A DNA stretch of 64,000 nucleotides from an uncultured Rubrobacteraceae bacterium (GTDB lineage: Bacteria > Actinomycetota > Rubrobacteria > Rubrobacterales > Rubrobacteraceae). A program made the position numbers and the translations under genes. The DNA is taken from positions 1-64,000 of the forward strand of contig CADCVH010000102.1 in assembly GCA_902806085.1 (NCBI GenBank). The letters run 5' to 3'. The number at the start of each line of letters is the position of its first letter. Position 1 is the first letter of the stretch. Below are positions 1-64,000 of the stretch, in pieces. The notes under the pieces were generated by a model, which was not told the DNA's origin, searched no databases, and saw only the letters and a list, made by a program, of their open reading frames with translations.

Positions 1-81
1 TAAATGGGCGTCCTCGGAACTTCCTTGGCGAAGCTCGGATAACAATCCTTCCACGTCGTTGGGTGGATAGACCGCGCGAGC

Positions 82-528
82 CTATCGCTCGGCCGTTCGG
101 ACGCGCTCCCAGATCAGGTGGGCGGTACGTTGGACTCCCCCGAGCACCATCGGCCGCGTGCCAAGGACCAACCGGTCCCCCGACACTTCTACAAGGCGCT
201 CCTGCTCGGCGCCGACCCAGTCGGGGAACAGGCTGAGTTCCACGAAGTGGACCACCGTCTCCCCCCTGAACTCGTAGCGGCCGCAGTAGGAGACGTAGGT
301 CTCGGCGGCTTGGGCCCTCTCCTCCGCGCTTCCGCCGAGGAGGTCTCCGGCGGCGAACCTCGCGCGGTCGGGCCGCGAGATGGCCACGGACATGTGGCCG
401 TCCGGGCTGTACATGATGTAGCCCACGGCGTCCTCGCCGAGCGGGTGGCTGACCCCGCCGTCGCCGACGCCCCTGTTCTTCCAAGAGACGAGCCTCCATG
501 TGCCGACGAGGGGATTGTCGGGTGGCAT
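82..528 (-). CDS. lipocalin-like domain protein
   Basis: This encodes a 148-residue protein that opens with NPLVGTWRLVSW and contains YIMYSPDGHMSVAI. Both are typical of the bacterial lipocalin-like domain (Pfam Lipocalin_5 type), a single small beta-barrel of about 130-150 residues. The start at 528 is preferred over an in-frame codon 24 bases upstream because AAGGGAA lies seven bases before it. No signal peptide is visible, so a cytoplasmic location is likely. The ligand or reaction is unknown; members are mostly uncharacterised. It is not in an operon with anything visible in the window. Confidence 0.8.
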   Translation of the reverse strand: MPPDNPLVGTWRLVSWKNRGVGDGGVSHPLGEDAVGYIMYSPDGHMSVAISRPDRARFAAGDLLGGSAEERAQAAETYVSYCGRYEFRGETVVHFVELSLFPDWVGAEQERLVEVSGDRLVLGTRPMVLGGVQRTAHLIWERVRTAER

Positions 529-589
529 GGTCGTTCCCTTGAGCGTGGCCACGCCAGCGTTACGGAGCGGTGTGGCCCGACCCCGGGGG

Positions 590-796
590 CTAATGCCGTC
601 TCGTCAAGGACAGTGGGCCGAGATCGAAGCGTGGATCGTGGTGCCCCGTCGCCCGCAGGCGTCGGGTGGCGTCCCGGCCCCGCGTCCTCGCATGCATGGC
701 CGAGTGGACCGCGGCAGCCGACGAGTCCGCAGCGGCATGCGCGGAGGACGACCTCCCGAGTAGCAACGTGACGGTGGCCAGGATGAGCTTGGGCAT
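590..796 (-). CDS. possible small secreted protein, 68 aa
   Basis: A short reading frame begins MPKLILATVTLLLG and continues into SAHAAADSS, which resembles a signal peptide with an AHA-A cleavage site. GGAAGGGAGT lies just upstream of the ATG at a sensible distance. The rest is arginine- and histidine-rich with no recognisable domain, and could be a frameshifted remnant. Support is the start context and the hydrophobic N terminus only. Confidence 0.25.
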   Translation of the reverse strand: MPKLILATVTLLLGRSSSAHAAADSSAAAVHSAMHARTRGRDATRRLRATGHHDPRFDLGPLSLTRRH

Positions 797-859
797 CTTC
801 GCACTCCCTTCCGCGGGGGAAGGCCCCCGCCGGCTTCGGATTGCTGCGAGCACATCTTA

Positions 860-1078
860 GCGACAGGGCGAACGTCTCATATCACACAAATGCGGTATCT
901 TTGGCGGTCGCTCGGTGGCCGAACTTCCTAGAACCCCTTCAAGACGAAGTTCACCGCAACCGAGAAGGGCGAAGTCCGACAAATTGGTTACATGAGCTTG
1001 GGTTACCCGCCGTCTGCGCAGCGGATTGTCCACGAAATATAGACGCCGAATCCTCTATTGCTGCCCTACTGCTGCCAG
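860..1078. other. non-coding gap upstream of tRNA-Arg 3' side
   Basis: No convincing protein gene is visible in this roughly 220-base stretch, which is less GC-rich than its surroundings. It ends at a strong plus-strand hairpin with a T-rich tail (1079-1115), so an unrecognised plus-strand transcript or the tail of a decayed gene is possible. Confidence 0.4.
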
Positions 1079-1115
1079 AGGCCCCCGGTGACGATACCGG
1101 GGGCCTTTGCTTTTC
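1079..1115 (+). terminator. rho-independent-type hairpin without an obvious gene
   Basis: An 11-bp perfect stem (AGGCCCCCGGT at 1079-1089 with ACCGGGGGCCT at 1096-1106, six-base loop) is followed by TTGCTTTT on the plus strand. The T tract is on the plus strand, so it does not read as the terminator of the minus-strand tRNA-Arg gene. No plus-strand gene upstream of it was recognised. Confidence 0.65.
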
Positions 1116-1137
1116 CTGCGGTTTGCAGGTATTTCCG

Positions 1138-1214
<77 letters not shown>

Positions 1215-1330
1215 ATCGGAAGGCCTATGATACCGTCGCGTTGGGTATCTCTCAAGGCAGGCGCCTATGTGGTGCGGTTTTGTGGATATACTTGCGGGGT
1301 GGTTGTGGTCCGACGGTCGAAGGCGGGGTA

Positions 1331-2023
1331 TTGAGCGGGTCGGTTCTGCTGGTCATAGGGGATGACGAGGAGAGGCTGCACCTGAGGCGGGCGTTGTCGG
1401 GGGAGGGGTGGCGTGTGATCCCGGCCGGATCGGGCAACCAGGCCCGCCAGATGGCGAGCCGGGAAGACTTCGAGATCGCCGTCGTGGACAACCGACTGCC
1501 CGACGAACGCGGCTTCCAGGTCATAAGCGCCGTCCAGAAACCGAACGTCTCGACCGTGGCGCTTCTTCGGGACGAGGACACGATGGACCGCATCGTCGGC
1601 ATCGAGCTCGGGGCGGACTACTACATGCGCTCGCCGGTGAACCCGAGGGAGCTCGTGGCGCGTGTGAAGCAGATCTTCCGCAAGCGGGAACGCGGCGGGG
1701 ACGAGGACTCGGGCAGGCTCTTTGTCGGGGACCTGGAGATCGACCCGGACCAGGTCCTCGTCCGAAAAGGCGACCGCGAGATCGCCCTCTCCCCCCGCGA
1801 GTTCAAGCTCCTCCACACCCTCGCCCGCTCGCCGGGACGCGTCTTCCCCCGCACCGCCCTCTTGAGGCAGGTATGGGGCGAGGACGAGTTCATAGACGAA
1901 CGCACCGTCAACGTCTACGTCCAGCGCCTGCGCAACAAGCTCGGCGACAACCCCAACGAGCCGAAGCTGATAGAGACGGTGAGGGGGTTCGGGTACCGCC
2001 TCGTGAGGCCGGCGGGTAGCTGA
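1331..2023 (+). CDS. OmpR-family response regulator with atypical receiver
   Basis: This is a two-domain regulator of about 230 residues. The receiver (residues 4-120) has acidic residues D11/D12 and the phospho-acceptor D53 in VVDNRLP. The C-terminal winged helix (about 135-228) contains LSPREFKLLHTLA and the typical end VRGFGYRLV. The switch residues are unusual: the Ser/Thr position reads ALLRDED, and the conserved lysine of the YVTKP motif is Arg in YYMRSP (R100). It may therefore signal independently of normal phosphorylation. The TTG start is chosen because AAGGCGGGG lies directly upstream and the receiver begins there. No histidine kinase is adjacent. Confidence 0.88.
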   Translation: MSGSVLLVIGDDEERLHLRRALSGEGWRVIPAGSGNQARQMASREDFEIAVVDNRLPDERGFQVISAVQKPNVSTVALLRDEDTMDRIVGIELGADYYMRSPVNPRELVARVKQIFRKRERGGDEDSGRLFVGDLEIDPDQVLVRKGDREIALSPREFKLLHTLARSPGRVFPRTALLRQVWGEDEFIDERTVNVYVQRLRNKLGDNPNEPKLIETVRGFGYRLVRPAGS

Positions 2024-2170
2024 GGTTTTAAGGTTCTAGGTTTTGAGGTTTTAGGATTCACTCCGGCGGCAGGATCCGGAGGACGACGACCTCGACTCCG
2101 GTGCTCACAAAGCGTTGCCGGATTCGTGATGCCCGCTTCTGCCTGACGCCTTAAAACCTCAAGACCTTTT
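2022..2170. repeat. AGGTTTTA-type intergenic repeat, inverted pair
   Basis: Units of the form GAGGTTTTAAGG / TTCTAGG / TTTGAGGTTTTAGG occupy 2022-2055. An inverted, shorter copy (GCCTTAAAACCTCAAGACC) lies at 2148-2166. The pair sits between two convergent genes and the inverted arm supplies the last codons of the sugar nucleotidyltransferase. The same family recurs at 11744-11824, 23254-23280 and 47195-47511. It could form a bidirectional terminator or be a REP-like mobile repeat. Confidence 0.65.
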
Positions 2171-3190
2171 TATAAGCGCCCCGCCCCGGATCGTCTCGCC
2201 CGACCTGACGTTGTAGCCGTGGCCGACGATGCAGTCTTCCAGGTACGCCCCGTCGCCGACTATGGAGCCGGGGAGTAGGATCGAGCGTTTTATGGTGGCG
2301 TCCGGCCTGACCCAGCAGTCCGTGCCGACCGTCACGTCCCCCGAGAGGGTGACGCCGCGGCCGACGACGGCGTCCCGGCCGACGACGGCCTGGCCTTCTA
2401 TGTTGGCGGCGGGGTGGATCTGGGCGTCCTCGCCGACCCACAACCCCTCGCCGCGCTTCTCGCCCGGGATCTCGACGTCGACCTTGCCGGAGAGCACGTC
2501 GTACTGGGCCTGCCGGTAGGCCTGGAGCGTCCCTATGTCCGACCAGTAGAAGTCACCCTGGTAGCCGACGAAACGCTCCCCGTTCTCCAGGAACTTCGGG
2601 AACACGTCCTTGGCGAAGTCGAAGAAGGTGTCCTGCGGGACGTAGTCGAGCGCCCGCGACTCCAGGACGTAGATGCCGGTGTTCGCGAGGGTGCTTATGG
2701 CCTCCGTGGGGTCCGGCTTCTCCTGGAAACCGAGGATGTCCGAGCCCTCGTCGACGTCAACCACCCCGAAATCCGAGGTGTCGTAGACGCGACGCAGCGC
2801 TATGGTGGCGAGCGCCCCTTTCTCCCGGTGGAAGCGGACGAGCTCCCCGATATCTATGTCCGTGAGGGCGTCGCCGGAGACGACGACGAAGGTGTCGTCG
2901 AAGCGGTCGGCCAGTCGCTTGACGCCGCCGGCCGTGCCGAGTAGCTCGTCCTCCCTGTTCAGGCGGACCTTCATGCCGTTGACGCGGGACTCCTCGCCGT
3001 AGGCGTCGAGAAGGGCGTCCGCGAGGTAGTGGACGTTGACGTGGACCTCGTCGATGCCGTGCCTCGCCAGCAGGCCGAAAATGTGGCCGATGATGGGGGT
3101 GTCCACGACGGGGGCTAGAGGCTTCGGGATCTCCCCGGTCAGGGGAAAGAGGCGGGTGCCCTTGCCCGCCGCGAGCGCCATGGCTTTCAT
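2159..3190 (-). CDS. NDP-sugar pyrophosphorylase (mannose-1-P guanylyltransferase type)
   Basis: The N-terminal Rossmann-like domain carries the nucleotidyltransferase signature LAAGKGTRLFPLT followed by PKPLAPV, with the catalytic aspartate in VVVSGDALTDID. The C-terminal third has hexapeptide-repeat character (VVGRDAVVGRGVTLSGDVTVG), a left-handed beta helix. The family joins a sugar 1-phosphate to an NTP, giving an NDP-sugar and pyrophosphate for glycan synthesis; the exact sugar cannot be read from sequence. At 343 residues the length is normal. The start at 3190 is chosen because the signature begins right after it. It lies seven bases downstream of the MazG-like gene and is probably cotranscribed with it. 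The 3' end overlaps an intergenic repeat. Confidence 0.88.
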   Translation of the reverse strand: MKAMALAAGKGTRLFPLTGEIPKPLAPVVDTPIIGHIFGLLARHGIDEVHVNVHYLADALLDAYGEESRVNGMKVRLNREDELLGTAGGVKRLADRFDDTFVVVSGDALTDIDIGELVRFHREKGALATIALRRVYDTSDFGVVDVDEGSDILGFQEKPDPTEAISTLANTGIYVLESRALDYVPQDTFFDFAKDVFPKFLENGERFVGYQGDFYWSDIGTLQAYRQAQYDVLSGKVDVEIPGEKRGEGLWVGEDAQIHPAANIEGQAVVGRDAVVGRGVTLSGDVTVGTDCWVRPDATIKRSILLPGSIVGDGAYLEDCIVGHGYNVRSGETIRGGALIKRS

Positions 3191-3197
3191 CGTGTGC

Positions 3198-3563
3198 CTA
3201 CCATTCTCTGCCCTCGTTCCGTCTGGCCTTCTTCTCGAAGGCGTCCTCAAGGTCCACACCGGCGAGGTCCGCGAGGTCGAGGAGGTTCCACACCACGTCG
3301 TAGATCTCCCCGCCCAGGTTCTCCCTCACGGTCCTCGCCTCCTCCGTCTCCATCGTCCCGACGTCCGCGTTGCCGTCCCTGGAGAGCCTGAGCACCCCCG
3401 CGGCCACCTCGCCGACCTCGCTCGTCAGGTAGGCGAGCCTCTGCTCCAGGGTGACGTCGAAGCCCTTGTCCGCCTTGGGCTTCCGAACCTGACGCCGGAG
3501 GTCCCCGACCGTCAGCCCCCGCTGCAGGCCGCCCGCCCGTGCTCTATATTCATCCCCGTGCAC
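3198..3563 (-). CDS. MazG-like nucleotide pyrophosphohydrolase domain protein
   Basis: A protein of up to 121 residues contains LTSEVGEVAAGVLRL and LGGEIYDVVWNLLDLADLAG. These match the two acidic helices (ExxE and ExxD) that bind magnesium in MazG-type all-alpha NTP pyrophosphatases. The family hydrolyses NTPs or damaged dNTPs to monophosphates. The annotated GTG at 3563 abuts the GTG of divergent murB, so translation may begin further in, near LTVGDLRRQV, where the domain starts. The gene precedes the NDP-sugar pyrophosphorylase on the same strand. Confidence 0.75.
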   Translation of the reverse strand: MHGDEYRARAGGLQRGLTVGDLRRQVRKPKADKGFDVTLEQRLAYLTSEVGEVAAGVLRLSRDGNADVGTMETEEARTVRENLGGEIYDVVWNLLDLADLAGVDLEDAFEKKARRNEGREW

Positions 3564-4457
3564 GATGGCACTTTACACCGGCTCTTCCCCGCGGCCAAGT
3601 TCGACGAACCGCTCCGGCGCTACACGGCCTGGAAGATAGGCGGTCCCGCCGACGCCCTCCTCGAACCGAAGAGCGTCGACGAGCTGGTGTCGGCCGTGCG
3701 CGAGGCCCGCCAGAACGGCGTGCCCGTTACGGTGCTCGGCGGCGGCACGAACGTGCTCGTGCGCGACGGCGGCATCCGGGGCCTGACCATCCGCCTCGCC
3801 AAGTCCCTGACGAAGGTCGAGGTGGAAGGGATGTCCGTCGTCGCCGACGCCGGCGTCCTCTACCCCGTCCTCGCCAACACCACCGCAGCATCGGGCCTCG
3901 CCGGCCTGGAGTTCGCCACCGGCATCCCCGGCACCGTCGGCGGCGCCGTCTACATGAACGCCGGGGCCTACGGCTCAGAGACGGGGGAAGTCCTCGACTG
4001 GGCCGACGTCTTCCGGGCGGAGGCAGGCGAGGTCGTCAGGATGCAGAACTCGGACCTCCACCTCTCCTACCGCAAGAGCATCCTCCACGAGCACCCCGAC
4101 TGGCTCGTCCTGCGGGCCGGCTACACCGTGGGGCCCGGGGACGCGGGGCTTCTTAAAGCCCGCATAAAAGGATTCCGGATGCAGCGCATGAACGGCTCCC
4201 CGAACAAGCCGAGTTGCGGCTCCACCTTCAAACGACCCCCCGGGGACTTTCCCGGCCGCGTCATCGAGGCCGCCGGGCTCAAGGGCACGAGGGTGGGGAA
4301 CATAGAAGTCTCGCCCGTCCACGCCAACTACCTCGTAAACCTCGGCGGCGGCACCGCGGAGGAGGCGCTGGAGCTCATAGATCTGGTCCGCAGGACGGTC
4401 CGCGAGAAGCTCGGGGTGGAGCTGGAGTCCGAGGTGCGGGTGATCGGCGAGCCGTAG
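3558..4457 (+). CDS. murB: UDP-N-acetylenolpyruvoylglucosamine reductase MurB
   Basis: MurB reduces UDP-GlcNAc-enolpyruvate to UDP-MurNAc with FAD and NADPH in peptidoglycan synthesis. The 299-residue protein has the FAD-binding motifs TAWKIGGPA, VLGGGTNVLV and GIPGTVGGAVYMNAGAYG. It also has the substrate-domain YRKSIL and the proton-donor serine in KPSCGSTFKRP. The length and the single inserted tyrosine-loop domain fit the common MurB type. GTG 3558 has no Shine-Dalgarno. A TATATT hexamer ends seven bases before it, so a leaderless mRNA is likely. It is divergent from the MazG-like gene with no space between the two start codons. Confidence 0.95.
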   Translation: MHDGTLHRLFPAAKFDEPLRRYTAWKIGGPADALLEPKSVDELVSAVREARQNGVPVTVLGGGTNVLVRDGGIRGLTIRLAKSLTKVEVEGMSVVADAGVLYPVLANTTAASGLAGLEFATGIPGTVGGAVYMNAGAYGSETGEVLDWADVFRAEAGEVVRMQNSDLHLSYRKSILHEHPDWLVLRAGYTVGPGDAGLLKARIKGFRMQRMNGSPNKPSCGSTFKRPPGDFPGRVIEAAGLKGTRVGNIEVSPVHANYLVNLGGGTAEEALELIDLVRRTVREKLGVELESEVRVIGEP

Positions 4458-4498
4458 GGTTCCAGGGCGGACAAAGATCAGGGGAGGCGCGACCAGGG

Positions 4499-5026
4499 GT
4501 GGGTGTGGACGAACCGGTTGCGGTCGTGGGATACGATCCGGGGTGGCCGCTGGCGTTTGATCGGGAACGGCGGCGCGTTGGGGAGGCGCTTGGCGACGCT
4601 GTCGTCGCTATCGAGCACTTCGGTAGCACGGCCGTGCCTGGTATGGCGGCCAAGCCCATCGTCGACATCCTGGTCGGTTTGCGAGTCTCCGAACTGCGAG
4701 AGAAACAAATGACTGCCCTGGTGCGGCTGGGTTACGAGTATCTCGGCGAAGCCGGGGTTTCGGGACGACTGGCGTTTCGCAAGCGAGGACCGACGGCTTA
4801 CAATATCGCGGCGGTAGGGTGGAACGGCCGGCTCTGGCAAGACAGCTTGCTGCTACGCAACTTCTTGCGTGCCAACCCGGAAGAAGCACGCCGTTACGGG
4901 CGACGCAAACAGCAGCTGGTTTCGCAAGGCGTCTCTACCCTGCTGAAGTACTCAGAACGGAAGGAAGCATCGATCCAGGAGTTGTTGCGGAGTGCCAGGG
5001 CGCGGCCGAACGGATCGCCGCCCTAG
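4499..5026 (+). CDS. GrpB family (UPF0157) nucleotidyltransferase-like protein
   Basis: This 175-residue protein has the GrpB/UPF0157 motifs: YDPGWPLAFDRERRRV, then AIEHFGSTAVPGMAAKPIVDILVG, which corresponds to the GSxxxxG...D(I/V)D nucleotidyltransferase fold signature. The C-terminal RNFLRANPEEARRYGRRKQQL is also typical. Homologues are about 170-180 residues and are often annotated as dephospho-CoA kinase-associated or GrpB proteins; their activity is not established. The GTG at 4499 is chosen over 4505 because GGGGAGG (4481-4487) is 11 bases upstream. It lies 41 bases after murB and may be cotranscribed. Confidence 0.85.
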   Translation: MGVDEPVAVVGYDPGWPLAFDRERRRVGEALGDAVVAIEHFGSTAVPGMAAKPIVDILVGLRVSELREKQMTALVRLGYEYLGEAGVSGRLAFRKRGPTAYNIAAVGWNGRLWQDSLLLRNFLRANPEEARRYGRRKQQLVSQGVSTLLKYSERKEASIQELLRSARARPNGSPP

Positions 5027-5065
5027 CCCGTCTCGCCCGGACGCTGCGTGTACGGGAGGCGCAAC

Positions 5066-5653
5066 CTAACCAACCCCACCCGAAGCCTGATGCCTAAAAC
5101 CCGAAGCCTTCTCCCGGAATAGGTCCGGTATATCCGCCAGGTCCGTGTGCCGGTCGCAGACGTCCAGGAGGGCCTGGGAGGTGCACTGGCCGGCGCTTAT
5201 GACCTCGACGCGGAGGCCCTTCTCGCTCTGGAGGTACTCGGCGGCCTCCACGTAGTCGCCGTCGCCGGAGACGAGGACGTAGGTATCGGCGTGGTCGGCG
5301 AGGCGCATCATGTCCACGACTATGCCGACGTCCCAGTCGCCCTTGTGGGAGACGGTCCGTTCGCCGTCGGGGGCGATGGTTTCGTGGACCTGCAGGGGTT
5401 TGGAGCGCACCTTGTAGCCGAACTTGTTGAGGTTGTAGACGAACGGGCGGGTCGAGGAGGTCCCTTGCCCCTCGTCCGTCTCTTGCTTCTCGACGATGTA
5501 GAAGGTCGCGCGCAGGAGCTTGCGGTCGCCGACGGCGGCTTCGAGGAGCCGGGAGTAGTCCAGGACGCCCCTGTGGTAGCTCTTGATCGAGTGGTACAGG
5601 TTCGCCCCGTCCACGAAGACCGCCACCCGCCCGCCGAGATCCCGCCCCTCCAT
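5066..5653 (-). CDS. NYN domain protein (LabA/DUF88, PIN-like ribonuclease fold)
   Basis: The 195-residue protein has the NYN acidic motifs: VAVFVDGANLYHSI near residue 10, KGDWDVGIVVDMM near 105, and YVLVSGDGDYVEAAEYL near 125. These form the metal-binding site of PIN-like nucleases, so an RNA-processing role is inferred. The ATG at 5653 is preceded by TAGTAT ending seven bases upstream and no Shine-Dalgarno, suggesting a leaderless transcript. The last 15 or so codons (KASGFRHQASGGVG) come from a degenerate intergenic repeat (5081-5110), so the C terminus seems to have been extended by repeat sequence. Confidence 0.87.
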   Translation of the reverse strand: MEGRDLGGRVAVFVDGANLYHSIKSYHRGVLDYSRLLEAAVGDRKLLRATFYIVEKQETDEGQGTSSTRPFVYNLNKFGYKVRSKPLQVHETIAPDGERTVSHKGDWDVGIVVDMMRLADHADTYVLVSGDGDYVEAAEYLQSEKGLRVEVISAGQCTSQALLDVCDRHTDLADIPDLFREKASGFRHQASGGVG

Positions 5654-5770
5654 CGCGCGAATACTAGCAGAAAATATCCGGCGTCCCTTTAGAAATCGCG
5701 GTTTACCCCGTGGGGCAACTGGGTTAATATCCGTAGGCTTTGCCGCACGCAGGCTAGAGAGGAGGGGATC

Positions 5771-6118
5771 CTCACGGACTTCGAGGTCAGCATCGACGAG
5801 CACGCGGACGATTACTCCGTGGTCGCCGTCCGCGGCGAGATGGACCTCCACACCTCCCCGAAGGTCCAGGGCGCCATCGAGCGCGCCTCGGAGAACAACG
5901 GCGTAGTAGGGGCCGTCGTCGTGGACATGAGCGGCGTAGCCTTTATGGACTCGACCGCGCTCTCCGCCCTCGTCCGCTCCAAGGACGCCCTCGGAAAAAG
6001 GGACGTCTCCCTCCGCCTCGCCGCCCCCTCCGACGCCGTCGCCCGCATCTTCTCCGTCACCGGCTTCCACGACTTCTTCGAGATCTTCCCCTCCCGCGAA
6101 GCCGCCATCACCGCCTAG
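5771..6118 (+). CDS. STAS domain anti-anti-sigma factor, non-canonical CTC start
   Basis: A single STAS domain of about 115 residues reads TDFEVSIDEH, then VVAVRGEMDLHTSPKV and VVDMSGVAFMDSTALSALV. The last contains the conserved serine region (DSTAL) phosphorylated by anti-sigma kinases in SpoIIAA/RsbV-like proteins. Binding to a partner-switching anti-sigma kinase is inferred; no such kinase is nearby. The beta strand FEVSI lies upstream of the first ATG/GTG/TTG (GTG 5819), so translation must begin earlier. A perfect AGGAGG (5760-5765) sits five bases before a CTC codon in the expected first position, followed by Thr-Asp-Phe. A TAATAT hexamer lies at 5725-5730. Confidence 0.85.
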   Translation, partial: LTDFEVSIDEHADDYSVVAVRGEMDLHTSPKVQGAIERASENNGVVGAVVVDMSGVAFMDSTALSALVRSKDALGKRDVSLRLAAPSDAVARIFSVTGFHDFFEIFPSREAAITA

Positions 6119-6155
6119 AGAAGGCGGTTTTTCAACGTATGGTACAGTGTATGGC

Positions 6156-6374
6156 ATGAAGAAGACGACCGTCTATCTACCGGACGACCTCAAAGCCGCG
6201 CTGGGACGTGTCGCGGACGAGAGGGGGCAAAGCGAAGCGGAGCTCATACGGGAGGCGGTTGGGGATCTCGTACGGGGCTCGGAGAGGCCCAGGCCGCGTC
6301 TGCCGCTGTTCCACAGCGACGATCCCACGTTGGCAGAGAGGGTAGACGAGGAGCTCCGGGGTTTCGGGGAGTAA
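6156..6374 (+). CDS. ribbon-helix-helix antitoxin (VapB/CopG type)
   Basis: This 72-residue protein begins MKKTTVYLPDDLKAALGRVADERGQSEAELIREAV. That is the beta strand and two helices of a ribbon-helix-helix DNA-binding domain. The C-terminal half (RPRLPLFHSDDPTLAERVDEEL) resembles the toxin-binding tails of VapB antitoxins. It is followed 17 bases later by a PIN-domain gene, so it should neutralise that toxin and repress the pair. The ATG at 6156 is preferred to an in-frame GTG at 6147 because a TACAGT hexamer overlaps the latter and ends seven bases before the ATG. Confidence 0.87.
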   Translation: MKKTTVYLPDDLKAALGRVADERGQSEAELIREAVGDLVRGSERPRPRLPLFHSDDPTLAERVDEELRGFGE

Positions 6375-6391
6375 GGCCGGATCGGCGTTTC

Positions 6392-6814
6392 TTGCTCGTA
6401 CTAGACACCAGCGGGTTGCTCGCCGCCCTGGATGGCACCCAACGCTTCCACGCGCCCGCCAAGAGGGTGCTCGCCGGCTACGAAGGCACGCTGCTGCTCT
6501 CTCCCTTCGTTCTGGCGGAACTGGACTACCTATTGTCGACGCGGGTCGGTTGGGACGCGGAGGTCGCGTTGCTGGGCGAGGTAGGCCGGGGAACGTATCG
6601 ACTAGAGCCGTTCACCGAGGACGACATGGTGGAGGTGGTGGGCGTGCTCGAGCGCTATGCCGGCCTCGGGGCCGGACTGGCCGACGCGTCCAACGTCGTG
6701 CTGGCGAACCGCTACGATACCCTGGACGTGCTCACGCTCGACGAACGGCACTTTCGGGTCCTGAGGGGGCCACACGACCGGCCGTTCCGCCTTCTCCCGG
6801 CCGACGCCGAATAA
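6392..6814 (+). CDS. PIN domain ribonuclease toxin (VapC type)
   Basis: The 140-residue protein has the PIN-domain acidic residues in LVLDTSGLLAALD, the glutamate in FVLAELDYLL, GLGAGLADASNVVLA, and the late aspartates in VLTLDERHF. VapC toxins are magnesium-dependent endoribonucleases that cut tRNA or rRNA when free of VapB. The tail FRVLRGPHDRPFRLLPAD fits the family. The start is a TTG immediately before the first beta strand. It is paired with the RHH gene just upstream. Confidence 0.88.
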   Translation: MLVLDTSGLLAALDGTQRFHAPAKRVLAGYEGTLLLSPFVLAELDYLLSTRVGWDAEVALLGEVGRGTYRLEPFTEDDMVEVVGVLERYAGLGAGLADASNVVLANRYDTLDVLTLDERHFRVLRGPHDRPFRLLPADAE

Positions 6815-6859
6815 CCTCTCGTCTTACGTGATCCCGGGTCCGTCGCGTACTAGAATCTG

Positions 6860-8392
6860 ATGGTTGTGATGGCCGACGTGAAAAAGCTGAAGGTCCCCGG
6901 ACCCGTACTTCGTCTAGGCGAGGCGTTTGGGGAGGCGGGGCACGAGCTGTACCTGGTGGGCGGGTACGTGCGCGACGGGCTGCTCGGCGGGGCGGGATTG
7001 GACGCGGACGCGACGACGGGGGCGCGGCCGAAGGAGATCAAGCGCGTGCTCGGGCCGCTCGCGGACCACCTCTGGGACGTCGGGGAGCGCTTCGGGACCA
7101 TAGGGGCCACGGTCGGCGGCTACGCGGTCGAGGTCACGACGTACAGGAGCGACCTCTACACCGAGGGGAGCCGGCACCCGGAGGTCCGCTTCGGGGACAG
7201 CCTCGTCGAGGACCTCGCCCGGCGGGACTTCACGATAAACGCCGTCGCGGCCGACGCCCTCACGGGCGAGATCTCCGACCCCTTCGGGGGCAGGAAGGAC
7301 CTGGAGAACGGCGTGATCCGGCCGGTAGGGGACCCGCTTGACCGGATGCGCGACGACCCTTTACGGATGCTCCGGGCCGTCCGCTTCGAGACGACCCTGT
7401 CCAAACCGGAGAGGCCCTTCGCCCTCACGACGGACCTCGAGAGGGCCATCCGGGAGAACGCCCACTGGCTGGAGAGCATAAGCGCCGAGCGCATCAGGGG
7501 CGAGTTCGAGAAGGTCCTGGTCTCGGGGAACGTCTCCGCTGGCCTGCGCGCCCTGGTGCGCCTGGGGCTTATGCCTTACATCGTGCCCGAGTTCATGGAG
7601 ACGGTGGACGTGGAGCAGGAGTCCGAGTTCCACCACAAGGACGTCTTCGAGCACACCCTGATCGTGGTCCACAACGTCGAGAACACGCCCGTCTTGCGCA
7701 AGGCGGCCTTTTTCCACGACATAGGCAAGCCCCGCACCCTCGTCTACGAGCACCGCTGCACCTACTGCGGCGCGAAGAGCACCGAGAAGACCGCCGAAGA
7801 GGGGGAGTGCGGACGCTGCGGCGGGCGCACGATCCCGAAAAAGGTCCACTTCTACGGCCACGAGAACGCCGGCGCCGCCATAGCGCGCCGGGCCATGAAG
7901 CGCCTGGCCTACCCGAAGGACGACATCGACGCCGTCTCGCACCTCGTCTCCCACCACATGCGGCCGATGGGCTACGCGGTCGGGCGCGACCCGTGGAGCG
8001 ACTCGGCGGTCAGGCGCTTCGTCAGGGACACCTACCTGTCCCGCGGCGAGCACGTGCTTGCCGACGTGGACATGCTGCTAAGGCTCGCACGGGCAGACAT
8101 CACGGGGAGCGCCCCAAGGCGCAGGCGCGTCGCCGAGGCCTCCTGGCGGAGCCTCAAGGACCGGGTGGACGGGGTGCGGGCCGAGGACACCATCGAGAGG
8201 CTGGAGAGCCCGCTCGACGGCAACGACCTCATGAGCCTCTTCGGGCGCGGCCCGGGGCGTTGGATCAAGCCGGTCAAAGACCACCTCCAGGGCGAGGTCA
8301 TAGAAGGCCGCCTCGGCAAGGACGACACGCGGACGGCCCGGCAACTGGCCGAAGCCTTCGCCCGCGAACACGACGTTTTCGGAGGGGAGTAG
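6860..8392 (+). CDS. cca: CCA-adding tRNA nucleotidyltransferase with HD domain and zinc-ribbon insertion
   Basis: The enzyme adds or repairs the tRNA 3' CCA end. The class II head has LYLVGGYVRDGLLG, the DxD equivalent DADATTGARP, GERFGTIGA, and RRDFTINAVA with DPFGG. Motif D/E follows as DPLRMLRAVRF. The C-terminal half is an HD domain with AAFFHDIGK (H286/D287) and HHMRPMGY. Between HD and the next histidine motif (FYGHENAG) lies a CxxC-13-CxxC cluster (C300, C303, C317, C320), a likely zinc ribbon. This insertion is unusual. A TAGAAT hexamer lies at 6851-6856, so the mRNA leader is very short; GTG 6866 and ATG 6869 are alternative starts. Length is 510 residues. Confidence 0.93.
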   Translation: MVVMADVKKLKVPGPVLRLGEAFGEAGHELYLVGGYVRDGLLGGAGLDADATTGARPKEIKRVLGPLADHLWDVGERFGTIGATVGGYAVEVTTYRSDLYTEGSRHPEVRFGDSLVEDLARRDFTINAVAADALTGEISDPFGGRKDLENGVIRPVGDPLDRMRDDPLRMLRAVRFETTLSKPERPFALTTDLERAIRENAHWLESISAERIRGEFEKVLVSGNVSAGLRALVRLGLMPYIVPEFMETVDVEQESEFHHKDVFEHTLIVVHNVENTPVLRKAAFFHDIGKPRTLVYEHRCTYCGAKSTEKTAEEGECGRCGGRTIPKKVHFYGHENAGAAIARRAMKRLAYPKDDIDAVSHLVSHHMRPMGYAVGRDPWSDSAVRRFVRDTYLSRGEHVLADVDMLLRLARADITGSAPRRRRVAEASWRSLKDRVDGVRAEDTIERLESPLDGNDLMSLFGRGPGRWIKPVKDHLQGEVIEGRLGKDDTRTARQLAEAFAREHDVFGGE

Positions 8393-8396
8393 GAAC

Positions 8397-9269
8397 TTGG
8401 AAGCTTTCGATCCGCTCGCGCAGACCGGCTGGCTGCAGGACCACCTGCAAGACCCCGACCTGCGCGTCGTGGACATCCGGGGCTACGTGAAGAAGACCGA
8501 CCCGGGTGGGGGGCGCCAGATGGCCGAGTACCTGCCGGCCCGCGAGGAGTACGAAGAGTCCCACGTTCCCGGCGCCGTCTTCGTGGACTGGACCCGCGAC
8601 ATAACCGACCCCGGCGACCCCGTACCCGCCCAGATCGCCCCGCCTGACCGCTTCGCGGACCTCATGGCCTCCCTCGGCATCGGCGACGACACCCACGTCG
8701 TCGTCTACGACCACGCGGGCGGCCAGTTCGCCACGCGCCTGTGGTGGGCGCTCGCGTACTACGGCCACGACCGCGCCTCCGTCCTCGACGGCGGCTGGAA
8801 CAAGTGGACCGCCGAAGGCCGCCCCGCCACCGCCGAGGTCCCGGACCCGTCGCCCGCCCGCTTCACCCCGAGGCCCACGGCCGGCTGGCGCAAGGAGGCC
8901 GCGGAGGTGCTCGCCGCGGGCGAGGGCGACGCCCTCGTGCTCGACGCCCGCGACGAGGGGCAGTTCACGGGAACGGTGACCAGGGGGGAGGGGCGGCCGG
9001 GGCACGTTCCCGGCGCGAAGCACCTGCACGCCGACGGCCTCTTCGGGCCCGACGGCACCTTCCTCCCGGACGAGGAGTTGGAGGAGAAGCTGCGGGCGGC
9101 CGGCGTGCCCGAAGACAGGGACGCGCCCGTGGTCGCCTACTGCAACGGCGGGGTCGCGGCGACCGTGCCGCTCTTCGCGCTGCACAGGTTGGGCTACCAG
9201 AACCTCTCCAACTACGACGGCTCGTGGAACGAGTGGGGTGCTAGGGAGGACCTTCCCGCCGAGCGTTAG
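8397..9269 (+). CDS. thiosulfate / 3-mercaptopyruvate sulfurtransferase, two rhodanese domains
   Basis: This 290-residue tandem rhodanese protein transfers sulfane sulfur to thiophilic acceptors. The inactive N-terminal domain includes DLRVVDIRGY, HVPGAVFVDW and VVVYDHAGGQFATRLWW. The catalytic C-terminal domain has VLDARDEGQF, GHVPGAKHL and the active-site loop AYCNGGVAAT with the cysteine. The CNGG loop does not exactly match the CRKGVT (thiosulfate) or CGSGVT (mercaptopyruvate) types, so the donor is uncertain. TTG 8397 follows the CCA gene by four bases; the GGAGGGGAG within its end serves as ribosome binding site. Confidence 0.9.
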   Translation: MEAFDPLAQTGWLQDHLQDPDLRVVDIRGYVKKTDPGGGRQMAEYLPAREEYEESHVPGAVFVDWTRDITDPGDPVPAQIAPPDRFADLMASLGIGDDTHVVVYDHAGGQFATRLWWALAYYGHDRASVLDGGWNKWTAEGRPATAEVPDPSPARFTPRPTAGWRKEAAEVLAAGEGDALVLDARDEGQFTGTVTRGEGRPGHVPGAKHLHADGLFGPDGTFLPDEELEEKLRAAGVPEDRDAPVVAYCNGGVAATVPLFALHRLGYQNLSNYDGSWNEWGAREDLPAER

Positions 9270-9317
9270 GCCCCCGTCGGGAAGGAATGCAAGCCCGGTG
9301 TTACAATCTCGTGCGGT

Positions 9318-9965
9318 ATGGAGAGAAGCCGGGCAAAAAAGATCGTCCTGTGGGTGCTCAGCCCGATCATGCTCCTGGCCGGCATGGCCCTTATAGCCTC
9401 CTTCTTGCTGGCAGGCCGCCTCGACAGCACGGCGACCAACAGCGAGGACCCCGGCGGCTTCAACGTCCCCAGGCTCGAAACCACGCAGGGCAACAACGAG
9501 GAGACGACCCAGGCCGGCCCCGAAGACAAGACCCTCAAGCTGACCGTGCCCGCGATGTCCCGCATAGAGGACGACGAGATCCCGAGCACCACGGGCGGCG
9601 ACGAGGCGAAGCTCAAGGAGTACGCCGCCATCCACCTCGAAGGCACGGGCTTCCCCTGGCAGGACGAGGCGAACGTCTACATCGCCGGCCACCGCCTGGG
9701 CTTCCCCAACACCGAGAGCTGGCTCACCTTCTGGGACATGGACAGGGTCGAGACGGGCGACGAGATCTTCGTCACCGACGCCGAAGGCACCGAGTACACC
9801 TACAAGGTCTTCAAAGAGTTCACCGTCGGCCCCTCCGACACCTCCGTAACGAAGACCAAGCCGGGCGAGAACATACTCACCCTCCAGACCTGCACCCTAC
9901 CGGACTACTCCCAGCGCCTGGTTATCCAGGCAGAGCTCACGGACACGTCCGAGAAGGCGGCGTAG
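9318..9965 (+). CDS. sortase, class E-like
   Basis: This 215-residue membrane-anchored transpeptidase has one N-terminal transmembrane helix (about residues 8-32), a polar linker, and a sortase domain. The catalytic histidine is in VYIAGHRLGF, the cysteine in LTLQTCTLPDYSQR, and the arginine follows in the same motif (SQRLVIQ). The motif and the N-terminal anchor fit actinobacterial class E enzymes that attach LPxTG/LAxTG-type proteins to the wall. No pilin or sorting-signal substrate is encoded next to it. A TACAAT hexamer ends 10 bases before the ATG. Confidence 0.9.
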   Translation: MERSRAKKIVLWVLSPIMLLAGMALIASFLLAGRLDSTATNSEDPGGFNVPRLETTQGNNEETTQAGPEDKTLKLTVPAMSRIEDDEIPSTTGGDEAKLKEYAAIHLEGTGFPWQDEANVYIAGHRLGFPNTESWLTFWDMDRVETGDEIFVTDAEGTEYTYKVFKEFTVGPSDTSVTKTKPGENILTLQTCTLPDYSQRLVIQAELTDTSEKAA

Positions 9966-9984
9966 CTGCCCGGGCCGGTGGCCC

Positions 9985-10695
9985 TCAGCCCTTTCCGAAC
10001 TCTTGCGCCTTGAAGCGCTGGCCCGTGACCCCTCTCGACTCGTCGGAGGCCAGGTAGAGGAAGACGGCGGTGTTCTCCTCGGGGGTTATGCGGGTCTGGG
10101 GGTCTTCTTCGGGGTAGGCGGCGGCGCGCATGCCGGTGCGCATACCGCCGGGGTCGACGGCGTTCGAGCGGATGCCGCGTCCTTCCAGCTCGGCGGCCAG
10201 GATCTGGCTGAGGCCCTCCATCCCGAACTTGCTGACGGAGTAGGCGCCCCACCCGGCCCGTCCCTCGACGCTGACGCCGCTCACGACGTTTACGATAGAG
10301 CCGCCCTCTCGCATGTGAGGAATCGCCGCCCTCGAGACGAGGTAGGGGCCGGTGAGGTTGGCGTCGATCACGCGCCGCCATTCGTCCTCCGGGTACTCTT
10401 CGATGGCGACCCGGGGGCCTAGCAGGCCGGCGTTGTTGACGAGAACGTCGAGCCCGCCGAACCTGCCGACCGCCTCGTCCACGAGCCTCCGCGCGTCCTC
10501 CCCCTTCGACACGTCCGCCGCGACGGCGAGCACGTCGACGCCGAGGCCTTCGACCTCCCCGGCGACGGGCCGGATGCCCTCCTCGCTGCGGGAGTTCACC
10601 ACGAGCGACGCCCCCTCCTTCGCGTAGGCGAGGGCGAGCGCCTTCCCGAGCCCCTGGCTAGCGCCGGTGATCAGCGCCACTTTGCCTTCTAGCAC
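9985..10695 (-). CDS. SDR family oxidoreductase
   Basis: A classical short-chain dehydrogenase of 236 residues. It has the cofactor loop ALITGASQGLGKALA, NNAGLLGP, the catalytic serine in IVNVVSGVSV, and YSVSK (Tyr and Lys). The C-terminal segment AVDPGGMRTGMRA is the usual post-substrate loop. The substrate is unknown; it resembles 3-oxoacyl-ACP reductase-like SDRs. The start is GTG with AGGAAG upstream. It is convergent with the sortase gene with only 19 bases between stops. Confidence 0.87.
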   Translation of the reverse strand: MLEGKVALITGASQGLGKALALAYAKEGASLVVNSRSEEGIRPVAGEVEGLGVDVLAVAADVSKGEDARRLVDEAVGRFGGLDVLVNNAGLLGPRVAIEEYPEDEWRRVIDANLTGPYLVSRAAIPHMREGGSIVNVVSGVSVEGRAGWGAYSVSKFGMEGLSQILAAELEGRGIRSNAVDPGGMRTGMRAAAYPEEDPQTRITPEENTAVFLYLASDESRGVTGQRFKAQEFGKG

Positions 10696-10710
10696 GTTTC
10701 TTCCTTTCGG

Positions 10711-10895
10711 CAGCCTGTCAGCCCTTCAGCACGCCGCCTGACGACGGCTTTCAGCCCGTCAGCTTAAACCCTTACAGCCCTGACTGTTGCCCGAGAACCT
10801 ATCCCCGTAAGACACGGCAACGTCTGTGTCACCAGAACCCGCAGTGCGCCCCGTGCGCAACGAACGCCCCGGATGACAAGCTGACGGGCTGAGAG
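10711..10895. repeat. CAGCCCGTCAGC-type intergenic inverted repeat
   Basis: Arms CTTTCAGCCCGTCAGCTT (10748-10765) and AAGCTGACGGGCTGAGAG (10878-10895) are inverted copies differing at one position. They enclose about 110 bases. Related half-units (CAGCCTGTCAGCCC at 10711, TTACAGCCCTGACTG near 10772) lie beside them. A similar inverted pair brackets the gap at 50041-50363. No coding capacity is visible between the arms. Confidence 0.6.
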
Positions 10896-10979
10896 CGGAG
10901 GTCGCCCGAAATGCAATCCTTCACCACGTAGCGTATAAAGGTATCGTGAAGCGGCCGTTTTTAGAAGGAGACCCGGTCC

Positions 10980-11732
10980 GTGCGCGGTGAGAACGCGCCG
11001 CCGTCCTGGGCGCGGCTTCCTGGGGCGCGTTGCCGGGCGGTGGAGCACCTGACGAAGCTCGAAGGGCTCAAGGAGTTCGAGCTCTTTGAGGGGATCGACG
11101 AGGGGTTCTTCCAGGCGCTCGCGATCTCGGCGGAGGTGCTGGAGCTCGGCGCGGGCACGGCGCTCTACAGGGAAGGCGAGCCTTCTGGGGCCGTGTACTT
11201 CGTGCGGGAGGGGCGGGCGAAGCTCTACCGTTCCGTCGGCGGGCCGAAGGCGCGGGACCAGATCCTGGGCGTCGTCGGCGACGGCTCGGTCCTGGGACTC
11301 GGCGCGGCCCTTGAGGGCCGCCCGCAGAGCCACGGCGCCACGGCGCTCACCGACTGCGTGCTCTACGCCGTCTTCCGCGACGACCTCTTCGACGTGATGG
11401 GCCGCTTTCCCGCCGGCGCCGTGCGCCTCAACCGGGTCCTCGCCGCCCGCGCGCGCGAGCTGGAGGACCTCGTCGGCGACCTCGTGTTCCGCAGCGCCCC
11501 CCAGAGGGTGGCCCGTATGCTCCTGAACCTCGCCACCGAGGAGGGCCGCGTCACCAAGCGGGGCGTCGTCTTCGAGCCCTCGCTCTCCCGTCAGGAGATG
11601 GCGGAGGCTACGGGCATCTCGCGCGAGGCCCTCTCCCGCGCCCTCTCCCGCCTCGCCCAGGAAGACATCCTGGACCTCGACGGCAAGACCATAACCATCC
11701 TCCAACCCGCCGAGCTTCGCTCCCGTACTTGA
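10980..11732 (+). CDS. Crp/Fnr family transcriptional regulator
   Basis: The protein has a cyclic-nucleotide-binding-like beta roll (about residues 30-140: LELGAGTALYREGEPSGAVYFVREGRAKLYR) and a C-terminal winged HTH (about 175-245). The recognition helix GISREALSRALSRL has the E-x-x-S-R pattern that FNR-type proteins use to read TTGAT half-sites. The N-terminal four-cysteine iron-sulfur cluster of true FNR is absent, and there is no clear cAMP-binding RxS motif. GTG 10980 has GAAGGAG nine bases upstream; TATAAA at 10934-10939 is a plausible -10. An FNR-like box lies just downstream, before fdxA. Confidence 0.9.
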   Translation: MRGENAPPSWARLPGARCRAVEHLTKLEGLKEFELFEGIDEGFFQALAISAEVLELGAGTALYREGEPSGAVYFVREGRAKLYRSVGGPKARDQILGVVGDGSVLGLGAALEGRPQSHGATALTDCVLYAVFRDDLFDVMGRFPAGAVRLNRVLAARARELEDLVGDLVFRSAPQRVARMLLNLATEEGRVTKRGVVFEPSLSRQEMAEATGISREALSRALSRLAQEDILDLDGKTITILQPAELRSRT

Positions 11733-11743
11733 AGGGAAGGCAT

Positions 11744-11824
11744 AAGGCTTTGAGGTTCTAGGTTTTTAGGGGCGCTTGGCGGGGCGGGGTTCCGTTTTCC
11801 GAGACCTCAAAGCCTTAGAACCTG
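11744..11824. repeat. AGGTTTTA-type intergenic repeat, perfect inverted arms
   Basis: AAGGCTTTGAGGT (11745-11757) and ACCTCAAAGCCTT (11804-11816) are perfect 13-base inverted arms, each flanked by TTCTAGG/TTAGAACC units. They follow the stop codon of the Crp/Fnr gene by about 12 bases. The pair could act as a transcription end or be a REP-like element; it belongs to the same family as 2022-2170 and 47195-47511. Confidence 0.65.
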
Positions 11825-11861
11825 AGAATCGTTCCCAAAAAGGGGCGGTTTTGCTGGTGAT

Positions 11862-11875
11862 TTGATCCAGATCAC
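11862..11875. promoter_or_regulatory. FNR-like operator TTGAT-N4-ATCAC
   Basis: TTGATCCAGATCAC matches the FNR/ANR palindrome TTGATnnnnATCAA at nine of ten defined positions. It lies between the Crp/Fnr-family gene, whose recognition helix has the FNR-type E-x-x-S-R, and fdxA. It is centred about 90 bases before the likely fdxA transcription start (TATAAA at 11950-11955). Binding is inferred. Confidence 0.55.
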
Positions 11876-11992
11876 GCAGCGCGATGATCCCGGTCATGGG
11901 CAGCGATGATGGGCGTCAACGGCGGGTGGTTTGGTCGTCGTGCGGCTGCTATAAAGCCGCCACGACGAGAGAAATACGAGAGGAGGAGCGAG

Positions 11993-12226
<234 letters not shown>

Positions 12227-12250
12227 CGGCAAGGCACACGCTTTGACAGG

Positions 12251-12282
12251 GGAGGGGCCTTCGGGCCCCTCCTTCTGTTTCT
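12251..12282 (+). terminator. rho-independent terminator after fdxA
   Basis: A 9-bp perfect stem, GGAGGGGCC (12251-12259) with GGCCCCTCC (12264-12272), closes a TTCG tetraloop and is followed by TTCTGTTTCT. It starts 25 bases after the fdxA stop codon. Confidence 0.85.
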
Positions 12283-12298
12283 CCCGGCGGCGGTTCTC

Positions 12299-13012
12299 TT
12301 GAAGGTGTTGTTGGCCCTCTACCTCTCGTTGCTCGTCGCGCTCCTGGCCGGCTGCGTGGCACGGTCAGGGGAAGAGGATCGCTCCTCTCCTTCCAAGGGG
12401 GAAGAGACCCCTGGCACGGAGAGGGACCCCGCCGCGGCCCGCGTGGTGTGTAGTGGCGATGGGGTTCGCGTGCTGACGCCGAAGGTGGCCGCGCGCCGAT
12501 GGGGTACACCTCGCAATCGACAACCGTCTTGGAGGGAGCGCGGACCTCTCGGTGGGCCATCCCGGCGGGGGCGTGGGCTGGAGCGTGCCGCCCGGAGAGA
12601 GCGAGCGCGTCGCCAACGTACCGCCCGGCAAGGTGCAGATCGACTGCTTCGGCCGCTCCTGGGGAGGGCTAGGCTCTTCGGGATGGAGGTCGGGACCATA
12701 CAGGTCCTCGCGGGCGATTCCGGCTACAAGTCAACGAAGCTCGACTGCCCGGGGGGCAGGTCTAAGAAGATCGAACCCTTCACGAAAGAGGAGACAGAGG
12801 AGCAGAAGGGCGCACCCGTGGAGACCTTCCGGCGCGGCAACGCGGGTGCGCTCCGGGAAGGCGACGTGGTGGAAACCGCCGGTAACACCCAAAGCCGGGA
12901 CGAACGAACCGTGCGCGTGGTGCGCGACGGCAAAGTGGTCGTCACGGCGCACTACCTCAAGTTTTCGCGGGGGTGGATGGAGGCCACCGACGAGAGCTGC
13001 GCCGGTCTCTGA
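12299..13012 (+). pseudogene. putative lipoprotein with two compensating frameshifts
   Basis: The first frame begins MKVLLALYLSLLVALLAGC, a lipoprotein signal peptide with an LAGC lipobox, and reads sensibly to VRVLTPKVAA (about 12490). From about 12492 to 12668 the sensible reading is in another frame (ADGVHLAIDNRLGG ... NVPPGKVQIDCFGRSW), while the first frame becomes arginine-rich. From about 12670 the original frame makes sense again (MEVGTIQVLAGDSGYK to the stop). The simplest explanation is one base lost and later regained, either by mutation or sequencing error. No known domain was recognised. The 3' end overlaps the convergent SRPBCC gene by 61 bases. Confidence 0.6.
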
Positions 13013-13515
13013 TCCCCCACGGGGCGCGAACCCACCAGGACCCGCGCGTCGTCGCCCGCCACCAACCGGCCGAGCCGGCCTAGCGACCGCTTGAGGTGGT
13101 CTCGGGCCGCGCGCTTTGCCACCGCGCCTCGCGCGAGACCAGCAAGAAACGGGTCCGCCGGGGCGAGCGCGGTAACGAACGAGGCGACCGCGCCGTCCCC
13201 GACGCGCCCTATGGAGCACTCGCCCCAACCCACGACCGGTCCGTCGTACGTCCAGCGCAACCGACACGGGGTCTCCGCCTCTTCCAACACGCTGAGAACC
13301 CTCTTCTTGAAGCCGAGGAACGAGATCTCCCACTCGGAGACCATCCCGACCCCTCCCTCCCCCGACAGCACCTCGACCCGCTGCACGCCTGGCGCCCACG
13401 CCGGGAAACCTCGCACGTCGAGCACCGCCCCGTAGAAGTCCTCCGGCGCGACCGGCGCGAAGACGGCCGCCGCCAACTCGGTCTCCCTCGCCTTGTTCTG
13501 TGTTGCTACTTCCAT
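12952..13515 (-). CDS. SRPBCC (polyketide cyclase/START-like) family protein
   Basis: This 187-residue protein reads as a helix-grip START-like domain: FAPVAPEDFYGAVLDVRGFPAWAPGVQRVEVL, then WEISFLGFKKRVLSVLEE, LRWTYDG and FVTALAPADPFLAGLARG. Such proteins bind hydrophobic ligands in a deep pocket; the ligand is unknown. The ATG at 13515 has TATAAT ending eight bases upstream, so the transcript is probably leaderless. It is divergent from a Nudix gene across a 40-base gap, and its C-terminal end overlaps the convergent lipoprotein gene. Confidence 0.82.
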   Translation of the reverse strand: MEVATQNKARETELAAAVFAPVAPEDFYGAVLDVRGFPAWAPGVQRVEVLSGEGGVGMVSEWEISFLGFKKRVLSVLEEAETPCRLRWTYDGPVVGWGECSIGRVGDGAVASFVTALAPADPFLAGLARGAVAKRAARDHLKRSLGRLGRLVAGDDARVLVGSRPVGDQRPAQLSSVASIHPRENLR

Positions 13516-13555
13516 GTAGCAAGATTATACAGGCTGCGGGGATATACTCCGGCGC
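13516..13555. promoter_or_regulatory. 40-base divergent promoter with two -10 boxes
   Basis: ATTATA at 13524-13529 is a perfect minus-strand TATAAT, eight bases from the SRPBCC start codon. TATACT at 13543-13548 is a plus-strand -10, seven bases from the Nudix start codon. The two -10 elements are back to back, 13 bases apart, so the two promoters must overlap and probably exclude each other. Confidence 0.7.
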
Positions 13556-14116
13556 ATGGAGGATGGGAGCTGGCTGACGCTTGGGCGGGAGTACGTTTAC
13601 CGGAGCCCGTGGTGCGCGTTTCGGGTGGACGGGGTGGAGCTGCCGGGGGGGCGGGAGATCGAGTACGGGGTCCTGGAGAGCGGGGGGTTCGCGGCCGTGG
13701 TCGCCGTGACGGGGGAGAACGAGGTGGTGCTGGTGCGGCAGTGGCGGCAGCCGCTTGGCGCGTTCACGTTGGAGTTGCCGAGCGGCGGGGTCGAGGAAGG
13801 GGAGGAGCCGGCGGGGGCGGCGCGGCGGGAGCTTCTGGAGGAGGCCGGCTACCGGGCCGAGGGGCTAGAGCGGCTGACGAGCGTGCACACGAGCACCGGG
13901 CGCAGCACGGAGGTCGGGCACGTTTTCGGGTGCCGGGCGGTGAGGGACGGGCGGGGGCCTGCGCCCGAGCCTACTGAGTTTATCCGGGTGGTGGAGGTTC
14001 CGTTCGGGGAGGCTCTGGGGATGGTGCGGGACGGGCGCATCTCGGACGCGGCGACGGTCCTCGGGTTGCTGTGGGAGGCGGGGCGTGGCGCGGGGGGCGC
14101 TCCTTCGGTAGACTAG
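13556..14116 (+). CDS. Nudix hydrolase, ADP-ribose pyrophosphatase type
   Basis: The 186-residue protein has an intact Nudix box, GGVEEGEEPAGAARRELLEEAGY, and the ADP-ribose pyrophosphatase features VVLVRQWRQPLGAFTLELPSGG upstream and TSVHTSTGRSTE downstream. The family hydrolyses ADP-ribose and related nucleoside diphosphates to AMP and a phosphate ester. ATG 13556 lies seven bases after a TATACT hexamer with no Shine-Dalgarno, so it is probably translated from a leaderless mRNA. Confidence 0.9.
   Translation: MEDGSWLTLGREYVYRSPWCAFRVDGVELPGGREIEYGVLESGGFAAVVAVTGENEVVLVRQWRQPLGAFTLELPSGGVEEGEEPAGAARRELLEEAGYRAEGLERLTSVHTSTGRSTEVGHVFGCRAVRDGRGPAPEPTEFIRVVEVPFGEALGMVRDGRISDAATVLGLLWEAGRGAGGAPSVD
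14109..14114 (+). promoter_or_regulatory. candidate -10 of the thiamine operon
   Basis: TAGACT overlaps the end of the Nudix gene and would start transcription about seven bases later, just before the TPP aptamer. No good -35 was seen. Confidence 0.4.
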
Positions 14117-14125
14117 GGGGGCAAA

Positions 14126-14220
14126 CAACCGGGGAGCCGCGAGGCTGAGAGGGCAGAGAGACCGAGAGGTCCGGTGCCGACCCGCTGAACCTGATCCGGG
14201 TAATGCCGGCGCAGGGAGAT
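14126..14220 (+). promoter_or_regulatory. TPP riboswitch (THI element)
   Basis: The region carries the conserved TPP aptamer cores: GGGGAGCC...GAGGCTGAGAG on the 5' side, then CCCGCTGAACCTGATCCGGG and TAATGCCGGCGCAGGGAGA on the 3' side. These form the pyrimidine-sensing and pyrophosphate-sensing helices. It lies directly upstream of thiT and the thiamine salvage operon, so TPP should repress the operon. Confidence 0.95.
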
Positions 14221-14235
14221 AAGAGAGTCTCGTCG

Positions 14236-14267
14236 GCGCATCCCCGCTTATCGTTAGGAGGGTGCGC
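14236..14267 (+). promoter_or_regulatory. ribosome-site-sequestering hairpin of the TPP riboswitch
   Basis: GCGCATCC (14236-14243) can pair with GGGTGCGC (14260-14267). The second arm contains the last three bases of the thiT Shine-Dalgarno AGGAGGG (14256-14262), just before the TTG at 14270. No T tract follows, so control of translation start rather than termination is inferred. Confidence 0.55.
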
Positions 14268-14269
14268 TT

Positions 14270-14824
14270 TTGAACGATTTCAGGGACACGAGGGTCTTGA
14301 CCGAGGCGGCGCTCGCCATCGCGCTCGCGTTCGTTCTGGGCTTCATCGGGATCGACCTGCCCTTCGGCGGCTCTATCTCTCTTGAGATGATCCCCCTGAT
14401 ACTGCTCGCCCTGCGCCAGGGGCCCGTGGTCGGCGTGATCGCGGGTGCCGCCTACGGCCTCTTGAACCTCGCCGTGGAGCCGGTCGTGGTGCACCCGGTT
14501 CAGGTCCTCTTCGACTACCCGCTGGCCTTCGGCGCCCTGGGGCTCGCCGGCTTCTTCCGGCCCACCGTGCGGGGCGCGGTTATCGGGGCCACGGTCGCCG
14601 TGCTGGCCCGCTTCGTCTGTCACTTCGTCTCGGGCGTAGTCTTTTTCGCCTCCTACGCGCCCGAGGGCTGGAACCCCTACGTCTACTCCGGCGCGTACAA
14701 CGCCGCCTACCTGGTCCCGAGCCTCGCAATAGCCCTCGTGGTCGTGGTGGTGCTGCTCCGGGCGCTGGAGGGGGCGCAGCCGTCGCCGCGCCAGGTCCGG
14801 TACCGGCGTTCCACCGCGTCGTAG
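14270..14824 (+). CDS. thiT: ECF transporter S component ThiT (thiamine uptake)
   Basis: This 184-residue integral membrane protein has about six hydrophobic segments: ALAIALAFVLGFIGIDLPF, MIPLILLALRQGPVVGVIAGAAYG, LAFGALGLAGFF and others. It also carries ThiT-like features such as GGSISLEMIPL and a GPVVGVIAGAAYGLLNL loop. ThiT binds thiamine and works with a shared EcfA/EcfA'/EcfT module, which is not in this window. It is the first gene after the TPP riboswitch. The TTG start follows AGGAGGG. Confidence 0.92.
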   Translation: MNDFRDTRVLTEAALAIALAFVLGFIGIDLPFGGSISLEMIPLILLALRQGPVVGVIAGAAYGLLNLAVEPVVVHPVQVLFDYPLAFGALGLAGFFRPTVRGAVIGATVAVLARFVCHFVSGVVFFASYAPEGWNPYVYSGAYNAAYLVPSLAIALVVVVVLLRALEGAQPSPRQVRYRRSTAS

Positions 14825-14825
14825 C

Positions 14826-15509
14826 TTGCGCGCCGCCGTCTTCCTGAACGGGTCACCGGACCCGCCCGACCTGCTCCGGCGCGCCGCCGCCCGGGCCGAC
14901 CTCGTGGTCGCCGCCGACGGTGGGGCCCTGCACGCCCTAGCCGCCGGGGTCGTCCCCGACCTCGTCGTCGGCGACATGGACTCCCTGGGGGACGAGGGGG
15001 CGCGACGGGTCGAGGGGCGGGGGGCTTCCCTGGAGCGCCACCCGTCCCGGAAGGACAAGATGGATGGGCACCTGGCCGTCCTCGCGGCCCGGGAGAGGGG
15101 CGTCACGGACCTCGACCTTCTCTGCGCCGCGGGCGGACGGCCCGGCGCCGTCTTCGCGCTGCCGCACCTGCTGCTGGCGGCGGAGCGGATGGGGGTTCGG
15201 GCGACAGTTGCCGCCGAATGGGGGGAGATGTTCGTGGTGGAGGACGGCCACAGGACGGTGGGGGGCGTGCCGGGCGAGAGCGTCTCCGTCTTTCCGGTCT
15301 CCGGTGTTGCGGAGGGCGTCACCCTGGAGGGTTTCGAGTACCCGCTGGGGGAGGCCCGGATCGGGGCCGGCGACACTTTAGGGTTCCACAACGAGCTGCT
15401 CGGGGAGGAGGCCAGGGTTGCCGTGAAGGGCGGCGCCCTGCTCGTGATCCACGAGACGAGGAGAGACGAGGCCCGGACGATGCCGGGCGGGGGAGGGGAG
15501 ACGTTTTGA
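14826..15509 (+). CDS. thiN: thiamine pyrophosphokinase (thiamine to TPP)
   Basis: Thiamine diphosphokinase moves pyrophosphate from ATP to thiamine. The 227-residue protein has DLVVAADGGALHAL and PDLVVGDMDSL in the N-terminal catalytic domain, and a C-terminal beta-sandwich ending LLVIHETR. The third motif reads KDKMDGHLA where family members have KDxTDxxxA, so a catalytic-region threonine is replaced by methionine. The start is TTG just after the thiT stop codon. Together with ThiT it allows direct use of external thiamine. Confidence 0.87.
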   Translation: MRAAVFLNGSPDPPDLLRRAAARADLVVAADGGALHALAAGVVPDLVVGDMDSLGDEGARRVEGRGASLERHPSRKDKMDGHLAVLAARERGVTDLDLLCAAGGRPGAVFALPHLLLAAERMGVRATVAAEWGEMFVVEDGHRTVGGVPGESVSVFPVSGVAEGVTLEGFEYPLGEARIGAGDTLGFHNELLGEEARVAVKGGALLVIHETRRDEARTMPGGGGETF

Positions 15510-16273
15510 GCGTTCTTGCGGGAAAGGTCGCCCTCGTCACCGGCGCCAGCCGGGGGGTTGGCGCCGCCATAGCGAACGCGCTGGCCGACGAGGGCGCGGC
15601 GGTCGTCGTCAACTACCTGAGGAGCGGGGAACTCGCGGAGGAGGTCGCCGGCGGCATCCGCGGTCGCGGCGGCAGGGCCGTCGCCCATCAGGCGGACGTG
15701 ACCGACGAGGCCGCCGTAAAGGGGATGGTCCAGAGGACGGCCGAAGAGTTTGGCCCCGTGGACGTGCTCGTGAACAACGCGCTCCCCGATTACAGGTTCG
15801 ACCCCGTCGGGCGCAAGGACTTCGGGAGCGTGGGGTGGGGAGACTTCTTGCAGCAGCTCGGGGGGCTCAAGGGTGCTTTGCACTGCTCGCAGGCGGTGGT
15901 GCCCGGGATGGTGGAGGGGGGAGGGGGCAGGATCTTGAGCATCCTCTCCAACCTCATAAACAACCCCGTCGTCCCCTACCACGACTACACGACCGCCAAA
16001 AGCGCCCTGCTCGGCTTCTCCCGCAACCTGGCCGCCGAGCTCGGGCCCCACAACATAACGGTCAACATGGTCGCAGGCGGCCTCATAGACGAGACGGACG
16101 CGAGCGCCCCCACCACCGAGGAGGTCCGCCAACTGGTCGCCGCCTCGACACCCCTGCGCCGCCTCGGCACCCCGGAGGACCTCGCGCGCGCCGTCCTCAT
16201 GTTCGCCTCACCGTGGTCGGACTTCGTGACCGGACAGTACATCACCTGCGACGGCGGGCTGGTGATGGCTTAA
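15506..16273 (+). CDS. SDR family oxidoreductase in thiamine operon (3-oxoacyl-ACP reductase-like)
   Basis: This 255-residue classical SDR has KVALVTGASRGVGAAIA for cofactor binding, NNALPDYR in place of NNAG, and YHDYTTAKSALLGF with the catalytic Tyr and Lys. The C-terminal VTGQYITCDGGLVM is typical of FabG-like proteins. The substrate is unknown. The TTG start overlaps the thiN stop codon as TTGA, and GGGAGGGGAG precedes it, so it is translationally coupled inside the riboswitch-controlled operon. That context suggests a vitamer-related or cofactor-recycling role, though it may be a passenger. Confidence 0.87.
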   Translation: MSVLAGKVALVTGASRGVGAAIANALADEGAAVVVNYLRSGELAEEVAGGIRGRGGRAVAHQADVTDEAAVKGMVQRTAEEFGPVDVLVNNALPDYRFDPVGRKDFGSVGWGDFLQQLGGLKGALHCSQAVVPGMVEGGGGRILSILSNLINNPVVPYHDYTTAKSALLGFSRNLAAELGPHNITVNMVAGGLIDETDASAPTTEEVRQLVAASTPLRRLGTPEDLARAVLMFASPWSDFVTGQYITCDGGLVMA

Positions 16274-16318
16274 AGCTTTCGGGCATCGGATTGTAGGCTT
16301 CGGCTCTTGGGAGGGACT

Positions 16319-17113
16319 TTGAAACGGGTTATGAGCGTAGCGACGAGCGATTCGGGGGCGGGGGCCGGCATCCAGGCCGACCTGAAGGCGTTCTTGCGCT
16401 GCGGCGTCTACGGCACGACGGCCATCGCCGCCACGACCGCCCAGAACACCGTCGGCGTAACGGACATATATCCGTTTCCGCCGGAGGTGGCGGTGAAACA
16501 GATAGAGGCCGTCGCCGGGGACATCGGGGCGGATGCGGTCAAGACCGGGATGTTGTTCAACGCCGGCATCATCTCCGCGGTGGCCGGGGCGGTGCGGCGG
16601 CTGGGGTTGCCGAACCTGGTGGTTGATCCGGTCATGGTCGCGGAGAGCGGGGCGACGCTGCTGGAGCCGGCGGCGGTGGAGACGTACAAGGACGGGCTCT
16701 TCCCGCTCGCCCGGGCCGTGACGCCTAACGTCAACGAGGCTTTCGCGATCCTCGGCGAGCCCGTGGAGGAGGCGAAGATCGAGGACTGCGCGGCCGCGCT
16801 CTACGAGCTTGGTCCCGAGGTCGTGGTCATCACCGGCGGGCATACGTCCGCGGGTGCGGACCTTCTCTACGACGGCGGGAGGTTCGAGAGGATAGAGGGC
16901 CCCGTGCATCCCTCGGAGAACACCCACGGGGCGGGTTGCACGCACTCTTCGGCGCTCGCGAGCTTTCTGGCGCGGGGCTTCGATCCCGTGGAGGCGGCCC
17001 GGCGGGCCCGGGCGGTCGCCTCCGAGGCGGTCGGGTACGGGCTCGGGGAGATCGGGGCCGGCGCGGGCCCGGTGCACGCTTTAGGCGGTATCCTGGAAAG
17101 GGGAGGGCGATGA
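16319..17113 (+). CDS. thiD: hydroxymethylpyrimidine (phosphate) kinase ThiD
   Basis: ThiD phosphorylates HMP to HMP-P and then HMP-PP. The protein has the ribokinase-like start VMSVATSDSGAGAGIQADLKAF, TTAIAATTAQNTVGV, and AVKTGMLFNAGII. It continues with VVDPVMVAESGATLL and the C-terminal ATP/anion-hole motif THGAGCTHSSALAS with its catalytic Cys. Length is 264 residues. TTG 16319 is preferred over 16307 because GGGAGGG lies five bases upstream. Its stop overlaps the thiM start as ATGA. Confidence 0.93.
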   Translation: MKRVMSVATSDSGAGAGIQADLKAFLRCGVYGTTAIAATTAQNTVGVTDIYPFPPEVAVKQIEAVAGDIGADAVKTGMLFNAGIISAVAGAVRRLGLPNLVVDPVMVAESGATLLEPAAVETYKDGLFPLARAVTPNVNEAFAILGEPVEEAKIEDCAAALYELGPEVVVITGGHTSAGADLLYDGGRFERIEGPVHPSENTHGAGCTHSSALASFLARGFDPVEAARRARAVASEAVGYGLGEIGAGAGPVHALGGILERGGR

Positions 17114-17910
17114 ACGCTTCTGAGGTCTTGCGACGGCTCGGGAAGGAGCGACCGCTCGTCCACCACCTGACCAACTACGTCACCGTCAACCTCGTCGCCA
17201 ACGCGACGCTCGCGACGGGTGCGTTGCCCGTGATGGCCAACGCCGTCGAGGAGGTCGAGGAGATGGTGGCGACCGCCTCCGCGCTCGTCATCAACATGGG
17301 GACGCTGGACGGGGCTTGGGTGGAGGCCATGGTCCTTGCCGGCAAGGAGGCCAACCGCCGCGGCATCCCGGTGATCCTCGACCCCGTCGGCGCCGGGGCC
17401 ACCCGCTTTCGCACCGAGACGCCCGAGAGGCTCCTCTCGGAGATAAGCTTCGCCGCCGTCTGCGGGAACGCGGGGGAGATCTCGACGCTCGCGGGCCTCG
17501 CCGCGGAGGTGCGCGGGGTGGAGAGCATCGGCGGCGACGCCCGCGAGGCCGCCCGGAAGGCAGCCCTACGCCTTGGCACGACGGTCGCTGCGACCGGCGA
17601 GGTGGACTACGTGTGCGACGGGGAACGCCTCTTTGCCGTCGAGAACGGCCACCCCCTGATGGGCCGCATCGTCGGGAGCGGCTGCGCCTCCACGGCCGTG
17701 GTCGGGTGCTTCGCCGCCGTCGGGGGCGGCGGCTCGGAGACGGTGGCCGGCGCCCTGGCCCTCTTCGGCCGGGCGGGGGAGGCCGCGGCAGAAGGGTCAG
17801 AAGGCCCCGGCACCTTCGAGCCCCGCCTGCTCGACGCGCTGGCCGCCCTCGCCGCCGACCCCGACGAGCTCGACGGGCGCCTCGTGGTCGAGGATCTGCC
17901 CCTTGCGTAG
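17110..17910 (+). CDS. thiM: hydroxyethylthiazole kinase ThiM
   Basis: ThiM phosphorylates hydroxyethylthiazole (THZ) for salvage. The 266-residue protein shows PLVHHLTNYVTVNLVANATLA, LVINMGTLDGAWVEAM and VILDPVGAGATRFRTE. It also has VCGNAGEI with the catalytic-site residues and GRIVGSGCASTAVVG with the conserved cysteine. It starts in an ATGA overlap with thiD and overlaps the following thiW start by eight bases, a tight operon arrangement. Confidence 0.95.
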   Translation: MNASEVLRRLGKERPLVHHLTNYVTVNLVANATLATGALPVMANAVEEVEEMVATASALVINMGTLDGAWVEAMVLAGKEANRRGIPVILDPVGAGATRFRTETPERLLSEISFAAVCGNAGEISTLAGLAAEVRGVESIGGDAREAARKAALRLGTTVAATGEVDYVCDGERLFAVENGHPLMGRIVGSGCASTAVVGCFAAVGGGGSETVAGALALFGRAGEAAAEGSEGPGTFEPRLLDALAALAADPDELDGRLVVEDLPLA

Positions 17911-18427
17911 CCCCCGGAGCACCGCGGGGGGCACCGCGGGGAGCACCGCGGGGGGCGCCACGCGCAGGCTCGTCCTCGCCGCGCTCTTCGCGGGGCTGGG
18001 TGTCCTTCTCTCCTCCTTCGCCATACCCGTCGGCGCGTCGCGCGTCTTCCCTTTCCAGCACGCCATAAACGCCGTCGCGGGGGTCCTGCTCGGCCCGTGG
18101 TGGGCTGCGGGTTCGGCGCTCGTTACCGCGACCTTGAGGTTCTCCCTCGGGACCGGGAGCCTCTTCGCCTTTCCCGGGAGCCCCTTTGGGGCGCTGGCGG
18201 TCGGCTTCGCTTACCGGTTGCTGCGCCGGGACGAGGCCGCGCTGTTCGAGCCGGTCGGCACCGTGCTCGTCGGGGCGACGCTCGGGGCGGTCCTGATCTC
18301 GCCGTTCCTCGGGGCGGCAGGGGGCGGCCTGATCGCCCTGATGATCGCCTTCGCCTTCTCCAGCGTCCCCGGCGCCGTTATCGGCTACGGGGTCCTGAAG
18401 ATCTTGAGAAGGTCCGGGCAGGCGTGA
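17903..18427 (+). CDS. thiW: ECF transporter S component ThiW (thiazole uptake)
   Basis: This 174-residue membrane protein has about five hydrophobic segments: LVLAALFAGLGVLLSSF, AINAVAGVLLGPWWAAGSALVTATLRF and others. It carries the ThiW-like VGASRVFPFQHAINAVAGVLLGP and FPGSPFGALAVG. It is predicted to bind the thiazole precursor for the energy-coupling factor transporter. It sits beside thiM, the THZ kinase, which supports that substrate. The first 18 codons encode a repeated STAGGTAG stretch from a GC-rich tandem repeat (17918-17954). Start is TTG overlapping thiM. Confidence 0.87.
   Translation: MRSPRSTAGGTAGSTAGGATRRLVLAALFAGLGVLLSSFAIPVGASRVFPFQHAINAVAGVLLGPWWAAGSALVTATLRFSLGTGSLFAFPGSPFGALAVGFAYRLLRRDEAALFEPVGTVLVGATLGAVLISPFLGAAGGGLIALMIAFAFSSVPGAVIGYGVLKILRRSGQA
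17918..17954 (+). repeat. GCACCGCGGGG tandem repeat at the 5' end of thiW
   Basis: Three consecutive copies of a 12-base unit (AGCACCGCGGGG, G/A variant at the first base) are followed by a partial GCGCC copy. The unit is read as Ser/Gly-Thr-Ala-Gly and lengthens the cytoplasmic N terminus of ThiW. Confidence 0.7.
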
Positions 18428-18501
18428 TGAAGATGGTGAGGAGCTTAACGGCGGGGTCGCCGTTCACTGAAAGGGGGGACGAGGAGGCGTATGTTTGGGG
18501 C

Positions 18502-19269
18502 ATGAAGCGGACGCCCCGGGCGCAGGAAATCCTGAACGACTCCGACCACCGCGCCTACCCGGTGCCCGCCGGTCCCTGGGCCCTGGGCATGAGCTGGCAC
18601 GACCTCCTCTTCATGCACTGGCCCGTCCCCGCGGACCAACTGCGCCCGCTCGTGCCGTCCGCCTTGAACCTGGACACCTTCGACGGCGACGCCTGGCTCG
18701 GCGTCGTCCCGTTCCGCATGAGCGGCGTGAGGCCCCGCCTTATGCCCGCCGTGCCCGGGCTCTCCGGCTTCCCCGAGCTGAACCTCCGCACGTACGTCAG
18801 CGCCGGCGGAAAGCCCGGCATCTGGTTCTTCTCCCTGGACGCCCACAACCCCGTGGCCGTCCGCCTCGCGCGCGCCACCTTCAAGCTGCCGTACTTCGAC
18901 GCCCGGATGTCCTCCCGGAAGGAGGGCGAGGAGATCCACTACCGCAGCACCCGCACGCACCGGGGCGCCCCGCCGGCGGAGTTCGTGGGCCGCTACCGGC
19001 CGGCGGGCGGGCCGTTCGAGAGCCGGCCGGGGTCGCTGGAGAACTTCCTGACGGAGCGCTACTGCCTCTACGCCGCGGACGGGAGGGGCAACGTCCGGCG
19101 GGGGGACATCCACCACCAGCTCTGGCCCCTGCGCCCCGCGGAGGCCGAGGTAGAGACGCTCCGGATGACCGGCCAGATCGGGGTCGCCCTGCCCGACACC
19201 CCGCCGCTCCTGCACTTCTCGGAGCGGCTCGACGTGCTCGCCTGGCCCCCGAGGAGGTTGGAATCTTGA
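18502..19269 (+). CDS. DUF2071 (YqjF-like) protein in thiamine operon
   Basis: This 255-residue protein has DUF2071 hallmarks. The N-terminal WHDLLFMHWPVPADQLRPLVP is followed by LDTFDGDAWLGVVPFRMSGVRPR, FPELNLRTYV, GIWFFSLDA and a late YRPAGG...LENFLTERYCLY. The family function is unknown. The start at 18502 is preferred because homologues begin near this point; an in-frame ATG at 18427 overlaps the thiW stop codon and cannot be excluded. A TATGTT hexamer ends six bases before 18502, so an internal leaderless promoter is possible. It is coupled to thiE by a TTGA overlap, so it belongs to the thiamine operon. Confidence 0.87.
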   Translation: MKRTPRAQEILNDSDHRAYPVPAGPWALGMSWHDLLFMHWPVPADQLRPLVPSALNLDTFDGDAWLGVVPFRMSGVRPRLMPAVPGLSGFPELNLRTYVSAGGKPGIWFFSLDAHNPVAVRLARATFKLPYFDARMSSRKEGEEIHYRSTRTHRGAPPAEFVGRYRPAGGPFESRPGSLENFLTERYCLYAADGRGNVRRGDIHHQLWPLRPAEAEVETLRMTGQIGVALPDTPPLLHFSERLDVLAWPPRRLES

Positions 19270-19901
19270 GGATCGACGACGCCCGGTTTCTCCTGGTCAC
19301 GGACCCGCGCCCGGACCTCGTCGCCCGCGTGGAGGCCGCCCTCCGGGGCGGGGTCGACATAGTCCAGCTGCGGGACAAGAAGGCTTCGAGAGAAGAGTTG
19401 ATCCCGCTCGCGGAGGAACTCAAGGACGTGTGCGGGCGTGCCGGCGTCCTGTTCACCGTCAACGACGATGTGGATCTCGCCAGGCGCGTCGGGGCGGACG
19501 GGGTGCATCTCGGGGAGGACGACGATCCCACGCCGCGCGCCCGGGGCGTCCTCGGCCCGGGCGTCGTGGTCGGGCGCTCCGCCGGGGGTGTTGCCGAAGC
19601 CCTGGAGGCCGTTCGCGGGGGCGCGGATTACCTCGGCGTCGGGGCGGTTCACGCCACCCCGACGAAGCCCGAAGGGGATGTCGCCGGGCTCGCCCTGATC
19701 CGGGCCCTGGCCCGCGAGGACCTCTCCGTCCCGTGGTTCGCCATCGGCGGCGTGACCCTCGAAACCGCCCCCGCCGTCGCCGGGGCCGGCGCCCCCGGAT
19801 TCGCCGTCGTCCGCGCGGTCCTCGACGCCGAGGACCCGGAGAATGCCGCCCGAAAACTGCGCGCGCTGCTGGACTGGCGACGCGGGGCTGAAGGCCAATA
19901 A
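19266..19901 (+). CDS. thiE: thiamine phosphate synthase ThiE
   Basis: ThiE joins HMP-PP and THZ-P to give thiamine monophosphate. This 211-residue TIM-barrel protein has FLLVTDPR, GGVDIVQLRDKKASREEL and FTVNDDVDLARRVGADGVHLGEDD. VVGRSAGG, ADYLGVGAVHATPTKP and PWFAIGGVTLETA are also present, all standard ThiE motifs. The TTG start overlaps the DUF2071 stop as TTGA; GAGGAGG lies upstream. It ends the riboswitch-controlled operon. Confidence 0.95.
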   Translation: MRIDDARFLLVTDPRPDLVARVEAALRGGVDIVQLRDKKASREELIPLAEELKDVCGRAGVLFTVNDDVDLARRVGADGVHLGEDDDPTPRARGVLGPGVVVGRSAGGVAEALEAVRGGADYLGVGAVHATPTKPEGDVAGLALIRALAREDLSVPWFAIGGVTLETAPAVAGAGAPGFAVVRAVLDAEDPENAARKLRALLDWRRGAEGQ

Positions 19902-19929
19902 CCCAGACCCCTGCGCCCCCACCGAAAGA

Positions 19930-19935
19930 TATACT
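19930..19935 (+). promoter_or_regulatory. -10 element of the tandem-Nudix/thiL operon
   Basis: TATACT ends six bases before the ATG of a ten-codon mini reading frame (19942-19974), the spacing expected for a leaderless transcript. Confidence 0.6.
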
Positions 19936-19941
19936 CCCCGG

Positions 19942-19974
19942 ATGGCCGGCGTCTACAAGGATCTCGTTCTATGA
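19942..19974 (+). CDS. ten-residue upstream mini-ORF (MAGVYKDLVL)
   Basis: An ATG six bases after TATACT opens a frame of ten codons, MAGVYKDLVL, whose TGA overlaps the ATG of the tandem-Nudix gene as ATGA (19971-19974). There is no Shine-Dalgarno before the Nudix gene. A leaderless ribosome reading this peptide and restarting at the overlap would explain its translation. A second example lies at 42515. Confidence 0.5.
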   Translation: MAGVYKDLVL

Positions 19975-20843
19975 GGGCCGATCTCGTCTCGGGCATTCTG
20001 CCGGTGCGCCCCGACGGGCGCATGTTGTTGCTGCAACGTCCGGCGGGGACCTGGGAGCCGCCGGCGGGTCGGCTGCGTCCCGGGGAGTGCTTCGAATCCG
20101 GAGCCGTGCGGGAGCTATACGAGGAGACCGGGATGCTCGTCGCCCCGCGGCGCATACTCGCGACCTGGGTTGGCGATGCCCCGGGCGGCCGCTCGCTGGC
20201 CGCCGTGACCTTTATCGGGCGGACGGAAGTGGGGGAGGTAAGGCTCTCCGACGAGCACCTGGATCACAGGTGGGTGACCCTCGATGAGTGGCTCGCGCTG
20301 CCGAGCTGGTGGAGCCCGCAGAACATCCGCCGCGTGGCGGGACCATTGAGGGCGCTTCGCGAAGCGCCCCTGCCGAGGCCGGCGCCGCCGGGGGGTGGGG
20401 AGGAGGACGGCGTCGTCAACGCCATCCTGGGCGCTGGGGTGGTGGTAGCGGATCTCGAAGGGCCGGTGCCGCGGGCCTTGCTCATGCGCCGCCGGAAGCC
20501 GCCCGTGGGGCTCTGGGAGAACCCGGGAGGGGTGCTGGAGCCCGACGAGGATTTCGAGGCCTGCGCCCGGCGTGAGGCGGGGGAAGAGACGGGCGTGAAG
20601 ATCGAAGGCCCCCTGTCGGCCTGGTGGACGCGGGTCGAGCCCTGGAAGGCCCCGGACGACCCCGAGCTGTACGCCGGGGTCGGTTTCCTCGCCCGCCACC
20701 CGGGGGGTGAGGTCGAGCTCGAGGACTCGGCCCACGACGCCTACCTGTGGGCGACGGAGGGGGAGTGGCGGGGCCTGCCCACCTGGTACACGAAGAGGGA
20801 TTCGGACGTGTTGTGGGCGGAGATCCGGGAGATGCGCCGGTGA
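19971..20843 (+). CDS. tandem Nudix hydrolase (two fused domains)
   Basis: The 290-residue protein contains two complete Nudix domains. The first box is GRLRPGECFESGAVRELYEE then TGM (residues about 33-55). The second is GGVLEPDEDFEACARREAGE then ETGV (about 178-201). A proline-rich linker near 128 separates them. Both boxes keep the metal-binding RExxEE residues. The substrate is unknown. It heads a three-gene operon ending in thiL, next to the thiamine salvage operon. A role in clearing damaged or toxic thiamine diphosphates, or in hydrolysing another diphosphate, is an inference from location. Confidence 0.88.
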   Translation: MRADLVSGILPVRPDGRMLLLQRPAGTWEPPAGRLRPGECFESGAVRELYEETGMLVAPRRILATWVGDAPGGRSLAAVTFIGRTEVGEVRLSDEHLDHRWVTLDEWLALPSWWSPQNIRRVAGPLRALREAPLPRPAPPGGGEEDGVVNAILGAGVVVADLEGPVPRALLMRRRKPPVGLWENPGGVLEPDEDFEACARREAGEETGVKIEGPLSAWWTRVEPWKAPDDPELYAGVGFLARHPGGEVELEDSAHDAYLWATEGEWRGLPTWYTKRDSDVLWAEIREMRR

Positions 20844-21136
20844 ACGGGACGCAGGATCTAAAGGAAGAGGGAACGGAACCCCCCGCCGGCGGGAGACCAG
20901 GCAGGGCGCGGTTCTTCGGTATAGCGCTGATGGCGTTCGCGGTCCTGATGTGGGTAGCGGCGGCGGCCGTGCTGCTCCTTCCTCTCTCGGGGACGCAGAA
21001 GGTGTGGGCGACGTCGGCGTTTCTCGTGGCGGGGGAGGTGGCGTTCTGGGCCTCCGCCGTCCTTCTCGGGCGGGAGGTGTTCCGGCGCTACCGGGGAAGC
21101 CTGGACCCGCGCAGGCTCTTCGGGGGGCGCAGATGA
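20840..21136 (+). CDS. small membrane protein, transporter-suffix-domain type
   Basis: This 98-residue protein has two transmembrane helices (FFGIALMAFAVLMWVAAAAVLLLPL and VWATSAFLVAGEVAFWASAVLLG) separated by a short SGTQK loop, and a basic C-terminal tail. Proteins of this shape are often named transporter suffix domain proteins; no activity is known. Its GTG overlaps the Nudix stop codon as GTGA, and its TGA overlaps the thiL ATG as ATGA, so all three are translationally coupled. Confidence 0.72.
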   Translation: MNGTQDLKEEGTEPPAGGRPGRARFFGIALMAFAVLMWVAAAAVLLLPLSGTQKVWATSAFLVAGEVAFWASAVLLGREVFRRYRGSLDPRRLFGGRR

Positions 21137-22065
21137 ACGAGTTCGACGTGATCCGCAAGTTCTCCGGCCTCTTACCGCCCGCGCCCGCGGAGGTCCTCGT
21201 GCCCATCGGCGACGACTGCGCCGTCTTGAGGCTAGGGGACGGGACGTGGGTCGCCGCCTCGGACATGCTCGTTTCGGGACGCCACTTCAAGGGGTGGGCG
21301 GCCCCCGCGGACGTCGGTTACAAGGCGGTGGCCGTCAACGTCTCGGACGTGGCGGCGATGGGGGGGATCCCGCGGTTCGTCCTGGTCTCCGGCGCCGCGC
21401 CCGATCCCGAGATGGCGCTCGGCGTCTTCGAGGGGGTGGCGGAGGCGTGCGGGGCGTTCGGCGTCTACCCGCTCGGTGGCGACACCACGCGCGCCGACGC
21501 CCTCACGGTGGACGTCGCCATCCTCGGCGAGCTGGGGGCGGCGCCCGTCCTGCGCTCGGGGGCGAGGCCGGGGGACCTGCTCGCCGTCACGGGAGAGCTC
21601 GGCGCCTCGGCGGCCGGGCTCCTCGCGCTGGAGGAAGGGAGAGAGGGTTTTGGACGATTAAAGAAGAGGCACCTGCGGCCCCTCCCGAGGACAGAGGCCG
21701 GGCGGGCGGCGGCGGGGCTCGGGGTGGGGGCCATGATCGACCTCTCAGACGGCCTCGCCTCCGACGTCCGCCACGTCTGCGAAGCGAGCGGCGTAGGGTG
21801 CAGGGTGGACCTCGACCTGCTTCCCGTCGCGCACGACGCGCGCGAGCTCGCGGCGTCCCTGGGGCGCGACCCCGCGTTGCTCGCCGCAACCGGAGGCGAA
21901 GATTACGAGCTCCTCGTCTCCGCCCCGGAGCGGGTCCTGAGAACCCTCGCCGAAACCGTAGATATACCCGTAACAGTCGTGGGGGAGATTGCTGGGTCCG
22001 GCATCGACTTCCGGCGCGGGGGCGACCCGGTCGATCACCTTTCAGGCTGGGACCACTTCGCCTAG
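21133..22065 (+). CDS. thiL: thiamine-monophosphate kinase ThiL
   Basis: ThiL converts thiamine monophosphate to TPP with ATP. The protein (310 residues) has PIGDDCAVLRLGDGTWVAASDMLVSGRHF, AVAVNVSDVAAMGG and YPLGGDTTRAD. VTGELGASAAGL, MIDLSDGLASDVRHVCEASG and TGGEDYELLVSAP follow, all ThiL/PurM-superfamily motifs. It completes the ThiE route, whereas ThiN completes the direct thiamine route. It is the last gene of the Nudix-membrane protein-thiL operon. Confidence 0.95.
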   Translation: MNEFDVIRKFSGLLPPAPAEVLVPIGDDCAVLRLGDGTWVAASDMLVSGRHFKGWAAPADVGYKAVAVNVSDVAAMGGIPRFVLVSGAAPDPEMALGVFEGVAEACGAFGVYPLGGDTTRADALTVDVAILGELGAAPVLRSGARPGDLLAVTGELGASAAGLLALEEGREGFGRLKKRHLRPLPRTEAGRAAAGLGVGAMIDLSDGLASDVRHVCEASGVGCRVDLDLLPVAHDARELAASLGRDPALLAATGGEDYELLVSAPERVLRTLAETVDIPVTVVGEIAGSGIDFRRGGDPVDHLSGWDHFA

Positions 22066-22187
22066 AGCGTGGCAGCACGCGGAGCCTCTCGGGCTCCCGC
22101 CTTCAGCATTCCAGCTTCCGGGTTGGGTCGATGATTTGTCGACGCCTGTACGGGCATCGATTAGGAAGGCGACAGAAGGAGGACGGT

Positions 22188-22391
22188 GTGCCTTACAAGA
22201 TGATCACGCAACTGCCGGACGGCGTGAAGAACAATTTGCCCAAGCACGCGCGGGAGATCTACAAAGAGGCCTTCAACTCCGCGGAGGAGCAGTACGGTGA
22301 GGAGAGCCGCGCCCACCGCGTGGCCTGGGGCGCGGTGGAGCAGAAGTACGAGAAAGACGAGAACGGAAACTGGGTCTCCAAGGAGGGCTAG
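22188..22391 (+). CDS. ChaB family protein
   Basis: This 67-residue protein reads MITQLPDGVKNNLPKHAREIYKEAFNSAEEQYGEE, then AHRVAWGAVEQKYEKDENGNW. It matches the ChaB family of small helical proteins first linked to cation transport regulation in E. coli; function remains unclear. The GTG at 22188 is preceded by AGAAGGAGG five bases upstream, a strong ribosome site. The gene converges on tenA, with a hairpin-forming repeat between them. Confidence 0.9.
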   Translation: MPYKMITQLPDGVKNNLPKHAREIYKEAFNSAEEQYGEESRAHRVAWGAVEQKYEKDENGNWVSKEG

Positions 22392-22392
22392 T

Positions 22393-22437
22393 CAGCACGC
22401 CTGGGCCTCCGCTTTCGGCGCGCAGCCGGAAGGTGGT
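22393..22437. repeat. AGCACGCC hairpin repeat between chaB and tenA
   Basis: AGCACGCC at 22393 can pair imperfectly with GGTGGTGTGCT at 22425-22437 across the gap between the two converging genes. Related AGCACGCC units follow the HNH gene (34069) and lie at 10728 and 22074. It could serve as a bidirectional terminator. Confidence 0.4.
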
Positions 22438-22442
22438 GTGCT

Positions 22443-23129
22443 TTAACCCACCGGCCATTCTTCGAGGGTCCATCCCATGTTCCAGAACATCCACTCGTAG
22501 CGGGCGGTGGTGGTGAAGGCCTCCGTTGCCGCGGCCCTTCTCGCCGGGTCCAGGTCTCGGCAGGCGTGGTCCGTAAGGTCGAGGACGGCTTGGACGGTGG
22601 CGCCGAACTCCTCGCCGCCGTAGGTCTCGATCCAGCGCGCGTAGCGCGGGTCCGGGGAACCGCCTTCGACGAGCGCCTTGCCGACCTCGGCGTAGATCCA
22701 GTAGCACGGCAGCACCGCCCCGAGTACCTCGTGGTACTCGCCGAGCGCCGCCGTCCGGAGCAGGAAGCTGGTGTAGGCGAGGGTCGTCGGCGCTTTGGGC
22801 GTCCTGTCCACCACGTCTTCGGGGAGGCCGAAGTCCTTGAGGAAGGCCTCGTGCAGGCTCCTCTCGACGGCGATGGCCCCCGTGGCGTGACCGGCGAACA
22901 TGAGGAAGGCGTCTTCCTGCGGGGAACGTATGCCGGCGAGGCCCAGGGCGCGGGCGTAGTCCCTGAGGTACAGGGCGTCCTGCAGGACGTAGTGGCGGAA
23001 GCACCCGTCGGGCAGGGAGCCGTCCTTGAGGCCCTCGATGAACGGGTGCTTCAGGATCTCCGCGTAGATCGGTTCGGCCGAGCGCCAGAGCTCGGCCGTG
23101 AATCCTTCGCGCGCGCCGGTATAGGTCAA
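22443..23129 (-). CDS. tenA: TenA family aminopyrimidine aminohydrolase / thiaminase II
   Basis: TenA releases HMP from degraded thiamine (formylaminopyrimidine route) for salvage. The 228-residue all-helical protein shows HPFIEGLKDGSLPDGCFRHYVLQDALYL, FLMFAGHATGAIAVE and LGAVLPCYWIYAEVG. The last holds the catalytic cysteine. WIETYGGEEFGATVQAVLD and the C-terminal FTTTARYEWMFWNM with the active-site glutamate follow. The TTG start has GGGAG six bases upstream. It is convergent with chaB, in the thiamine neighbourhood but without an obvious riboswitch of its own. Confidence 0.94.
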   Translation of the reverse strand: MTYTGAREGFTAELWRSAEPIYAEILKHPFIEGLKDGSLPDGCFRHYVLQDALYLRDYARALGLAGIRSPQEDAFLMFAGHATGAIAVERSLHEAFLKDFGLPEDVVDRTPKAPTTLAYTSFLLRTAALGEYHEVLGAVLPCYWIYAEVGKALVEGGSPDPRYARWIETYGGEEFGATVQAVLDLTDHACRDLDPARRAAATEAFTTTARYEWMFWNMGWTLEEWPVG

Positions 23130-23607
23130 GGAACTCCCATCCTGGTTTGCGTACCGCGGACCATTTTACGCCCACCCGACAGCGGCTTTCAGCGACCTTG
23201 GGCCTCCTGATCGACGGGACGATAATCCGCAAAGTCGAGGTGCTGCGGGGCACGAGGCTTTGAGGTGCCAGGTTTTGGGGTTTGGGGCTGTTGCTGGGGC
23301 CCGTGGCCCGAAGCTTCCCCCAGAGCATCTCCCCTGCAAGCCGCCGTGGGATGTTTTTGTGGTGGGCAAGACCTGCCTGTTCTGTGTCGGCGGCGTCTTT
23401 GCGGCGGTTAGGGCCTCCTGAGGTTCTGGCCGCCTGCCCGGGATGGCGGACGCCGCTGGCCGGGTCGAACGCGACGATGCGGGCGCCCGTCTCGGCGCCG
23501 TGCCCGGCGTCGCCCCCCGAGAGGAGCAGGACCACCAGCGCCACCATCAGCGTACCGGCCGGGACGAGGCCGCCCGCCGCGGCCTTTACTACCGGTTCAC
23601 CATAAAG
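23130..23607. other. non-coding gap with repeat and a short membrane-like reading frame
   Basis: No well-supported gene was found. On the minus strand near 23460-23580 a frame reads KAAAGGLVPAGTLMVALVVLL and then GARIVAFDPASG, a single hydrophobic segment that may be a gene remnant. An AGGTTTTA-type repeat copy (AGGCTTTGAGGTGCCAGGTT) lies at 23255-23274. Confidence 0.4.
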
Positions 23608-24624
23608 CTACCGCCGGGACGCCGTCGCGCCCGCCCTCTGCTCGCGCACGTAGGAGATGACGCGGTTCAGGATGTCGTCGAGCGTGTTCTCGGGGCTCCA
23701 GCCGAGGAGCGAGTTCACGCGTCGGGTGTCGGGCTTGCGGCGCTCCATGTCCTCGTAGCCGGGGTCCTGGTACGCCTTGGAGTAGGGGACGAGCACGATC
23801 TCGGACGAGGAGCCGGTCATTATCTTGATGCGCTCGGCGAGCTCCCTGATGGAGACCTCCTCGGTGCTGCCGACGTTGTAGACCTTGCCGGGGGCGTCGG
23901 GGTGCTTGGCGAGGCCGGCTATGGCCCTTACCGCGTCGGCGACGTCGCAGAAGCAGCGCCGCTGGGTCCCGTCGCCGTAGACGGTTATCCGCTCGTCGTC
24001 CAGGGCCTGGTTTACGAGGCGGGGGATGACCATGCCGTAGTGGCCGGTCTGGCGGGGACCCGCGGTGTTGAAGAGGCGGAAGGGGACTACCGGCAGGCCG
24101 TACTCCTGGTGGTAGGCCAGGCCGTAGAACTCGTCCATCATCTTGGAGGCGGCGTAGGCCCAGCGGCTCTCGGAGGTGGCGCCCAGCACCACGTCGTCTT
24201 CTTCGGAGAAGGGGACCCTGCGCCCCTTCCCGTAGACCTCCGAGGTGCTGGCGAGGAGTATCTTCTTCTCGTGGCGCCGCGCCGCCTTCAAGACGGTCTC
24301 CGTGCCGACGACGTTGTTCTCTAAGGTGCGCACGGGCTGCTCCAGGATGAGCTTCACCCCCACGGAGGCCGCGAGGTGGATGAGCACGTCGGCGCCCGAC
24401 GCCAGCTCGTCCACGAGGTCGGCGTCGGTAATGTCGCCGTGCACGAGCTCGAAGCCAGGATGGTCCAGGAGGTGGTCTATGTTGTCCATCCGGCCCGTGG
24501 AGAAGTCGTCGAGTGCCACGATCCGGTTCCCCTCGGCGAGCAGCACGTCCGCGAAATGGGAGCCGACAAAACCGGCGCCCCCCGTCACCAGGTACGTCCG
24601 CGCCTGCTCATCAGGTCTCTGCAT
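23608..24624 (-). CDS. NAD-dependent sugar epimerase/dehydratase
   Basis: This 338-residue extended SDR acts on nucleotide sugars. It has YLVTGGAGFVGSHFADVLL for NAD binding, LIHLAASVGVKLIL, LASTSEVYGKG and the catalytic Tyr and Lys in AYAASKMMDEF. FRLFNTAGPRQ and RCFCDVADAVRAI follow. It most resembles UDP-glucose 4-epimerases and UDP-glucuronate decarboxylases; the exact product is not clear. GGGAGGAAT precedes the ATG. It lies near a UDP-sugar dehydrogenase on the same strand, which suggests a glycan pathway. Confidence 0.88.
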   Translation of the reverse strand: MQRPDEQARTYLVTGGAGFVGSHFADVLLAEGNRIVALDDFSTGRMDNIDHLLDHPGFELVHGDITDADLVDELASGADVLIHLAASVGVKLILEQPVRTLENNVVGTETVLKAARRHEKKILLASTSEVYGKGRRVPFSEEDDVVLGATSESRWAYAASKMMDEFYGLAYHQEYGLPVVPFRLFNTAGPRQTGHYGMVIPRLVNQALDDERITVYGDGTQRRCFCDVADAVRAIAGLAKHPDAPGKVYNVGSTEEVSIRELAERIKIMTGSSSEIVLVPYSKAYQDPGYEDMERRKPDTRRVNSLLGWSPENTLDDILNRVISYVREQRAGATASRR

Positions 24625-25065
24625 CAAAGATTCCTCCCGGGTGCCACCGACATGCCACACGTTGCCCTTAGCCCGCCCGCACTACCACGGGTGTGCCCGG
24701 CCCACGGATGACGTCCACCGGCAGCCCGCGCCGGTATGTTACACGGGCCGGAACGGCCCCCGGGGTGATACCGCTTACCCCCGGGGGCTCACGTCGTCTT
24801 CTCCGTGTCGGGTCCGAACGGCGTTTTGGGGCCGGAGGGTTGGCGGGGCGCGAGCTCCGTCACCCCGATGACCCCGTTGAGGGGCATGCGGATCAGGTGC
24901 GACATGCTCGCAAAGGAGTCGCCGGTTCTCAGGACGGGGGAATGCCGCCGTCCTGCCCCAGGCCACGCCTTCTTCCGCCCGACCATCCGCGGTCCGTGTC
25001 GTCCCCGCTATCCTGCTGCACCGCTCGTTCCCCTTCGGTAGCATCGTCCCCGGTGATGGGTCGCA
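24625..25065. other. gap holding a histidine-kinase relic
   Basis: No intact gene was found between the epimerase and dehydrogenase genes. The only recognisable content is a fragment of a histidine kinase dimerisation domain on the minus strand (see 24852-24917). Confidence 0.5.
24852..24917 (-). pseudogene. fragment of a histidine kinase H-box
   Basis: Translated on the minus strand, the segment reads SFASMSHLIRMPLNGVIGVT then EL. This closely matches the H-box of hybrid histidine kinases ([22 protein letters not shown]), with the phospho-accepting His kept but the following Glu and Thr replaced by Leu and Met. Nothing upstream or downstream in the frame resembles the rest of a kinase, so it is a relic of about 22 codons. 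Confidence 0.55.
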
Positions 25066-26334
25066 TCAGAGGACCTCCACGTTCTTCGGCAGCCGTCCCA
25101 ACCTTTTGCGCACGGCGTTGCGGAGGTCCACCACGAGGGGCGCCTCCCGGACGACCGAGCCGAGGTCCACGGCGTCGTGGTCCGTGACGATGACGGCGCA
25201 GTCGGCGCCGGTGAGCTCCCCGTTCGAGAGCGGGGTGGAGGAGGCCTTCTCGGCGGCCAGCTCGGGGACGTGCGGGTCGTGGTAGGAGACCCTGGCCCCG
25301 GCCTCGCGCAGCAGCTCGAAGATCTTGAGCGCCGGGCTCTCCCTGGTGTCGCCCACGTTCGGCTTGTAGCTGACACCGAGCAGCAGCACGCGGCTGCCGT
25401 TCAGGGGTTTTCTGCGGACGTTGAGGGCCGCGGAGATGCGGGAGACGGCGTGGTATGGCATGTTCACGTTCACCCGGCCGGCCAGCTCGATGAACTCGGT
25501 GGTCATGTCGAAGGCGCGGGCCCTCCAGGAGAGGTAGAACGGGTCTATCGGGATGCAGTGGCCGCCGAGGCCGGGCCCTGGGTAGAACGGCATGAACCCG
25601 AAAGGCTTGGTCCTGGCCGCCTCGACGACCTCCCACACGTCCACGCCCATCCTGTTGCACAGAAGGGAGATCTCGTTGATAAGAGCTATGTTGACCCCGC
25701 GGAAGATGTTCTCAAGAAGCTTGGAGAACTCGGCGCTCTCCGGCCCCGAGACGACGTGGACCTCGTCGACCACCGTCTCGTAGAGCGCCGCCGCCCGGCG
25801 GGTGCACTCGTCGGTGATCCCGCCGACGACCTTTGGCGTGTTGCGGATGGTGTAGCGCTTGTTGCCGGGGTCCACGCGCTCCGGCGAGAAGGCGAGGAAG
25901 AAGTCCTCCCCGACCCGGCGACCGCCCCCTTCCAGGATCGGCATCAGCACCTCGCGGGTGGTCCCCGGGTAGGTGGTGCTCTCCAGCACGACCAGGGCCC
26001 CGGGCCGGACGCTGCGCGCCGTCTCGCGGGCGCCCGCGACGAGCATGGAGAGGTCCGGCTCGCGGTTGGCATCCAGCGGCGTCGGTAGGCAAATGATGAC
26101 CGCATCCACCCCGCCAAGCGCCGAGTAGTCGTCGGTTGCCCGTATCGCGCCCGAGGACACGAGTGGAGCCAGGCGTTCGTCGGCCACGTCCTCCACGTAG
26201 GATTCGCCCTTGGCCAGGGCGGACAGCTTGTCCTGGCTCTTCTCCACGCCTGTCACGCGCAGCCCGGCCTCGGCGAACTCTATCGCGAGCGGCAGGCCCA
26301 CGTAGCCCATCCCCACCACGCCTACATCGTTCAT
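25066..26334 (-). CDS. nucleotide sugar dehydrogenase (UDP-GlcNAc/ManNAc 6-dehydrogenase type)
   Basis: The 422-residue enzyme oxidises a UDP-hexose at C6 in two NAD-dependent steps. It has VGVVGMGYVGLPLAIEFAEAG, VIICLPTPLD and VLESTTYPGTT. FLAFSPERVDPGN and the active-site cysteine motif GLGGHCIPIDPFYL are present, as is the C-terminal LLGVSYKPNVGDTRESPA. Features fit the WbpA/TuaD/VipA group. The ATG overlaps the stop codon of the preceding sensor-like gene as ATGA, so it is translationally coupled. Confidence 0.94.
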   Translation of the reverse strand: MNDVGVVGMGYVGLPLAIEFAEAGLRVTGVEKSQDKLSALAKGESYVEDVADERLAPLVSSGAIRATDDYSALGGVDAVIICLPTPLDANREPDLSMLVAGARETARSVRPGALVVLESTTYPGTTREVLMPILEGGGRRVGEDFFLAFSPERVDPGNKRYTIRNTPKVVGGITDECTRRAAALYETVVDEVHVVSGPESAEFSKLLENIFRGVNIALINEISLLCNRMGVDVWEVVEAARTKPFGFMPFYPGPGLGGHCIPIDPFYLSWRARAFDMTTEFIELAGRVNVNMPYHAVSRISAALNVRRKPLNGSRVLLLGVSYKPNVGDTRESPALKIFELLREAGARVSYHDPHVPELAAEKASSTPLSNGELTGADCAVIVTDHDAVDLGSVVREAPLVVDLRNAVRKRLGRLPKNVEVL

Positions 26335-26963
26335 AGTGCTCCTCCCACGTCCTGCTGCTCCGGCGGATAGACGGCCCTACGCCGGACTATGGACAATACA
26401 GGCGTCCCCGGCGCTGTTCTGCTCCACATTTCGGTATCGCCGGGCGGCTCCCGGGACGTGAGGGGCGCCCCGTTGCGGTCCTTCGGGTGCGCCCTGACGG
26501 TGTTCCTGCCGGTCCCTTTGGCCTCGTAGAGCGCGGCGTCGGCCTCCCTGAGCAGGCCGTCCACGTCGCTCGCTTGGCCGGCCCGCTCGTCCATCAGGGC
26601 CCTGCCCAGCGCGACGTACTCCGCGTAGATGGAGTCGATGCGGTCCCCGAGCACCCCACCCTCCCGGGTCTCGACCAATTCGTCGTAGCGGGCCTTGAAC
26701 CTATCGAAGTCCGCCCTGTCGTTGGCGAACTGCTCGCGGTAGCGGGGCTCGCCGGTCTCCAGGTAGTCGAGGACGTCGCGGCTGATCTCGACCGTGTTGA
26801 TCTCCACCTCGAAGGAGGCCGCGCGGGTGGGCTCCTCGACGCTCACTATCTCTTCGAGGCTCGTGTCGATGGACCTCTGGCTAAGGAAGACGACGAGGCA
26901 GGCGACGGCGAAGAGCAGGATCAAGACCCCGAACCCCAGCCACAGCTTGCGCGCTATCGTCAT
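26331..26963 (-). CDS. membrane sensor domain fused to the tail of a GGDEF domain (deletion product)
   Basis: Residues 1-30 form a transmembrane signal anchor (LWLGFGVLILLFAVACLVVFL). Residues 31-130 are a CHASE3/four-helix-bundle type extracytoplasmic sensor (SIDTSLEEIVSVEEPTRAASFEVEINTV...). Residues 137-157, LLREADAALYEAKGTGRNTVR, are the very end of a GGDEF diguanylate cyclase domain, whose GGDEF catalytic part is missing. The last 50 residues have no recognisable domain. It looks like an internal deletion that joined a sensor to a cyclase tail. It is translationally coupled to the downstream dehydrogenase by an ATGA overlap. Confidence 0.8.
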   Translation of the reverse strand: MTIARKLWLGFGVLILLFAVACLVVFLSQRSIDTSLEEIVSVEEPTRAASFEVEINTVEISRDVLDYLETGEPRYREQFANDRADFDRFKARYDELVETREGGVLGDRIDSIYAEYVALGRALMDERAGQASDVDGLLREADAALYEAKGTGRNTVRAHPKDRNGAPLTSREPPGDTEMWSRTAPGTPVLSIVRRRAVYPPEQQDVGGAL

Positions 26964-27110
26964 GCTCTACCCCTCGGGCGCCGTCGGACCACCGTTCGTC
27001 CGCGACCTTCCGCGTTCCCGGCCCCACACGTTCGACGCGTATTGTTCGACGCGTATTCTACGAGAACGGAATATAAAGGACTATATGCCCCCGGGCAGAA
27101 CCTACGCGAC

Positions 27111-27896
27111 TCAGGCGCGCGGAAGGCGGACGGTGAAGGTGGTGCCCTCGCCCGCGACGCTCTCCACGCTAACCCGCCCCCCGTGGTTCTCGGCCACGTG
27201 CCTGACTATCGAGAGGCCGAGGCCCGTCCCGCCGGTCGCCTTGGAGCGCGCCTTGTCCACCCTGTAGAAACGCTCGAAGATGCGCGAGAGCTTCCCCTCA
27301 GGGATGCCTATGCCCGTGTCCGTGATGCTGATGATGATCTCCGAGCCCTCTGTCCCCCCGGTGACCTCGACCCGCCCGCCCGCCGGCGTGTACTTGACGG
27401 CGTTATCCACCAGGTTAGTGAACATGGAGTTGAGTTGGGTCTCGTCGCCGCGCACGGTGTAGCGGGCGGCCTTGCCGAAGCGCTTCCACTGGAGGGTGAT
27501 GTCTTTTCTGCGGGCGACCCTCCTCATGCCCGAGAGCACGCTCATGAGGACGCCGCGGACGTCCACGAGGGTCGGGTACTCGGTCTTCTCCTGGCTCTCC
27601 AGCCGGGCCAGGTCCAGAAGGTCCGTGATCAGGTTGGCGAGGCGCTCGGTCTCCCTTTTTAGCTGGGCGGCGAAGAGGCGCGCCTGTACCGGGTCCTCGT
27701 CCAGGCTCTCCTCCAGGCTCTCGGCGAGGAGTTTGAGGCTGGTGGCCGGGGTCTTGAGCTCGTGGGAGACGTTCGCGACGAAGTCGCGCCGGATCTTGTT
27801 GACCCTCTGCAACTCGTCCGGGTTGAAGGGACCAGGCCTCGCCGTCCCGCGACCGGGGGGATCGGGCTCCGGGGGGTTGTGCCTCTCCAGCGCCAA
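27111..27896 (-). CDS. sensor histidine kinase, PhoR-like, cytoplasmic
   Basis: The 261-residue kinase has the H-box RRDFVANVSHELKTPATSLKL near residue 40. Its ATPase motifs are N-box NLVDNAVKYTPAGG, G1 ITDTGIGIP, F-box FERFYRVDKARS and G2 GGTGLGLSIVRHV. These resemble PhoR/SenX3-type partners of OmpR regulators. There is no transmembrane or PAS sensor region N-terminal to the H-box, so it is shorter than usual PhoR proteins. The TTG start lies three bases after the stop of its response regulator. Confidence 0.92.
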   Translation of the reverse strand: MALERHNPPEPDPPGRGTARPGPFNPDELQRVNKIRRDFVANVSHELKTPATSLKLLAESLEESLDEDPVQARLFAAQLKRETERLANLITDLLDLARLESQEKTEYPTLVDVRGVLMSVLSGMRRVARRKDITLQWKRFGKAARYTVRGDETQLNSMFTNLVDNAVKYTPAGGRVEVTGGTEGSEIIISITDTGIGIPEGKLSRIFERFYRVDKARSKATGGTGLGLSIVRHVAENHGGRVSVESVAGEGTTFTVRLPRA

Positions 27897-27899
27897 ACG

Positions 27900-28613
27900 C
27901 TACCCCGGTTGCCCGGCGCCGGCCCTAAGCCTGGCCTCGAAGCGGTATCCGAGGCCCCGCGCGGTGTGGATGTACTCGTAGGCGCTCTTCTCTTCGAGCG
28001 CCGCCCGGATGCGGCGTATGTGCACGTCTATGGTGCGCGAGGAGCCAACGCCCGCGTGCCCCCACACCTCCTTGGCGAGCTCCTCCCGGCTCCGGAGCTC
28101 ACCCGGCGTCGAGGCGAGGGCGGCCAGGAGCTCGAACTCCTTGAGGCGCAGGTCCAGGGGTTCGTCGCCCGCGCGGGCCGTGAAGTTCTTCGTGTCCAGT
28201 TGGAGGTCGCCGGCCTCGATGACCTTGCCCCGCCCGCCCGTCTCGCCCCTCTTCAGGTTCGCGTTGATGCGGGCGACGAGCTCCTTCATCCCGAAGGGCT
28301 TCGTCACGTAGTCGTCGGCCCCTGCCTCGAAGCCGCGGACCTTGTCCTCCTCGGCGTCCTTGGCCGTGATCATGACGATCATCACGCCTGCGTCGCGCTC
28401 GCGTATCCTCTCGCACACCTCTATCCCGGACTCGCCGGGGAGCATGATGTCTAGCAGGATCAGGTCGGGCCTGAGCTTGCGCGCCATCCTCAAGGCCTCG
28501 GCGCCGGTCGTCGCCTGGCTCACCCCGAAGCCGTTGCGGGAGAGGTTGTAGGCGAGGGTGCTCATGATGACCTCGTCGTCCTCGACTATCAGGATCTCCG
28601 CCGCACTCGTCAC
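27900..28613 (-). CDS. OmpR-family response regulator, PhoP/PhoB-like
   Basis: The receiver domain has ILIVEDDEVI, the phospho-acceptor aspartate in LILLDIMLPGESG (about residue 55), the Thr in VMITAKD and the Lys in DYVTKPFGM. The winged helix includes LRLKEFELLAALAS and VGSSRTIDVHIRRIRAALE, ending YIHTARGLGYRF. GTG 28613 is chosen because AGGAGAGGG lies upstream and the receiver begins directly. Two 11-base-spaced direct repeats (28687-28703) upstream of a TATACT promoter suggest autoregulation in the manner of PHO boxes. Confidence 0.93.
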   Translation of the reverse strand: MTSAAEILIVEDDEVIMSTLAYNLSRNGFGVSQATTGAEALRMARKLRPDLILLDIMLPGESGIEVCERIRERDAGVMIVMITAKDAEEDKVRGFEAGADDYVTKPFGMKELVARINANLKRGETGGRGKVIEAGDLQLDTKNFTARAGDEPLDLRLKEFELLAALASTPGELRSREELAKEVWGHAGVGSSRTIDVHIRRIRAALEEKSAYEYIHTARGLGYRFEARLRAGAGQPG

Positions 28614-28654
28614 CAAAACGTGCCCTCTCCTGCTGTTCCGACCGGACACACCGC

Positions 28655-28703
28655 AGTATAAACGGCCCCCTTCTGCGCTTCAGTTTTTTAACCAGCATTT
28701 AAC
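28655..28703 (-). promoter_or_regulatory. promoter and PHO-box-like direct repeats of the phoP-like gene
   Basis: On the minus strand GTTAAA occurs twice at exactly 11-base spacing (28703-28698 and 28692-28687). A TATACT -10 follows at 28660-28655. PhoB/PhoP-type regulators bind 11-base direct repeats that replace the -35 element, and these repeats sit about 27 bases upstream of the -10. Confidence 0.5.
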
Positions 28704-28962
28704 GGTGGGCGTCGAACACCCGGGGCGACGCCACCCTTCGTACACGGTACGGAAAGCCCCACGCCGTTCCCGGAGAGCAGCACCCGCGGGATCACGCCGG
28801 GCTGGAGTCGGCCCGAAATACCCCTGGATTAGTCCATTCGGGGGATTCGTCGGTCCTTCCGGCGGACTATGGTACGGACGTCACTAGTAGAGGAGCGAGA
28901 GGAACGCCAGGAGTTCGGAGCGGCACGCTTATTCGCCGACCACGACACGAAGGAGGAACGCC

Positions 28963-29782
28963 ATGGGAGCGCGAACCCAGGGGCCCGGCATGGGCGCCAT
29001 CAAGGAGCGCATGCAAAAGATCTGGACCTCCGGGGACTACGCGAAGATCGGCAACCCGCTCGTCATCATGGGCGAGAGGTTCTGCGAGGCGGTAGACCTG
29101 CGCGCGGGGGACAGGGTGCTCGACGTGGCGACCGGCAGCGGCAATACCGCCCTCTCCGCCGCCCGCCGCTTCTGCGCGGTGACCGGGATGGACCTCGCCC
29201 CCGAGTCCGTAGAACAAGCCCGCGAACGTCCGAGGCCGAGGGCATGGACGTAACCTTCGAGGTCGGCGACGCCGAGGACCTCCCTTACCCCGACGCCTCC
29301 TTCGACGTCGTCCTCTCCACCGTCGGGGTTATGTTCTGCCCGGACCAGGAGAGGGCCGTCGGAGAACTGCTGCGGGTCTGCCGACCCGGGGGCAAGATCG
29401 GGCCGCCAATTGGACGCCCGACGGCTTCACGGGCAACATGCTGCGCACCGTCGGCAAGCACGTCCCGCCTCCACCAGGCGTAAAGCCGCCCTCCCTTTGG
29501 GGTACCGAAGATCGGCTGCGCGAGCTCTTCGGTGAAGCGGTCCCCTCACTGGAGGCCACGCGCCGAAGCTACGTCTTCCGGTACCCGTCGGCCGAGCATT
29601 TCGTCGAGTGGTTCCGCGACTACTACGGCCCGACGATCAGGGCGTTCGCGGCCCTCGACGCGGAAGGGCAAGGCGCCCTCGCGCGCGACCTCAAAGAGTT
29701 GCTGGAGGAGCGGAACGTCTCGGGCGACGGCACGCTCGTCGTGCCGTCGGACTACCTGGAGGCGGTGGCCGTAAGGCGTTGA
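28963..29782 (+). pseudogene. SAM-dependent methyltransferase broken by two frameshifts
   Basis: Three consecutive frames together give one class I methyltransferase of about 270 residues. The first (28963 to about 29230) has [18 protein letters not shown] and [12 protein letters not shown]. The second (about 29238-29400) has [21 protein letters not shown] and [21 protein letters not shown]. The third (about 29415-29782) has [19 protein letters not shown] and continues to the stop. GGAGGAACG precedes the ATG. The family resembles UbiE/COQ5-like enzymes. The breaks may be mutations or sequencing indels; as it stands the gene cannot make the full protein. Confidence 0.75.
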
Positions 29783-30257
29783 TCGCTCTGTATATGAATA
29801 AAACAGAGGTCGGTGTTTCGCGCGGACGCTCTCGGAGGGCCGGCTAGAGGAGCGCTCCCGTCTCGGGGGGGCGTCGCCACACGCCCGTAGCCCGACCCGG
29901 GATACGCCCGCGCTGCCGTGCCGGTCGAGATCCTCGTAGCGCCTTCTCGGGGCCTCGCCCGGAGCATTCCGCAAGTGGCAGCTTCCCTTCCCCAAACGGT
30001 CGGCACGCGTCCGAGGCTGGCCCTTTCGGACCACGGGGCCTGCATCATTAGGACCGAAAATCCGGGGTTCGTGCCGCGCGACCCCACAATGCCGTTTACC
30101 GGGCAGGCCCTCCGGATACTGTTAGCGTAACCCCGCCCGGCAGGAGCGCCACGCCGGGGCGGTAGGGTCCGCCACGTCGGCGGGCGGCAAGAAGGGTTCC
30201 GCGAGGGACGAAAATCGATCGGGTGGCCCGCGGGTTCCCGAGAGGAGGTAAGCGCGG
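29783..30257. other. non-coding gap
   Basis: No gene, repeat or RNA was recognised in these 475 bases. A strong ribosome site (GAGGAGGTAA) at its right end belongs to the next gene. Confidence 0.4.
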
Positions 30258-31136
30258 ATGGGCAGGGGCAGAGACATGGACGGCGGCAGGCCGGTGGAGC
30301 CCGGGGACGCGAGGGCGCACGGCAACGACCCCGACGCGGTGGAGGTGCACCGCTCGGGCGGCACGTCGGGCGACGCGTCGGGCGGTTACGAGGTGCACCG
30401 TCCCGGCGAGCACCCGGCGGGCCTGGGGCCTGACATACCGGCCTCGGGGCCGACGAGGGGCACGACGGGAGGCCGGGAGCGCTACGAGGACGTCAACGTC
30501 TCCCGCGGGAGCACCGGCTCCGCCCCCCGGCGCGTGGGCGGCGGTCACGACAGCAGCGGCGGCGGGACCGCGGAGCTCTCCCCGTCGCGGCGCGACTCGA
30601 TCCGGTGGGGGCCGATCTGGGCCGGCCTGATCACGGCGCTCACCACCTTCTTGCTTCTGCAGCTCCTGGCCATAGGCCTCGGGCTGGTCGACGTCGGCCC
30701 GGGCTCCGACGGGGGCGGCGGCTGGGTGCCCGCGCTCATAGGCTTGATCGCCTTCTTCACCGGCGGCGCGGTCGCCGGGATGACCAGCGCCATCAGGGGC
30801 CCGGGATCCGGCCTGCTCAACGGCTTCATGGTGTGGGCCCTGGGGACCGTCCTGATACTGCTTCTCTCGGTCCTCGGCCTCGGCCAGCTCTTCGGGGCCC
30901 TGGGCAACGTGGCCGGCCAGGTCGGGCCGGGCGCCTTGAGCGGCGCCGCCAACAGCGCGCAGGGCGCCGCGCCCAACGTCAGCCCGCAGGAGGCGGAGTC
31001 CGCCCTTAGGGGCGGCGCCATCGGGGCGTTCTTCGGCCTGCTGTTCTCGGCGCTCGCGTCGATGCTCGGGGGCCTGCTGGGCGGGCGGGGCTCCGACCCC
31101 ATAGGCCGCCCGACCGACGCCCGCGCCGAGCGCTAG
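30258..31136 (+). CDS. hypothetical four-helix membrane protein with long polar N terminus
   Basis: The first 110 residues are hydrophilic and rich in Gly, Arg, His and Asp, with two near-repeats ending EVHR (AVEVHRSGG, YEVHRPGEH). Four hydrophobic segments follow: WAGLITALTTFLLLQLLAIGLGL, ALIGLIAFFTGGAVAGMTSAI, MVWALGTVLILLLSVLGL and IGAFFGLLFSALASMLGGL. A Gly-rich end closes the protein. It resembles uncharacterised YrzE-type actinobacterial membrane proteins. The ribosome site GAGGAGGTAA is near perfect. A terminator follows at 31222. Confidence 0.75.
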   Translation: MGRGRDMDGGRPVEPGDARAHGNDPDAVEVHRSGGTSGDASGGYEVHRPGEHPAGLGPDIPASGPTRGTTGGRERYEDVNVSRGSTGSAPRRVGGGHDSSGGGTAELSPSRRDSIRWGPIWAGLITALTTFLLLQLLAIGLGLVDVGPGSDGGGGWVPALIGLIAFFTGGAVAGMTSAIRGPGSGLLNGFMVWALGTVLILLLSVLGLGQLFGALGNVAGQVGPGALSGAANSAQGAAPNVSPQEAESALRGGAIGAFFGLLFSALASMLGGLLGGRGSDPIGRPTDARAER

Positions 31137-31221
31137 AAGGGGCCACAAGCAGGGGCCACGGGCGCGCCCGTTCCCTCGGCCACTTTGCCGCGGGTTCGCG
31201 CGCGCCGCCTACCCTGAACAC

Positions 31222-31268
31222 CCTCCCGCCGGGCGTGCTCCAAGTCCGCCCGGCGGGAGGTCTTGTTC
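31222..31268 (+). terminator. rho-independent terminator
   Basis: A 14-bp perfect stem (CCTCCCGCCGGGCG at 31222-31235 with its complement at 31247-31260) is followed by TCTTGTT. It lies about 85 bases after the membrane protein gene. Confidence 0.75.
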
Positions 31269-31424
31269 GAGAAGACGGCCCTGCACGACCTCAGCCCGGA
31301 GGGGATCGCGGCGTGCCCGGCGGGTACGCCCCGTGCTTCCCGACGGCCAAACGACGGGCGACCGGGAAGGTCACCCTCGCCGTCGCTACAATGCGGCGGA
31401 CGGGACCCGCGCGGAGGGGGCATC

Positions 31425-32426
31425 TTGCAGACGACGGTGCGGAAGCTGACGGTGCACACCAGGCGCGCCTTCGCCATCGCGCGATCCTCCAACGACACCT
31501 TCGAGCGCGTGGTCTTCGAGATCGAGGAGGACGGGTTTACCGGCCGGGGCGAGGCCGCGCCCTCGGGCCGCTACGACCAGGACGCGGGGGGCGTCGTCGC
31601 GGCGCTGAAAGATGTCGAGATCCGGGACCCGTGGGACATCGAAGGCACGCTGCGGCACAACGCAGTTCTGCCCCCGTCGGCGCTGTGCGCGCTGGACGGC
31701 GCCCTGCACGACCTCGTCGCCAAAAGGCTCGGCGTGCCGGTCTACCGTTTGCTCGGGCTCGGGAAGCCGGAGACCGTGTCCGCCTACACTCTGGGGATAG
31801 CCGATAGGGAGACGACCGTCGCGGACGCGGAGAGGTTGAGAGATTACCCGATCCTGAAGGTCAAGATCGGGGGCTGGGAGGACGTGGAGACGTTGCGGGC
31901 CGTGCGGGAGGTCTCCGGGGCGGAGCTCTGGGTGGACGCGAACGAGGCGTTTTCGGCCGACGAGGCGGTCGAGCTCGCGCGCGGGTTGCGGGGGATGGTC
32001 GGCATGATCGAGCAGCCCGTCCCCGCCTCGGACGGCCCGGAGGCGCTGCGGGCGGTCACCGAGGCGGCCCACCCGGTGCCCGTCGTGGCCGACGAGGGCG
32101 CCGTGGACGCCCGCGACGTGCCGAAGCTTGTGGGCTCCGTCTCCGGGGTGAACGTGAAGCTCGCCAAGTGCGGCGGCCTCCGGGGGGCGGTGGAGATGGT
32201 CCACACGGCCCGCGCCCACGGGATGAAGCTCATGCTCGGCTGCATGGTGGAGACCTCGCTCGGGATCTCCGCCGCGGCCCACCTCTCCGGCCTCTTCGAC
32301 TTCGTGGACCTCGACGGCGCGATGCTGCTCGCCGACGACCCGTTCGCGGGCCCGGAGTACGAGCGTGGCCGCATCCTGCTTCCCGACGCCCCCGGCCTCG
32401 GCGTGTGGCCGACGGAGCCGCGGTGA
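31425..32426 (+). CDS. dgcA: dipeptide epimerase / N-acetyl-D-glutamate racemase (DgcA-like)
   Basis: This 333-residue enolase-superfamily protein has the mandelate-racemase subgroup residues: the first Lys pair in LKVKIGG, metal ligands in WVDANEAF, MIEQP and VVADEGA, and the second catalytic Lys in VNVKLAKCGG. These define L-Ala-D/L-Glu epimerase relatives. Its immediate partner is a DUF1611 protein. In the described DgcN-DgcA pair, that partner acetylates D-glutamate and the epimerase converts N-acetyl-D-Glu. TTG 31425 is chosen because GGAGGGGG precedes it. Confidence 0.87.
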   Translation: MQTTVRKLTVHTRRAFAIARSSNDTFERVVFEIEEDGFTGRGEAAPSGRYDQDAGGVVAALKDVEIRDPWDIEGTLRHNAVLPPSALCALDGALHDLVAKRLGVPVYRLLGLGKPETVSAYTLGIADRETTVADAERLRDYPILKVKIGGWEDVETLRAVREVSGAELWVDANEAFSADEAVELARGLRGMVGMIEQPVPASDGPEALRAVTEAAHPVPVVADEGAVDARDVPKLVGSVSGVNVKLAKCGGLRGAVEMVHTARAHGMKLMLGCMVETSLGISAAAHLSGLFDFVDLDGAMLLADDPFAGPEYERGRILLPDAPGLGVWPTEPR

Positions 32427-33448
32427 ACAGCACCCCAAAACGCCGCTACGTCGTCCTGGCCGAGGGCCGCCTCCGCGAGGCCAAGACCGCCCACGGCGTC
32501 CTGCGTTACGGCCGGGACGAGGTCGTGGCCGTCCTCGACTCGACGCTGGCCGGCGGGAGCGTCCGCGGGACGATGCCGGGCCTCGTGCCGGATCCCGGCC
32601 GCGACGCCCCGATAGTGGCGACCCTAGAAGAGGCGCTCGTCCTCTCGCCGACCTCCATACTGGTCGGGGTCGCCCCGGCCGGGGGGAGGTTGCCGGGGGA
32701 GTGGATGGAGACCCTGCGCGCGGCGGCCGGGGCGGGGCTCGAGATCGTGGGCGGCCTGCACCAGCGCCTGGCCCCGGAGTTCCCGGAGGCCCGGGTTTGG
32801 GACGTACGCGAGCCGCCGGCGGAGGCGCCGATCTTCTCCGGCGAGGGCTTCGGGGTGGAACCGAAGGTCGCGCTGACCGTCGGGACCGACGCGGCCATCG
32901 GCAAGATGACCGCGACCCTTGAGATAGCGCGGGCGGCGGGGGAGGCCGGGGTCCAGGCCGCGTTCGTCCCGACCGGCCAGACCGGCGTCATAATCGCCGG
33001 GTGGGGCGCGTGCGTGGACGCCGTCGTCTCGGACTTCGTGGCGGGCGTGGCCGAGGATCTGGTACTCAGGGCGGCAAAATCTATGCCGGACCTGGTCCTG
33101 GTAGAGGGCCAGGGCGCCCTCTCGCACCCGGCCTACTCCGGCGTAACGCTGGGTCTCCTCCACGGCTCCTGCCCGGACTGCCTCGTCCTCTGCGTCTCCC
33201 CCGATAGAGGCCCCGGCTACGCGGGCGTCCCCCGGCCGTCCCCCGCCCGCGCCGCCAGGCTCTACGAGGAGGCCGCCGCCCTCGTCAAACCTTCCCCCGT
33301 CGTGGCCGTAAGCGCCAACACCAAAGGCCTCACGGACGAAGAGGCGCAACACTTCGTCGAGAAAGTGTCCGACGAGACCGGGCTCCCGACGGCCGACCCG
33401 TTCCGGCACTCGGTGGGGCCGATTCTGGAGGCGGTACTGGGGAGCTAG
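32423..33448 (+). CDS. dgcN: DUF1611 protein, D-glutamate N-acetyltransferase-like (DgcN)
   Basis: The 341-residue protein has an N-terminal Rossmann-like half (VVLAEGRL...VVAVLDSTLAGG). A P-loop-like C-terminal half follows with ALTVGTDAAIGKMTATLEIA, FVPTGQTGVIIAGWG, DLVLVEGQGALSHPAYSG and VVAVSANTKGL. This is the DUF1611 family, members of which are reported to act as D-glutamate N-acetyltransferases. Its GTG overlaps the dgcA-like stop codon as GTGA, so the two act together. The pair may recycle D-glutamate from peptidoglycan. Confidence 0.85.
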   Translation: MNSTPKRRYVVLAEGRLREAKTAHGVLRYGRDEVVAVLDSTLAGGSVRGTMPGLVPDPGRDAPIVATLEEALVLSPTSILVGVAPAGGRLPGEWMETLRAAAGAGLEIVGGLHQRLAPEFPEARVWDVREPPAEAPIFSGEGFGVEPKVALTVGTDAAIGKMTATLEIARAAGEAGVQAAFVPTGQTGVIIAGWGACVDAVVSDFVAGVAEDLVLRAAKSMPDLVLVEGQGALSHPAYSGVTLGLLHGSCPDCLVLCVSPDRGPGYAGVPRPSPARAARLYEEAAALVKPSPVVAVSANTKGLTDEEAQHFVEKVSDETGLPTADPFRHSVGPILEAVLGS

Positions 33449-33530
33449 CCGGTACGGCGCGGCGTGCCGAAGACCTTTATTAACCCTCGTTTTACACGCC
33501 CAAGCATCCCCTTATGTTAGAATCCCGTCC

Positions 33531-34070
33531 GTGGCACGATGCTTGACGCTCAACGCCAGCTATGAGCCCGTGGCCCTTGTGCCGGTCAAGAGGGCCATCG
33601 TCCTCGTCGTCTCCGAAAAGGCCGAGATCGTCGAGGCGAACCTGAAGCAGAGGTTCCGCTCCGAGAGGTCGGAGTACCCTTACCCGCTCGTGATCCGGCT
33701 GGTCAAGTACGTCGAGATCCCGCGCCGCCTGCGCAAACACGTCACGAACGCCATCCTCTTTGCCCGGGACAACTACAAGTGCCAGTACTGCGGCAAGCAC
33801 CGCAACGACCTCGGCCGCCGCGACCGCCTCACCCGCGACCACGTAAAGCCCATCTCCAAGGGCGGCCTCAACACCTGGGACAACGTCGTAACCGCCTGCA
33901 CCAAGTGCAACGCGCGCAAGGGCAGCCGCCTCCCCATGGAGTGCGGCATGTACCCCAAGACCACCCCCAAAGAACCGCGCTACGTCGTCATGGTCTGGTA
34001 CTCCCGGGACCTCAACGAGGTCCAGCGCCGCTACGTGGACCAGTTCTACGGAGGCCTGTCGGCTTCCTAG
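33531..34070 (+). CDS. HNH endonuclease family protein
   Basis: The 179-residue protein has an N-terminal domain (LTLNASYEPVALVPVKRAIVLVV) common to actinobacterial HNH proteins. A Cys-containing HNH domain follows: CQYCGKHRNDLGRRDRLTRD, HVKPISKGG, and NVVTACTKCNARKGSR. The two CxxC pairs bind zinc and the DH of TRDH is catalytic. The DNA target and cellular role are unknown. GTG 33531 is seven bases after TAGAAT with no Shine-Dalgarno, a leaderless arrangement. Confidence 0.9.
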   Translation: MARCLTLNASYEPVALVPVKRAIVLVVSEKAEIVEANLKQRFRSERSEYPYPLVIRLVKYVEIPRRLRKHVTNAILFARDNYKCQYCGKHRNDLGRRDRLTRDHVKPISKGGLNTWDNVVTACTKCNARKGSRLPMECGMYPKTTPKEPRYVVMVWYSRDLNEVQRRYVDQFYGGLSAS

Positions 34071-34094
34071 CACGCCTCCGGAGGCGGCGTGCCG
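34069..34094. repeat. AGCACGCC hairpin after the HNH gene
   Basis: GCACGCC-TCCGGA-GGCGGCGTGC forms a near-perfect palindrome that begins at the HNH gene stop codon. It has no T tract. It shares the AGCACGCC unit with the repeat at 22393 and may be a transcription end or a dispersed palindrome. Confidence 0.45.
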
Positions 34095-34128
34095 AGAGCG
34101 GGGGCGTAGCCGGAGCGTGCTGAGAGGA

Positions 34129-34134
34129 TATAAT
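34129..34134 (+). promoter_or_regulatory. -10 element of the MoxR operon
   Basis: A perfect TATAAT lies 34 bases before the moxR-like start codon. No clear -35 was identified. Confidence 0.6.
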
Positions 34135-34168
34135 CCTCTTTCGTCGCTGGGCCACGGACAGGATTTTT

Positions 34169-35116
34169 TTGGATTACAACGGTTTCTCGGAGAGGGTCGG
34201 ACGTATCGTCGGGAACGTCGAGCGTGCCGTGTCCGGCAAGCGCGAGAGCGTCTTTATGGCCGTCGTGGCGATGCTGGCGGGGGGGCACGTTCTTATCGAG
34301 GACGTGCCGGGGGTGGGGAAGACCCTGCTGGCGAAGTCGCTGGCGCGTTCCGTTCGGGCGGAGTTTCGGCGGATACAGTTCACGCCTGACCTGTTGCCGG
34401 CTGACGTTACCGGGTTGAACGTCTACAACCAGGGCGACGGGAACTTCGAGTTCTGGGCGGGGCCTGTCTTCGCGAACGTGGTGCTGGCCGACGAGATCAA
34501 CCGCGCCTCGCCCAAGACCCAGAGCGCCCTACTCGAGGCCATGGAAGAGGGGTCGGTGACGGTCGATGGGGTTACGCGGCAACTCCCCCGGCCCTTCGGG
34601 GTGGTGGCCACCCAGAACCCCGTCGAGCACGAGGGGACCTACCCGCTCCCGCACGCGGAGCTCGACCGGTTCATGGTCAAGATGCGGATAGGCTACCCGG
34701 ACGAGGACGCCGAGACGGAGATGCTCCGCCTCTCCCGGGACCCCGTCGCCGGGCTCTCGCCCGTCGTGGACGTCGAGGAGTTCCTCCAGATGCAGAGGCT
34801 CGTCGAGGAGGTCTACGCGAGCGAGGCCGTGTTGAGGTACGTGGTCTCGGTGACGTCGGCCACGAGGGGGCACCGCGGGATCAACCTCGGGGCTTCGCCG
34901 CGGGCGAGCCGGATGCTCCTCTCCGCCGGCCGCGCCCGCGCCGCGGCCAACGGCCGCTCCTACTGCGCGCCGGACGACGTCAAGGCGATGGCGCCGGGCG
35001 TGTTGGGGCACAGGATCGTCCCGGCCGGCGGCACGGGCGACGGGGGCTCTTCCGAGGCCGCCGAGGAGATCGTGCACGACATCCTCTCCTCCGTGCCCGT
35101 GACCGAGGCGGTGTAG
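34169..35116 (+). CDS. MoxR family AAA+ ATPase
   Basis: This 315-residue AAA+ chaperone-like ATPase has Walker A HVLIEDVPGVGKTLLAKSLAR, RIQFTPDLLPADVTG, Walker B NVVLADEINRASPKTQSALLEAMEE and sensor 1 FGVVATQNPVEHEGTYPLPHAELDRF. It continues with SPRASRMLL and an HR-type sensor 2 region. MoxR proteins mature or assemble enzyme complexes; the downstream DUF58 and transglutaminase genes are the standard partners. TTG start; TATAAT promoter upstream. Confidence 0.95.
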   Translation: MDYNGFSERVGRIVGNVERAVSGKRESVFMAVVAMLAGGHVLIEDVPGVGKTLLAKSLARSVRAEFRRIQFTPDLLPADVTGLNVYNQGDGNFEFWAGPVFANVVLADEINRASPKTQSALLEAMEEGSVTVDGVTRQLPRPFGVVATQNPVEHEGTYPLPHAELDRFMVKMRIGYPDEDAETEMLRLSRDPVAGLSPVVDVEEFLQMQRLVEEVYASEAVLRYVVSVTSATRGHRGINLGASPRASRMLLSAGRARAAANGRSYCAPDDVKAMAPGVLGHRIVPAGGTGDGGSSEAAEEIVHDILSSVPVTEAV

Positions 35117-35121
35117 AGGCC

Positions 35122-36396
35122 TTGCTGCGGCGGATGGGGGGCGACGGCCCGCGCCTCTCCGTCAGGCCCACCTCCGCCGGCTGGCAGGTGCTGGCGGCCG
35201 GGGCGGCGGTCCTTTTCGTCGCCCGGCTATTAGGCACCACGCAGTTCCACCAGCTCGCCTACGCGTTGCTGGCCCTGCCCGTGGCCTCCCTCGTGCTCGG
35301 GGTCGCCGGGAGCCGCGGCGTCCGCTTCTCGCGCTCGGTGCCGCCGGGGACGCACCTGACGGCCGGGGAGACCTCGGGCGTCGTCCTGGAGCTCTCGCGC
35401 ACGCGCTTCGGTTCGTCGAGGGCCGAGGTCGTTGACCGCCTGCCCGAACCGCGCGTCCTCAAGTTTCCGCCCCCGGCGGCGGGGAGCCGGACGGCGGTGC
35501 TGGAGGCGCCGCTCTCCTTCCCGCGGCGCGGGGTCTACGACCTCGGCCCGGCCGAGACCCGGGTCTCCGACCCGTTCGGGCTCCTGGGCTTCTCCCGGAC
35601 CTTCCCGGAGAAGACGGAGGTGGTCGTCTACCCCAAGACCCACGCCCTGCCCGGCTTCCCCCTGCGCGGCGGGGACATGGAGGCGGGTTCGCGGGGGTCC
35701 CGCGGTCAACGGGGGGACGAGTTCGCGAGCCTGCGCGAGTACCGTCGGGGGGACGACCGGCGCCACATCCACTGGAAGAGCGTGGCCCGCACCGGCGAGC
35801 TCTTCGTCAAGGAGTTCTCCCTGGAGGCCCCGCGCCGCCACACGATCGTACTCGACGCCCGCAGGGAGGGCATAAGGATCAACGAGGACGAGGTCGAGGA
35901 CGCCGTCTCCGCCGCCGGCTCGGTGCTGCGGCACCTCTCGCGCGAGCGCCTGCCGCTGCGCCTCCTCTGCGCGAACGCCGCCGTGGACGCCACGGAGTTC
36001 GGCCGCGACGACGCCCCGTACTGGGAGTCCATGCGGCTCCTGGCGCGGGTCCGGGCCGACGGTACGCGCCCCCTCTCCGAGGTCGTGCTCGAAGGGCGCG
36101 GCGCTTTGGGCGAGGGCGTCGTGCTCGTCTCGCGCACCCGCGACGAGGGGCTGCCGGGGGCGGTGCGGTCCTTGCGGGACGCCGGGCTCTCCGTCGTCGT
36201 GGTGGCCCTCGCGACCTACACCTACCGCACGCCCCCCGGCACCGGGGGGACCGCGCAGGGACGGGGGGAGGAGTTCGACCGGGCGCTGCGGCTGCTGGAG
36301 GCCGCCGGGGCGACGGTGCGCGTGGTCGCCCACCCGACGGGCGTTGGCGGGCTGTCGGGCGGGCGGAAGGCGGTAGGAACGGGGGGGATCGGATGA
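35122..36396 (+). CDS. DUF58 domain protein
   Basis: The 424-residue protein starts with two hydrophobic segments (VLAAGAAVLFVARLLG and YALLALPVASLVLGVAG). It then has the DUF58/vWA-like region with PFGLLGFSRTFPEKTEVVVYP and the signature EFASLREYRRGDDRRHIHWKSVARTG, followed by LFVKEFSLEAPRRHTIVLDA. DUF58 proteins are partners of MoxR ATPases. The TTG start lies five bases after the MoxR stop codon and the stop overlaps the next start as ATGA. Confidence 0.92.
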   Translation: MLRRMGGDGPRLSVRPTSAGWQVLAAGAAVLFVARLLGTTQFHQLAYALLALPVASLVLGVAGSRGVRFSRSVPPGTHLTAGETSGVVLELSRTRFGSSRAEVVDRLPEPRVLKFPPPAAGSRTAVLEAPLSFPRRGVYDLGPAETRVSDPFGLLGFSRTFPEKTEVVVYPKTHALPGFPLRGGDMEAGSRGSRGQRGDEFASLREYRRGDDRRHIHWKSVARTGELFVKEFSLEAPRRHTIVLDARREGIRINEDEVEDAVSAAGSVLRHLSRERLPLRLLCANAAVDATEFGRDDAPYWESMRLLARVRADGTRPLSEVVLEGRGALGEGVVLVSRTRDEGLPGAVRSLRDAGLSVVVVALATYTYRTPPGTGGTAQGRGEEFDRALRLLEAAGATVRVVAHPTGVGGLSGGRKAVGTGGIG

Positions 36397-38642
36397 GGTA
36401 CTGGCTCTACGCGGCCGTGCTGGTGGCGGGGTCGGCCTTCTCCATCCTGTTCACCGGCGAGTCGTACACGGAGCCGGAGACGGGCTTCGGCGACCTCTCG
36501 ATCGTCTCGATCATCGCGGGAGACAGGGCCTTTTTGCCCCTGCTCCTCGCCGCCGCGGTGGGGGCGCTGGTCGGGTCGGCGGGGAGGTGGCGGTTCGTCC
36601 TGCTGGTCCCGGCGGGGGCTTTGTACACCATCGTCGCCGTCTACGGGGTGCCGCCGGTGTTCTCGCCCGGCGAGTGGCGGCTTTTCGGGTACAGGATCGG
36701 CAACGACGTCATCGCGGCGGCGAACACCATGTACGCCGAGCCCGTGCCCTACGACCTCGCCCCCGGCATCTTCGTGATGATCCTGCCGGCCGTCGTCGTC
36801 CTCGCGACCTTCGCCACCTCGGCCGCGCTGTACGAGGGCAGCCCGGTCCTCTCGGTGGCGGTCCTCGGCCTCACCATAGGCGTCCTCTCGACCGTGAGCT
36901 TCGAGGACGGCGCGGGGCCGTTTTTCGCCGTCTTCCTGGCCTGCGCCGTCGGGCTCCTGCTGGCGGCGGGGTCCGTGGGGGCCGGGGGGCTTGGGCGGGC
37001 GGCGCTCGTGGCAGGGGCGGCCGTGGTGGCGCTCGCGCTGCTCGTGCCCCGGCTGCCCTTCAACGACGCCACCATCAGCCCCGGCATGATCGACTGGACC
37101 CGCATAGGCACGGGCGGCACCTCGCGGCTGGACGTGCAGGCCGACGTGGGCGACTACCTGGCCGCCGGCAGGGACGCGGAGCTCTTCAGGGTCGAGAGCT
37201 CCGAACCGCTCCTGTGGCGCGGGGGGACGCTCGACTCGTTCGACGGCGTCCGGTGGTCGGACACCACCACGCCCGTCGAGGACGACGGGGCGGAGCTCGC
37301 CCCCGGCGTCCCCACCAGGACCGTTGACCAGGAGGTAGAGGTACTCAACGCGAAGACCGACGTCCTGTTCGGGGGATACAAGATCGTAGAGACCGACCAG
37401 CCCTACGCCGACGTGAACTCCGACTCCTCCTGGTCGATGGACGAGCCGTTCGAGGAGGGCAGCACCTACAGGGTTCGTTCCGAGATACCCCAGCCCTCCG
37501 AGGGCCAGTTGCAGGCCGCGGGCACGACCTACCCTTCCTCCGTCGAGAGGAAGTTCCTGCAGCTCCCCGACAGCACGCCGGATATCGTCGGCGAGACGGC
37601 CCGCAAGATTGATGAGGGGGGAGACTACGACGCCAGCACGCCCTACAACGCCGCGCGGTCCGTGGAGCGGTACCTGATCTACGACGGCGGTTTCATCTAC
37701 AACCTGGACGTGAGCTACCGCCGCGCGGACAAGGCCGTCGAGGAGTTCCTGGGCGACGGCAAGGAGGGCTTCTGCACCCAGTTCGCGACCTCCATGGCGC
37801 TTATCCTGCGCGAGATGGACATCCCCTCGCGCGTCGTCTACGGCGCCACGAGCGGGGAAAGGGTGGAGGACGGCGAGTACGTCGTGACCGGCTCCAACAT
37901 GCACACCTGGGTCGAGGTCTACTTCCCCGGCGTCGGCTGGTACCCGTTCAACCCCACCCCCGGCTTCTCGATGCCCTCCACGATGGAGGCGAACGCCCCC
38001 AGGCCGAGCATCCCGGTCCCCTCCACCCCCCTCGGCCCGCAGGAGAACAACTTCGCCCTGCGCCAGCAAGTAGGCGAGCAACGCCAGACCCCGGAGCAGC
38101 GGGAACGGGAGACCGCCCGGCAGGAGGGGCGGGATGCCGCGCCCTCGGGCGAAGAGCGTCTCCCGCTGTGGCCGCTCTTCGTCTTCGGGCCCGCCTTGCT
38201 CGTCGCCGCCACCCCGATCTCCAAAAGGGCGCTGGCCGCCCGGGGTAGGCCCGAGGACCTCTACGGCGACCTCGCCGGGCGCCTGCGCGACGCCCTGCCG
38301 CCCAACACCGCCGCCGTCGCGGATTCCCCGGCCCTGACCCCGACCGAGCGGGTCCTGCTGCTCGCGGGGGCCGCCGGCGTGGCCGAAGAGCCCGTGCGCC
38401 GGTTCGCCCGGGCCTACTCCGACCACCTCTACTCCGCGGCCGGCGACGCCGGGGCCGTCTCCGCAGCCCATCGCCGCGCGCTGCGGGCCTACGGCGGGCT
38501 ACCCCTCTGGAAAAGAACGCTCGCCGCGCTGAACCCGTCCTCGCTCCTCGCCCGGATGGGCAAGAGCCTCGCCGCGGTCAGGACGCGGGCGGGCAAGGCG
38601 CTGCGCGCAAAGGCCCACGGGGTCTTCCGAAAGGGGCGTTGA
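36393..38642 (+). CDS. TgpA-like membrane transglutaminase
   Basis: This 749-residue protein has about seven N-terminal transmembrane helices (residues 1-220) and an extracytoplasmic transglutaminase-like domain (about 300-535). A further helix (LPLWPLFVFGPALLVAATPIS) precedes a cytoplasmic DUF4129-like tail. The catalytic Cys is in EGFCTQFATSMAL and the His in NMHTWVEVYFPGVGWYPF. The third residue, normally Asp in the DPTPG motif, reads NPTPG, an Asp to Asn change. Its overlap with DUF58 (ATGA) and the MoxR gene upstream suggest a cell-envelope protein-processing module. Confidence 0.92.
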   Translation: MRYWLYAAVLVAGSAFSILFTGESYTEPETGFGDLSIVSIIAGDRAFLPLLLAAAVGALVGSAGRWRFVLLVPAGALYTIVAVYGVPPVFSPGEWRLFGYRIGNDVIAAANTMYAEPVPYDLAPGIFVMILPAVVVLATFATSAALYEGSPVLSVAVLGLTIGVLSTVSFEDGAGPFFAVFLACAVGLLLAAGSVGAGGLGRAALVAGAAVVALALLVPRLPFNDATISPGMIDWTRIGTGGTSRLDVQADVGDYLAAGRDAELFRVESSEPLLWRGGTLDSFDGVRWSDTTTPVEDDGAELAPGVPTRTVDQEVEVLNAKTDVLFGGYKIVETDQPYADVNSDSSWSMDEPFEEGSTYRVRSEIPQPSEGQLQAAGTTYPSSVERKFLQLPDSTPDIVGETARKIDEGGDYDASTPYNAARSVERYLIYDGGFIYNLDVSYRRADKAVEEFLGDGKEGFCTQFATSMALILREMDIPSRVVYGATSGERVEDGEYVVTGSNMHTWVEVYFPGVGWYPFNPTPGFSMPSTMEANAPRPSIPVPSTPLGPQENNFALRQQVGEQRQTPEQRERETARQEGRDAAPSGEERLPLWPLFVFGPALLVAATPISKRALAARGRPEDLYGDLAGRLRDALPPNTAAVADSPALTPTERVLLLAGAAGVAEEPVRRFARAYSDHLYSAAGDAGAVSAAHRRALRAYGGLPLWKRTLAALNPSSLLARMGKSLAAVRTRAGKALRAKAHGVFRKGR

Positions 38643-38667
38643 AGTATACGGTGGGGGGTGTAATAAT
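38639..38667 (+). promoter_or_regulatory. promoter of the erpA-like gene
   Basis: TTGAAG (38639-38644) overlaps the stop codon of the transglutaminase gene and is spaced 16-17 bases from TAATAAT (38661-38667), a good -35/-10 pair. The ribosome site GGGAGGTG follows near 38696. Confidence 0.6.
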
Positions 38668-38706
38668 GCCCGAACAAACCATCCCACTACAGCACGGGAG
38701 GTGCTG

Positions 38707-39054
38707 ATGCAGCAGAAGCAAGAGACCACTATCGTTAACATCACCGACAACGCTGCAGAGAAGGTCAAGAGCCTCATGGCCCAGGAGGGCGAAGAGGATC
38801 TCGCCCTGCGCATCGGCGTCAGGCCCGGAGGTTGCTCCGGCTTCCAGTACAACATCTACTTCGACGACGAGATCGCCGAGGACGACGAGGTCTTCGAGAC
38901 CAAGGGCGTGAAGCTCGCCATCGACGCCATGAGCGTCCCCTACATCATGGGCAGCGAGTTCGACTACGTCGACGGCCTCATGGGCGCCGGCTTCGCCGTC
39001 AACAACCCGAACGTCCAGGGCGGCTGCGGCTGCGGCAGCTCCTTTACCTGCTAG
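38707..39054 (+). CDS. erpA: iron-sulfur cluster carrier ErpA/IscA (HesB family)
   Basis: This 115-residue A-type carrier has the three conserved cysteines: LRIGVRPGGCSGFQYN and the C-terminal GGCGCGSSF, which coordinate a 2Fe-2S or 4Fe-4S cluster for delivery to apoproteins. NITDNAAEKVKSLMAQEG is the typical N terminus. ATG 38707 is chosen over GTG 38701 because of GGGAGGTG upstream. It has its own promoter and a terminator. Confidence 0.92.
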   Translation: MQQKQETTIVNITDNAAEKVKSLMAQEGEEDLALRIGVRPGGCSGFQYNIYFDDEIAEDDEVFETKGVKLAIDAMSVPYIMGSEFDYVDGLMGAGFAVNNPNVQGGCGCGSSFTC

Positions 39055-39077
39055 AGGGACGACAACGCGACATCGTG

Positions 39078-39110
39078 AGCCCGGGGCTTTGAGCCTCGGG
39101 CTTTCTTTTT
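39078..39110 (+). terminator. rho-independent terminator after erpA
   Basis: AGCCCGGGGCT (39078-39088) pairs with AGCCTCGGGCT (39092-39102) across a three-base loop with one G-T wobble, followed by TTTCTTTTT. Confidence 0.9.
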
Positions 39111-39215
39111 GCGTAGGGGCGTTTCGCGGGGCGGCCCTACAATCTGCCTTCGCGCCGCGTAGAGCGCCGCGTGGGGCAGGCTGGTCCAGTCCACGGTCTT
39201 CACTTTTCTTTTTGC

Positions 39216-39479
39216 TTACATGCCGTCGGCGTCGAAGAGGGTGGACATCTTCAACGAGTTGCTCGAACGCCCGGCGTCCTTGGGCAGCAGGGCGTAGAAG
39301 AGCGCCGAACGCCCCTCGGCGTCGAGGCCGATGCGATCCGCCATCCTCATCCCGATGAGGCACGAACGGATGGTGCGCCCCTCGGGCTGGCCCTCCGCGA
39401 GGCCCAGCCCGAAGGAGAGCGCCGAGAGCACCTCGGAGAACCTGAAGTCTTCCGGATCCCGCCTCGTCCCCAGGTTCAA
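39216..39479 (-). pseudogene. truncated HD-domain phosphohydrolase N terminus
   Basis: The 87-residue product reads RFSEVLSALSFGLGLAEGQPEGRTI, then SCLIGMRMADRIGLDAEGRSALFYALLPKDAGRSSNSLKMS. This resembles the start of HD/HD-GYP-type cyclic di-nucleotide or metal-dependent phosphohydrolases (LLKDAGCSSN region). A stop follows at once and the catalytic HD segment is missing. The TTG overlaps the stop of the upstream Nudix gene as TTGA. It is probably a truncated remnant, though a short stand-alone protein is possible. Confidence 0.62.
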
Positions 39480-40030
39480 CGCGCCCCTCCCCCCAGCCGC
39501 CGCAGGGCGAGCATGACGGCGGCGACGCCGCTGGAGGAGACGATCTCGCCCGATTCGACGAGCCCCGAAACCCCGTCGAGCGGCACGCGGACCACCTCGA
39601 TGGACTCGTGCTCGTCCGGGTCGGGCGGGGCCACCTCATCGACGCCGCGGGCGAGGAACAGGTAGGCCCAGTTGTCCTTCAGGCTCGGCGACGAGGCGAG
39701 CGAGCCGAGCGGCTCCCACTCCCCGCCGCCGTAGCCGGTCTCTTCGGCCAACTCGCGCCGGGCCGCCGCCTCCGGCTTCTCGCCGGGTTCGACGAGGCCC
39801 GCCGGCAGCCCGAGCTCCATCCTCTCGATCGGCGGCCGGTACTGGCGCACCAGGACGACCTCGCCCTCCCCGGTGACGGGAAAGATGATGGCCGCGTCGG
39901 GCCGCTCGAGGACGTAGTACGGGTCCTTGACGGAGCCGTCCGGCAGGCGCAGCCGGTCGGAGCGGAGGTTGAAGTACGGGGTCTTTAGGAGCCGCTCGCC
40001 GCCGAGGCGCTCCCAGGCGCCTTCAGCCAA
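39476..40030 (-). CDS. Nudix hydrolase, ADP-ribose pyrophosphatase type
   Basis: The 184-residue protein has the Nudix box AGLVEPGEKPEAAARRELAE then ETGY. The preceding VLVRQYRPPIERMELGLPAG and the following LASSPSLKDNWAYLFLA are typical of ADP-ribose pyrophosphatases. The final residues of the upstream receiver-like gene overlap its start by eight bases, and its stop overlaps the truncated HD gene, so three genes form one minus-strand unit. Confidence 0.9.
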   Translation of the reverse strand: MAEGAWERLGGERLLKTPYFNLRSDRLRLPDGSVKDPYYVLERPDAAIIFPVTGEGEVVLVRQYRPPIERMELGLPAGLVEPGEKPEAAARRELAEETGYGGGEWEPLGSLASSPSLKDNWAYLFLARGVDEVAPPDPDEHESIEVVRVPLDGVSGLVESGEIVSSSGVAAVMLALRRLGGGAR

Positions 40031-40418
40031 CGCCGGCCTCGTCCACCGTGTCGGCGGCCTCGCCTTCGGCCAGGACCTTCGGCAGGTCCTTCGTGAAGGC
40101 GCTGCGGGCCATGACGCGGTCGCAGCCGGCCTCTTTAGCCGCCACCGCGAGGTCCTTCTGGACGTGGGAGAGAAAGCCGACCGTCTTCACGCCCCTCGTC
40201 GCCTCCTCGGACCTTAGCGTCTGCAAGATCCGGAGGGGCTCGAAGCGGGAGGAGTTGAGGTCCAGGATCAGGAGGTCCGGGGGGGAACTTCGGAGGGTAT
40301 CTTCGAGCTTCGTCGGGTTGCGGGGAAAGGAGGCCGTGATGCCGAGTTGGGTGGCGGTCTCGGAGATCTTGCTCCGGAACAGCAGGTCTTCTACGGCCGC
40401 GACTACTCTTCTCGCCAA
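40023..40418 (-). CDS. stand-alone receiver-like protein
   Basis: The 131-residue protein has receiver-domain topology: VVAAVEDLLFRSKI, PDLLILDLNSSRFEPLRIL with the aspartate at the phospho-acceptor position, VKTVGFLSHVQKDL, and RVMARSAFTKDLPKVL near the conserved lysine site. The acidic pocket residues at the N terminus are weak, so phosphorylation is uncertain. There is no output domain. The TTG start has GGAGGCG nine bases upstream. It is divergent from the ABC transporter gene and cotranscribed with a Nudix gene. Confidence 0.72.
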   Translation of the reverse strand: MARRVVAAVEDLLFRSKISETATQLGITASFPRNPTKLEDTLRSSPPDLLILDLNSSRFEPLRILQTLRSEEATRGVKTVGFLSHVQKDLAVAAKEAGCDRVMARSAFTKDLPKVLAEGEAADTVDEAGVG

Positions 40419-40493
40419 GGTCGGTACGCCTCCACGTTTCTTTTTGGTATGCCTCGCACATTCTACCCCGCGGGGTTGCGGTATCCTATTCGC

Positions 40494-42311
40494 GTGGAAA
40501 GATTGACCGAAGCCCGCGCCGGCCTGCGGCGCACGAGAGAGACGCTCTCGAACTTCACGCCGTTCCTGAAGACCCGACGCAAGGGCCTGCTCCTCGCCCT
40601 GTTCGTGTTGCTGCTCGAGACCGGGACGAGCCTCGCCCAGCCGTGGCCGCTCGCCCTCACCATCGACTACGTCCTCACGCCCAACGCCCGCCCGCCGGGC
40701 TACCTGCCCGGCTTCCTGCAGGACAAGGCGATCCTGCTCGCCGCGATAGCTTTTCTCATAGTGCTCATCTTTACGCTCACCCGCACCGTGGCCTCGTTCC
40801 GGCGCTTTCTACTGCAGAAGCTCGGGCAGGAGACGGTCTTCGACATGCGCGAGGCGCTGTACGCGAAGGTCCACGCCCTCGGCCTCGACTACCACGGCAA
40901 GAAGAGGACCGGCGACACCATCACCCGTGTGACGAGCGACGTGAAGGAGGTCCGCACCCTGCTCGTGGACTCCGTGGTCGAGGTGCTCTCTTCCTTCATG
41001 ATCCTGCTCGGGATGCTCGTCGTGATGCTCTGGCTGGACTGGCAGCTCACCCTGCTCGCCCTGATCACCGTCCCATTCCTGTTCCTGGCCGTGACCCGCT
41101 ACCGGCGGGCGCTGGTCGAGCGGATGCGGGTCGTCCGCACGAAGGAGGGCATCATCGCGAGCGTGATGCAGGAGGCCATAACCGGCATCCGGGCCGTCAA
41201 GCTCTTCGCCCGCGAGAACGACGAGATGGAGCGCTTTCGCAAGGAGAGTCGCGACTCTTTGAGCGCGAGCGTGGACAGCGCCGTCATAGAGGCCAAGTTC
41301 AGCACCGTGCTCGGCGTCGTCGGCGGCATCGGCACCGCGCTGGTCGTGTACTTCGGCGCGAGGCAGGTGCTCGCAGGTAGCCTCTCTTTGGGCGACCTGA
41401 CCGTCTTTATAGCCTACCTGGCCCTCTTTCTCTCTCCGCTTTGGGCGTTGAGCCGCCAGGTCAACCAGATCGGCAAGTCCCTTGTCTCGGGCGAGCGCAT
41501 CATCGAGCTCCTGAACGCCGACCCCACGGTTAAGGACGAGCCCGGCGCCGTCCCCGCCCCGCCCCTGGAAGGCCGGGTCTCCTTCGAGGGCGTGCGTTTC
41601 GCCTACGAGGACGAGGCCGCGGAGGTTTTGCGGGGCGTGGACTTCGAGGTGGAGGCCGGCAGCCGCGTAGCCCTCGTGGGCGTCAGCGGCGCGGGCAAGA
41701 CCACCGTGACGAGCCTCATCGCCCGCCTCTACGACCCGCAGGAGGGGCAGGTCTCGGTAGACGGGCGGAACATAAAGGAGTTCACGCTAAAGTCCCTGCG
41801 GGACGAGATCACCTTCGTCCCCCAGGACCCGATGCTCTTCCGGGCGACGGTCGCCGATAACATCTCCTACGGTAAGCCCGGCGCGGGCCGGGAGGAGATA
41901 GAGGCGGTCGCCAACCTCGCCGGCGCCGACGACTTCGTCCGGGAGATGCCCGATGGCTACGACACGCTCCTCTCGGAGCGCGGGGAGAGCCTTTCGGGGG
42001 GCCAGCGCCAGCGCATCTCCATAGCGAGGGCGATGCTGCGCGACACCCCGATCCTGATCCTGGACGAGCCCCAGTCCGGCCTCGACGCCGAGGCGGCGAA
42101 CGCGGTCGAGGAGAGCTGGCGGGCGCTCACGGCGGGCAGGACGACCTTCGTCATCGCCCACGAGCTGAGGCTGGTCAGGAACGTCGACCAGATCCTGGTC
42201 CTCGAAGAGGGCCACGTCGCCGAGGCGGGGACGCACGAGGAACTCGCCTCCTCCGGCGGCCTCTACGCGAGGCTCCTCTCCCTCCAGGAACGCGACCCCG
42301 TCCAGCCGTAG
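40494..42311 (+). CDS. ABC transporter, fused permease-ATPase (exporter)
   Basis: This 605-residue half-transporter has a six-helix exporter domain (about residues 20-315). The nucleotide-binding domain has Walker A ALVGVSGAGKTTVTSLIAR, Q-loop TFVPQDPMLF, signature SLSGGQRQRISIARAML, Walker B ILILDEPQSGLDAEA and the switch His in FVIAHELRL. It is likely a homodimer exporting lipids, drugs or peptides; the substrate is unknown. GTG 40494 is six bases after TATCCT with no Shine-Dalgarno, so the mRNA is probably leaderless. Confidence 0.92.
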   Translation: MERLTEARAGLRRTRETLSNFTPFLKTRRKGLLLALFVLLLETGTSLAQPWPLALTIDYVLTPNARPPGYLPGFLQDKAILLAAIAFLIVLIFTLTRTVASFRRFLLQKLGQETVFDMREALYAKVHALGLDYHGKKRTGDTITRVTSDVKEVRTLLVDSVVEVLSSFMILLGMLVVMLWLDWQLTLLALITVPFLFLAVTRYRRALVERMRVVRTKEGIIASVMQEAITGIRAVKLFARENDEMERFRKESRDSLSASVDSAVIEAKFSTVLGVVGGIGTALVVYFGARQVLAGSLSLGDLTVFIAYLALFLSPLWALSRQVNQIGKSLVSGERIIELLNADPTVKDEPGAVPAPPLEGRVSFEGVRFAYEDEAAEVLRGVDFEVEAGSRVALVGVSGAGKTTVTSLIARLYDPQEGQVSVDGRNIKEFTLKSLRDEITFVPQDPMLFRATVADNISYGKPGAGREEIEAVANLAGADDFVREMPDGYDTLLSERGESLSGGQRQRISIARAMLRDTPILILDEPQSGLDAEAANAVEESWRALTAGRTTFVIAHELRLVRNVDQILVLEEGHVAEAGTHEELASSGGLYARLLSLQERDPVQP

Positions 42312-42323
42312 GGAGGAGAACTC

Positions 42324-42407
42324 TTGAAAGAACTGCTGATAATAAGCATAGTCCTGACCGCCGTCGCGGTCTTTATCTACGTCTCGTTCGCGCAAGGCGC
42401 GGCGTAG
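42324..42407 (+). CDS. 27-residue single-helix membrane protein
   Basis: A reading frame of 27 codons encodes MKELLIISIVLTAVAVFIYV then SFAQGAA, a single transmembrane helix with a charged start. TTG 42324 is preceded by GGGAGGAG six bases upstream, a strong ribosome site. It starts 12 bases after the ABC transporter stop codon and is probably cotranscribed. A regulatory or accessory role for the transporter is a guess from position. Confidence 0.65.
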   Translation: MKELLIISIVLTAVAVFIYVSFAQGAA

Positions 42408-42514
42408 GCCGGAGCCTGACGCTACACCCGCGGCGAGCCCGCGAGGCGCTTTACGTGGTCCCGGCGTGCGCGTCCCGGCTCGCGCATCCCGGCGTGCTAG
42501 GATTTCCGTACGGC

Positions 42515-42538
42515 ATGAATACGAGACCAGGGCTATGA
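42515..42538 (+). CDS. seven-residue upstream mini-ORF (MNTRPGL)
   Basis: ATG 42515 opens MNTRPGL and its TGA overlaps the ATG of the next gene as ATGA (42535-42538). A TAGGAT hexamer lies at 42498-42503, 11 bases before, so the leader would be only a few bases. This mirrors the arrangement at 19942. Confidence 0.4.
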   Translation: MNTRPGL

Positions 42539-42948
42539 TCGGGCGCACAAAGACGGGTTGGCGGACCTTCGCGGCGGGCAGGCCGGGGTTCCGCTTCCGA
42601 GAGCGGTACCGGTCCCGTCGGAAACGCAGGCGTGGCGGGTTCGGCCTCGCAAGCTTGTTGCACATCCTCGGCGGCGTGGCGCTGATCGTGCCGAGCGCCC
42701 TGTTGGGTTGGCTGCCGGTCTTGGGCTGGGGGACCGCCGTCCTTGGCCTGGGCATGATCGCCGGCGAGTTCTACCCGGCCGCGCGCCTGATGGACTGGCT
42801 GGAGGTGAGGGCCAGAAGGCTCTTCAAACCGCTCGGAAAGACCCTCGCGAGGTTGCCCGCCTGGGCCCAACTCTCCGCCTCCGTCGCGATCGCGCTGGCG
42901 ACCTTCGCGTGCGTCTACGGCCTCTACTCGCTCGCCCTCGGCGGCTAG
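42535..42948 (+). CDS. hypothetical membrane protein (PGPGW-like)
   Basis: The 137-residue protein has a basic N terminus (GRTKTGWRTFAAGRPGFRFRERYRSRRKRRRGG). Two helical hairpins follow: LASLLHILGGVALIVPSALLGWLPVLGWGTAVLGLGMIAGEF and WAQLSASVAIALATFACVYGLYSLALGG. The arrangement resembles PGPGW-type small membrane proteins, of unknown function. There is no Shine-Dalgarno; its ATG overlaps the stop of a seven-codon mini-ORF. Confidence 0.7.
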   Translation: MIGRTKTGWRTFAAGRPGFRFRERYRSRRKRRRGGFGLASLLHILGGVALIVPSALLGWLPVLGWGTAVLGLGMIAGEFYPAARLMDWLEVRARRLFKPLGKTLARLPAWAQLSASVAIALATFACVYGLYSLALGG

Positions 42949-43160
42949 ACCGCCCGAACAGGCCCGCCAGGAGGCCGGCCGGGGGTACGGTTTGGCCGGG
43001 CGCCGGGCGGGTAACATCTCGCGAGTCGGGCCGAACCCCGATGTCTACTCCAAGCATCAGATGGAAGAATCCCGAGCGCGGCTGCAAAGGGCGCGGGCAA
43101 CCCCGGAAGCGGGAAGGTCGGCGGCCCTGATGAGTACCCGAAAACGGAGAGGGCAGGCAG

Positions 43161-43592
43161 ATGGGGAATGCTAGATGGTTGAAGAAGCCGTCCCGTTTCG
43201 TCCTCGCGGCGGTGATAGTCAGCCTCGCGTTCGACCTGACTGGTCTGGTCTTCGGGCTCTTTTACGAGGGGCTCTTCTACGACAACCTCGCGCACTTTTT
43301 GACGTCCTTCGCCCTCGTTGCCCTCGCCGCGGAGTTGGCCCAGCAACGCGGCGCGTTGCCGCTCCTCGTCCCCGGCGGCCGGGCGCTGGCGGCCGGCGCG
43401 GTAGCGGGATTGGCCGGAGGGGTCGTGTGGGAGACGCTGGAGGTGATCGCCGACTCCCTGTTCCCGATCGTGTACAACCCGCCGCTTGACACGCTTACTG
43501 ACACGATTGTCGGCTCCCTCGGCGGCGCCGTCGGGGCGTGGAGGACCACCGCCTACCTGCACCGCAAACCCTCCCGCAAAACGTCCCGGTGA
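43161..43592 (+). CDS. hypothetical four-helix membrane protein (DUF2238-like)
   Basis: The 143-residue protein has four hydrophobic segments: FVLAAVIVSLAFDLTGLVFGLFYEG, LAHFLTSFALVALAAELA, LAAGAVAGLAGGVVWETLEVIAD and IVGSLGGAVGAW. The pattern YDNLAHFLTSFALV, VVWETLEV and DTLTDTIVGSLGG is typical of DUF2238-like membrane proteins, which have conserved Asp and His but no known activity. GAGAGGGCAGGC precedes the ATG. Confidence 0.75.
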   Translation: MGNARWLKKPSRFVLAAVIVSLAFDLTGLVFGLFYEGLFYDNLAHFLTSFALVALAAELAQQRGALPLLVPGGRALAAGAVAGLAGGVVWETLEVIADSLFPIVYNPPLDTLTDTIVGSLGGAVGAWRTTAYLHRKPSRKTSR

Positions 43593-43654
43593 GGCCCGAC
43601 GTCTGGCGCCCCTCTCGGTCGGAGGCAGGACAAACCCCACAACAGCGGCAAGAG

Positions 43655-43690
43655 AGGCCGGACCCCGCAGATATGGGGACCCGGCCTTTC
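43655..43690. terminator. bidirectional hairpin between converging genes
   Basis: AGGCCGG-A-CCCC (43655-43666) pairs with GGGG-A-CCCGGCCT (43675-43687) with one internal A-A mismatch. TTTCG follows on the plus strand. It lies between the DUF2238-like gene and the converging CsbD gene. Confidence 0.6.
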
Positions 43691-43711
43691 GCGCCTGTCG
43701 GTGGTTAGCGG

Positions 43712-43891
43712 CTAGCTCAAAAGGTCTTTGGCGGCTCCCTTCTTCTCCTTGAAGGTGCCCTTGTTCTGATCCGCCCGGCCCTCGGACTTCTTGTCCTTGT
43801 TGCCGGTCAGGGAGCCGCCGGCCTCCTTCATGCGGCCCTTGGCCTTGTCCATGGCCCCTTCGTTCCTGTCCTTGTCGCCTTTCTTACCCAT
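43712..43891 (-). CDS. CsbD family stress protein
   Basis: This small hydrophilic protein of 59 residues reads MGKKGDKDRNEGAMDKAKGR, then MKEAGGSLTGNKDKKSEGRAD and NKGTFKEKKGAAKDL. It matches the CsbD-like family of lysine- and glycine-rich, probably disordered proteins induced under general stress. The start is placed where the CsbD motif begins, with AAAGG upstream. The precise function is unknown. Confidence 0.87.
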   Translation of the reverse strand: MGKKGDKDRNEGAMDKAKGRMKEAGGSLTGNKDKKSEGRADQNKGTFKEKKGAAKDLLS

Positions 43892-44070
43892 TCGGGTGCC
43901 TTTCTCTAGCGTGCAACACCTTCTCTGTACCCGCTGCCGAAGACGATAACGCCTCCGTCGGGTCACGCTTACCGGGGGACGCGCCCGTCCTCGCCAACCG
44001 CCAGGCACGGAGCCCGCGACCGAACCCCGCGGGCCCAACCCGGCGAACTTGACGGTAAGCATCCTTCAAG

Positions 44071-44090
44071 ATAGGGTAGGGGGGTATACT
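44071..44090 (+). promoter_or_regulatory. candidate CsoR operator overlapping copA promoter
   Basis: ATAGGGTAGGGGGGTAT (44071-44087) resembles known CsoR boxes, which carry a G-rich run flanked by TA steps such as TACGGGGGTAT, and runs into TATACT (44085-44090), a -10 element. CsoR is encoded downstream of copA, so copper-dependent derepression at this site is likely. Confidence 0.5.
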
Positions 44091-44115
44091 GGAAGCAGGA
44101 GAGCAGGAGGTTGCG

Positions 44116-46836
44116 GTGCCCAACGATCACGAGAGGAGCACGATCGAGTTTCCGGTGACGGGGATGACGTGCGCCTCGTGCGTTCGGCGGGTCGAGAAGG
44201 CTTTAGGCCGGGTGGAGGGTGTCGAGGAGGCGGGCGTGAACCTCGCCACCGAGAACGCGCGGGTGGTGGTCGATCCGGTGGCCGTTGGCCCGGAGGATCT
44301 GAAAGCGGCCGTCGAGAAGGCCGGCTACGGGGTGCGCGACGTTCCACTTGCGGCCACCGGGACGGAGGCGGGTGGCGGGGCCGGGGGCGAGGTCTCGTTG
44401 CGGGTCGAGGGGATGACTTGCGCCTCGTGCGTGAGGAGGGTGGAGAAGGCGCTACTGAAGGTGCCGGGGGTGGGTTCGGCGGCGGTGAACCTGGCGACGG
44501 AGAAGGCGAAGGTCGCCTACGACCCGGTGGACGGGCCTGGTATCGACGAGTTGCGGGCCGCGGTGGAGGGGGCCGGGTACGGGGTCGGCGAGGTCGAGGG
44601 GGGGTCCGAGTCCGGGGCCGGGGGGCCTGCGGTAGACGACGGCGGCGTTGATGCCCGGGACCTCGAACGGGAGCGGGAGCTAAAGGGGCTCAGGAACAGG
44701 TGGGTCGTGAGCCTGGTGCTCGGGGGCCTGATGATGGCGGAGATGTACCTGCCGTTCGGGCCTGGCATGGAGGTCGTGGCTCCTCTGCTCTTGATCCAGG
44801 CGACCGTGGTCCAGTTCTGGGCCGGGGCGGCCTTCTACAAGACGGCGTGGGCCGCAGCCAGGCACGGCGGCACGAACATGAGCACGCTGGTCGCGGTCGG
44901 GACGAGCGCGGCTTACGGGTACAGCGCCTTCGTCACGCTCTGGCCGGACCTGAGCGCCGGGTGGGGTTTCCCGTTCTACCTGTACTTCGAGGTGTCGGCG
45001 ATCGTGGTCGGCCTCGTGTTGCTGGGGCGGTGGTTGGAGGCGCGGGCCAAGAGGCAGACGGGTGCGGCGATAAAGGCGCTCATGGGGCTGCGGGCGAGGA
45101 CGGCGCGCGTGATCCGGTACGGATCAGAGAGGGACGTGCCCGTAGAGAGCGTGCGGGCCGGGGACCTGGTGCGGGTGCGGCCCGGCGAGAAGGTGCCGGT
45201 GGACGGCGTGGTGGTGGAGGGTTCGTCCGCGCTCGACGAGAGCATGTTGACCGGTGAGAGTTTGCCCGTGGAGAAGGGGGTGGGCGATGCGGTGATCGGG
45301 GCGACCCTCAACGAGACCGGGGGCTTCGTCATGCGGGCCGAGAAGGTCGGCGGGGAGACGGCGCTCGCCCAGATCGTGCGCATGGTGGAGGAGGCGCAGG
45401 GCTCGAAGGCCCCGATGCAGCGGCTGGTGGACACCGTCTCGGGGTTCTTCGTGCCGGCGGTGCTCGTCCTGGCGGCTCTCACGTTCGCGGCGTGGCTCCT
45501 CTTCGGGCCGTCCCCGATCTTCGCGCTTACCGCCGCGATCTCGGTCCTCATAATCGCCTGCCCCTGCGCCCTCGGCCTCGCCACCCCGACGGCCATCATG
45601 GTCGGCACCGGCAAGGCCGCCGAGAACGGCATCCTGGTCCGCGGCGGCGAGGCGCTCGAGACCACCCGCAAGATAGACGCCATAGTCCTCGACAAGACCG
45701 GCACCCTGACCCGGGGCAAGCCGGTCGTAACCGGCATCTTCCCGGCAGAAGGTTTCGGCGAAGAGGAGCTTCTGCGCCTCGCCGCCGCCGCGGAGGTAGG
45801 CTCCGAGCACCCGCTAGCCGGGGCCATCGTGGCGCGGGCGGAGCGGGCGGGCCTGGATCTCCCGAAGGCCGAAACCTTCGGGTCGATCACGGGCAAGGGC
45901 GTGAAGGCCGTCGTGGACGGACACCGGGTCCTCGTCGGCAACCGGGCGTTGCCTGAGGAGCTGGGTGCTCACCCGAACGGGGCAGAAGACCGGGCGGCGG
46001 AGCTGGCGCGCGGGGGGGCCACGCCGATGTACGTCTTTGTGGACGGGAAGGAGGCCGGCCTCGTGGCCGTCGCCGACGCCCTCAAGCCGGAGTCGCGCGA
46101 GGCCGTGGAGCAGCTCGGCGCTTTAGGCCTCGAAGTCTGGATGCTCACCGGCGACAACCGTGCCACCGCCGGAAGCGTGGCCGGAGAGGTCGGCATACGC
46201 CCGGAGCGGGTGCTCGCCGAGGTATTGCCAGGGGAGAAGGCGGCGAAGGTCGAGGAGTTGCAGGGGCGGGGCAGGACGGTGGCGATGGTCGGGGACGGGA
46301 TCAACGACGCCCCGGCGCTCGCGCGGGCGGACCTCGGCATCGCCATAGGCACCGGCACCGACGTGGCGATGGCCGCCTCGGACATCACGCTCGTCGGGGG
46401 AGACCTGCGCAACATCGTCACCGGCATCGCGCTCTCGCGGAGGACCGTGGGCAAGATCAAGCAAGGCCTGTTCTGGGCTTTCGCCTACAACGTCGCCCTA
46501 ATACCGGTCGCCGCCGGCGCCCTCTTCCCGTTCTTCGGCGTCCTCCTGAGCCCGGTGCTGGCCGCCGCCGCGATGGCGATGAGCTCTGTGAGCGTGGTGA
46601 CGAACGCCCTGCGCCTGCGCTCCTTCGAGAGGCCACGGAGCGCCAGGGAGATCCTGCACCCCCCGCTGCGCGCCCGCCTCTCCGAGGTCGCCTACTTGGG
46701 CGCCATCGCCCTCGCCGCCGCGGGCATCGGGACCGCCGCCCTCTTCCTGGCGCCGGCCCAACAGGACGGCGTGGCCCCGAACGGTGGCGCGATGCAGGAC
46801 GGCTCCGGCAACGGCGGACACGGGGCCGGCGAGTGA
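44116..46836 (+). CDS. copA: copper-translocating P-type ATPase CopA
   Basis: This 906-residue P1B-ATPase exports Cu(I). Two N-terminal heavy-metal domains each have [15 protein letters not shown] (residues about 14-28 and 97-111). Membrane metal site CPC is in [17 protein letters not shown]. The phosphorylation motif is [12 protein letters not shown], the SEHPLAGAI motif carries the HP, and the hinge is [18 protein letters not shown]. The C terminus has NALRLRSF and extra hydrophobic and Gly-rich residues. GTG start with AGGAGG upstream. Followed by csoR and copZ. Confidence 0.96.
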
Positions 46837-46884
46837 GGCGTCGGGAAGATAAGATCGACCAACTTCAGGGGAGGTAAAGGGACA

Positions 46885-47196
46885 GTGACAGAACACGTAG
46901 AGCAGTCGCACGGCTACATAAAGGAGGGGGACAAGGAGAAGCTCAAGAACCGGCTGCGGCGCATCGAGGGCCAGGTGCGTGGGGTGCAGCGCATGGTCGA
47001 AGAAGAGGCCTACTGCATAGACATCCTCACCCAGATCAGCTCCTACATCGCCGCGTCGGAGAAGGTCGCCTCGCTGGTCCTCCGAGACCACATGGACCAC
47101 TGCGTCCGCGAGGCCGTCACGGACAACGAGAAGGCAGACGAGAAGATAGCGGAGTTGGCGGAAGCCGTGGAGCGGTTCATCAAGCTGGATCGGTAG
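46885..47196 (+). CDS. csoR: copper-sensing repressor CsoR
   Basis: This 103-residue all-helical repressor contains the copper ligands Cys-His-Cys: EEEAYCIDILTQISS and RDHMDHCVREAV. Cu(I) binding releases it from DNA. The N-terminal KNRLRRIEGQVRGVQRMV is the DNA-binding helix. It lies 48 bases after copA and represses it by inference. The GTG start is preceded by GGGGAGG. Confidence 0.95.
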   Translation: MTEHVEQSHGYIKEGDKEKLKNRLRRIEGQVRGVQRMVEEEAYCIDILTQISSYIAASEKVASLVLRDHMDHCVREAVTDNEKADEKIAELAEAVERFIKLDR

Positions 47197-47511
47197 GTTT
47201 TAAGGTTTTGAGGCATTAGGTTTTGAGCTGTTGGGACGACGAAAGAGAGGAAGGCCGGGCATGACGAGGAGCAGGTTGTTGCGGGTGCCGGATATGACTT
47301 GCGGGCATTGCGAGATGAGCGTGCAGGAAGCCCTGGAGGAACTAGAAGGGGTCGAGCGGTCCAAAGCCGACCACGCGACGGGCGAAGTGGAGTTGACCTA
47401 CGACGAAAGCAGGGTCACGGACGAAGATCTCAGGGGAGCTATAGAGGAGGCCGGCTACACGCTACGGCGTTAGCCCAGAGCCTCAAAACCTAGAAGAGAA
47501 CCTAAGAACCT
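47195..47511. repeat. AGGTTTTA-type repeats bracketing copZ
   Basis: Direct units AGGTTTTAAGGTTTTGAGG then CATTAGGTTTTGAG (47195-47228) precede copZ. Inverted units AGCCTCAAAACCTAGAAG then AGAACCTAAGAACC (47479-47511) follow it and run into the end of the CNNM gene. copZ thus lies between inverted copies of the same family found at 2022, 11744 and 23254. Confidence 0.65.
47261..47473 (+). CDS. copZ: heavy-metal-associated copper chaperone CopZ
   Basis: This 70-residue ferredoxin-like HMA protein carries Cu(I) between proteins, here probably to CopA. It has the motif VPDMTCGHCEMSVQEALEEL, with Met-x-Cys-x-x-Cys. The second half, GEVELTYDESRVTDEDLRGAI and EEAGYTLR, completes the fold. ATG 47261 is preceded by GAGGAAGG. 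It lies between inverted intergenic repeats, at the end of the copA-csoR-copZ cluster. Confidence 0.93.
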   Translation: MTRSRLLRVPDMTCGHCEMSVQEALEELEGVERSKADHATGEVELTYDESRVTDEDLRGAIEEAGYTLRR

Positions 47512-48839
47512 TCTTCGTCCCTCTCCTTGACGACCACCCTCGCGACGCGGGGGCCGTCGATCTCGTCCACGCGCAGGAGGTGGCCGTCCAGGCTTACCTC
47601 GTCGTCGACCACCGGGGCGCGGCCCAAAGCCCCGAGGACGAGGCCGCCTACGGTCTCGAAGTCCGCGCTCTCGAAGTGGGAGCCGAGGGCGTCGTTCACG
47701 GCGTGGATGGGGGCGCGGCCGTCCACGGTGTAGGAGCCGTCGGGGAGTCTCTCGAGGGCCGGTTCCTCGTCGTCGAACTCGTCCCGGATCTCGCCCACTA
47801 TCTCCTCGAGGATGTCTTCGATGGTGATGAGGCCCTCGAAGGAGCCCCACTCGTCGATGACGACGGCCATCTGGATCTCTTGCCTCTGGAAATCTTCCAG
47901 GATGTTCTCGATGGAGCGGCTCTCGGGGACGATGATGACCTCGCGGGCGAGGTCCCCGGCGGTGACGTCGGCCCCGACGTCGCCCTCGGGCCCGACGGCG
48001 CGCAGGACGTCCTTGACGTGGACCGCGCCGACGATCCTGTCCGGGGCGTGGTCCTCGTGGACCGGGTAGCGCGTGTGGTGGCCGCCGGCCACCACCGGGA
48101 TCATGTCCTTGAGCTTCAGGTGCGCCGGTACCGCGACGACGTCGGGCCTTGGGACCATGATCTCGCGCGCCGGCGTATCCTCGAGGTTGAAGACGCCCGA
48201 GAGCCGGCTCTCCTCGTCCCTCTCGAAGATGCCGCGATCGGTGCCCTGCGCTATGAGCTGCCTGATCTCCTGCTCGGAGTGGGTGTCGTCGCCCTCTGAG
48301 GCCGGCGCCACCCCCAAAGCGCCCGTGATGGCGTTGGCCGTGCCGTTGAAGACGATGGTGAAGGGGTAGAGCAGGTAGTAGAAGAACCTCATGAACGGCG
48401 CCACGAACAGCGAGGTCCCCTCCGCCTTCTGGATGGCGAACGTCTTGGGTGCCAACTCCCCGAAGACCACGTGCAAGAACGAGGCGATGAACAGGGCTAT
48501 GGCTATGGCTATGGGGTGCAGCAGGGCTTCGGAGACGCCGAACCTACCGAGCAGCGGCTCGATAAGGTTCGCGATGGCCGGCTCCGCCAAAGCGCCGATG
48601 CCAAGCGAGCAGACCGTGATGCCGAGCTGGCAGACGGCGAGGTACTGGTCGAGCTTCCGCTGGGCGACCTTGACCAGGCCGGCCGAAGGTTTGCCCTCCG
48701 CCACGAGCCGGTCCACCTGCGTCGCCCGTATCCTCACGAACGCGAACTCCGCCGCCACGAATAGGCCGTTTAAGGCGACAAGCAAGAGGGCCGCCAAGAT
48801 TCTCAGGATCGGCAGGCCCGCGGATACGACTACGTCCAG
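47502..48839 (-). CDS. CNNM/CorC family protein (DUF21, two CBS domains, CorC_HlyC)
   Basis: This 445-residue protein has an N-terminal DUF21 membrane domain with four helices (LALNGLFVAAEFAFVRIRATQVDRL, VCQLGITVCSLGIGALAEP and others). Two CBS domains follow (about 220-345: EIMVPRPDVVAVPAHL; MAVVIDEWGSFEGLITIEDILEEIVGEI). The C-terminal CorC_HlyC domain has DGSYTVDGRAPIHAVNDAL. Members are linked to magnesium or cobalt homeostasis. The first helix extends upstream of TTG 48797; a CTG at 48839 has GAGGAG five bases before it and is taken as the start, a rare codon. Its last residues overlap an AGGTTTTA repeat. Confidence 0.9.
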   Translation of the reverse strand: MDVVVSAGLPILRILAALLLVALNGLFVAAEFAFVRIRATQVDRLVAEGKPSAGLVKVAQRKLDQYLAVCQLGITVCSLGIGALAEPAIANLIEPLLGRFGVSEALLHPIAIAIALFIASFLHVVFGELAPKTFAIQKAEGTSLFVAPFMRFFYYLLYPFTIVFNGTANAITGALGVAPASEGDDTHSEQEIRQLIAQGTDRGIFERDEESRLSGVFNLEDTPAREIMVPRPDVVAVPAHLKLKDMIPVVAGGHHTRYPVHEDHAPDRIVGAVHVKDVLRAVGPEGDVGADVTAGDLAREVIIVPESRSIENILEDFQRQEIQMAVVIDEWGSFEGLITIEDILEEIVGEIRDEFDDEEPALERLPDGSYTVDGRAPIHAVNDALGSHFESADFETVGGLVLGALGRAPVVDDEVSLDGHLLRVDEIDGPRVARVVVKERDEEGS

Positions 48840-48963
48840 GATGACTCCTCGGGGGATGGGTGGCGCCCCCGGACGGGGGGCGCGCTAGTACTCGGTGTTT
48901 CGTCAACGTCCATTAGATCCGCCGCAGACTATACCATCCCCGGCATCCGGCCAAACCCGCCCC

Positions 48964-49998
48964 TTAGTACAGGAGCCGTTTGTCGAGCACGTTGACGAGA
49001 TCCTCGCCCGCGAGGTAGCGTCTGAGGTTCTCGCAGAAGAGGTCCGTCTGCGCGGCGTTTATGAGCTCGGGCACGACGTCGGTGGTGTGGGCGCTTATAG
49101 TGACGTTCTCCATCTCCCAGAGCGGGCTCTCCTCCGGCAAGGGCTCCACCTCGAACACGTCGAGCGCCGCCCCGGAGAGGTGGCCGCCCCGCAGCGCCTC
49201 GACCAGGGCCTCCTCCTTCACCACCTTGCCGCGGCCGACGTTGGCGAAAAACGCGCCGGGCTTGATGGCGGCTACGGTCTCCGCGTCGAGCAGCCCCTCG
49301 GTCTCCGGCGTGCCGGGGAGCGTCAGGGCCACGAAGTCCGCCCCGGCCAGAGCCTCCTTCAAATCTTTGGTCTCGTGGAGTTCGTCGAACGAGTCCCACG
49401 CGGCGTCGCTCTCGCGCACCGCCCGCTTCACGCCGACGACGCGCATCCCGAAGGGGCGGGCCCTGTCTGCTATGGCCCGCCCGATGCTCCCCGTCCCGAC
49501 GACGCACAGCGTCTTGCGCTCCAGCGTGCCGGTCGTCCCCTGCCGCCAGGTCTTTGACGCCTTGTCCCGTCTCAAAAGGTCAAGGCCCTTGGCGTGCTGG
49601 AGCATGCCCATCAGCACGAACTCCGCGAGGGGGCCCGAGTAGATCCCGCTAGCCGTCGTCACCACGACGTCGGCCTCCACGAGGCCGGCCATCCGCGCCA
49701 CCTCCCCGGCCCCGGCCATGCTTCCCTGCACCCACCGCACCTTCGGCGCTACCTCCAAGAGATCCTCGACGTGTCCGCGCGGAAAGTCGTAGAGCACCTC
49801 CGCCTGCGCGAGCATGCCCAGGAACTCCCCCTCTTCCTCCGGCCTCCGCCCCCAACCTTCGGGGCCGTTGTGGTCGCCCTCCCAGCGCGGCGGCGGGACG
49901 AGGTCGGGCCGGTAGAGGACCTCCAAACGGTCGTCCACCTCCCGAATGCGGCGGACAAACTCGTCCTCGAAGAAGCTGGCTATAACGACGGTCGTCAA
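48964..49998 (-). CDS. D-isomer specific 2-hydroxyacid dehydrogenase family protein
   Basis: The 344-residue NAD-binding protein has LCVVGTGSIGRAIADRARPFGMRVVGV for NAD binding and ALTLPGTPETEGLLDAETVAAIKPGAFFANVGRGKVV. The catalytic Glu/His pair region reads ALDVFEVEPLPEESPLWEMENVTISAHTTD, with His in ISAHTTD. The Arg at the active site lies in NVGRGKVV. Such enzymes reduce 2-oxo acids to D-2-hydroxy acids; the substrate here is not predictable. TTG start with GAAGGGAG upstream. Confidence 0.9.
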   Translation of the reverse strand: MTTVVIASFFEDEFVRRIREVDDRLEVLYRPDLVPPPRWEGDHNGPEGWGRRPEEEGEFLGMLAQAEVLYDFPRGHVEDLLEVAPKVRWVQGSMAGAGEVARMAGLVEADVVVTTASGIYSGPLAEFVLMGMLQHAKGLDLLRRDKASKTWRQGTTGTLERKTLCVVGTGSIGRAIADRARPFGMRVVGVKRAVRESDAAWDSFDELHETKDLKEALAGADFVALTLPGTPETEGLLDAETVAAIKPGAFFANVGRGKVVKEEALVEALRGGHLSGAALDVFEVEPLPEESPLWEMENVTISAHTTDVVPELINAAQTDLFCENLRRYLAGEDLVNVLDKRLLY

Positions 49999-50391
49999 GT
50001 GGTCTCCCTTCGTCCTGGCACAACGGCGCCTTCGGTGCCTCTGAGCCTGTCAGCTTAGACCGCTGCGTGACGCGGTGCCGTCTGCTCCCGCGACACCTGC
50101 CTGTGGGGAGCACCTCTTCTGGGGAGGTGCGATCGGATTTTACCGCCGGTATCCCGAGGATATAGCCTACTCGATGAGCCGGCGCGCCGACGACCTGCGG
50201 GCCGCGTCGGGGTCGTGGCACCGGAGGGTAGGGAAGAGCGTTATGGACTGCCGCCGGCGGGTGCTCGTTTTGACCAGCCTGGAGACGCGCTCGTAATCGT
50301 CCCGATACATCGGCACGAACGCCTTCGCGTGCAGGCAACCGGCACGATGACAGGCTGAAAGCCGGCGCGGCCGGCGTGCTAACCTTGGCGT
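49999..50391. other. non-coding gap with inverted repeats
   Basis: CTGAGCCTGTCAGCTTA (50041-50057) and TGACAGGCTGAAAGCC (50348-50363) are inverted copies of the CAGCCCGTCAGC family (see 10711-10895). GCACCTC (50110-50116) and GAGGTGC (50124-50130) form a small hairpin. Short frames of about 40-47 codons on both strands near 50170-50310 lack support. Confidence 0.5.
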
Positions 50392-51024
50392 GTGGACGAG
50401 CGGATCGACGTGCTGGACGATACGGGCGGGCGGACCGGCGAGGTCGTCTGGAAGAGCGAGGCGCACCGGCGGGGGTTGTGGCACCGGTGTTTTCATTGCT
50501 GGATCTGCGCGCCCGCGACGGACGAAGGGGGCCCGTTCTTGCTCGCCCAGCGCCGGGCCGCGGAGAAAGACACCTGGCCCGGGTACCTGGACGTCACCGC
50601 GGCCGGACACCTGGCGGCGGGGGAGGAGCCCCTGGACGGGGTGCGGGAGGTGGAGGAGGAGCTCGGGCTGCGCGTGGACCCGGGGAGGATCGTGCCTCTC
50701 GGGGCGCGCCGCGCCGAGCTCGAGATACCGGGCGGGTTGGACCGGGAACTCCACGACGTGTTCCTCCTCGTGGACGACACCAACCCGGAGGGCTTCCGGC
50801 TGCAGCGGGAAGAGGTCGAGGCCGTGCTCCGCATCGACCTGGAAGATGCCGGGGCGCTGTGGAGCGTGGGCCACGCGCCGGCCCGCGAGTACCCGGACGG
50901 GGCGCCCTTCGACACGCGGGTAGGCCCCGGGGACTTTGTCCCGTACCCGGACGACTACCTGCGCCTGGTGTCCCTCGCGGCCCGGCAGGCTCTCGCCGGG
51001 GAACGGCCCGGGAGGGCCTTCTAG
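50392..51024 (+). CDS. Nudix hydrolase, YfcD-like
   Basis: The 210-residue protein has RIDVLDDTGGRTGEVVWKSEAHRRGLWHRCFHCWIC, typical of the YfcD and IPP-isomerase-related Nudix group. The Nudix box is AGHLAAGEEPLDGVREVEEELGL. The substrate is unknown. GTG 50392 lies six bases after TAACCT with no Shine-Dalgarno, so a leaderless mRNA is likely. Its end overlaps the convergent gene at 51021 by four bases. Confidence 0.87.
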   Translation: MDERIDVLDDTGGRTGEVVWKSEAHRRGLWHRCFHCWICAPATDEGGPFLLAQRRAAEKDTWPGYLDVTAAGHLAAGEEPLDGVREVEEELGLRVDPGRIVPLGARRAELEIPGGLDRELHDVFLLVDDTNPEGFRLQREEVEAVLRIDLEDAGALWSVGHAPAREYPDGAPFDTRVGPGDFVPYPDDYLRLVSLAARQALAGERPGRAF

Positions 51025-51455
51025 GCCATCTCCCCGAGCTGGCGGACGGCAAGATCCGCCTTCCAGCCCGCGCTCCTGGCGTCCCGCCAGATGTTCTCCG
51101 CGTGCGCGTCCTGCGGTTCTTCGTGCCGTTGCAGGGCCAGCAGCGCGTGGGTGGCGCCGGCGGCGAGGTGCGTGGCCGCGGCGCCGAGGGGCCTGACGCC
51201 CTCGGGCAGCCCCGGTACGTTGCAGACGGCCAACGTCGCCAGGTCGGCGCAGGCGAGCGCGGCCTCGACGGGCGAGTCGGGCGTCCCGCCCTCTGCGGCT
51301 TCGTCCGGGGGCGCCAGCCGCCGCCCCAGGTCCTCGGCCAGCCCCCGGACGGTCTCCAGACGCAGGTCGTCCCCGGTTCCCGACCGGCACGCCTCCGCTA
51401 GCAGGCCCGCGGCCAGGACGCCGGCCGCCGCCACATCGATGTACCCGGGGACCAT
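51021..51455 (-). CDS. hypothetical helical protein, 144 aa
   Basis: I do not recognise this protein. It is alanine-rich and mostly helical: MVPGYIDVAAAGVLAAGLLAE, then VEAALACADLATLAVCNV, LGAAATHLAAGATHALLALQRHEEPQDAHAEN and ARSAGWKADLAVRQL. No signal peptide or strong membrane helix is evident. The ATG at 51455 is six bases after a minus-strand TAGAAT, so it is likely leaderless. It is convergent with the Nudix gene. Confidence 0.7.
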   Translation of the reverse strand: MVPGYIDVAAAGVLAAGLLAEACRSGTGDDLRLETVRGLAEDLGRRLAPPDEAAEGGTPDSPVEAALACADLATLAVCNVPGLPEGVRPLGAAATHLAAGATHALLALQRHEEPQDAHAENIWRDARSAGWKADLAVRQLGEMA

Positions 51456-51511
51456 CGCGACATTCTAGCCCGAATACGTCCCCGGCACGGAGAAGCCCGA
51501 GGCCGGCCATG

Positions 51512-52357
51512 CTACCCCGCGTCTATGCGCCTGTAGCGGGCCACGACGAACATGAAGAGGCCGAAGCAGACCAGGCCGAGCGCGACGGCGCCGAGAAGGT
51601 AGGGACCGAAGGGCTGGCCCGCCAGCGCGGAGAGCGCGCCGCCGAGGCCGCGGGCCTCCTCGGGATCGAACTGGAGCGCCGCCTGGACGAGAAAGACGCC
51701 TATAACGAGGAAGACGACGCCCCTGGCGGCGTGCCCGAGCCGGCCGCCCCGCCTGGTCCACGCCCTCTCCCGGGGGCCCATCTCGCCGGGCTTGAGCTTC
51801 TCCATGAACTTCGCGTCGTAGGCCCGGTAGAACTGGAAGAGGCCTATGACGACTATCCCCGCGCCGCCCGCCGCGGTAAGGAGGCGGCCGAGGGGCTGCT
51901 GCAAGAGCGTTGCGGTCCAGCCGTCGGGACCGCCGCCACCGCCGCCCGATCCCAGCGCCACCCCTCCGACGCTGGCGGCCAGGGCCGCGTGGAACAGGCC
52001 GTTTACGGCGTGGTCCGAGCGCTTGACGATCCCCCCGGCGTCCCCGCCCTCGTTCTCGGGGTCGATGACGCCCTGGAAGAGGCGCCACGCCGCGTACCCG
52101 AGCAGGCCGAGGGCGACGAGGGCGAGCAAGACCCTGCCGAACGGCGCGAGCAGGATCGTCCGCAACGCCCCCTCCTGGCCCGCCGCCTCGCCGCCCCCGC
52201 CCGAGGCCGCCCGGAAGGCCAGCACCCCGACCAGCACGTAGACGACCCCGTAGGCCGCGTACCCGAAGCGGGCCGCGCGCTCGATCCAGGGGCTCGCCTC
52301 CCTGGCCGCCCGCCGCGCCCCCTCCTTAGCCTTCTCCCCCGAAGACCCCGGCTTCAC
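51512..52357 (-). CDS. DUF1206 membrane protein
   Basis: The 281-residue protein has six hydrophobic segments in three similar pairs. Each pair carries a repeated RFGYAAYGVVYVLVGVLAF-like unit: residues about 28-50, 110-140 (HAVNGLFHAALAASVGGVAL), and 205-235 (LGHAARGVVFLVIGVFLVQAAL). Each is followed by LGYAAWRLFQGV or similar. This threefold architecture is DUF1206. The function is unknown. It is followed upstream on the same strand by a paralogue (52412-53260). Confidence 0.87.
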   Translation of the reverse strand: MKPGSSGEKAKEGARRAAREASPWIERAARFGYAAYGVVYVLVGVLAFRAASGGGGEAAGQEGALRTILLAPFGRVLLALVALGLLGYAAWRLFQGVIDPENEGGDAGGIVKRSDHAVNGLFHAALAASVGGVALGSGGGGGGPDGWTATLLQQPLGRLLTAAGGAGIVVIGLFQFYRAYDAKFMEKLKPGEMGPRERAWTRRGGRLGHAARGVVFLVIGVFLVQAALQFDPEEARGLGGALSALAGQPFGPYLLGAVALGLVCFGLFMFVVARYRRIDAG

Positions 52358-52411
52358 CCCAAACCCCTTCCGATGCCGCCCACCTAACCGACCCGAAGCC
52401 CCTGGGAACCT

Positions 52412-53260
52412 CTAGGACGAGTCTATGTGCCGGTGGCGGGCGACGAGGAACATGAAGGCGCCGTAGAGCACGAAGCCCACGGCCATGGCACCGAGCATGT
52501 ACGACCCGAGGGGCTGATGTTGGAGGGTCTCGAGCGCCCCGCCGAGTCCGCGGGTCTCCTTCGGGTCGGACTGGTAGGCGGCCACGAGCAGGAAGGCGCC
52601 CGCCACGCCGAGGGCGAGGGCCCGGGCGGCGGTCCCGACGCGGCCCACGAGCATCGTCGAGAACTGCTCTATGCCGTCCATCTGGTGCAACTTCAGATCG
52701 TCCCGAAACGTTGCCTTGTAGGCCGCGTGGAGCTGGTAGAGGCCGACGCAGATCACGCCCAGGCCCACCACCGCGACCAGTATCCTGCCGACGGGCGGCT
52801 GGTAGGCCATGGCGCTCACCGCCATCGCGTCCTCGGAGCTGTCCTCCGCCCCGAAGACGGACTGCGCCGCGGTAAAGGCCAGAAGCCCGTGGATCGCGCC
52901 GCTGCCCACGTAGCAGCCGCGGCGCACGACGCCGTGGGCGTCCGAACCCCTGTCGTCCGGGTCCATCACCCCCTGCACGACTTTCCAGGCAGCGTACCCC
53001 AAAAGCCCGGCGGCCAGCACGACGAGCAGCAAACCCCCGAGCGGCTGCGTCCCGATGCTCTGCATGGCGCCGTCGGGGCTCGCGGTCTTGCCACCCAACC
53101 CGAGCGCCTCCAACATCGCCAGGAGGCCGATGGTCGCGTACACCACCCCTTTGGCCACGTAGCCGCACCGGGCCACGGCGTCCACCCAGGGCCGCGCGTG
53201 CCGGGCGGCCACCTCTGCGTGGTCTTTGATCCCCTCGGGCGGTTGCCCCGCTCGCGCCAC
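52412..53260 (-). CDS. DUF1206 membrane protein, paralogue of the neighbour
   Basis: The 282-residue protein shares the threefold DUF1206 repeat (RCGYVAKGVVYATIGLLAMLEALG; GAIHGLLAFTAAQSVFG; ARALALGVAGAFLLVAAY). It also shares the conserved LGYAAWKVVQGVMDPDD, LGGALETLQHQPLGSYMLG and the ending FMFLVARHRHID with its downstream neighbour. The tandem copies probably arose by duplication and are 54 bases apart on the same strand. Role unknown. Confidence 0.87.
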   Translation of the reverse strand: MARAGQPPEGIKDHAEVAARHARPWVDAVARCGYVAKGVVYATIGLLAMLEALGLGGKTASPDGAMQSIGTQPLGGLLLVVLAAGLLGYAAWKVVQGVMDPDDRGSDAHGVVRRGCYVGSGAIHGLLAFTAAQSVFGAEDSSEDAMAVSAMAYQPPVGRILVAVVGLGVICVGLYQLHAAYKATFRDDLKLHQMDGIEQFSTMLVGRVGTAARALALGVAGAFLLVAAYQSDPKETRGLGGALETLQHQPLGSYMLGAMAVGFVLYGAFMFLVARHRHIDSS

Positions 53261-53662
53261 GGCACGGCTCCTGTCTGGGCGATTCGCTTCCCGAACCGCG
53301 CCGTCAGCTTTCGGCCATCAGCTCTTTCTCCGACGAGACGCCTCCGGCCTCGCGAACACTTTACAGCTTGAGGGGCGTCACTGTGCGAACGGGCGGGCCG
53401 TTGCCTGGTGTGTTCGTGGTGGTCGAGCATCCGGACCCGGGCGGCGGCATCGGCCGGAGGGCTTGCGGGCCCCCGAGAACCTCGCCGCCTTCGTGCTTGC
53501 GCCCGCGCCATTCGGCGGCGCGGCCGGGTCCTTGACGGCCATCGCGGATGGTGGCTTGCGCGTTTGCCCCCGTTGCTCGAAAAGCCGCCCGCGTGCGGGA
53601 CTATGTTGCGTTTGTGTGCGAACCGGCGGGCAAGAAACCACCCGGCGCGATATATTGACCCC
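53261..53662. other. gap upstream of nadE
   Basis: No gene was recognised in these 400 bases between divergent DUF1206 and nadE genes. TATATT at 53651-53656 is the nadE -10 element. Confidence 0.4.
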
Positions 53663-55384
53663 ATGAGGGTTGCGCTCGCGCAGATCAATACTACCGTCGG
53701 CGACGTGTGGGGCAACGTCGGGAAGATGACGGACGCCTTGGAGCGGGCCGTGGAGGCCGACGCCGACTTCGTGGCCTTCCCGGAGCTTACCGTCACGGGC
53801 TACCCGCCCGAGGACCTGCTCATGCGCCCGAGCTTTATCCAGGAGAACCTGGAGGGCCTGGAGGAGTTCGCGAGGATCGTGCCGCAAGGGATCACCTGCG
53901 CGGCCGGCTTCGTGGATCTTAACGGGGACCTCTTCAACTCCTGCGCCATCGTCTCCGGCGGGGAGGTCTTGCACAAGTACCACAAGCGCTACCTGCCGAA
54001 CTACGGCGTCTTCGACGAGAACCGCTACTTCAAGGAGGGTTCCGGTGCGCCGATGCTCGAGACGGGCGGGACGCTCGTCGGGATCAGCGTCTGCGAAGAC
54101 ATCTGGTACCCGGGGGGGCCGGCCCGCGAGCAGGCTCTGGCCGGCGCGAACGTGCTGCTGAACATCTCCGCCTCGCCCTACCACCGCCTGAAGGGGGCTT
54201 TCAGGGAGAGGATGCTCGGGGTGCGGGCGTCGGACTACGGTTCCTACGTGGTGTTATGCAACCTCGTCGGCGGGCAGGACGAGCTCGTCTTCGACGGCCA
54301 CTCGGTCGTCTTCGACCCGGAGGGGCGCCTCGTGGCCCGGGCAAAGCAGTTCGAGGAGGATCTGCTGGTCGCGGACCTCCGCCCGTCCGAGTCCCTCATA
54401 CAGCGCCTCCACGACCCCCGTCCCCGCAAGGAGAACCCGGACCGGGAGCCCGAGATCGTGCCCGTCCCCCACCCCCGGACGGCCGGGACGAAGAACGCCG
54501 CGCAGCCGCGGGTGGAGCCGTACCCCTCGGAGGAGGGCGAGGTGCTCGCGGCGCTCGTCCTCGGCCTGCGCGACTACTTCCGCAAGAACGGCTTCTCCCG
54601 CGCCGTGCTCGGGCTCTCCGGGGGGATAGACTCCTCCCTCGCGGCGGCGGTCGCCGTGCGCGCCCTCGGATCGGAGAACGTCACCGGCGTCCTCATGCCG
54701 AGCCGCTACACCTCGGAGGGGAGCAACACCGACGCGGTGGCGCTCGCCAAGAACTTCGGCATGGACACCCGGACCGTCCCCATAGGCCCCGCCTTCGACG
54801 CCTACCGGGAGATGCTGCGGGACGTCTTCAAGGGCCTGCCAGAAGACGTGACGGAAGAGAATTTGCAGAGCCGCATCCGGGGGAACATCCTCATGGCGCT
54901 CTCCAACAAGTTCGGTTGGATCGTGCTCTCCACCGGCAACAAGAGCGAGATGAGCGTCGGCTACTCCACCCTCTACGGCGACTCGGCGGGCGGCTTCGCC
55001 GTCATAAAGGACGTCCCGAAGAACCTCGTCTACAGGGTCTCGCGCGAGGTCAACAGGGTGGAGGGGCGGGAGATGATCCCGGCCTCCGTCCTCGACAAGG
55101 AGCCCTCCGCCGAGCTTCGCGAGGACCAGCGCGACACGGACTCGCTGCCCCCCTACGAGGTCCTCGACCCCATCCTCGAGGCGTACATCGAAGAGGACAA
55201 GGGCATCTCCGAGATCGTGGCCGCCGGCTTCGACGAGGACGACGTCAGGCGCATAGTCGGCCTCGTCGACCGCGCCGAGTACAAGCGCCGGCAAGCCCCG
55301 ACCGGCATAAAGGTGACGGGCCGCGCCTTCGGCCGCGACCGCCGCATGCCCATCACCAACCGCTACTCGGAACGCAAAGGTTAG
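53663..55384 (+). CDS. nadE: glutamine-dependent NAD+ synthetase NadE
   Basis: This 573-residue enzyme amidates NaAD to NAD with ATP and glutamine. The N-terminal nitrilase-fold amidase has the Glu-Lys-Cys triad: FVAFPELTVTGYPPEDLL, VLHKYHKRYLPNYGVFDE and ISVCEDIWYPGGPA. The C-terminal synthetase has the P-loop GLSGGIDSSLAAAVA, then MPSRYTSEGSNTDAVALAKN, STGNKSEMSVGYSTLYGD and PPYEVLDPILEAYI. ATG 53663 lies six bases after TATATT with no Shine-Dalgarno. Confidence 0.96.
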   Translation: MRVALAQINTTVGDVWGNVGKMTDALERAVEADADFVAFPELTVTGYPPEDLLMRPSFIQENLEGLEEFARIVPQGITCAAGFVDLNGDLFNSCAIVSGGEVLHKYHKRYLPNYGVFDENRYFKEGSGAPMLETGGTLVGISVCEDIWYPGGPAREQALAGANVLLNISASPYHRLKGAFRERMLGVRASDYGSYVVLCNLVGGQDELVFDGHSVVFDPEGRLVARAKQFEEDLLVADLRPSESLIQRLHDPRPRKENPDREPEIVPVPHPRTAGTKNAAQPRVEPYPSEEGEVLAALVLGLRDYFRKNGFSRAVLGLSGGIDSSLAAAVAVRALGSENVTGVLMPSRYTSEGSNTDAVALAKNFGMDTRTVPIGPAFDAYREMLRDVFKGLPEDVTEENLQSRIRGNILMALSNKFGWIVLSTGNKSEMSVGYSTLYGDSAGGFAVIKDVPKNLVYRVSREVNRVEGREMIPASVLDKEPSAELREDQRDTDSLPPYEVLDPILEAYIEEDKGISEIVAAGFDEDDVRRIVGLVDRAEYKRRQAPTGIKVTGRAFGRDRRMPITNRYSERKG

Positions 55385-55411
55385 CGGTTTGCCAACCACG
55401 ATCTCGACGCT

Positions 55412-57038
55412 TTACAACTCCCACTCCAGCTTTTTCAGGTTCGCGGCGCCGGCGGCGAAGAGGGCGTAGCCGGGCACGGCCGACACGACGGACCACAGGG
55501 CGGCGGCAACCAGGAGGCGTGACCAGACGGGAAGGGGGTCCCCGAAGCCTAGGGCGACGGCTATGAACAGGCCCGCCAGGAGGCCGAGGAGGCACGCCAT
55601 GCCGAGGATGGCCGCCGCCGGCGTGCCCGCCTGGTTGGGGTTCTCCCAGTCGAAGCGGGGAAGAGGGCCGAGATGCCGACGGCGTAGAGGGAGACGACCG
55701 CGCTGGCCGCCACCCCGCCCACGAGGCCGAGCAGCAACCCGGGCGGGTAGAGGCCGAAGAAGGCGGAGACGAAGAGGGAGCCCGCGACCGCGACGAGGAG
55801 CCCCGGGGCCGCCGCCGCGGCGCACTTGCCGGCCAGCAGGCGCCACGGGCTCAGGGCGAGGCGGCCAGGAACCAGTACGAGCGGCCCTCCAGGTTCACCG
55901 CCAGGGAGCCTACCTGCAGCGAGATCAGGGCGCCCAGGACCCCCACGCCCAGGTGCGGCACGAGCAGCAGCGCCGCGGGCGCGGCGCCGCCGAACGAAGA
56001 GAACAGGTCTGAGTTGATAGAGACGACGGGCACCAGCATCGCGATGGGAACGAGCATGACCGCCAGCCGTTGCGGGTCCCGGGGAAGTACCAGAAGCTCC
56101 TTCGCGGCCACGGCCCGCACGTCGGCTGGCAGCGGTCTGAAGAGCGCCGTAGCCCAGCCGGAGGACCGCACCCTTCCGCCGGACTCCGCGGCCCGCGCCC
56201 GCCCGGTGGCGTAGGCCCACCCGGACACGAGGAGGCACACCGCGTAGGCGCCGGCGGCCAGCGCCGCGAGCGGCAGCAGGCCGGAGAGGAACCTGCCCGG
56301 CTCCGCGGAGGCCGCGCCGGCCAGGGCGTCGGCGGCCCAGGTGCCCGGCGGCACGTTCAGGAGCGGCGCCTCCGCCAGCGTCTCCAGCGACGAGGAGGCG
56401 CCCGCGTTTCGCGGCATGCTCCGGTTCAGGAACCACTGCTGGACCACGTAGAAACCGCCGAACGTGAGCAGGCCGAGGGCGCCCACGATCTCCCTGGCCT
56501 TGGAGGCGGGCAGGACCCTCATCAGGGGCACGACGAGCACCACGCACAGGGCCGTGGGCACCATCAAGAGGAGGACCGAGGTCGCCGCCAGCACGGGGTA
56601 GAAGGCGACGTTGGCCCCGGCGGCCACCCCGTAGGCTACAAGCGCCGGGAGCGCGAAGATCGCGAAGACGGCGGAGCCGCCGATCAGGGTCTCCCAGTAC
56701 TTGTACGCGAAGATGGTCCTCTCCCGCAGCGGCATGGAGGCGAGGAGGTCGAGGTCATCGGAGTGGTACATCGTGTGGATCGCGGTGGCCGTCCCGGCCA
56801 CGACCAGGGCCAGGGCCGAGGCCGTGCAGATGCCCGCGAGCAGGCCCTCCCCCAGCCCGGCGTCCGCCGCGAGCAACGACCGGAACCCGAGGAGGGCGAA
56901 GAAGAAGACGGAGGCGAACGCCAGCAGGCCGAAAAGCGCGGAGAAGAGGTACTGCGCCTTCCGGGCGCCCTTCGCGCGCGAGATGGAGCGCCAGAACGTC
57001 TTTACGCGGACCTGGCGGAAGAGGCCTGCGACGCCCAC
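55412..57038 (-). pseudogene. ABC-2 type permease with two frameshifts
   Basis: From GTG 57038 the frame encodes a large membrane protein (VKTFWRSISRAKGARKAQYL, many helices such as GLLAFASVFFFALLGFRSLLA) to a stop at 55851 after GRSYWFLAASP. A second frame then continues sensibly as ALSPWRLLAGKCAAAAAPGLL to about 55660. A third carries RFDWENPNQAGTPAAAILGM and further helices to the stop at 55412. Together they make one permease of about 540 residues. The breaks near 55855 and 55660 may be mutations or sequencing indels. The ATPase partner just upstream is also frameshifted. Confidence 0.75.
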
Positions 57039-57040
57039 GG

Positions 57041-57814
<774 letters not shown>

Positions 57815-57818
<4 letters not shown>

Positions 57819-58690
57819 GCGACGTCCCGCCTGCGGAAGATCAGGGCCGCCAGCACGACGAGGGCGATGGCGTACGCCGCCACGACGAGCGCGGCCTGCC
57901 CCGCGCCCGTTGGCTGGCCGGGACCGCCGACCGCGCCGCCCCCGGCGAAGGAGTTTGCCAGGAAGGTCGAGTTCTGGCCGGGGAAGAACCTTCCCGCGTT
58001 CCGGTAGGTTTCGTTGGGGATGGGCAGGCTCAGAACGAGGACTTCGAGGACCAGGAGGTAGACCAGCCCGAGCCCGACCGCGAGGGCGGTGCTCCTGAAA
58101 AGGGTCGCGAGGAACACCCCGAGGGCCGCCCAGAGGGCGAGGATCAGGACCCCCGCCCCGAGCGCCCGGGCGAACTCGCCCGCCGGGGGCCAGTCCACGG
58201 GGCTCTCCTGCAGGCTGGCCACCGCGTAGCTGGCGGCGGCGCTGGCGGCCAGGATGAGGACCGCGAACACCGCGAGAGCGGCGAGGAGGGCCAGCAGCTT
58301 GCCGGCGAAGACCTGCGGGCGGTTCGGGCGCTGGGTGACGATGGTCTTTAGCGTGCCCCAGCCGTACTCGCCGCCGACGACCAGGGCGCCCAGGATGAGC
58401 GCCACCGCGGCACCCAGGTTGGCGAAGGAGGAGAGGGCGCCCGAGAGGGCGTTCTCCGGCAGCAGCGACTGGAGTTGCTGCTCCTGGAACTGCCTCTCCT
58501 GCTGTTGGATCCGCGCTCTCTCCTGCTCGGGGACGTCTTGCGGCACCGGGGGCGGCGGGGCGTTCGCCACGAAGGCGTAAACGGCGACGTAGCCCAGAAC
58601 CACGGCCAGGCCCAGCCAGACCAGGCCGAGGATCCAGACCGCCGGCCGGTTGCGGAGCTTCAGCGACTCCGCCCGGAAGCTCGCGCCCAC
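57815..58690 (-). CDS. ABC-2 type transporter permease
   Basis: The 291-residue membrane protein has six hydrophobic segments: VWILGLVWLGLAVVLGYVAVYAF, GAAVALILGALVVGGEYG, LLALLAALAVFAVLILAASAAA and others. A Gln-rich extracytoplasmic helix (ERARIQQQERQFQEQQLQ) follows the first. VGGEYGWGTLKTIVTQRPNR is the conserved ABC-2 coupling region. It lies one base after the ATPase gene of 58692-59648 and completes that transporter. The substrate is unknown. Confidence 0.88.
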
Positions 58691-58691
58691 C

Positions 58692-59648
58692 CTAGACCGT
58701 CTCCCCGCCGGTCATCTCCAGGAAAGCGTCCTCCAGGGAACGCTCGGCCGGCCGCAGCTCGCTCACCCGCAGGCCCGCCGAGACGAGCTTGGCGTTGATC
58801 TCCGCCGCCCGCCCGGGGTCCGTTTTGAGCCTGAGCACCCCGTCCGTCGCCTCGACCCCCTCGACCCCCTCCAGGCGTTCGGCTATCCTCGCCGCCTCCT
58901 CCATCGGCTCTGCCCGGACGACGAGGGCCCCGCCGCCGCGCAGGTCGGCGACCGCGCCCTCGGAGATCAATTTGCCCTTGTGGATGACGCCGATCCTGTC
59001 GCAGACCTGCTCGACCTCGCCGAGGAGGTGGCTCGAAAGGAGGACCGTGCGCTCGCCGGTCCCCAGACGCCGGATGAGGGAGCGCATGTCCGCCACGCCC
59101 TTCGGGTCGAGGCCGTTGGTCGGCTCGTCGAGGATCAGAAGGTCCGGGTCCTTGAGCAGGGCCGCCGCCACCCCGAGGCGCTGCTTCATGCCAAGGGAGT
59201 ACTTTTTGTACCGGCTCTTCGCCCGGCCGGAGAGCTCCACCGCCTCCAGCTCCACCGCCTCCAGCACCTCGGCCACCCGCCCGTTCGGGACGCCGGAGTA
59301 GCGGGCCATGACCTTGAGGTTGTTTGTTCCGGAGAGGTAGGGGTAGAAGGCCGGCGACTCGACGAGCGCCCCGATCTTCGCGAGCCCGCCGGGCGTGCCT
59401 GGACTCCGGTCGAGCACCCTGGCCGAGCCGCCGGACGGGCGGACCAGGCCAAGCAGCATCTTGAGGGTCGTGGTCTTGCCCGCGCCGTTGGGACCCAGGA
59501 AACCGTACACCTCGCCCCGCCGGACGGAGAGGTCGAGGTCGTCCACCGCCGTAAGGCCGCCGTAGCGCTTGGTCAGGCCCCGGGTCTGGACGAGCAGGGA
59601 CGCATCCGGTTCGCTCTCTTGCGGGGACTGCGGAACGTTTGTCGCCAA
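58692..59648 (-). CDS. ABC transporter ATP-binding protein
   Basis: The 318-residue ATPase has Walker A YGFLGPNGAGKTTTLKMLLG, signature YSLGMKQRLGVAAALL, Walker B LLILDEPTNGLDP and the switch His in VLLSSHLLGEVEQ. A C-terminal accessory domain (GALVVRAEPMEEAARIAERL) follows. It is of the BcrA/drug-resistance ATPase type, with a neighbouring ABC-2 permease. A 15-base tandem duplication (59235-59264) encodes LEAVELEAVEL. TTG start with GAGGAGGG upstream. Confidence 0.9.
   Translation of the reverse strand: MATNVPQSPQESEPDASLLVQTRGLTKRYGGLTAVDDLDLSVRRGEVYGFLGPNGAGKTTTLKMLLGLVRPSGGSARVLDRSPGTPGGLAKIGALVESPAFYPYLSGTNNLKVMARYSGVPNGRVAEVLEAVELEAVELSGRAKSRYKKYSLGMKQRLGVAAALLKDPDLLILDEPTNGLDPKGVADMRSLIRRLGTGERTVLLSSHLLGEVEQVCDRIGVIHKGKLISEGAVADLRGGGALVVRAEPMEEAARIAERLEGVEGVEATDGVLRLKTDPGRAAEINAKLVSAGLRVSELRPAERSLEDAFLEMTGGETV
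59235..59264 (-). repeat. 15-base tandem duplication in an ABC ATPase
   Basis: CTCCACCGCCTCCAG occurs twice in a row, adding five residues (LEAVE repeated) to a surface helix of the ATPase without breaking the frame. Confidence 0.8.
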
Positions 59649-59737
59649 GCGCGCCCTCCTCTCGCGGGGTTACGTTTCGTATTCTCGCCCAGCCCGGCGG
59701 GCGTGTCTAATCCTTATCGGAGTACGCGGGCGGGCGT

Positions 59738-61354
59738 TTAACGGGTCCTGAACCTGAGCTGGACCGTGGTGCCGCGGCCGGGGGCGGAGATGGCGTCGAA
59801 TTCCGCCCCGACCTCTCGCGCGCGCTGGCGCATGTAGCCGAGGCCCAGGCCGGGTGGAGGGTTCGTGGGGTCGAAGCCGCGCCCGTCGTCCCGGACGCGC
59901 ACGATGAGCAGGTCGCCCACCCGCCGGGACTCCAGGCGCAGGCTGCCTGCGCCCGAGTGCTTGGCGACGTTCCAGAACGCCTCGACGAGGAACCGGTAGA
60001 CGGCGGCGATCTCCATCGCGGAGAGCCCGTCCAGCGGGGCCTGGAGGTCCTCGTGGGTCTTTATCCCGAAGTACTCCTCGAACTTCACCAGCCGGTGGCG
60101 GAGGTACTCGCGGGGCCGCATGGCCCCCTCGCCGTGTATCGAGGTCTGCAACTCCTCGTAGGGCCGCGAGACCTGGAACTCCGTCTCGCGCGAGGCGCGC
60201 AGGGCGTTTGAGACCATGTGCGCGACCTCGTCGTGCTCGCCGCGGCGGGCGGCGTCCAGGGCCTCGCGGAGCGTCAGGGAGACGCCGTGCACGCCCTGCT
60301 TTACGGTGTCGTGCATCTCGGAGAGGACCCGACCCCCCTCCAGCCTGCGGGCCAGATCCTCCTGTTCTTCCGTGAGCCGCCGGGAGGCGAAGGAGACGAG
60401 GGCGACGCGCAGGGCGAGGTAGAGGAAGACCGCGGCGGCGCCCACCGCCGCGTAGGACGGCAGGGGGGGATGGGTCGCCCCCCAGAGGAGCACGGCGGCC
60501 AGGTGGACCGCCGGGGAGAGCGGCCCGAACCAGAAGGCGAAGACCCGCCACGGCTCTATCCTGGCGCGTTCCACGAAGGCCACCGGGGCGGCGCCGAGGG
60601 CGGCCAGCCCCAGGCAGGCGAGGCCGAGGACCCAGATCATGTCGGGCCAGCCGGCGCCCTCGTAGGTGCCGGAGGCCCTGGAGGCGAGGTAGAGGCCGTC
60701 GGCCACCGCGAACGCCACGAAGCTCAGGGTGAGCGAGCCCGTGAACGGCGGCTTGCCGGCCGACGAGAGGACCACGAGGCAGAGAAAGAGCAGCGCCGCG
60801 TCGAACAGCAACCACGAGAGAACGGAGAGGACTTCCCCCCAGCCCGCGGCCCCCGTGGCCGAGACCGCGGACCCGAGGAAGAAGTACCAGGTAAGGACGC
60901 CGGTGGAGAGCATGATGCACAACGCGTCGAGGCCGGTGACGAGCGTGATCTTCCTGGTCGTCAGGCCCACCAGGAGGAGCATGGCGGCGGCGAAGAAGAG
61001 GTACGAGACCAGGTAAGCGGCGTGATGGTAGGACGCGCCCTGCGCGCCGAGCGGGGTGCCCTGCAACCCGGACCAACCCAGATCTCCCAGGAAGTTGGCG
61101 GCCACGCCCGCGCCGAGCAGGCCCCAGAGCAGACGCTGCCGCCCGCCCGCGCCGCTGATGGCCCGCCCCAGCGAGAACGAGGCGAAGACCGCCGCCCCGA
61201 GGTAGAGCACGATCGACACCAGATACCGGCCGCCAGAACCGGCCGGAAACGCGGCGAAGAGGAGCGCGCCGATAAACCAGCACGCGAAAACCCCCACGCG
61301 TGTGGCCCCCGCGCCACGCGGGGTACGCGACTTCGAAACGTCCGTGACCTGCAC
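59738..61354 (-). CDS. orphan membrane sensor histidine kinase (HisKA_3/NarX-like)
   Basis: The 538-residue kinase has eight or more N-terminal transmembrane helices (about residues 15-320: GVFACWFIGALLFAAFPAG, LVSIVLYLGAAVFASFSLG and others). A HisKA_3-type H-box follows (LSEMHDTVKQGVHGVSLTL), then the ATPase domain with NVAKHSGAGSLRLESRRVG, VRDDGRGFDP and GLGLGYMRQRAREVGAEF. This is the LiaS/DesK/NarX class, which normally partners a NarL-family regulator; none is adjacent. GTG 61354 is chosen because GGAGGG lies six bases upstream. Confidence 0.9.
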   Translation of the reverse strand: MQVTDVSKSRTPRGAGATRVGVFACWFIGALLFAAFPAGSGGRYLVSIVLYLGAAVFASFSLGRAISGAGGRQRLLWGLLGAGVAANFLGDLGWSGLQGTPLGAQGASYHHAAYLVSYLFFAAAMLLLVGLTTRKITLVTGLDALCIMLSTGVLTWYFFLGSAVSATGAAGWGEVLSVLSWLLFDAALLFLCLVVLSSAGKPPFTGSLTLSFVAFAVADGLYLASRASGTYEGAGWPDMIWVLGLACLGLAALGAAPVAFVERARIEPWRVFAFWFGPLSPAVHLAAVLLWGATHPPLPSYAAVGAAAVFLYLALRVALVSFASRRLTEEQEDLARRLEGGRVLSEMHDTVKQGVHGVSLTLREALDAARRGEHDEVAHMVSNALRASRETEFQVSRPYEELQTSIHGEGAMRPREYLRHRLVKFEEYFGIKTHEDLQAPLDGLSAMEIAAVYRFLVEAFWNVAKHSGAGSLRLESRRVGDLLIVRVRDDGRGFDPTNPPPGLGLGYMRQRAREVGAEFDAISAPGRGTTVQLRFRTR

Positions 61355-61476
61355 TAACCGCCCTCCAAAAACTGCTGCCCCCATCGTACCAAGCGGCCCC
61401 CCGCGGGGCTAGTCTCGCGGGAGGGCTTCGGATGCTACAGTAGCGCCTTCTGACGGAGGAGATTCGGGAGGATCGC

Positions 61477-62472
61477 GTGAAATACCGGCGTTTGGGCGAT
61501 ACGGGGCTGATGGTTTCTGAGTTGTGCCTCGGGTGCATGACGTTCGGCCGGGAGGCCGACGAGGAGGACTCCAAAAAGCTCGTCGCCCGCTTCCTGGAGG
61601 CCGGCGGCAACTTTTTGGACACCGCGGACGTCTACACCAGGGGCGTCTCCGAGGAGATCACCGGCCGCGCCATAAAGTCCGTGCGCGACGACGTCGTGCT
61701 CGCCACCAAGGTCCGATTCCCTATGGGCGACGGCCCGAACGACGTCGGCCTCTCCCGCAAGCACATAACCCGGGGCTGCGAGGATAGCCTGCGCCGCCTC
61801 GGCACGGACTACATCGACCTCTACCAGGTCCACTGCTGGGACGCGGCCACACCGCTCGAGGAGACGCTCGGCGCCCTGACGGACCTCGTTCGCGCCGGCA
61901 AGGTCCGGTACATCGGCGTCTCGAACTTCACGGCGTGGCAGATCATGAAGAGCGTGTCCCTAAGCGACGCTTTGGGCCTGGAGCGGTTCGTGTGCCTGCA
62001 GCCGCAGTACTCCCTGATCGAGCGCAACGTAGAGTACGAGATCCTGCCCGCCTGCCTGGAGGAGGGCCTCGGCGTGATCCCCTGGAGCCCGCTCGGCGGT
62101 GGCTTCCTCTCGGGCAAGTACCGTCGCGGCGAGGCGCCGCCGCGGGGCTCTCGCATCTCCGAAGCCGAGGAATCCATGGAGGAGTACTGGGACCGCCGTG
62201 CCACCGAACGCAACTGGGCGGTCCTCGACGTCGTCGGCGAGATAGGCGAGGCCACGGGCAAGTCCTACGCCCAGATCGCCCTGAACTGGCTGCTCCGCCA
62301 GCCGGCGGTCACGGCCCCCATCGTCGGGGCGCGCACCCTCGAACAACTCGAGGACAACCTTGGCGCCGCCGGCTGGGAGCTCGACGAGGACCAGGTGGAC
62401 AGGATCTCGGAGGCCGGCGCGCCCGAGGACACCTACCCGCACCGCTTTATCCGGAACGCGCAGCGGGTTTAG
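61477..62472 (+). CDS. aldo/keto reductase
   Basis: The 331-residue TIM-barrel oxidoreductase has [68 protein letters not shown] and [13 protein letters not shown]. The NADPH-binding [21 protein letters not shown] follows near the end. Asp, Tyr, Lys and His of the catalytic tetrad are present. Substrate unknown. GTG start with GGGAGGA upstream; the TAG stop lies in a 17-base repeat. Confidence 0.92.
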
Positions 62473-62518
62473 GGGGCCTCCGGTTTTAGGGGGCCTCCGG
62501 TTTTAGGGGGCCTCCGGT
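62468..62518 (+). repeat. three tandem copies of a 17-base unit
   Basis: TTTAGGGGGCCTCCGGT occurs three times in a row from the stop codon of the aldo/keto reductase gene, which lies in the first copy. Each copy holds the partial palindrome GGGGGCCTCC, so the array could form several small hairpins. Confidence 0.85.
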
Positions 62519-62560
62519 TTCGGGAAGGCGGGGCGGCGGACCGTTTGGTAGGATCGTGGC

Positions 62561-62920
62561 GTGGACCGGTACTCCTTTAGCGTGCGCTTGACTCCCGGGG
62601 CGCGGGGGCTTCTGCGTCCGGGCGAGGCGCTGGTGCTGGACTGGCACCGGATGGCGATCTGCTGCGCCGGGGCCGGGGAGATGAGCCTCTACGCGACGGG
62701 AGAGGAGGGGGCCCGTCGGCGCAAGGGGCTCGTCCGTATAAAGGGGGACGATCCCGTCTACGCCGCCCGCGCCATCTTTCCCCACCTCGCCGGTCGGGAG
62801 GTGACGCTCGACGCCCGAAAGACCTTCGGGCTTCGGCGCTTCACCTCAGATCTGCCGCGCGATTTCGGGCTGCGCGCCGTGATGGGCTACCTGCCCGCGC
62901 CCGAGAAGAGGACGGGCTAG
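62561..62920 (+). CDS. unrecognised 119-residue protein
   Basis: I do not recognise this protein. It reads MDRYSFSVRLTPGARGLLRP, then EALVLDWHRMAICCAGAGEMSLYATG and GLVRIKGDDPVYAARAIF. HLAGREVTLDARKTFGLRRFTSDLPRDF follows. The mixed pattern suggests a small alpha/beta cytoplasmic protein. GTG 62561 lies six bases after TAGGAT with no Shine-Dalgarno, the leaderless pattern seen repeatedly here, which supports it as a real gene. Confidence 0.6.
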   Translation: MDRYSFSVRLTPGARGLLRPGEALVLDWHRMAICCAGAGEMSLYATGEEGARRRKGLVRIKGDDPVYAARAIFPHLAGREVTLDARKTFGLRRFTSDLPRDFGLRAVMGYLPAPEKRTG

Positions 62921-63003
62921 CCGGAGGGCCCGGCGTCGCTTGCCGGCCGCGCCGCCCATAGGAAAAGGCGATCGCTGCGCCCAAAGCTTCTATGCGGCCG
63001 TTA

Positions 63004-63032
63004 TTGACACGGCAATATCTCCTGCCTATGAT
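63004..63032 (+). promoter_or_regulatory. strong promoter of the MHS-family transporter gene
   Basis: TTGACA (63004-63009) and TATGAT (63027-63032) are separated by exactly 17 bases. This is the best sigma-70-like promoter in the window; the leader to the GTG start is about 100 bases. Confidence 0.8.
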
Positions 63033-63135
63033 CCTTGGCGGGTGGTGGGATCCGTGGGGTATATAGACACCCTTTCGGTGGACGCGAGCGTCTGCGGGGT
63101 CGCGAGCCGGTTCCGGGCGGGATAGGAGGAGGCCG

Positions 63136-64000
63136 GTGGAGGGTGTCGAGAAGCTCGGCGGCGAGAACATGGGCGAGAGGGTTTCCCCGGCGAGGGTGGC
63201 GCTTGCAAGCTCCATAGGCGCGACCATCGAATGGTACGACTTCTTTATCTACGGCACGGCGGCTGGGCTCGTCTTTCCGGCGCTGTTCTTTACGAACCTG
63301 GACCCGGTCGTCGGGGGCATAGTCGCGTTCGCGACGTTCGCGGTGGGTTATCTGGCCCGTCCTATCGGGAGCGTGATCTTCGGCCACTACGGGGACAAGA
63401 TCGGGCGCAAGACCATGCTGATCCTGACGCTCTTCATCATGGGTGCCGCGACCTTCGCCATAGGCCTCCTGCCTACCTACGGCCAGATCGGCAGCTGGGC
63501 CGCGGTCTTGCTGGTGGCGATGCGCGTCCTGCAGGGCATCGCCGTCGGCGGCGAGTACGGCGGGGCCGTCCTCATGGCGGTCGAGTACGCCCCGGAAGGC
63601 CGGCGGGGCTTCTACGGGAGTTGGCCGCAGGTCGGGGTGCCGGCGGGGCTTTTGCTTGCCTCCGGGATGTTCGGGTTGCTCTCGCTCCTGCCCGAGGAGG
63701 CCTTCCTCACCTGGGGCTGGCGGGTGGCGTTCCTCGCGAGCATCGCGCTGGTCGTGGTCGGGCTGTACATCCGGCTGCAGATACTCGAGACCCCGGCCTT
63801 TACGCGCGTCAGGGAGACGCAGGAGGAGGCGAGGATACCTTTCGTGGAGCTGCTTCGCACCCAGCCGAGGGAGCTTGTCCTCGGGATGGGCGTGCGCTGG
63901 GTCGAGGGGTTGGCGTTCAACGCGTACGGGGTCTTCCTGATCTCCTACGCCGTCAACCAGCTCGAGCTGCCGCAGCTCACCGCCCTTATCGGGGTGACCA
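63136..64000 (+). CDS. MFS transporter, metabolite:H+ symporter (MHS) family, cut by window end
   Basis: The first 288 residues are present and the gene continues beyond the window. Motifs are typical of the MHS family (ProP/ShiA/KgtP type): SIGATIEWYDFFIYGTAAGL, ARPIGSVIFGHYGDKIGRKT (MFS motif A) and VLQGIAVGGEYGGAVLMAVEYAP. Six or seven hydrophobic helices are visible. The substrate could be an organic acid, proline or betaine. GTG 63136 follows GGAGGAGG and a strong promoter. Confidence 0.93.
   Translation, partial: MEGVEKLGGENMGERVSPARVALASSIGATIEWYDFFIYGTAAGLVFPALFFTNLDPVVGGIVAFATFAVGYLARPIGSVIFGHYGDKIGRKTMLILTLFIMGAATFAIGLLPTYGQIGSWAAVLLVAMRVLQGIAVGGEYGGAVLMAVEYAPEGRRGFYGSWPQVGVPAGLLLASGMFGLLSLLPEEAFLTWGWRVAFLASIALVVVGLYIRLQILETPAFTRVRETQEEARIPFVELLRTQPRELVLGMGVRWVEGLAFNAYGVFLISYAVNQLELPQLTALIGVT

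Follow-up and report, generated by a model that had tools for sequence, protein, structure and literature searches.

A Rubrobacter operon for thiamine salvage under a TPP riboswitch, with a reductase probably acting on a vitamer aldehyde and a DUF2071 protein probably outside precursor salvage

The analysed stretch of 64,000 nucleotides (the window) comes from a Rubrobacter and contains an operon for thiamine salvage under the control of a TPP riboswitch. Its genes follow the riboswitch in the order thiT–thiN–SDR–thiD–thiM–thiW–DUF2071–thiE, and a two-domain Nudix gene and thiL come next. Neither ThiC nor a true ThiG was found in the genome of the window organism, and the locus is therefore assigned to thiamine salvage. 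The SDR is a genuine TPP-regulon gene, which lies downstream of TPP riboswitches in several lineages. It probably reduces a vitamer aldehyde, and the DUF2071 protein probably has a separate role, outside precursor salvage. The features of the locus are as follows.

14120..14234, + strand: TPP riboswitch aptamer (THI element); RF00059, 63.2 bits, above the gathering threshold of 54.3
14233..14271, + strand: hairpin GGCGCAUCC/GGAGGGUGCGC, the predicted expression platform; from folding of the leader RNA
14270..14824, + strand: thiT, ECF thiamine transporter S component; TIGR02357, 146.9 bits, cut-off 108
14826..15509, + strand: thiN (TPK), thiamine pyrophosphokinase; TIGR01378, 126.3 bits
15506..16273, + strand: SDR of family NF006393/PRK08642; NF006393, 318.6 bits, cut-off 292
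16307..17113, + strand: thiD, HMP(-P) kinase; TIGR00097, 260.7 bits
17110..17910, + strand: thiM, hydroxyethylthiazole kinase; TIGR00694, 271.7 bits
17903..18427, + strand: thiW, ECF S component for a thiazole precursor; TIGR02359, 140.6 bits
18502..19269 (alternative start 18427), + strand: DUF2071 protein; PF09844, 249.6 bits
19266..19901, + strand: thiE, thiamine phosphate synthase; TIGR00693, 199.5 bits
19971..20843, + strand: protein with two Nudix domains; two PF00293 stretches and synteny
21136..22065, + strand: thiL, thiamine-phosphate kinase; TIGR01379, 266.7 bits, cut-off 184

All eight operon genes score above Pfam or NCBIfam cut-offs, confirming the original prediction of one TPP riboswitch followed by eight genes of these identities; the riboswitch is the sole RF00059 match in the genome. 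In the predicted fold, the 3′ arm of the hairpin appears to contain the thiT Shine–Dalgarno sequence, and UUUU comes directly after the hairpin. The genes had also been described as joined by overlaps or short gaps, and this holds for most junctions: thiN/SDR and DUF2071/thiE overlap by TTGA, thiD/thiM by ATGA, and thiM/thiW by 8 nt, while 1 nt separates thiT from thiN and 33 nt separate the SDR from thiD. It does not hold between thiW and DUF2071, where the start that best fits the orthologues (18502) leaves a gap of 74 nt; an overlap with the thiW stop results only if the upstream ATG at 18427 is the start. The tandem-Nudix gene and thiL lie downstream of thiE on the same strand and keep this placement in nearly all relatives, and the transcription unit probably continues into them. 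Within 13000–21000, no sigma-70 promoter-like site and, between genes, no + strand terminator-like site was found, which is weak evidence.

The SDR has the Rossmann (TGxxxGxG, here TGASRGVG) and YxxxK motifs of its superfamily and retains the catalytic S/T148-Y161-K165 together with the narrower Rossmann form TGxSRG. Across 30 SDR sequences, R16, Y161, and K165 are invariant, and Q117 and YHDY-x3-K form the family signature. It appears to be a classical short-chain reductase, putatively of the NADPH type. The NF006393 cut-off is also exceeded by 10 of the 12 plasmid SDRs scored, those of Pantoea and Lactiplantibacillus falling just under it (276–277 bits). The NCBIfam name of the family, “3-oxoacyl-ACP reductase”, points to fatty-acid synthesis, whereas the genomic setting here is thiamine salvage. 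An ordinary FabG that stands in TPP-controlled operons by chance would agree with this name and with the top PDB match (FabG 2uvd), but such a role is highly improbable. The protein reaches only 163.4 bits against TIGR01830 (FabG), far under the cut-off of 297.75, it differs from FabG in Q117, YHDY, and the loss of the usual tetrad Asn, and its control by TPP riboswitches recurs in several phyla. On family cut-off, residues, and regulation, the FabG role was rejected.

Orthologues of the SDR occur in 10 of 39 Rubrobacteraceae genomes. Six of the ten have their own TPP riboswitch (59.7–69.1 bits), which ends at the SDR start codon and whose 3′ part holds the Shine–Dalgarno sequence right before it; three of these six SDRs are monocistronic and distant from other thi genes. 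A scan of genome contigs with the SDR alignment returned only Rubrobacteraceae and two weak unrelated matches. This restriction reflects the narrow peptide patterns used, and sampling was therefore widened to plasmids and to the phylum, in which 12 of 396 sampled genomes have the SDR. At 20 of the 22 plasmid loci inspected (three phyla), the SDR, or the operon that contains it, is immediately preceded by a TPP riboswitch. Four arrangements are seen on plasmids: thiM-thiE-thiD-SDR under a TPP riboswitch; LuxE-LuxC-SDR with ABC/NMT1, NCS2, or ThiW transporters; the SDR with an NtaA/DmoA monooxygenase; and a TPP riboswitch with the SDR alone. No TPP riboswitch was found for two Caballeronia SDRs, and the one at an actinobacterial copy (L150) is marginal (16.7 bits). 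LuxC loci outside the cassette in other actinobacteria, taken as a negative control, had no TPP riboswitch. The proposal that the SDR belongs with the thi genes, for which a gene-neighbourhood survey had been suggested, is thus upheld: in several phyla, orthologues have their own TPP riboswitch or sit in TPP-controlled thi operons.

It had further been suggested that the SDR reduces an oxidised precursor, and the TPP-linked operon partners across phyla make this the best reading. The SDR would convert the aldehyde form of one thiamine half to the alcohol, a substrate for phosphorylation by ThiD or ThiM; substrate and direction are both suggested by the operon partners. In the related TPP-controlled cassettes, the LuxE-like ligase would first activate a carboxylate, which the LuxC-like reductase would then turn into the aldehyde; alternatively, the aldehyde might arise through C–N or C–S cleavage by the NtaA/DmoA flavin monooxygenase. 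All 27 plasmid records with the cassette-type LuxC clade have the SDR close by. One Rubrobacter (G022) carries a lone TPP-SDR as well as a TPP-LuxE-LuxC operon, and the Rubrobacter SDRs cluster with LuxEC-linked SDRs in the tree (support 96/96). Two family genomes without ThiE (G002 and G005) are also without the SDR, in line with this reading; the window organism, which has the SDR and lacks LuxC, counts against it. These partners could form a pathway for oxidised thiamine pieces under TPP-riboswitch control, with carboxylate import followed by LuxE-like, LuxC-like, and PRK08642 SDR steps; the chances for and against it appear evenly balanced. Import of the heterocyclic carboxylate would be NCS2, ABC/NMT1, or ThiW-linked. 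The PRK08642 SDR would take the final step, from aldehyde to HMP or HET, and in the window this step would be built into the core salvage operon.

As the substrate, a pyrimidine aldehyde (4-amino-5-formyl-2-methylpyrimidine, giving HMP) appears more likely than the main alternative, a thiazole aldehyde. In the latter case, the SDR would reduce 2-(4-methylthiazol-5-yl)acetaldehyde to hydroxyethylthiazole (HET) for ThiM, which we regard as unlikely. ThiG is absent from nine of the ten SDR-bearing family genomes; the frequencies of ThiG presence (1/10 with the SDR vs. 15/29 without) differ by Fisher’s test (p = 0.028), which ignores phylogeny and hence shared descent. This difference favours the thiazole, although the one exception, G007, carries ThiG as well as the SDR. 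A genome with ThiC and without ThiG (G034) retains the lone TPP-SDR, ThiW stands first in the Niallia LuxE-LuxC-SDR operon, and thiM is part of the thiMED-SDR operons, all in line with a thiazole. However, the nucleobase-type NCS2 permease, the NMT1/THI5 substrate-binding protein, and the NtaA/DmoA monooxygenase suit a pyrimidine better, and the SDR adjoins thiD in both lineages. Possession of an HMP source (ThiC or ThiY) shows no clear link with the SDR: 3 of the 10 family genomes that carry the SDR have such a source, as do 12 of the 29 that do not.

The second companion, DUF2071, presents a different case. Its AF2 model (diverse alignment, pLDDT 94.2) aligns with members of the acetoacetate decarboxylase (ADC) superfamily (ADC, MppR, and Swit_4259) over about 210 residues (206–215) with Z scores of about 20 (18.6–20.4, VIA), at roughly 10% identity. 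Judged from this model, DUF2071 is an ADC-fold protein, and it is fixed in the thi cluster only in Rubrobacteraceae. None of the lysines is conserved across 33 DUF2071 sequences; therefore, the Schiff-base chemistry of acetoacetate decarboxylase is not expected. Both the fold link and the missing Schiff-base lysine have been reported earlier (PMC4520260). An open frame of 521 aa in three genomes (G009, G021, and G029) was considered as a DUF2071–thiE fusion and rejected, the two genes lying in different frames.

DUF2071 lies within the thi cluster in all 31 family genomes that have the gene. Outside the family, none of 36 loci has a thi homologue or a clear TPP riboswitch within ~5 kb, and five further loci (L061–L063, L131, and L132) likewise show no thi linkage (0/41 in total). 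Two complete genomes (G016 and G027) keep the cluster and have no DUF2071. Conversely, G002 and G005 have lost thiD, thiM, thiW, and thiE and retain DUF2071 intact after thiT-thiN. Its coupling had been taken as a hint at a pyrimidine or thiazole substrate; this finds no support in the genomes or neighbourhoods tested, and an enzyme of either precursor was rejected on account of its retention where thiD, thiM, and thiE are gone. The refuting condition set in advance, that homologues in other clades never occur close to thi genes, turns out against DUF2071 and for the SDR. Its role would thus lie outside precursor salvage, either as a general-function passenger or in action on thiamine itself. 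It is somewhat probable that DUF2071 is a passenger, which serves a general purpose unrelated to thiamine and became fixed in the operon when the family arose: this fits the outside loci, and the flanking Nudix genes are equally conserved, but DUF2071 stays beside thiE through many operon rearrangements in Rubrobacteraceae. Action on thiamine, TMP, or TPP (e.g., on a damaged form) is a more doubtful reading, which would explain the retention with thiT-thiN alone and the intact gene in genomes without thiE. The constant presence in the cluster and a second copy in G061 (48% identical), divergent from a TPP-thiE-thiG unit, also favour it; against it stand the two complete genomes without the gene and relatives in Priestia and Halobaculum, which have the conserved residues yet are not near thi genes. 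DUF2071 exemplifies how operon membership by itself can mislead.

Oxidised and otherwise damaged pieces of thiamine are known metabolites, and we know of no established route that returns the carboxylate or aldehyde to the vitamin. If the proposed pathway is correct, the TPP-controlled LuxE-LuxC-SDR cassette of soil bacteria, lactobacilli, and Rubrobacter supplies this missing route, and the annotation of a ‘FabG-like’ family is corrected. That such a pathway is widespread, partly plasmid-borne, and undescribed is a proposition to which we give even odds; among the papers searched, none was found that ties DUF2071, oarX, LuxC, or LuxE to thiamine salvage. Rodionov et al. 2002 reportedly described oarX as a TPP-regulated oxoacyl-reductase-like oxidoreductase gene of THI-element operons, a description that the thiMED-SDR operons would match. 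To our knowledge, that description does not include the Rubrobacter copies, the LuxE/LuxC/NCS2/ThiW cassettes, or the overlap of riboswitch and Shine–Dalgarno sequence. In several other Rubrobacteraceae genera, the interval before thiD, occupied here by the SDR, is filled by a ThiXYZ/ThiY-type pyrimidine importer, whose ThiY-type substrate-binding protein was not found in the genome of the window organism. With the fatty-acid reductase of bioluminescence, the cassette shares adjacent genes with the Pfam LuxE and LuxC domains and, as expected from these, carboxylate-to-aldehyde chemistry. Unlike that system, it is TPP-controlled, has vitamer-type transporters, and carries the SDR in place of luciferase; its substrate, by the present reading, would not be a long-chain fatty acid.

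The thiamine operon of the window lies directly behind a TPP riboswitch, the sole copy in the window genome, and its thiT, thiN, thiD, thiM, thiW and thiE products each exceed the curated cut-off of their family. The features are as follows.

Features of the thiamine locus
14120-14234, + strand, TPP riboswitch, with the thiamine operon directly behind it
15506-16273, + strand, SDR gene, in the same operon as the DUF2071 gene
19971-20843, + strand, two-domain Nudix gene, downstream of thiE
21136-22065, + strand, thiL (TIGR01379, 266.7 bits)

The original prediction of the operon's content and single riboswitch holds, but the unit probably extends further: the Nudix gene and thiL lie past the proposed end and keep this position in relatives. 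The nearest relatives by sequence carry the name Rubrobacter. Neither ThiC nor a ThiY-type pyrimidine-binding protein was found in the window genome, and true ThiG is absent (best match 1e-8, versus 1e-85 or better for real ThiG); therefore, the organism lives by salvage. A predicted hairpin after the aptamer, ending in UUUU, could sequester the thiT Shine-Dalgarno sequence. The tandem Nudix protein between thiE and thiL is kept in nearly all relatives, including two thiE-less genomes, and could process damaged thiamine phosphates. Another Nudix gene (13556-14116) immediately precedes the riboswitch, beside a divergent gene (12952-13515, - strand); several relatives retain both in front of their thi operon.

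The SDR belongs to the TPP regulon. Its score exceeds the cut-off of NF006393 (PRK08642), a family named 3-oxoacyl-ACP reductase. Ten orthologues occur in 39 Rubrobacteraceae genomes, counting that of the window; the nine others are 75-91% identical to it. Four occupy the main operon as thiN-SDR-thiD, although in one genome (G001) the contig starts within thiN, leaving the leader out of view. Each of the remaining six is preceded by a TPP riboswitch of its own (59.7-69.1 bits), whose aptamer extends to the SDR start codon, the conserved GGAGGGA also being the Shine-Dalgarno sequence. Of these, two open an SDR-thiD-thiM-thiE unit, one is flanked by thiN and thiD, and the other three are solitary, distant from thi genes. 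Two congeneric genomes that have lost thiE (G002 and G005) lack the SDR too.

Plasmids were searched with the SDR as query, and 22 loci from 15 genera were inspected for riboswitches with Rfam and our own model, R1. At 20 loci, the SDR or the operon's first gene is immediately preceded by a same-strand TPP riboswitch; the exceptions are two Caballeronia loci. Together with the six orthologues that have a riboswitch of their own, this supports the proposal that the SDR belongs with thiamine genes. The operons comprise thiM-thiE-thiD-SDR (Gemmobacter, Neorhizobium, and Rhizobium), LuxE-LuxC-ABC transporter-SDR (Azospirillum and Priestia), LuxE-LuxC-SDR (Pantoea), LuxE-LuxC-SDR with a nucleobase-type NCS2 permease (Niallia, and small plasmids from Lactiplantibacillus and Levilactobacillus), and the SDR paired with a flavin monooxygenase of the NtaA/DmoA family; solo copies also occur. 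The Niallia operon has ThiW and two tandem riboswitches at its head. All 27 plasmid records with this LuxC clade have the SDR nearby, and one Rubrobacteraceae genome (G022) combines a lone TPP riboswitch-SDR with TPP riboswitch-LuxE-LuxC on a separate contig. Since no TPP riboswitch lies close to the non-cassette LuxC genes of other actinobacteria, and an R1 scan of 36 unrelated DUF2071 loci (L189-L224) gave none, the linkage is not a search artefact.

Several loci merit separate description. In Niallia taxi, two complete TPP riboswitches stand in tandem upstream of thiW (L151:3170-3466). TPP riboswitch-SDR-monooxygenase units occur in Pseudochrobactrum, Mesobacillus, and Rhodococcus (L126, L127, and L129). 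Identically annotated, TPP riboswitch-bearing NCS2-LuxE-LuxC-SDR units on Lactobacillaceae plasmids of 10 kb and 21 kb (L237 and L238), close to toxin-antitoxin and integrase genes, look like a mobile vitamin cassette. The Pseudomonas silvicola LuxE-LuxC-SDR copy (L240:4688-8262) is seemingly broken into several frames and is probably decaying.

The SDR retains catalytic S/T148, Y161, and K165 and the NADPH-type TGASRG loop; the usual tetrad Asn is missing in nearly all family members, and Q117 and YHDY are family-specific. Rubrobacter SDRs cluster with LuxEC-linked SDRs (96/96) in a tree whose outgroup has a long branch and is itself of uncertain placement. LuxE enzymes activate carboxylic acids, LuxC enzymes convert acyl groups to aldehydes, and characterised NtaA/DmoA monooxygenases break a C-N or C-S bond, leaving an aldehyde. 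In the cassette, LuxE and LuxC would thus make an aldehyde that the SDR, acting last, would reduce to an alcohol; alternatively, the SDR could reduce the product of monooxygenase cleavage. The alcohol should be HMP (pyrimidine, the ThiD substrate) or HET (thiazole, the ThiM substrate) because the unit is TPP-repressed and accompanied by thiamine-precursor transporters and kinases. On this reading, the SDR probably reduces a thiamine-moiety aldehyde to one of them. LuxC was not found in the window organism, where the aldehyde would need to be imported or arise through oxidation.

We lean weakly toward the pyrimidine, which fits the chemistry of the monooxygenase, the NCS2 permease, an NMT1/THI5 binding protein, and the position of the SDR beside thiD in two lineages. 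HET as product is less favoured, although ThiW and thiM are neighbours of the SDR and ThiG is lacking in 9 of 10 SDR genomes versus 14 of 29 others (p = 0.028, kinship ignored). Rodionov et al. (2002) reportedly gave the name oarX to a gene of THI-element operons that resembles oxoacyl reductases; if the SDR is oarX, its regulation was already known, but not its function. No paper on LuxE-LuxC-SDR cassettes was found, which is weak evidence of absence as most subscription journals fell outside coverage.

DUF2071, by contrast, is not a precursor-salvage gene. It lies in the thi cluster in all 31 family genomes having it and precedes thiE wherever the contig reaches far enough, the exceptions being G002 and G005, which carry it after thiT-thiN. 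These two have lost thiD, thiM, thiW, and thiE from the cluster, and ThiE was not found genome-wide, yet their DUF2071 is intact (~70% identity to the window's, family-invariant residues present), which speaks against the suggested action on a pyrimidine or thiazole. Two complete genomes (G016 and G027) lack DUF2071 despite a retained cluster. Outside the family, none of 36 actinobacterial DUF2071 loci had a thi homologue or a convincing TPP riboswitch, nor did L061-L063 or the Priestia and Halobaculum loci inspected. Because DUF2071 is kept without the four salvage genes, the cluster is kept without DUF2071, and no thi link appears at the loci inspected outside the family, its role lies outside precursor salvage; it may have a general function or act at the level of thiamine itself. 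Within the family, G061 carries an additional DUF2071 gene of 48% identity (L225:7276-8274), divergent from a TPP riboswitch-thiE-thiG unit. In the window, a four-codon frame (ATG TTT GGG GCA TGA, 18491-18505) with a good Shine-Dalgarno sequence and an ATGA overlap with the DUF2071 start is perhaps due to chance.

The AF2 model of DUF2071 (pLDDT 94.2) has a predicted acetoacetate-decarboxylase fold (Z about 20). A published profile analysis made the same link and noted the missing lysine (PMC4520260).
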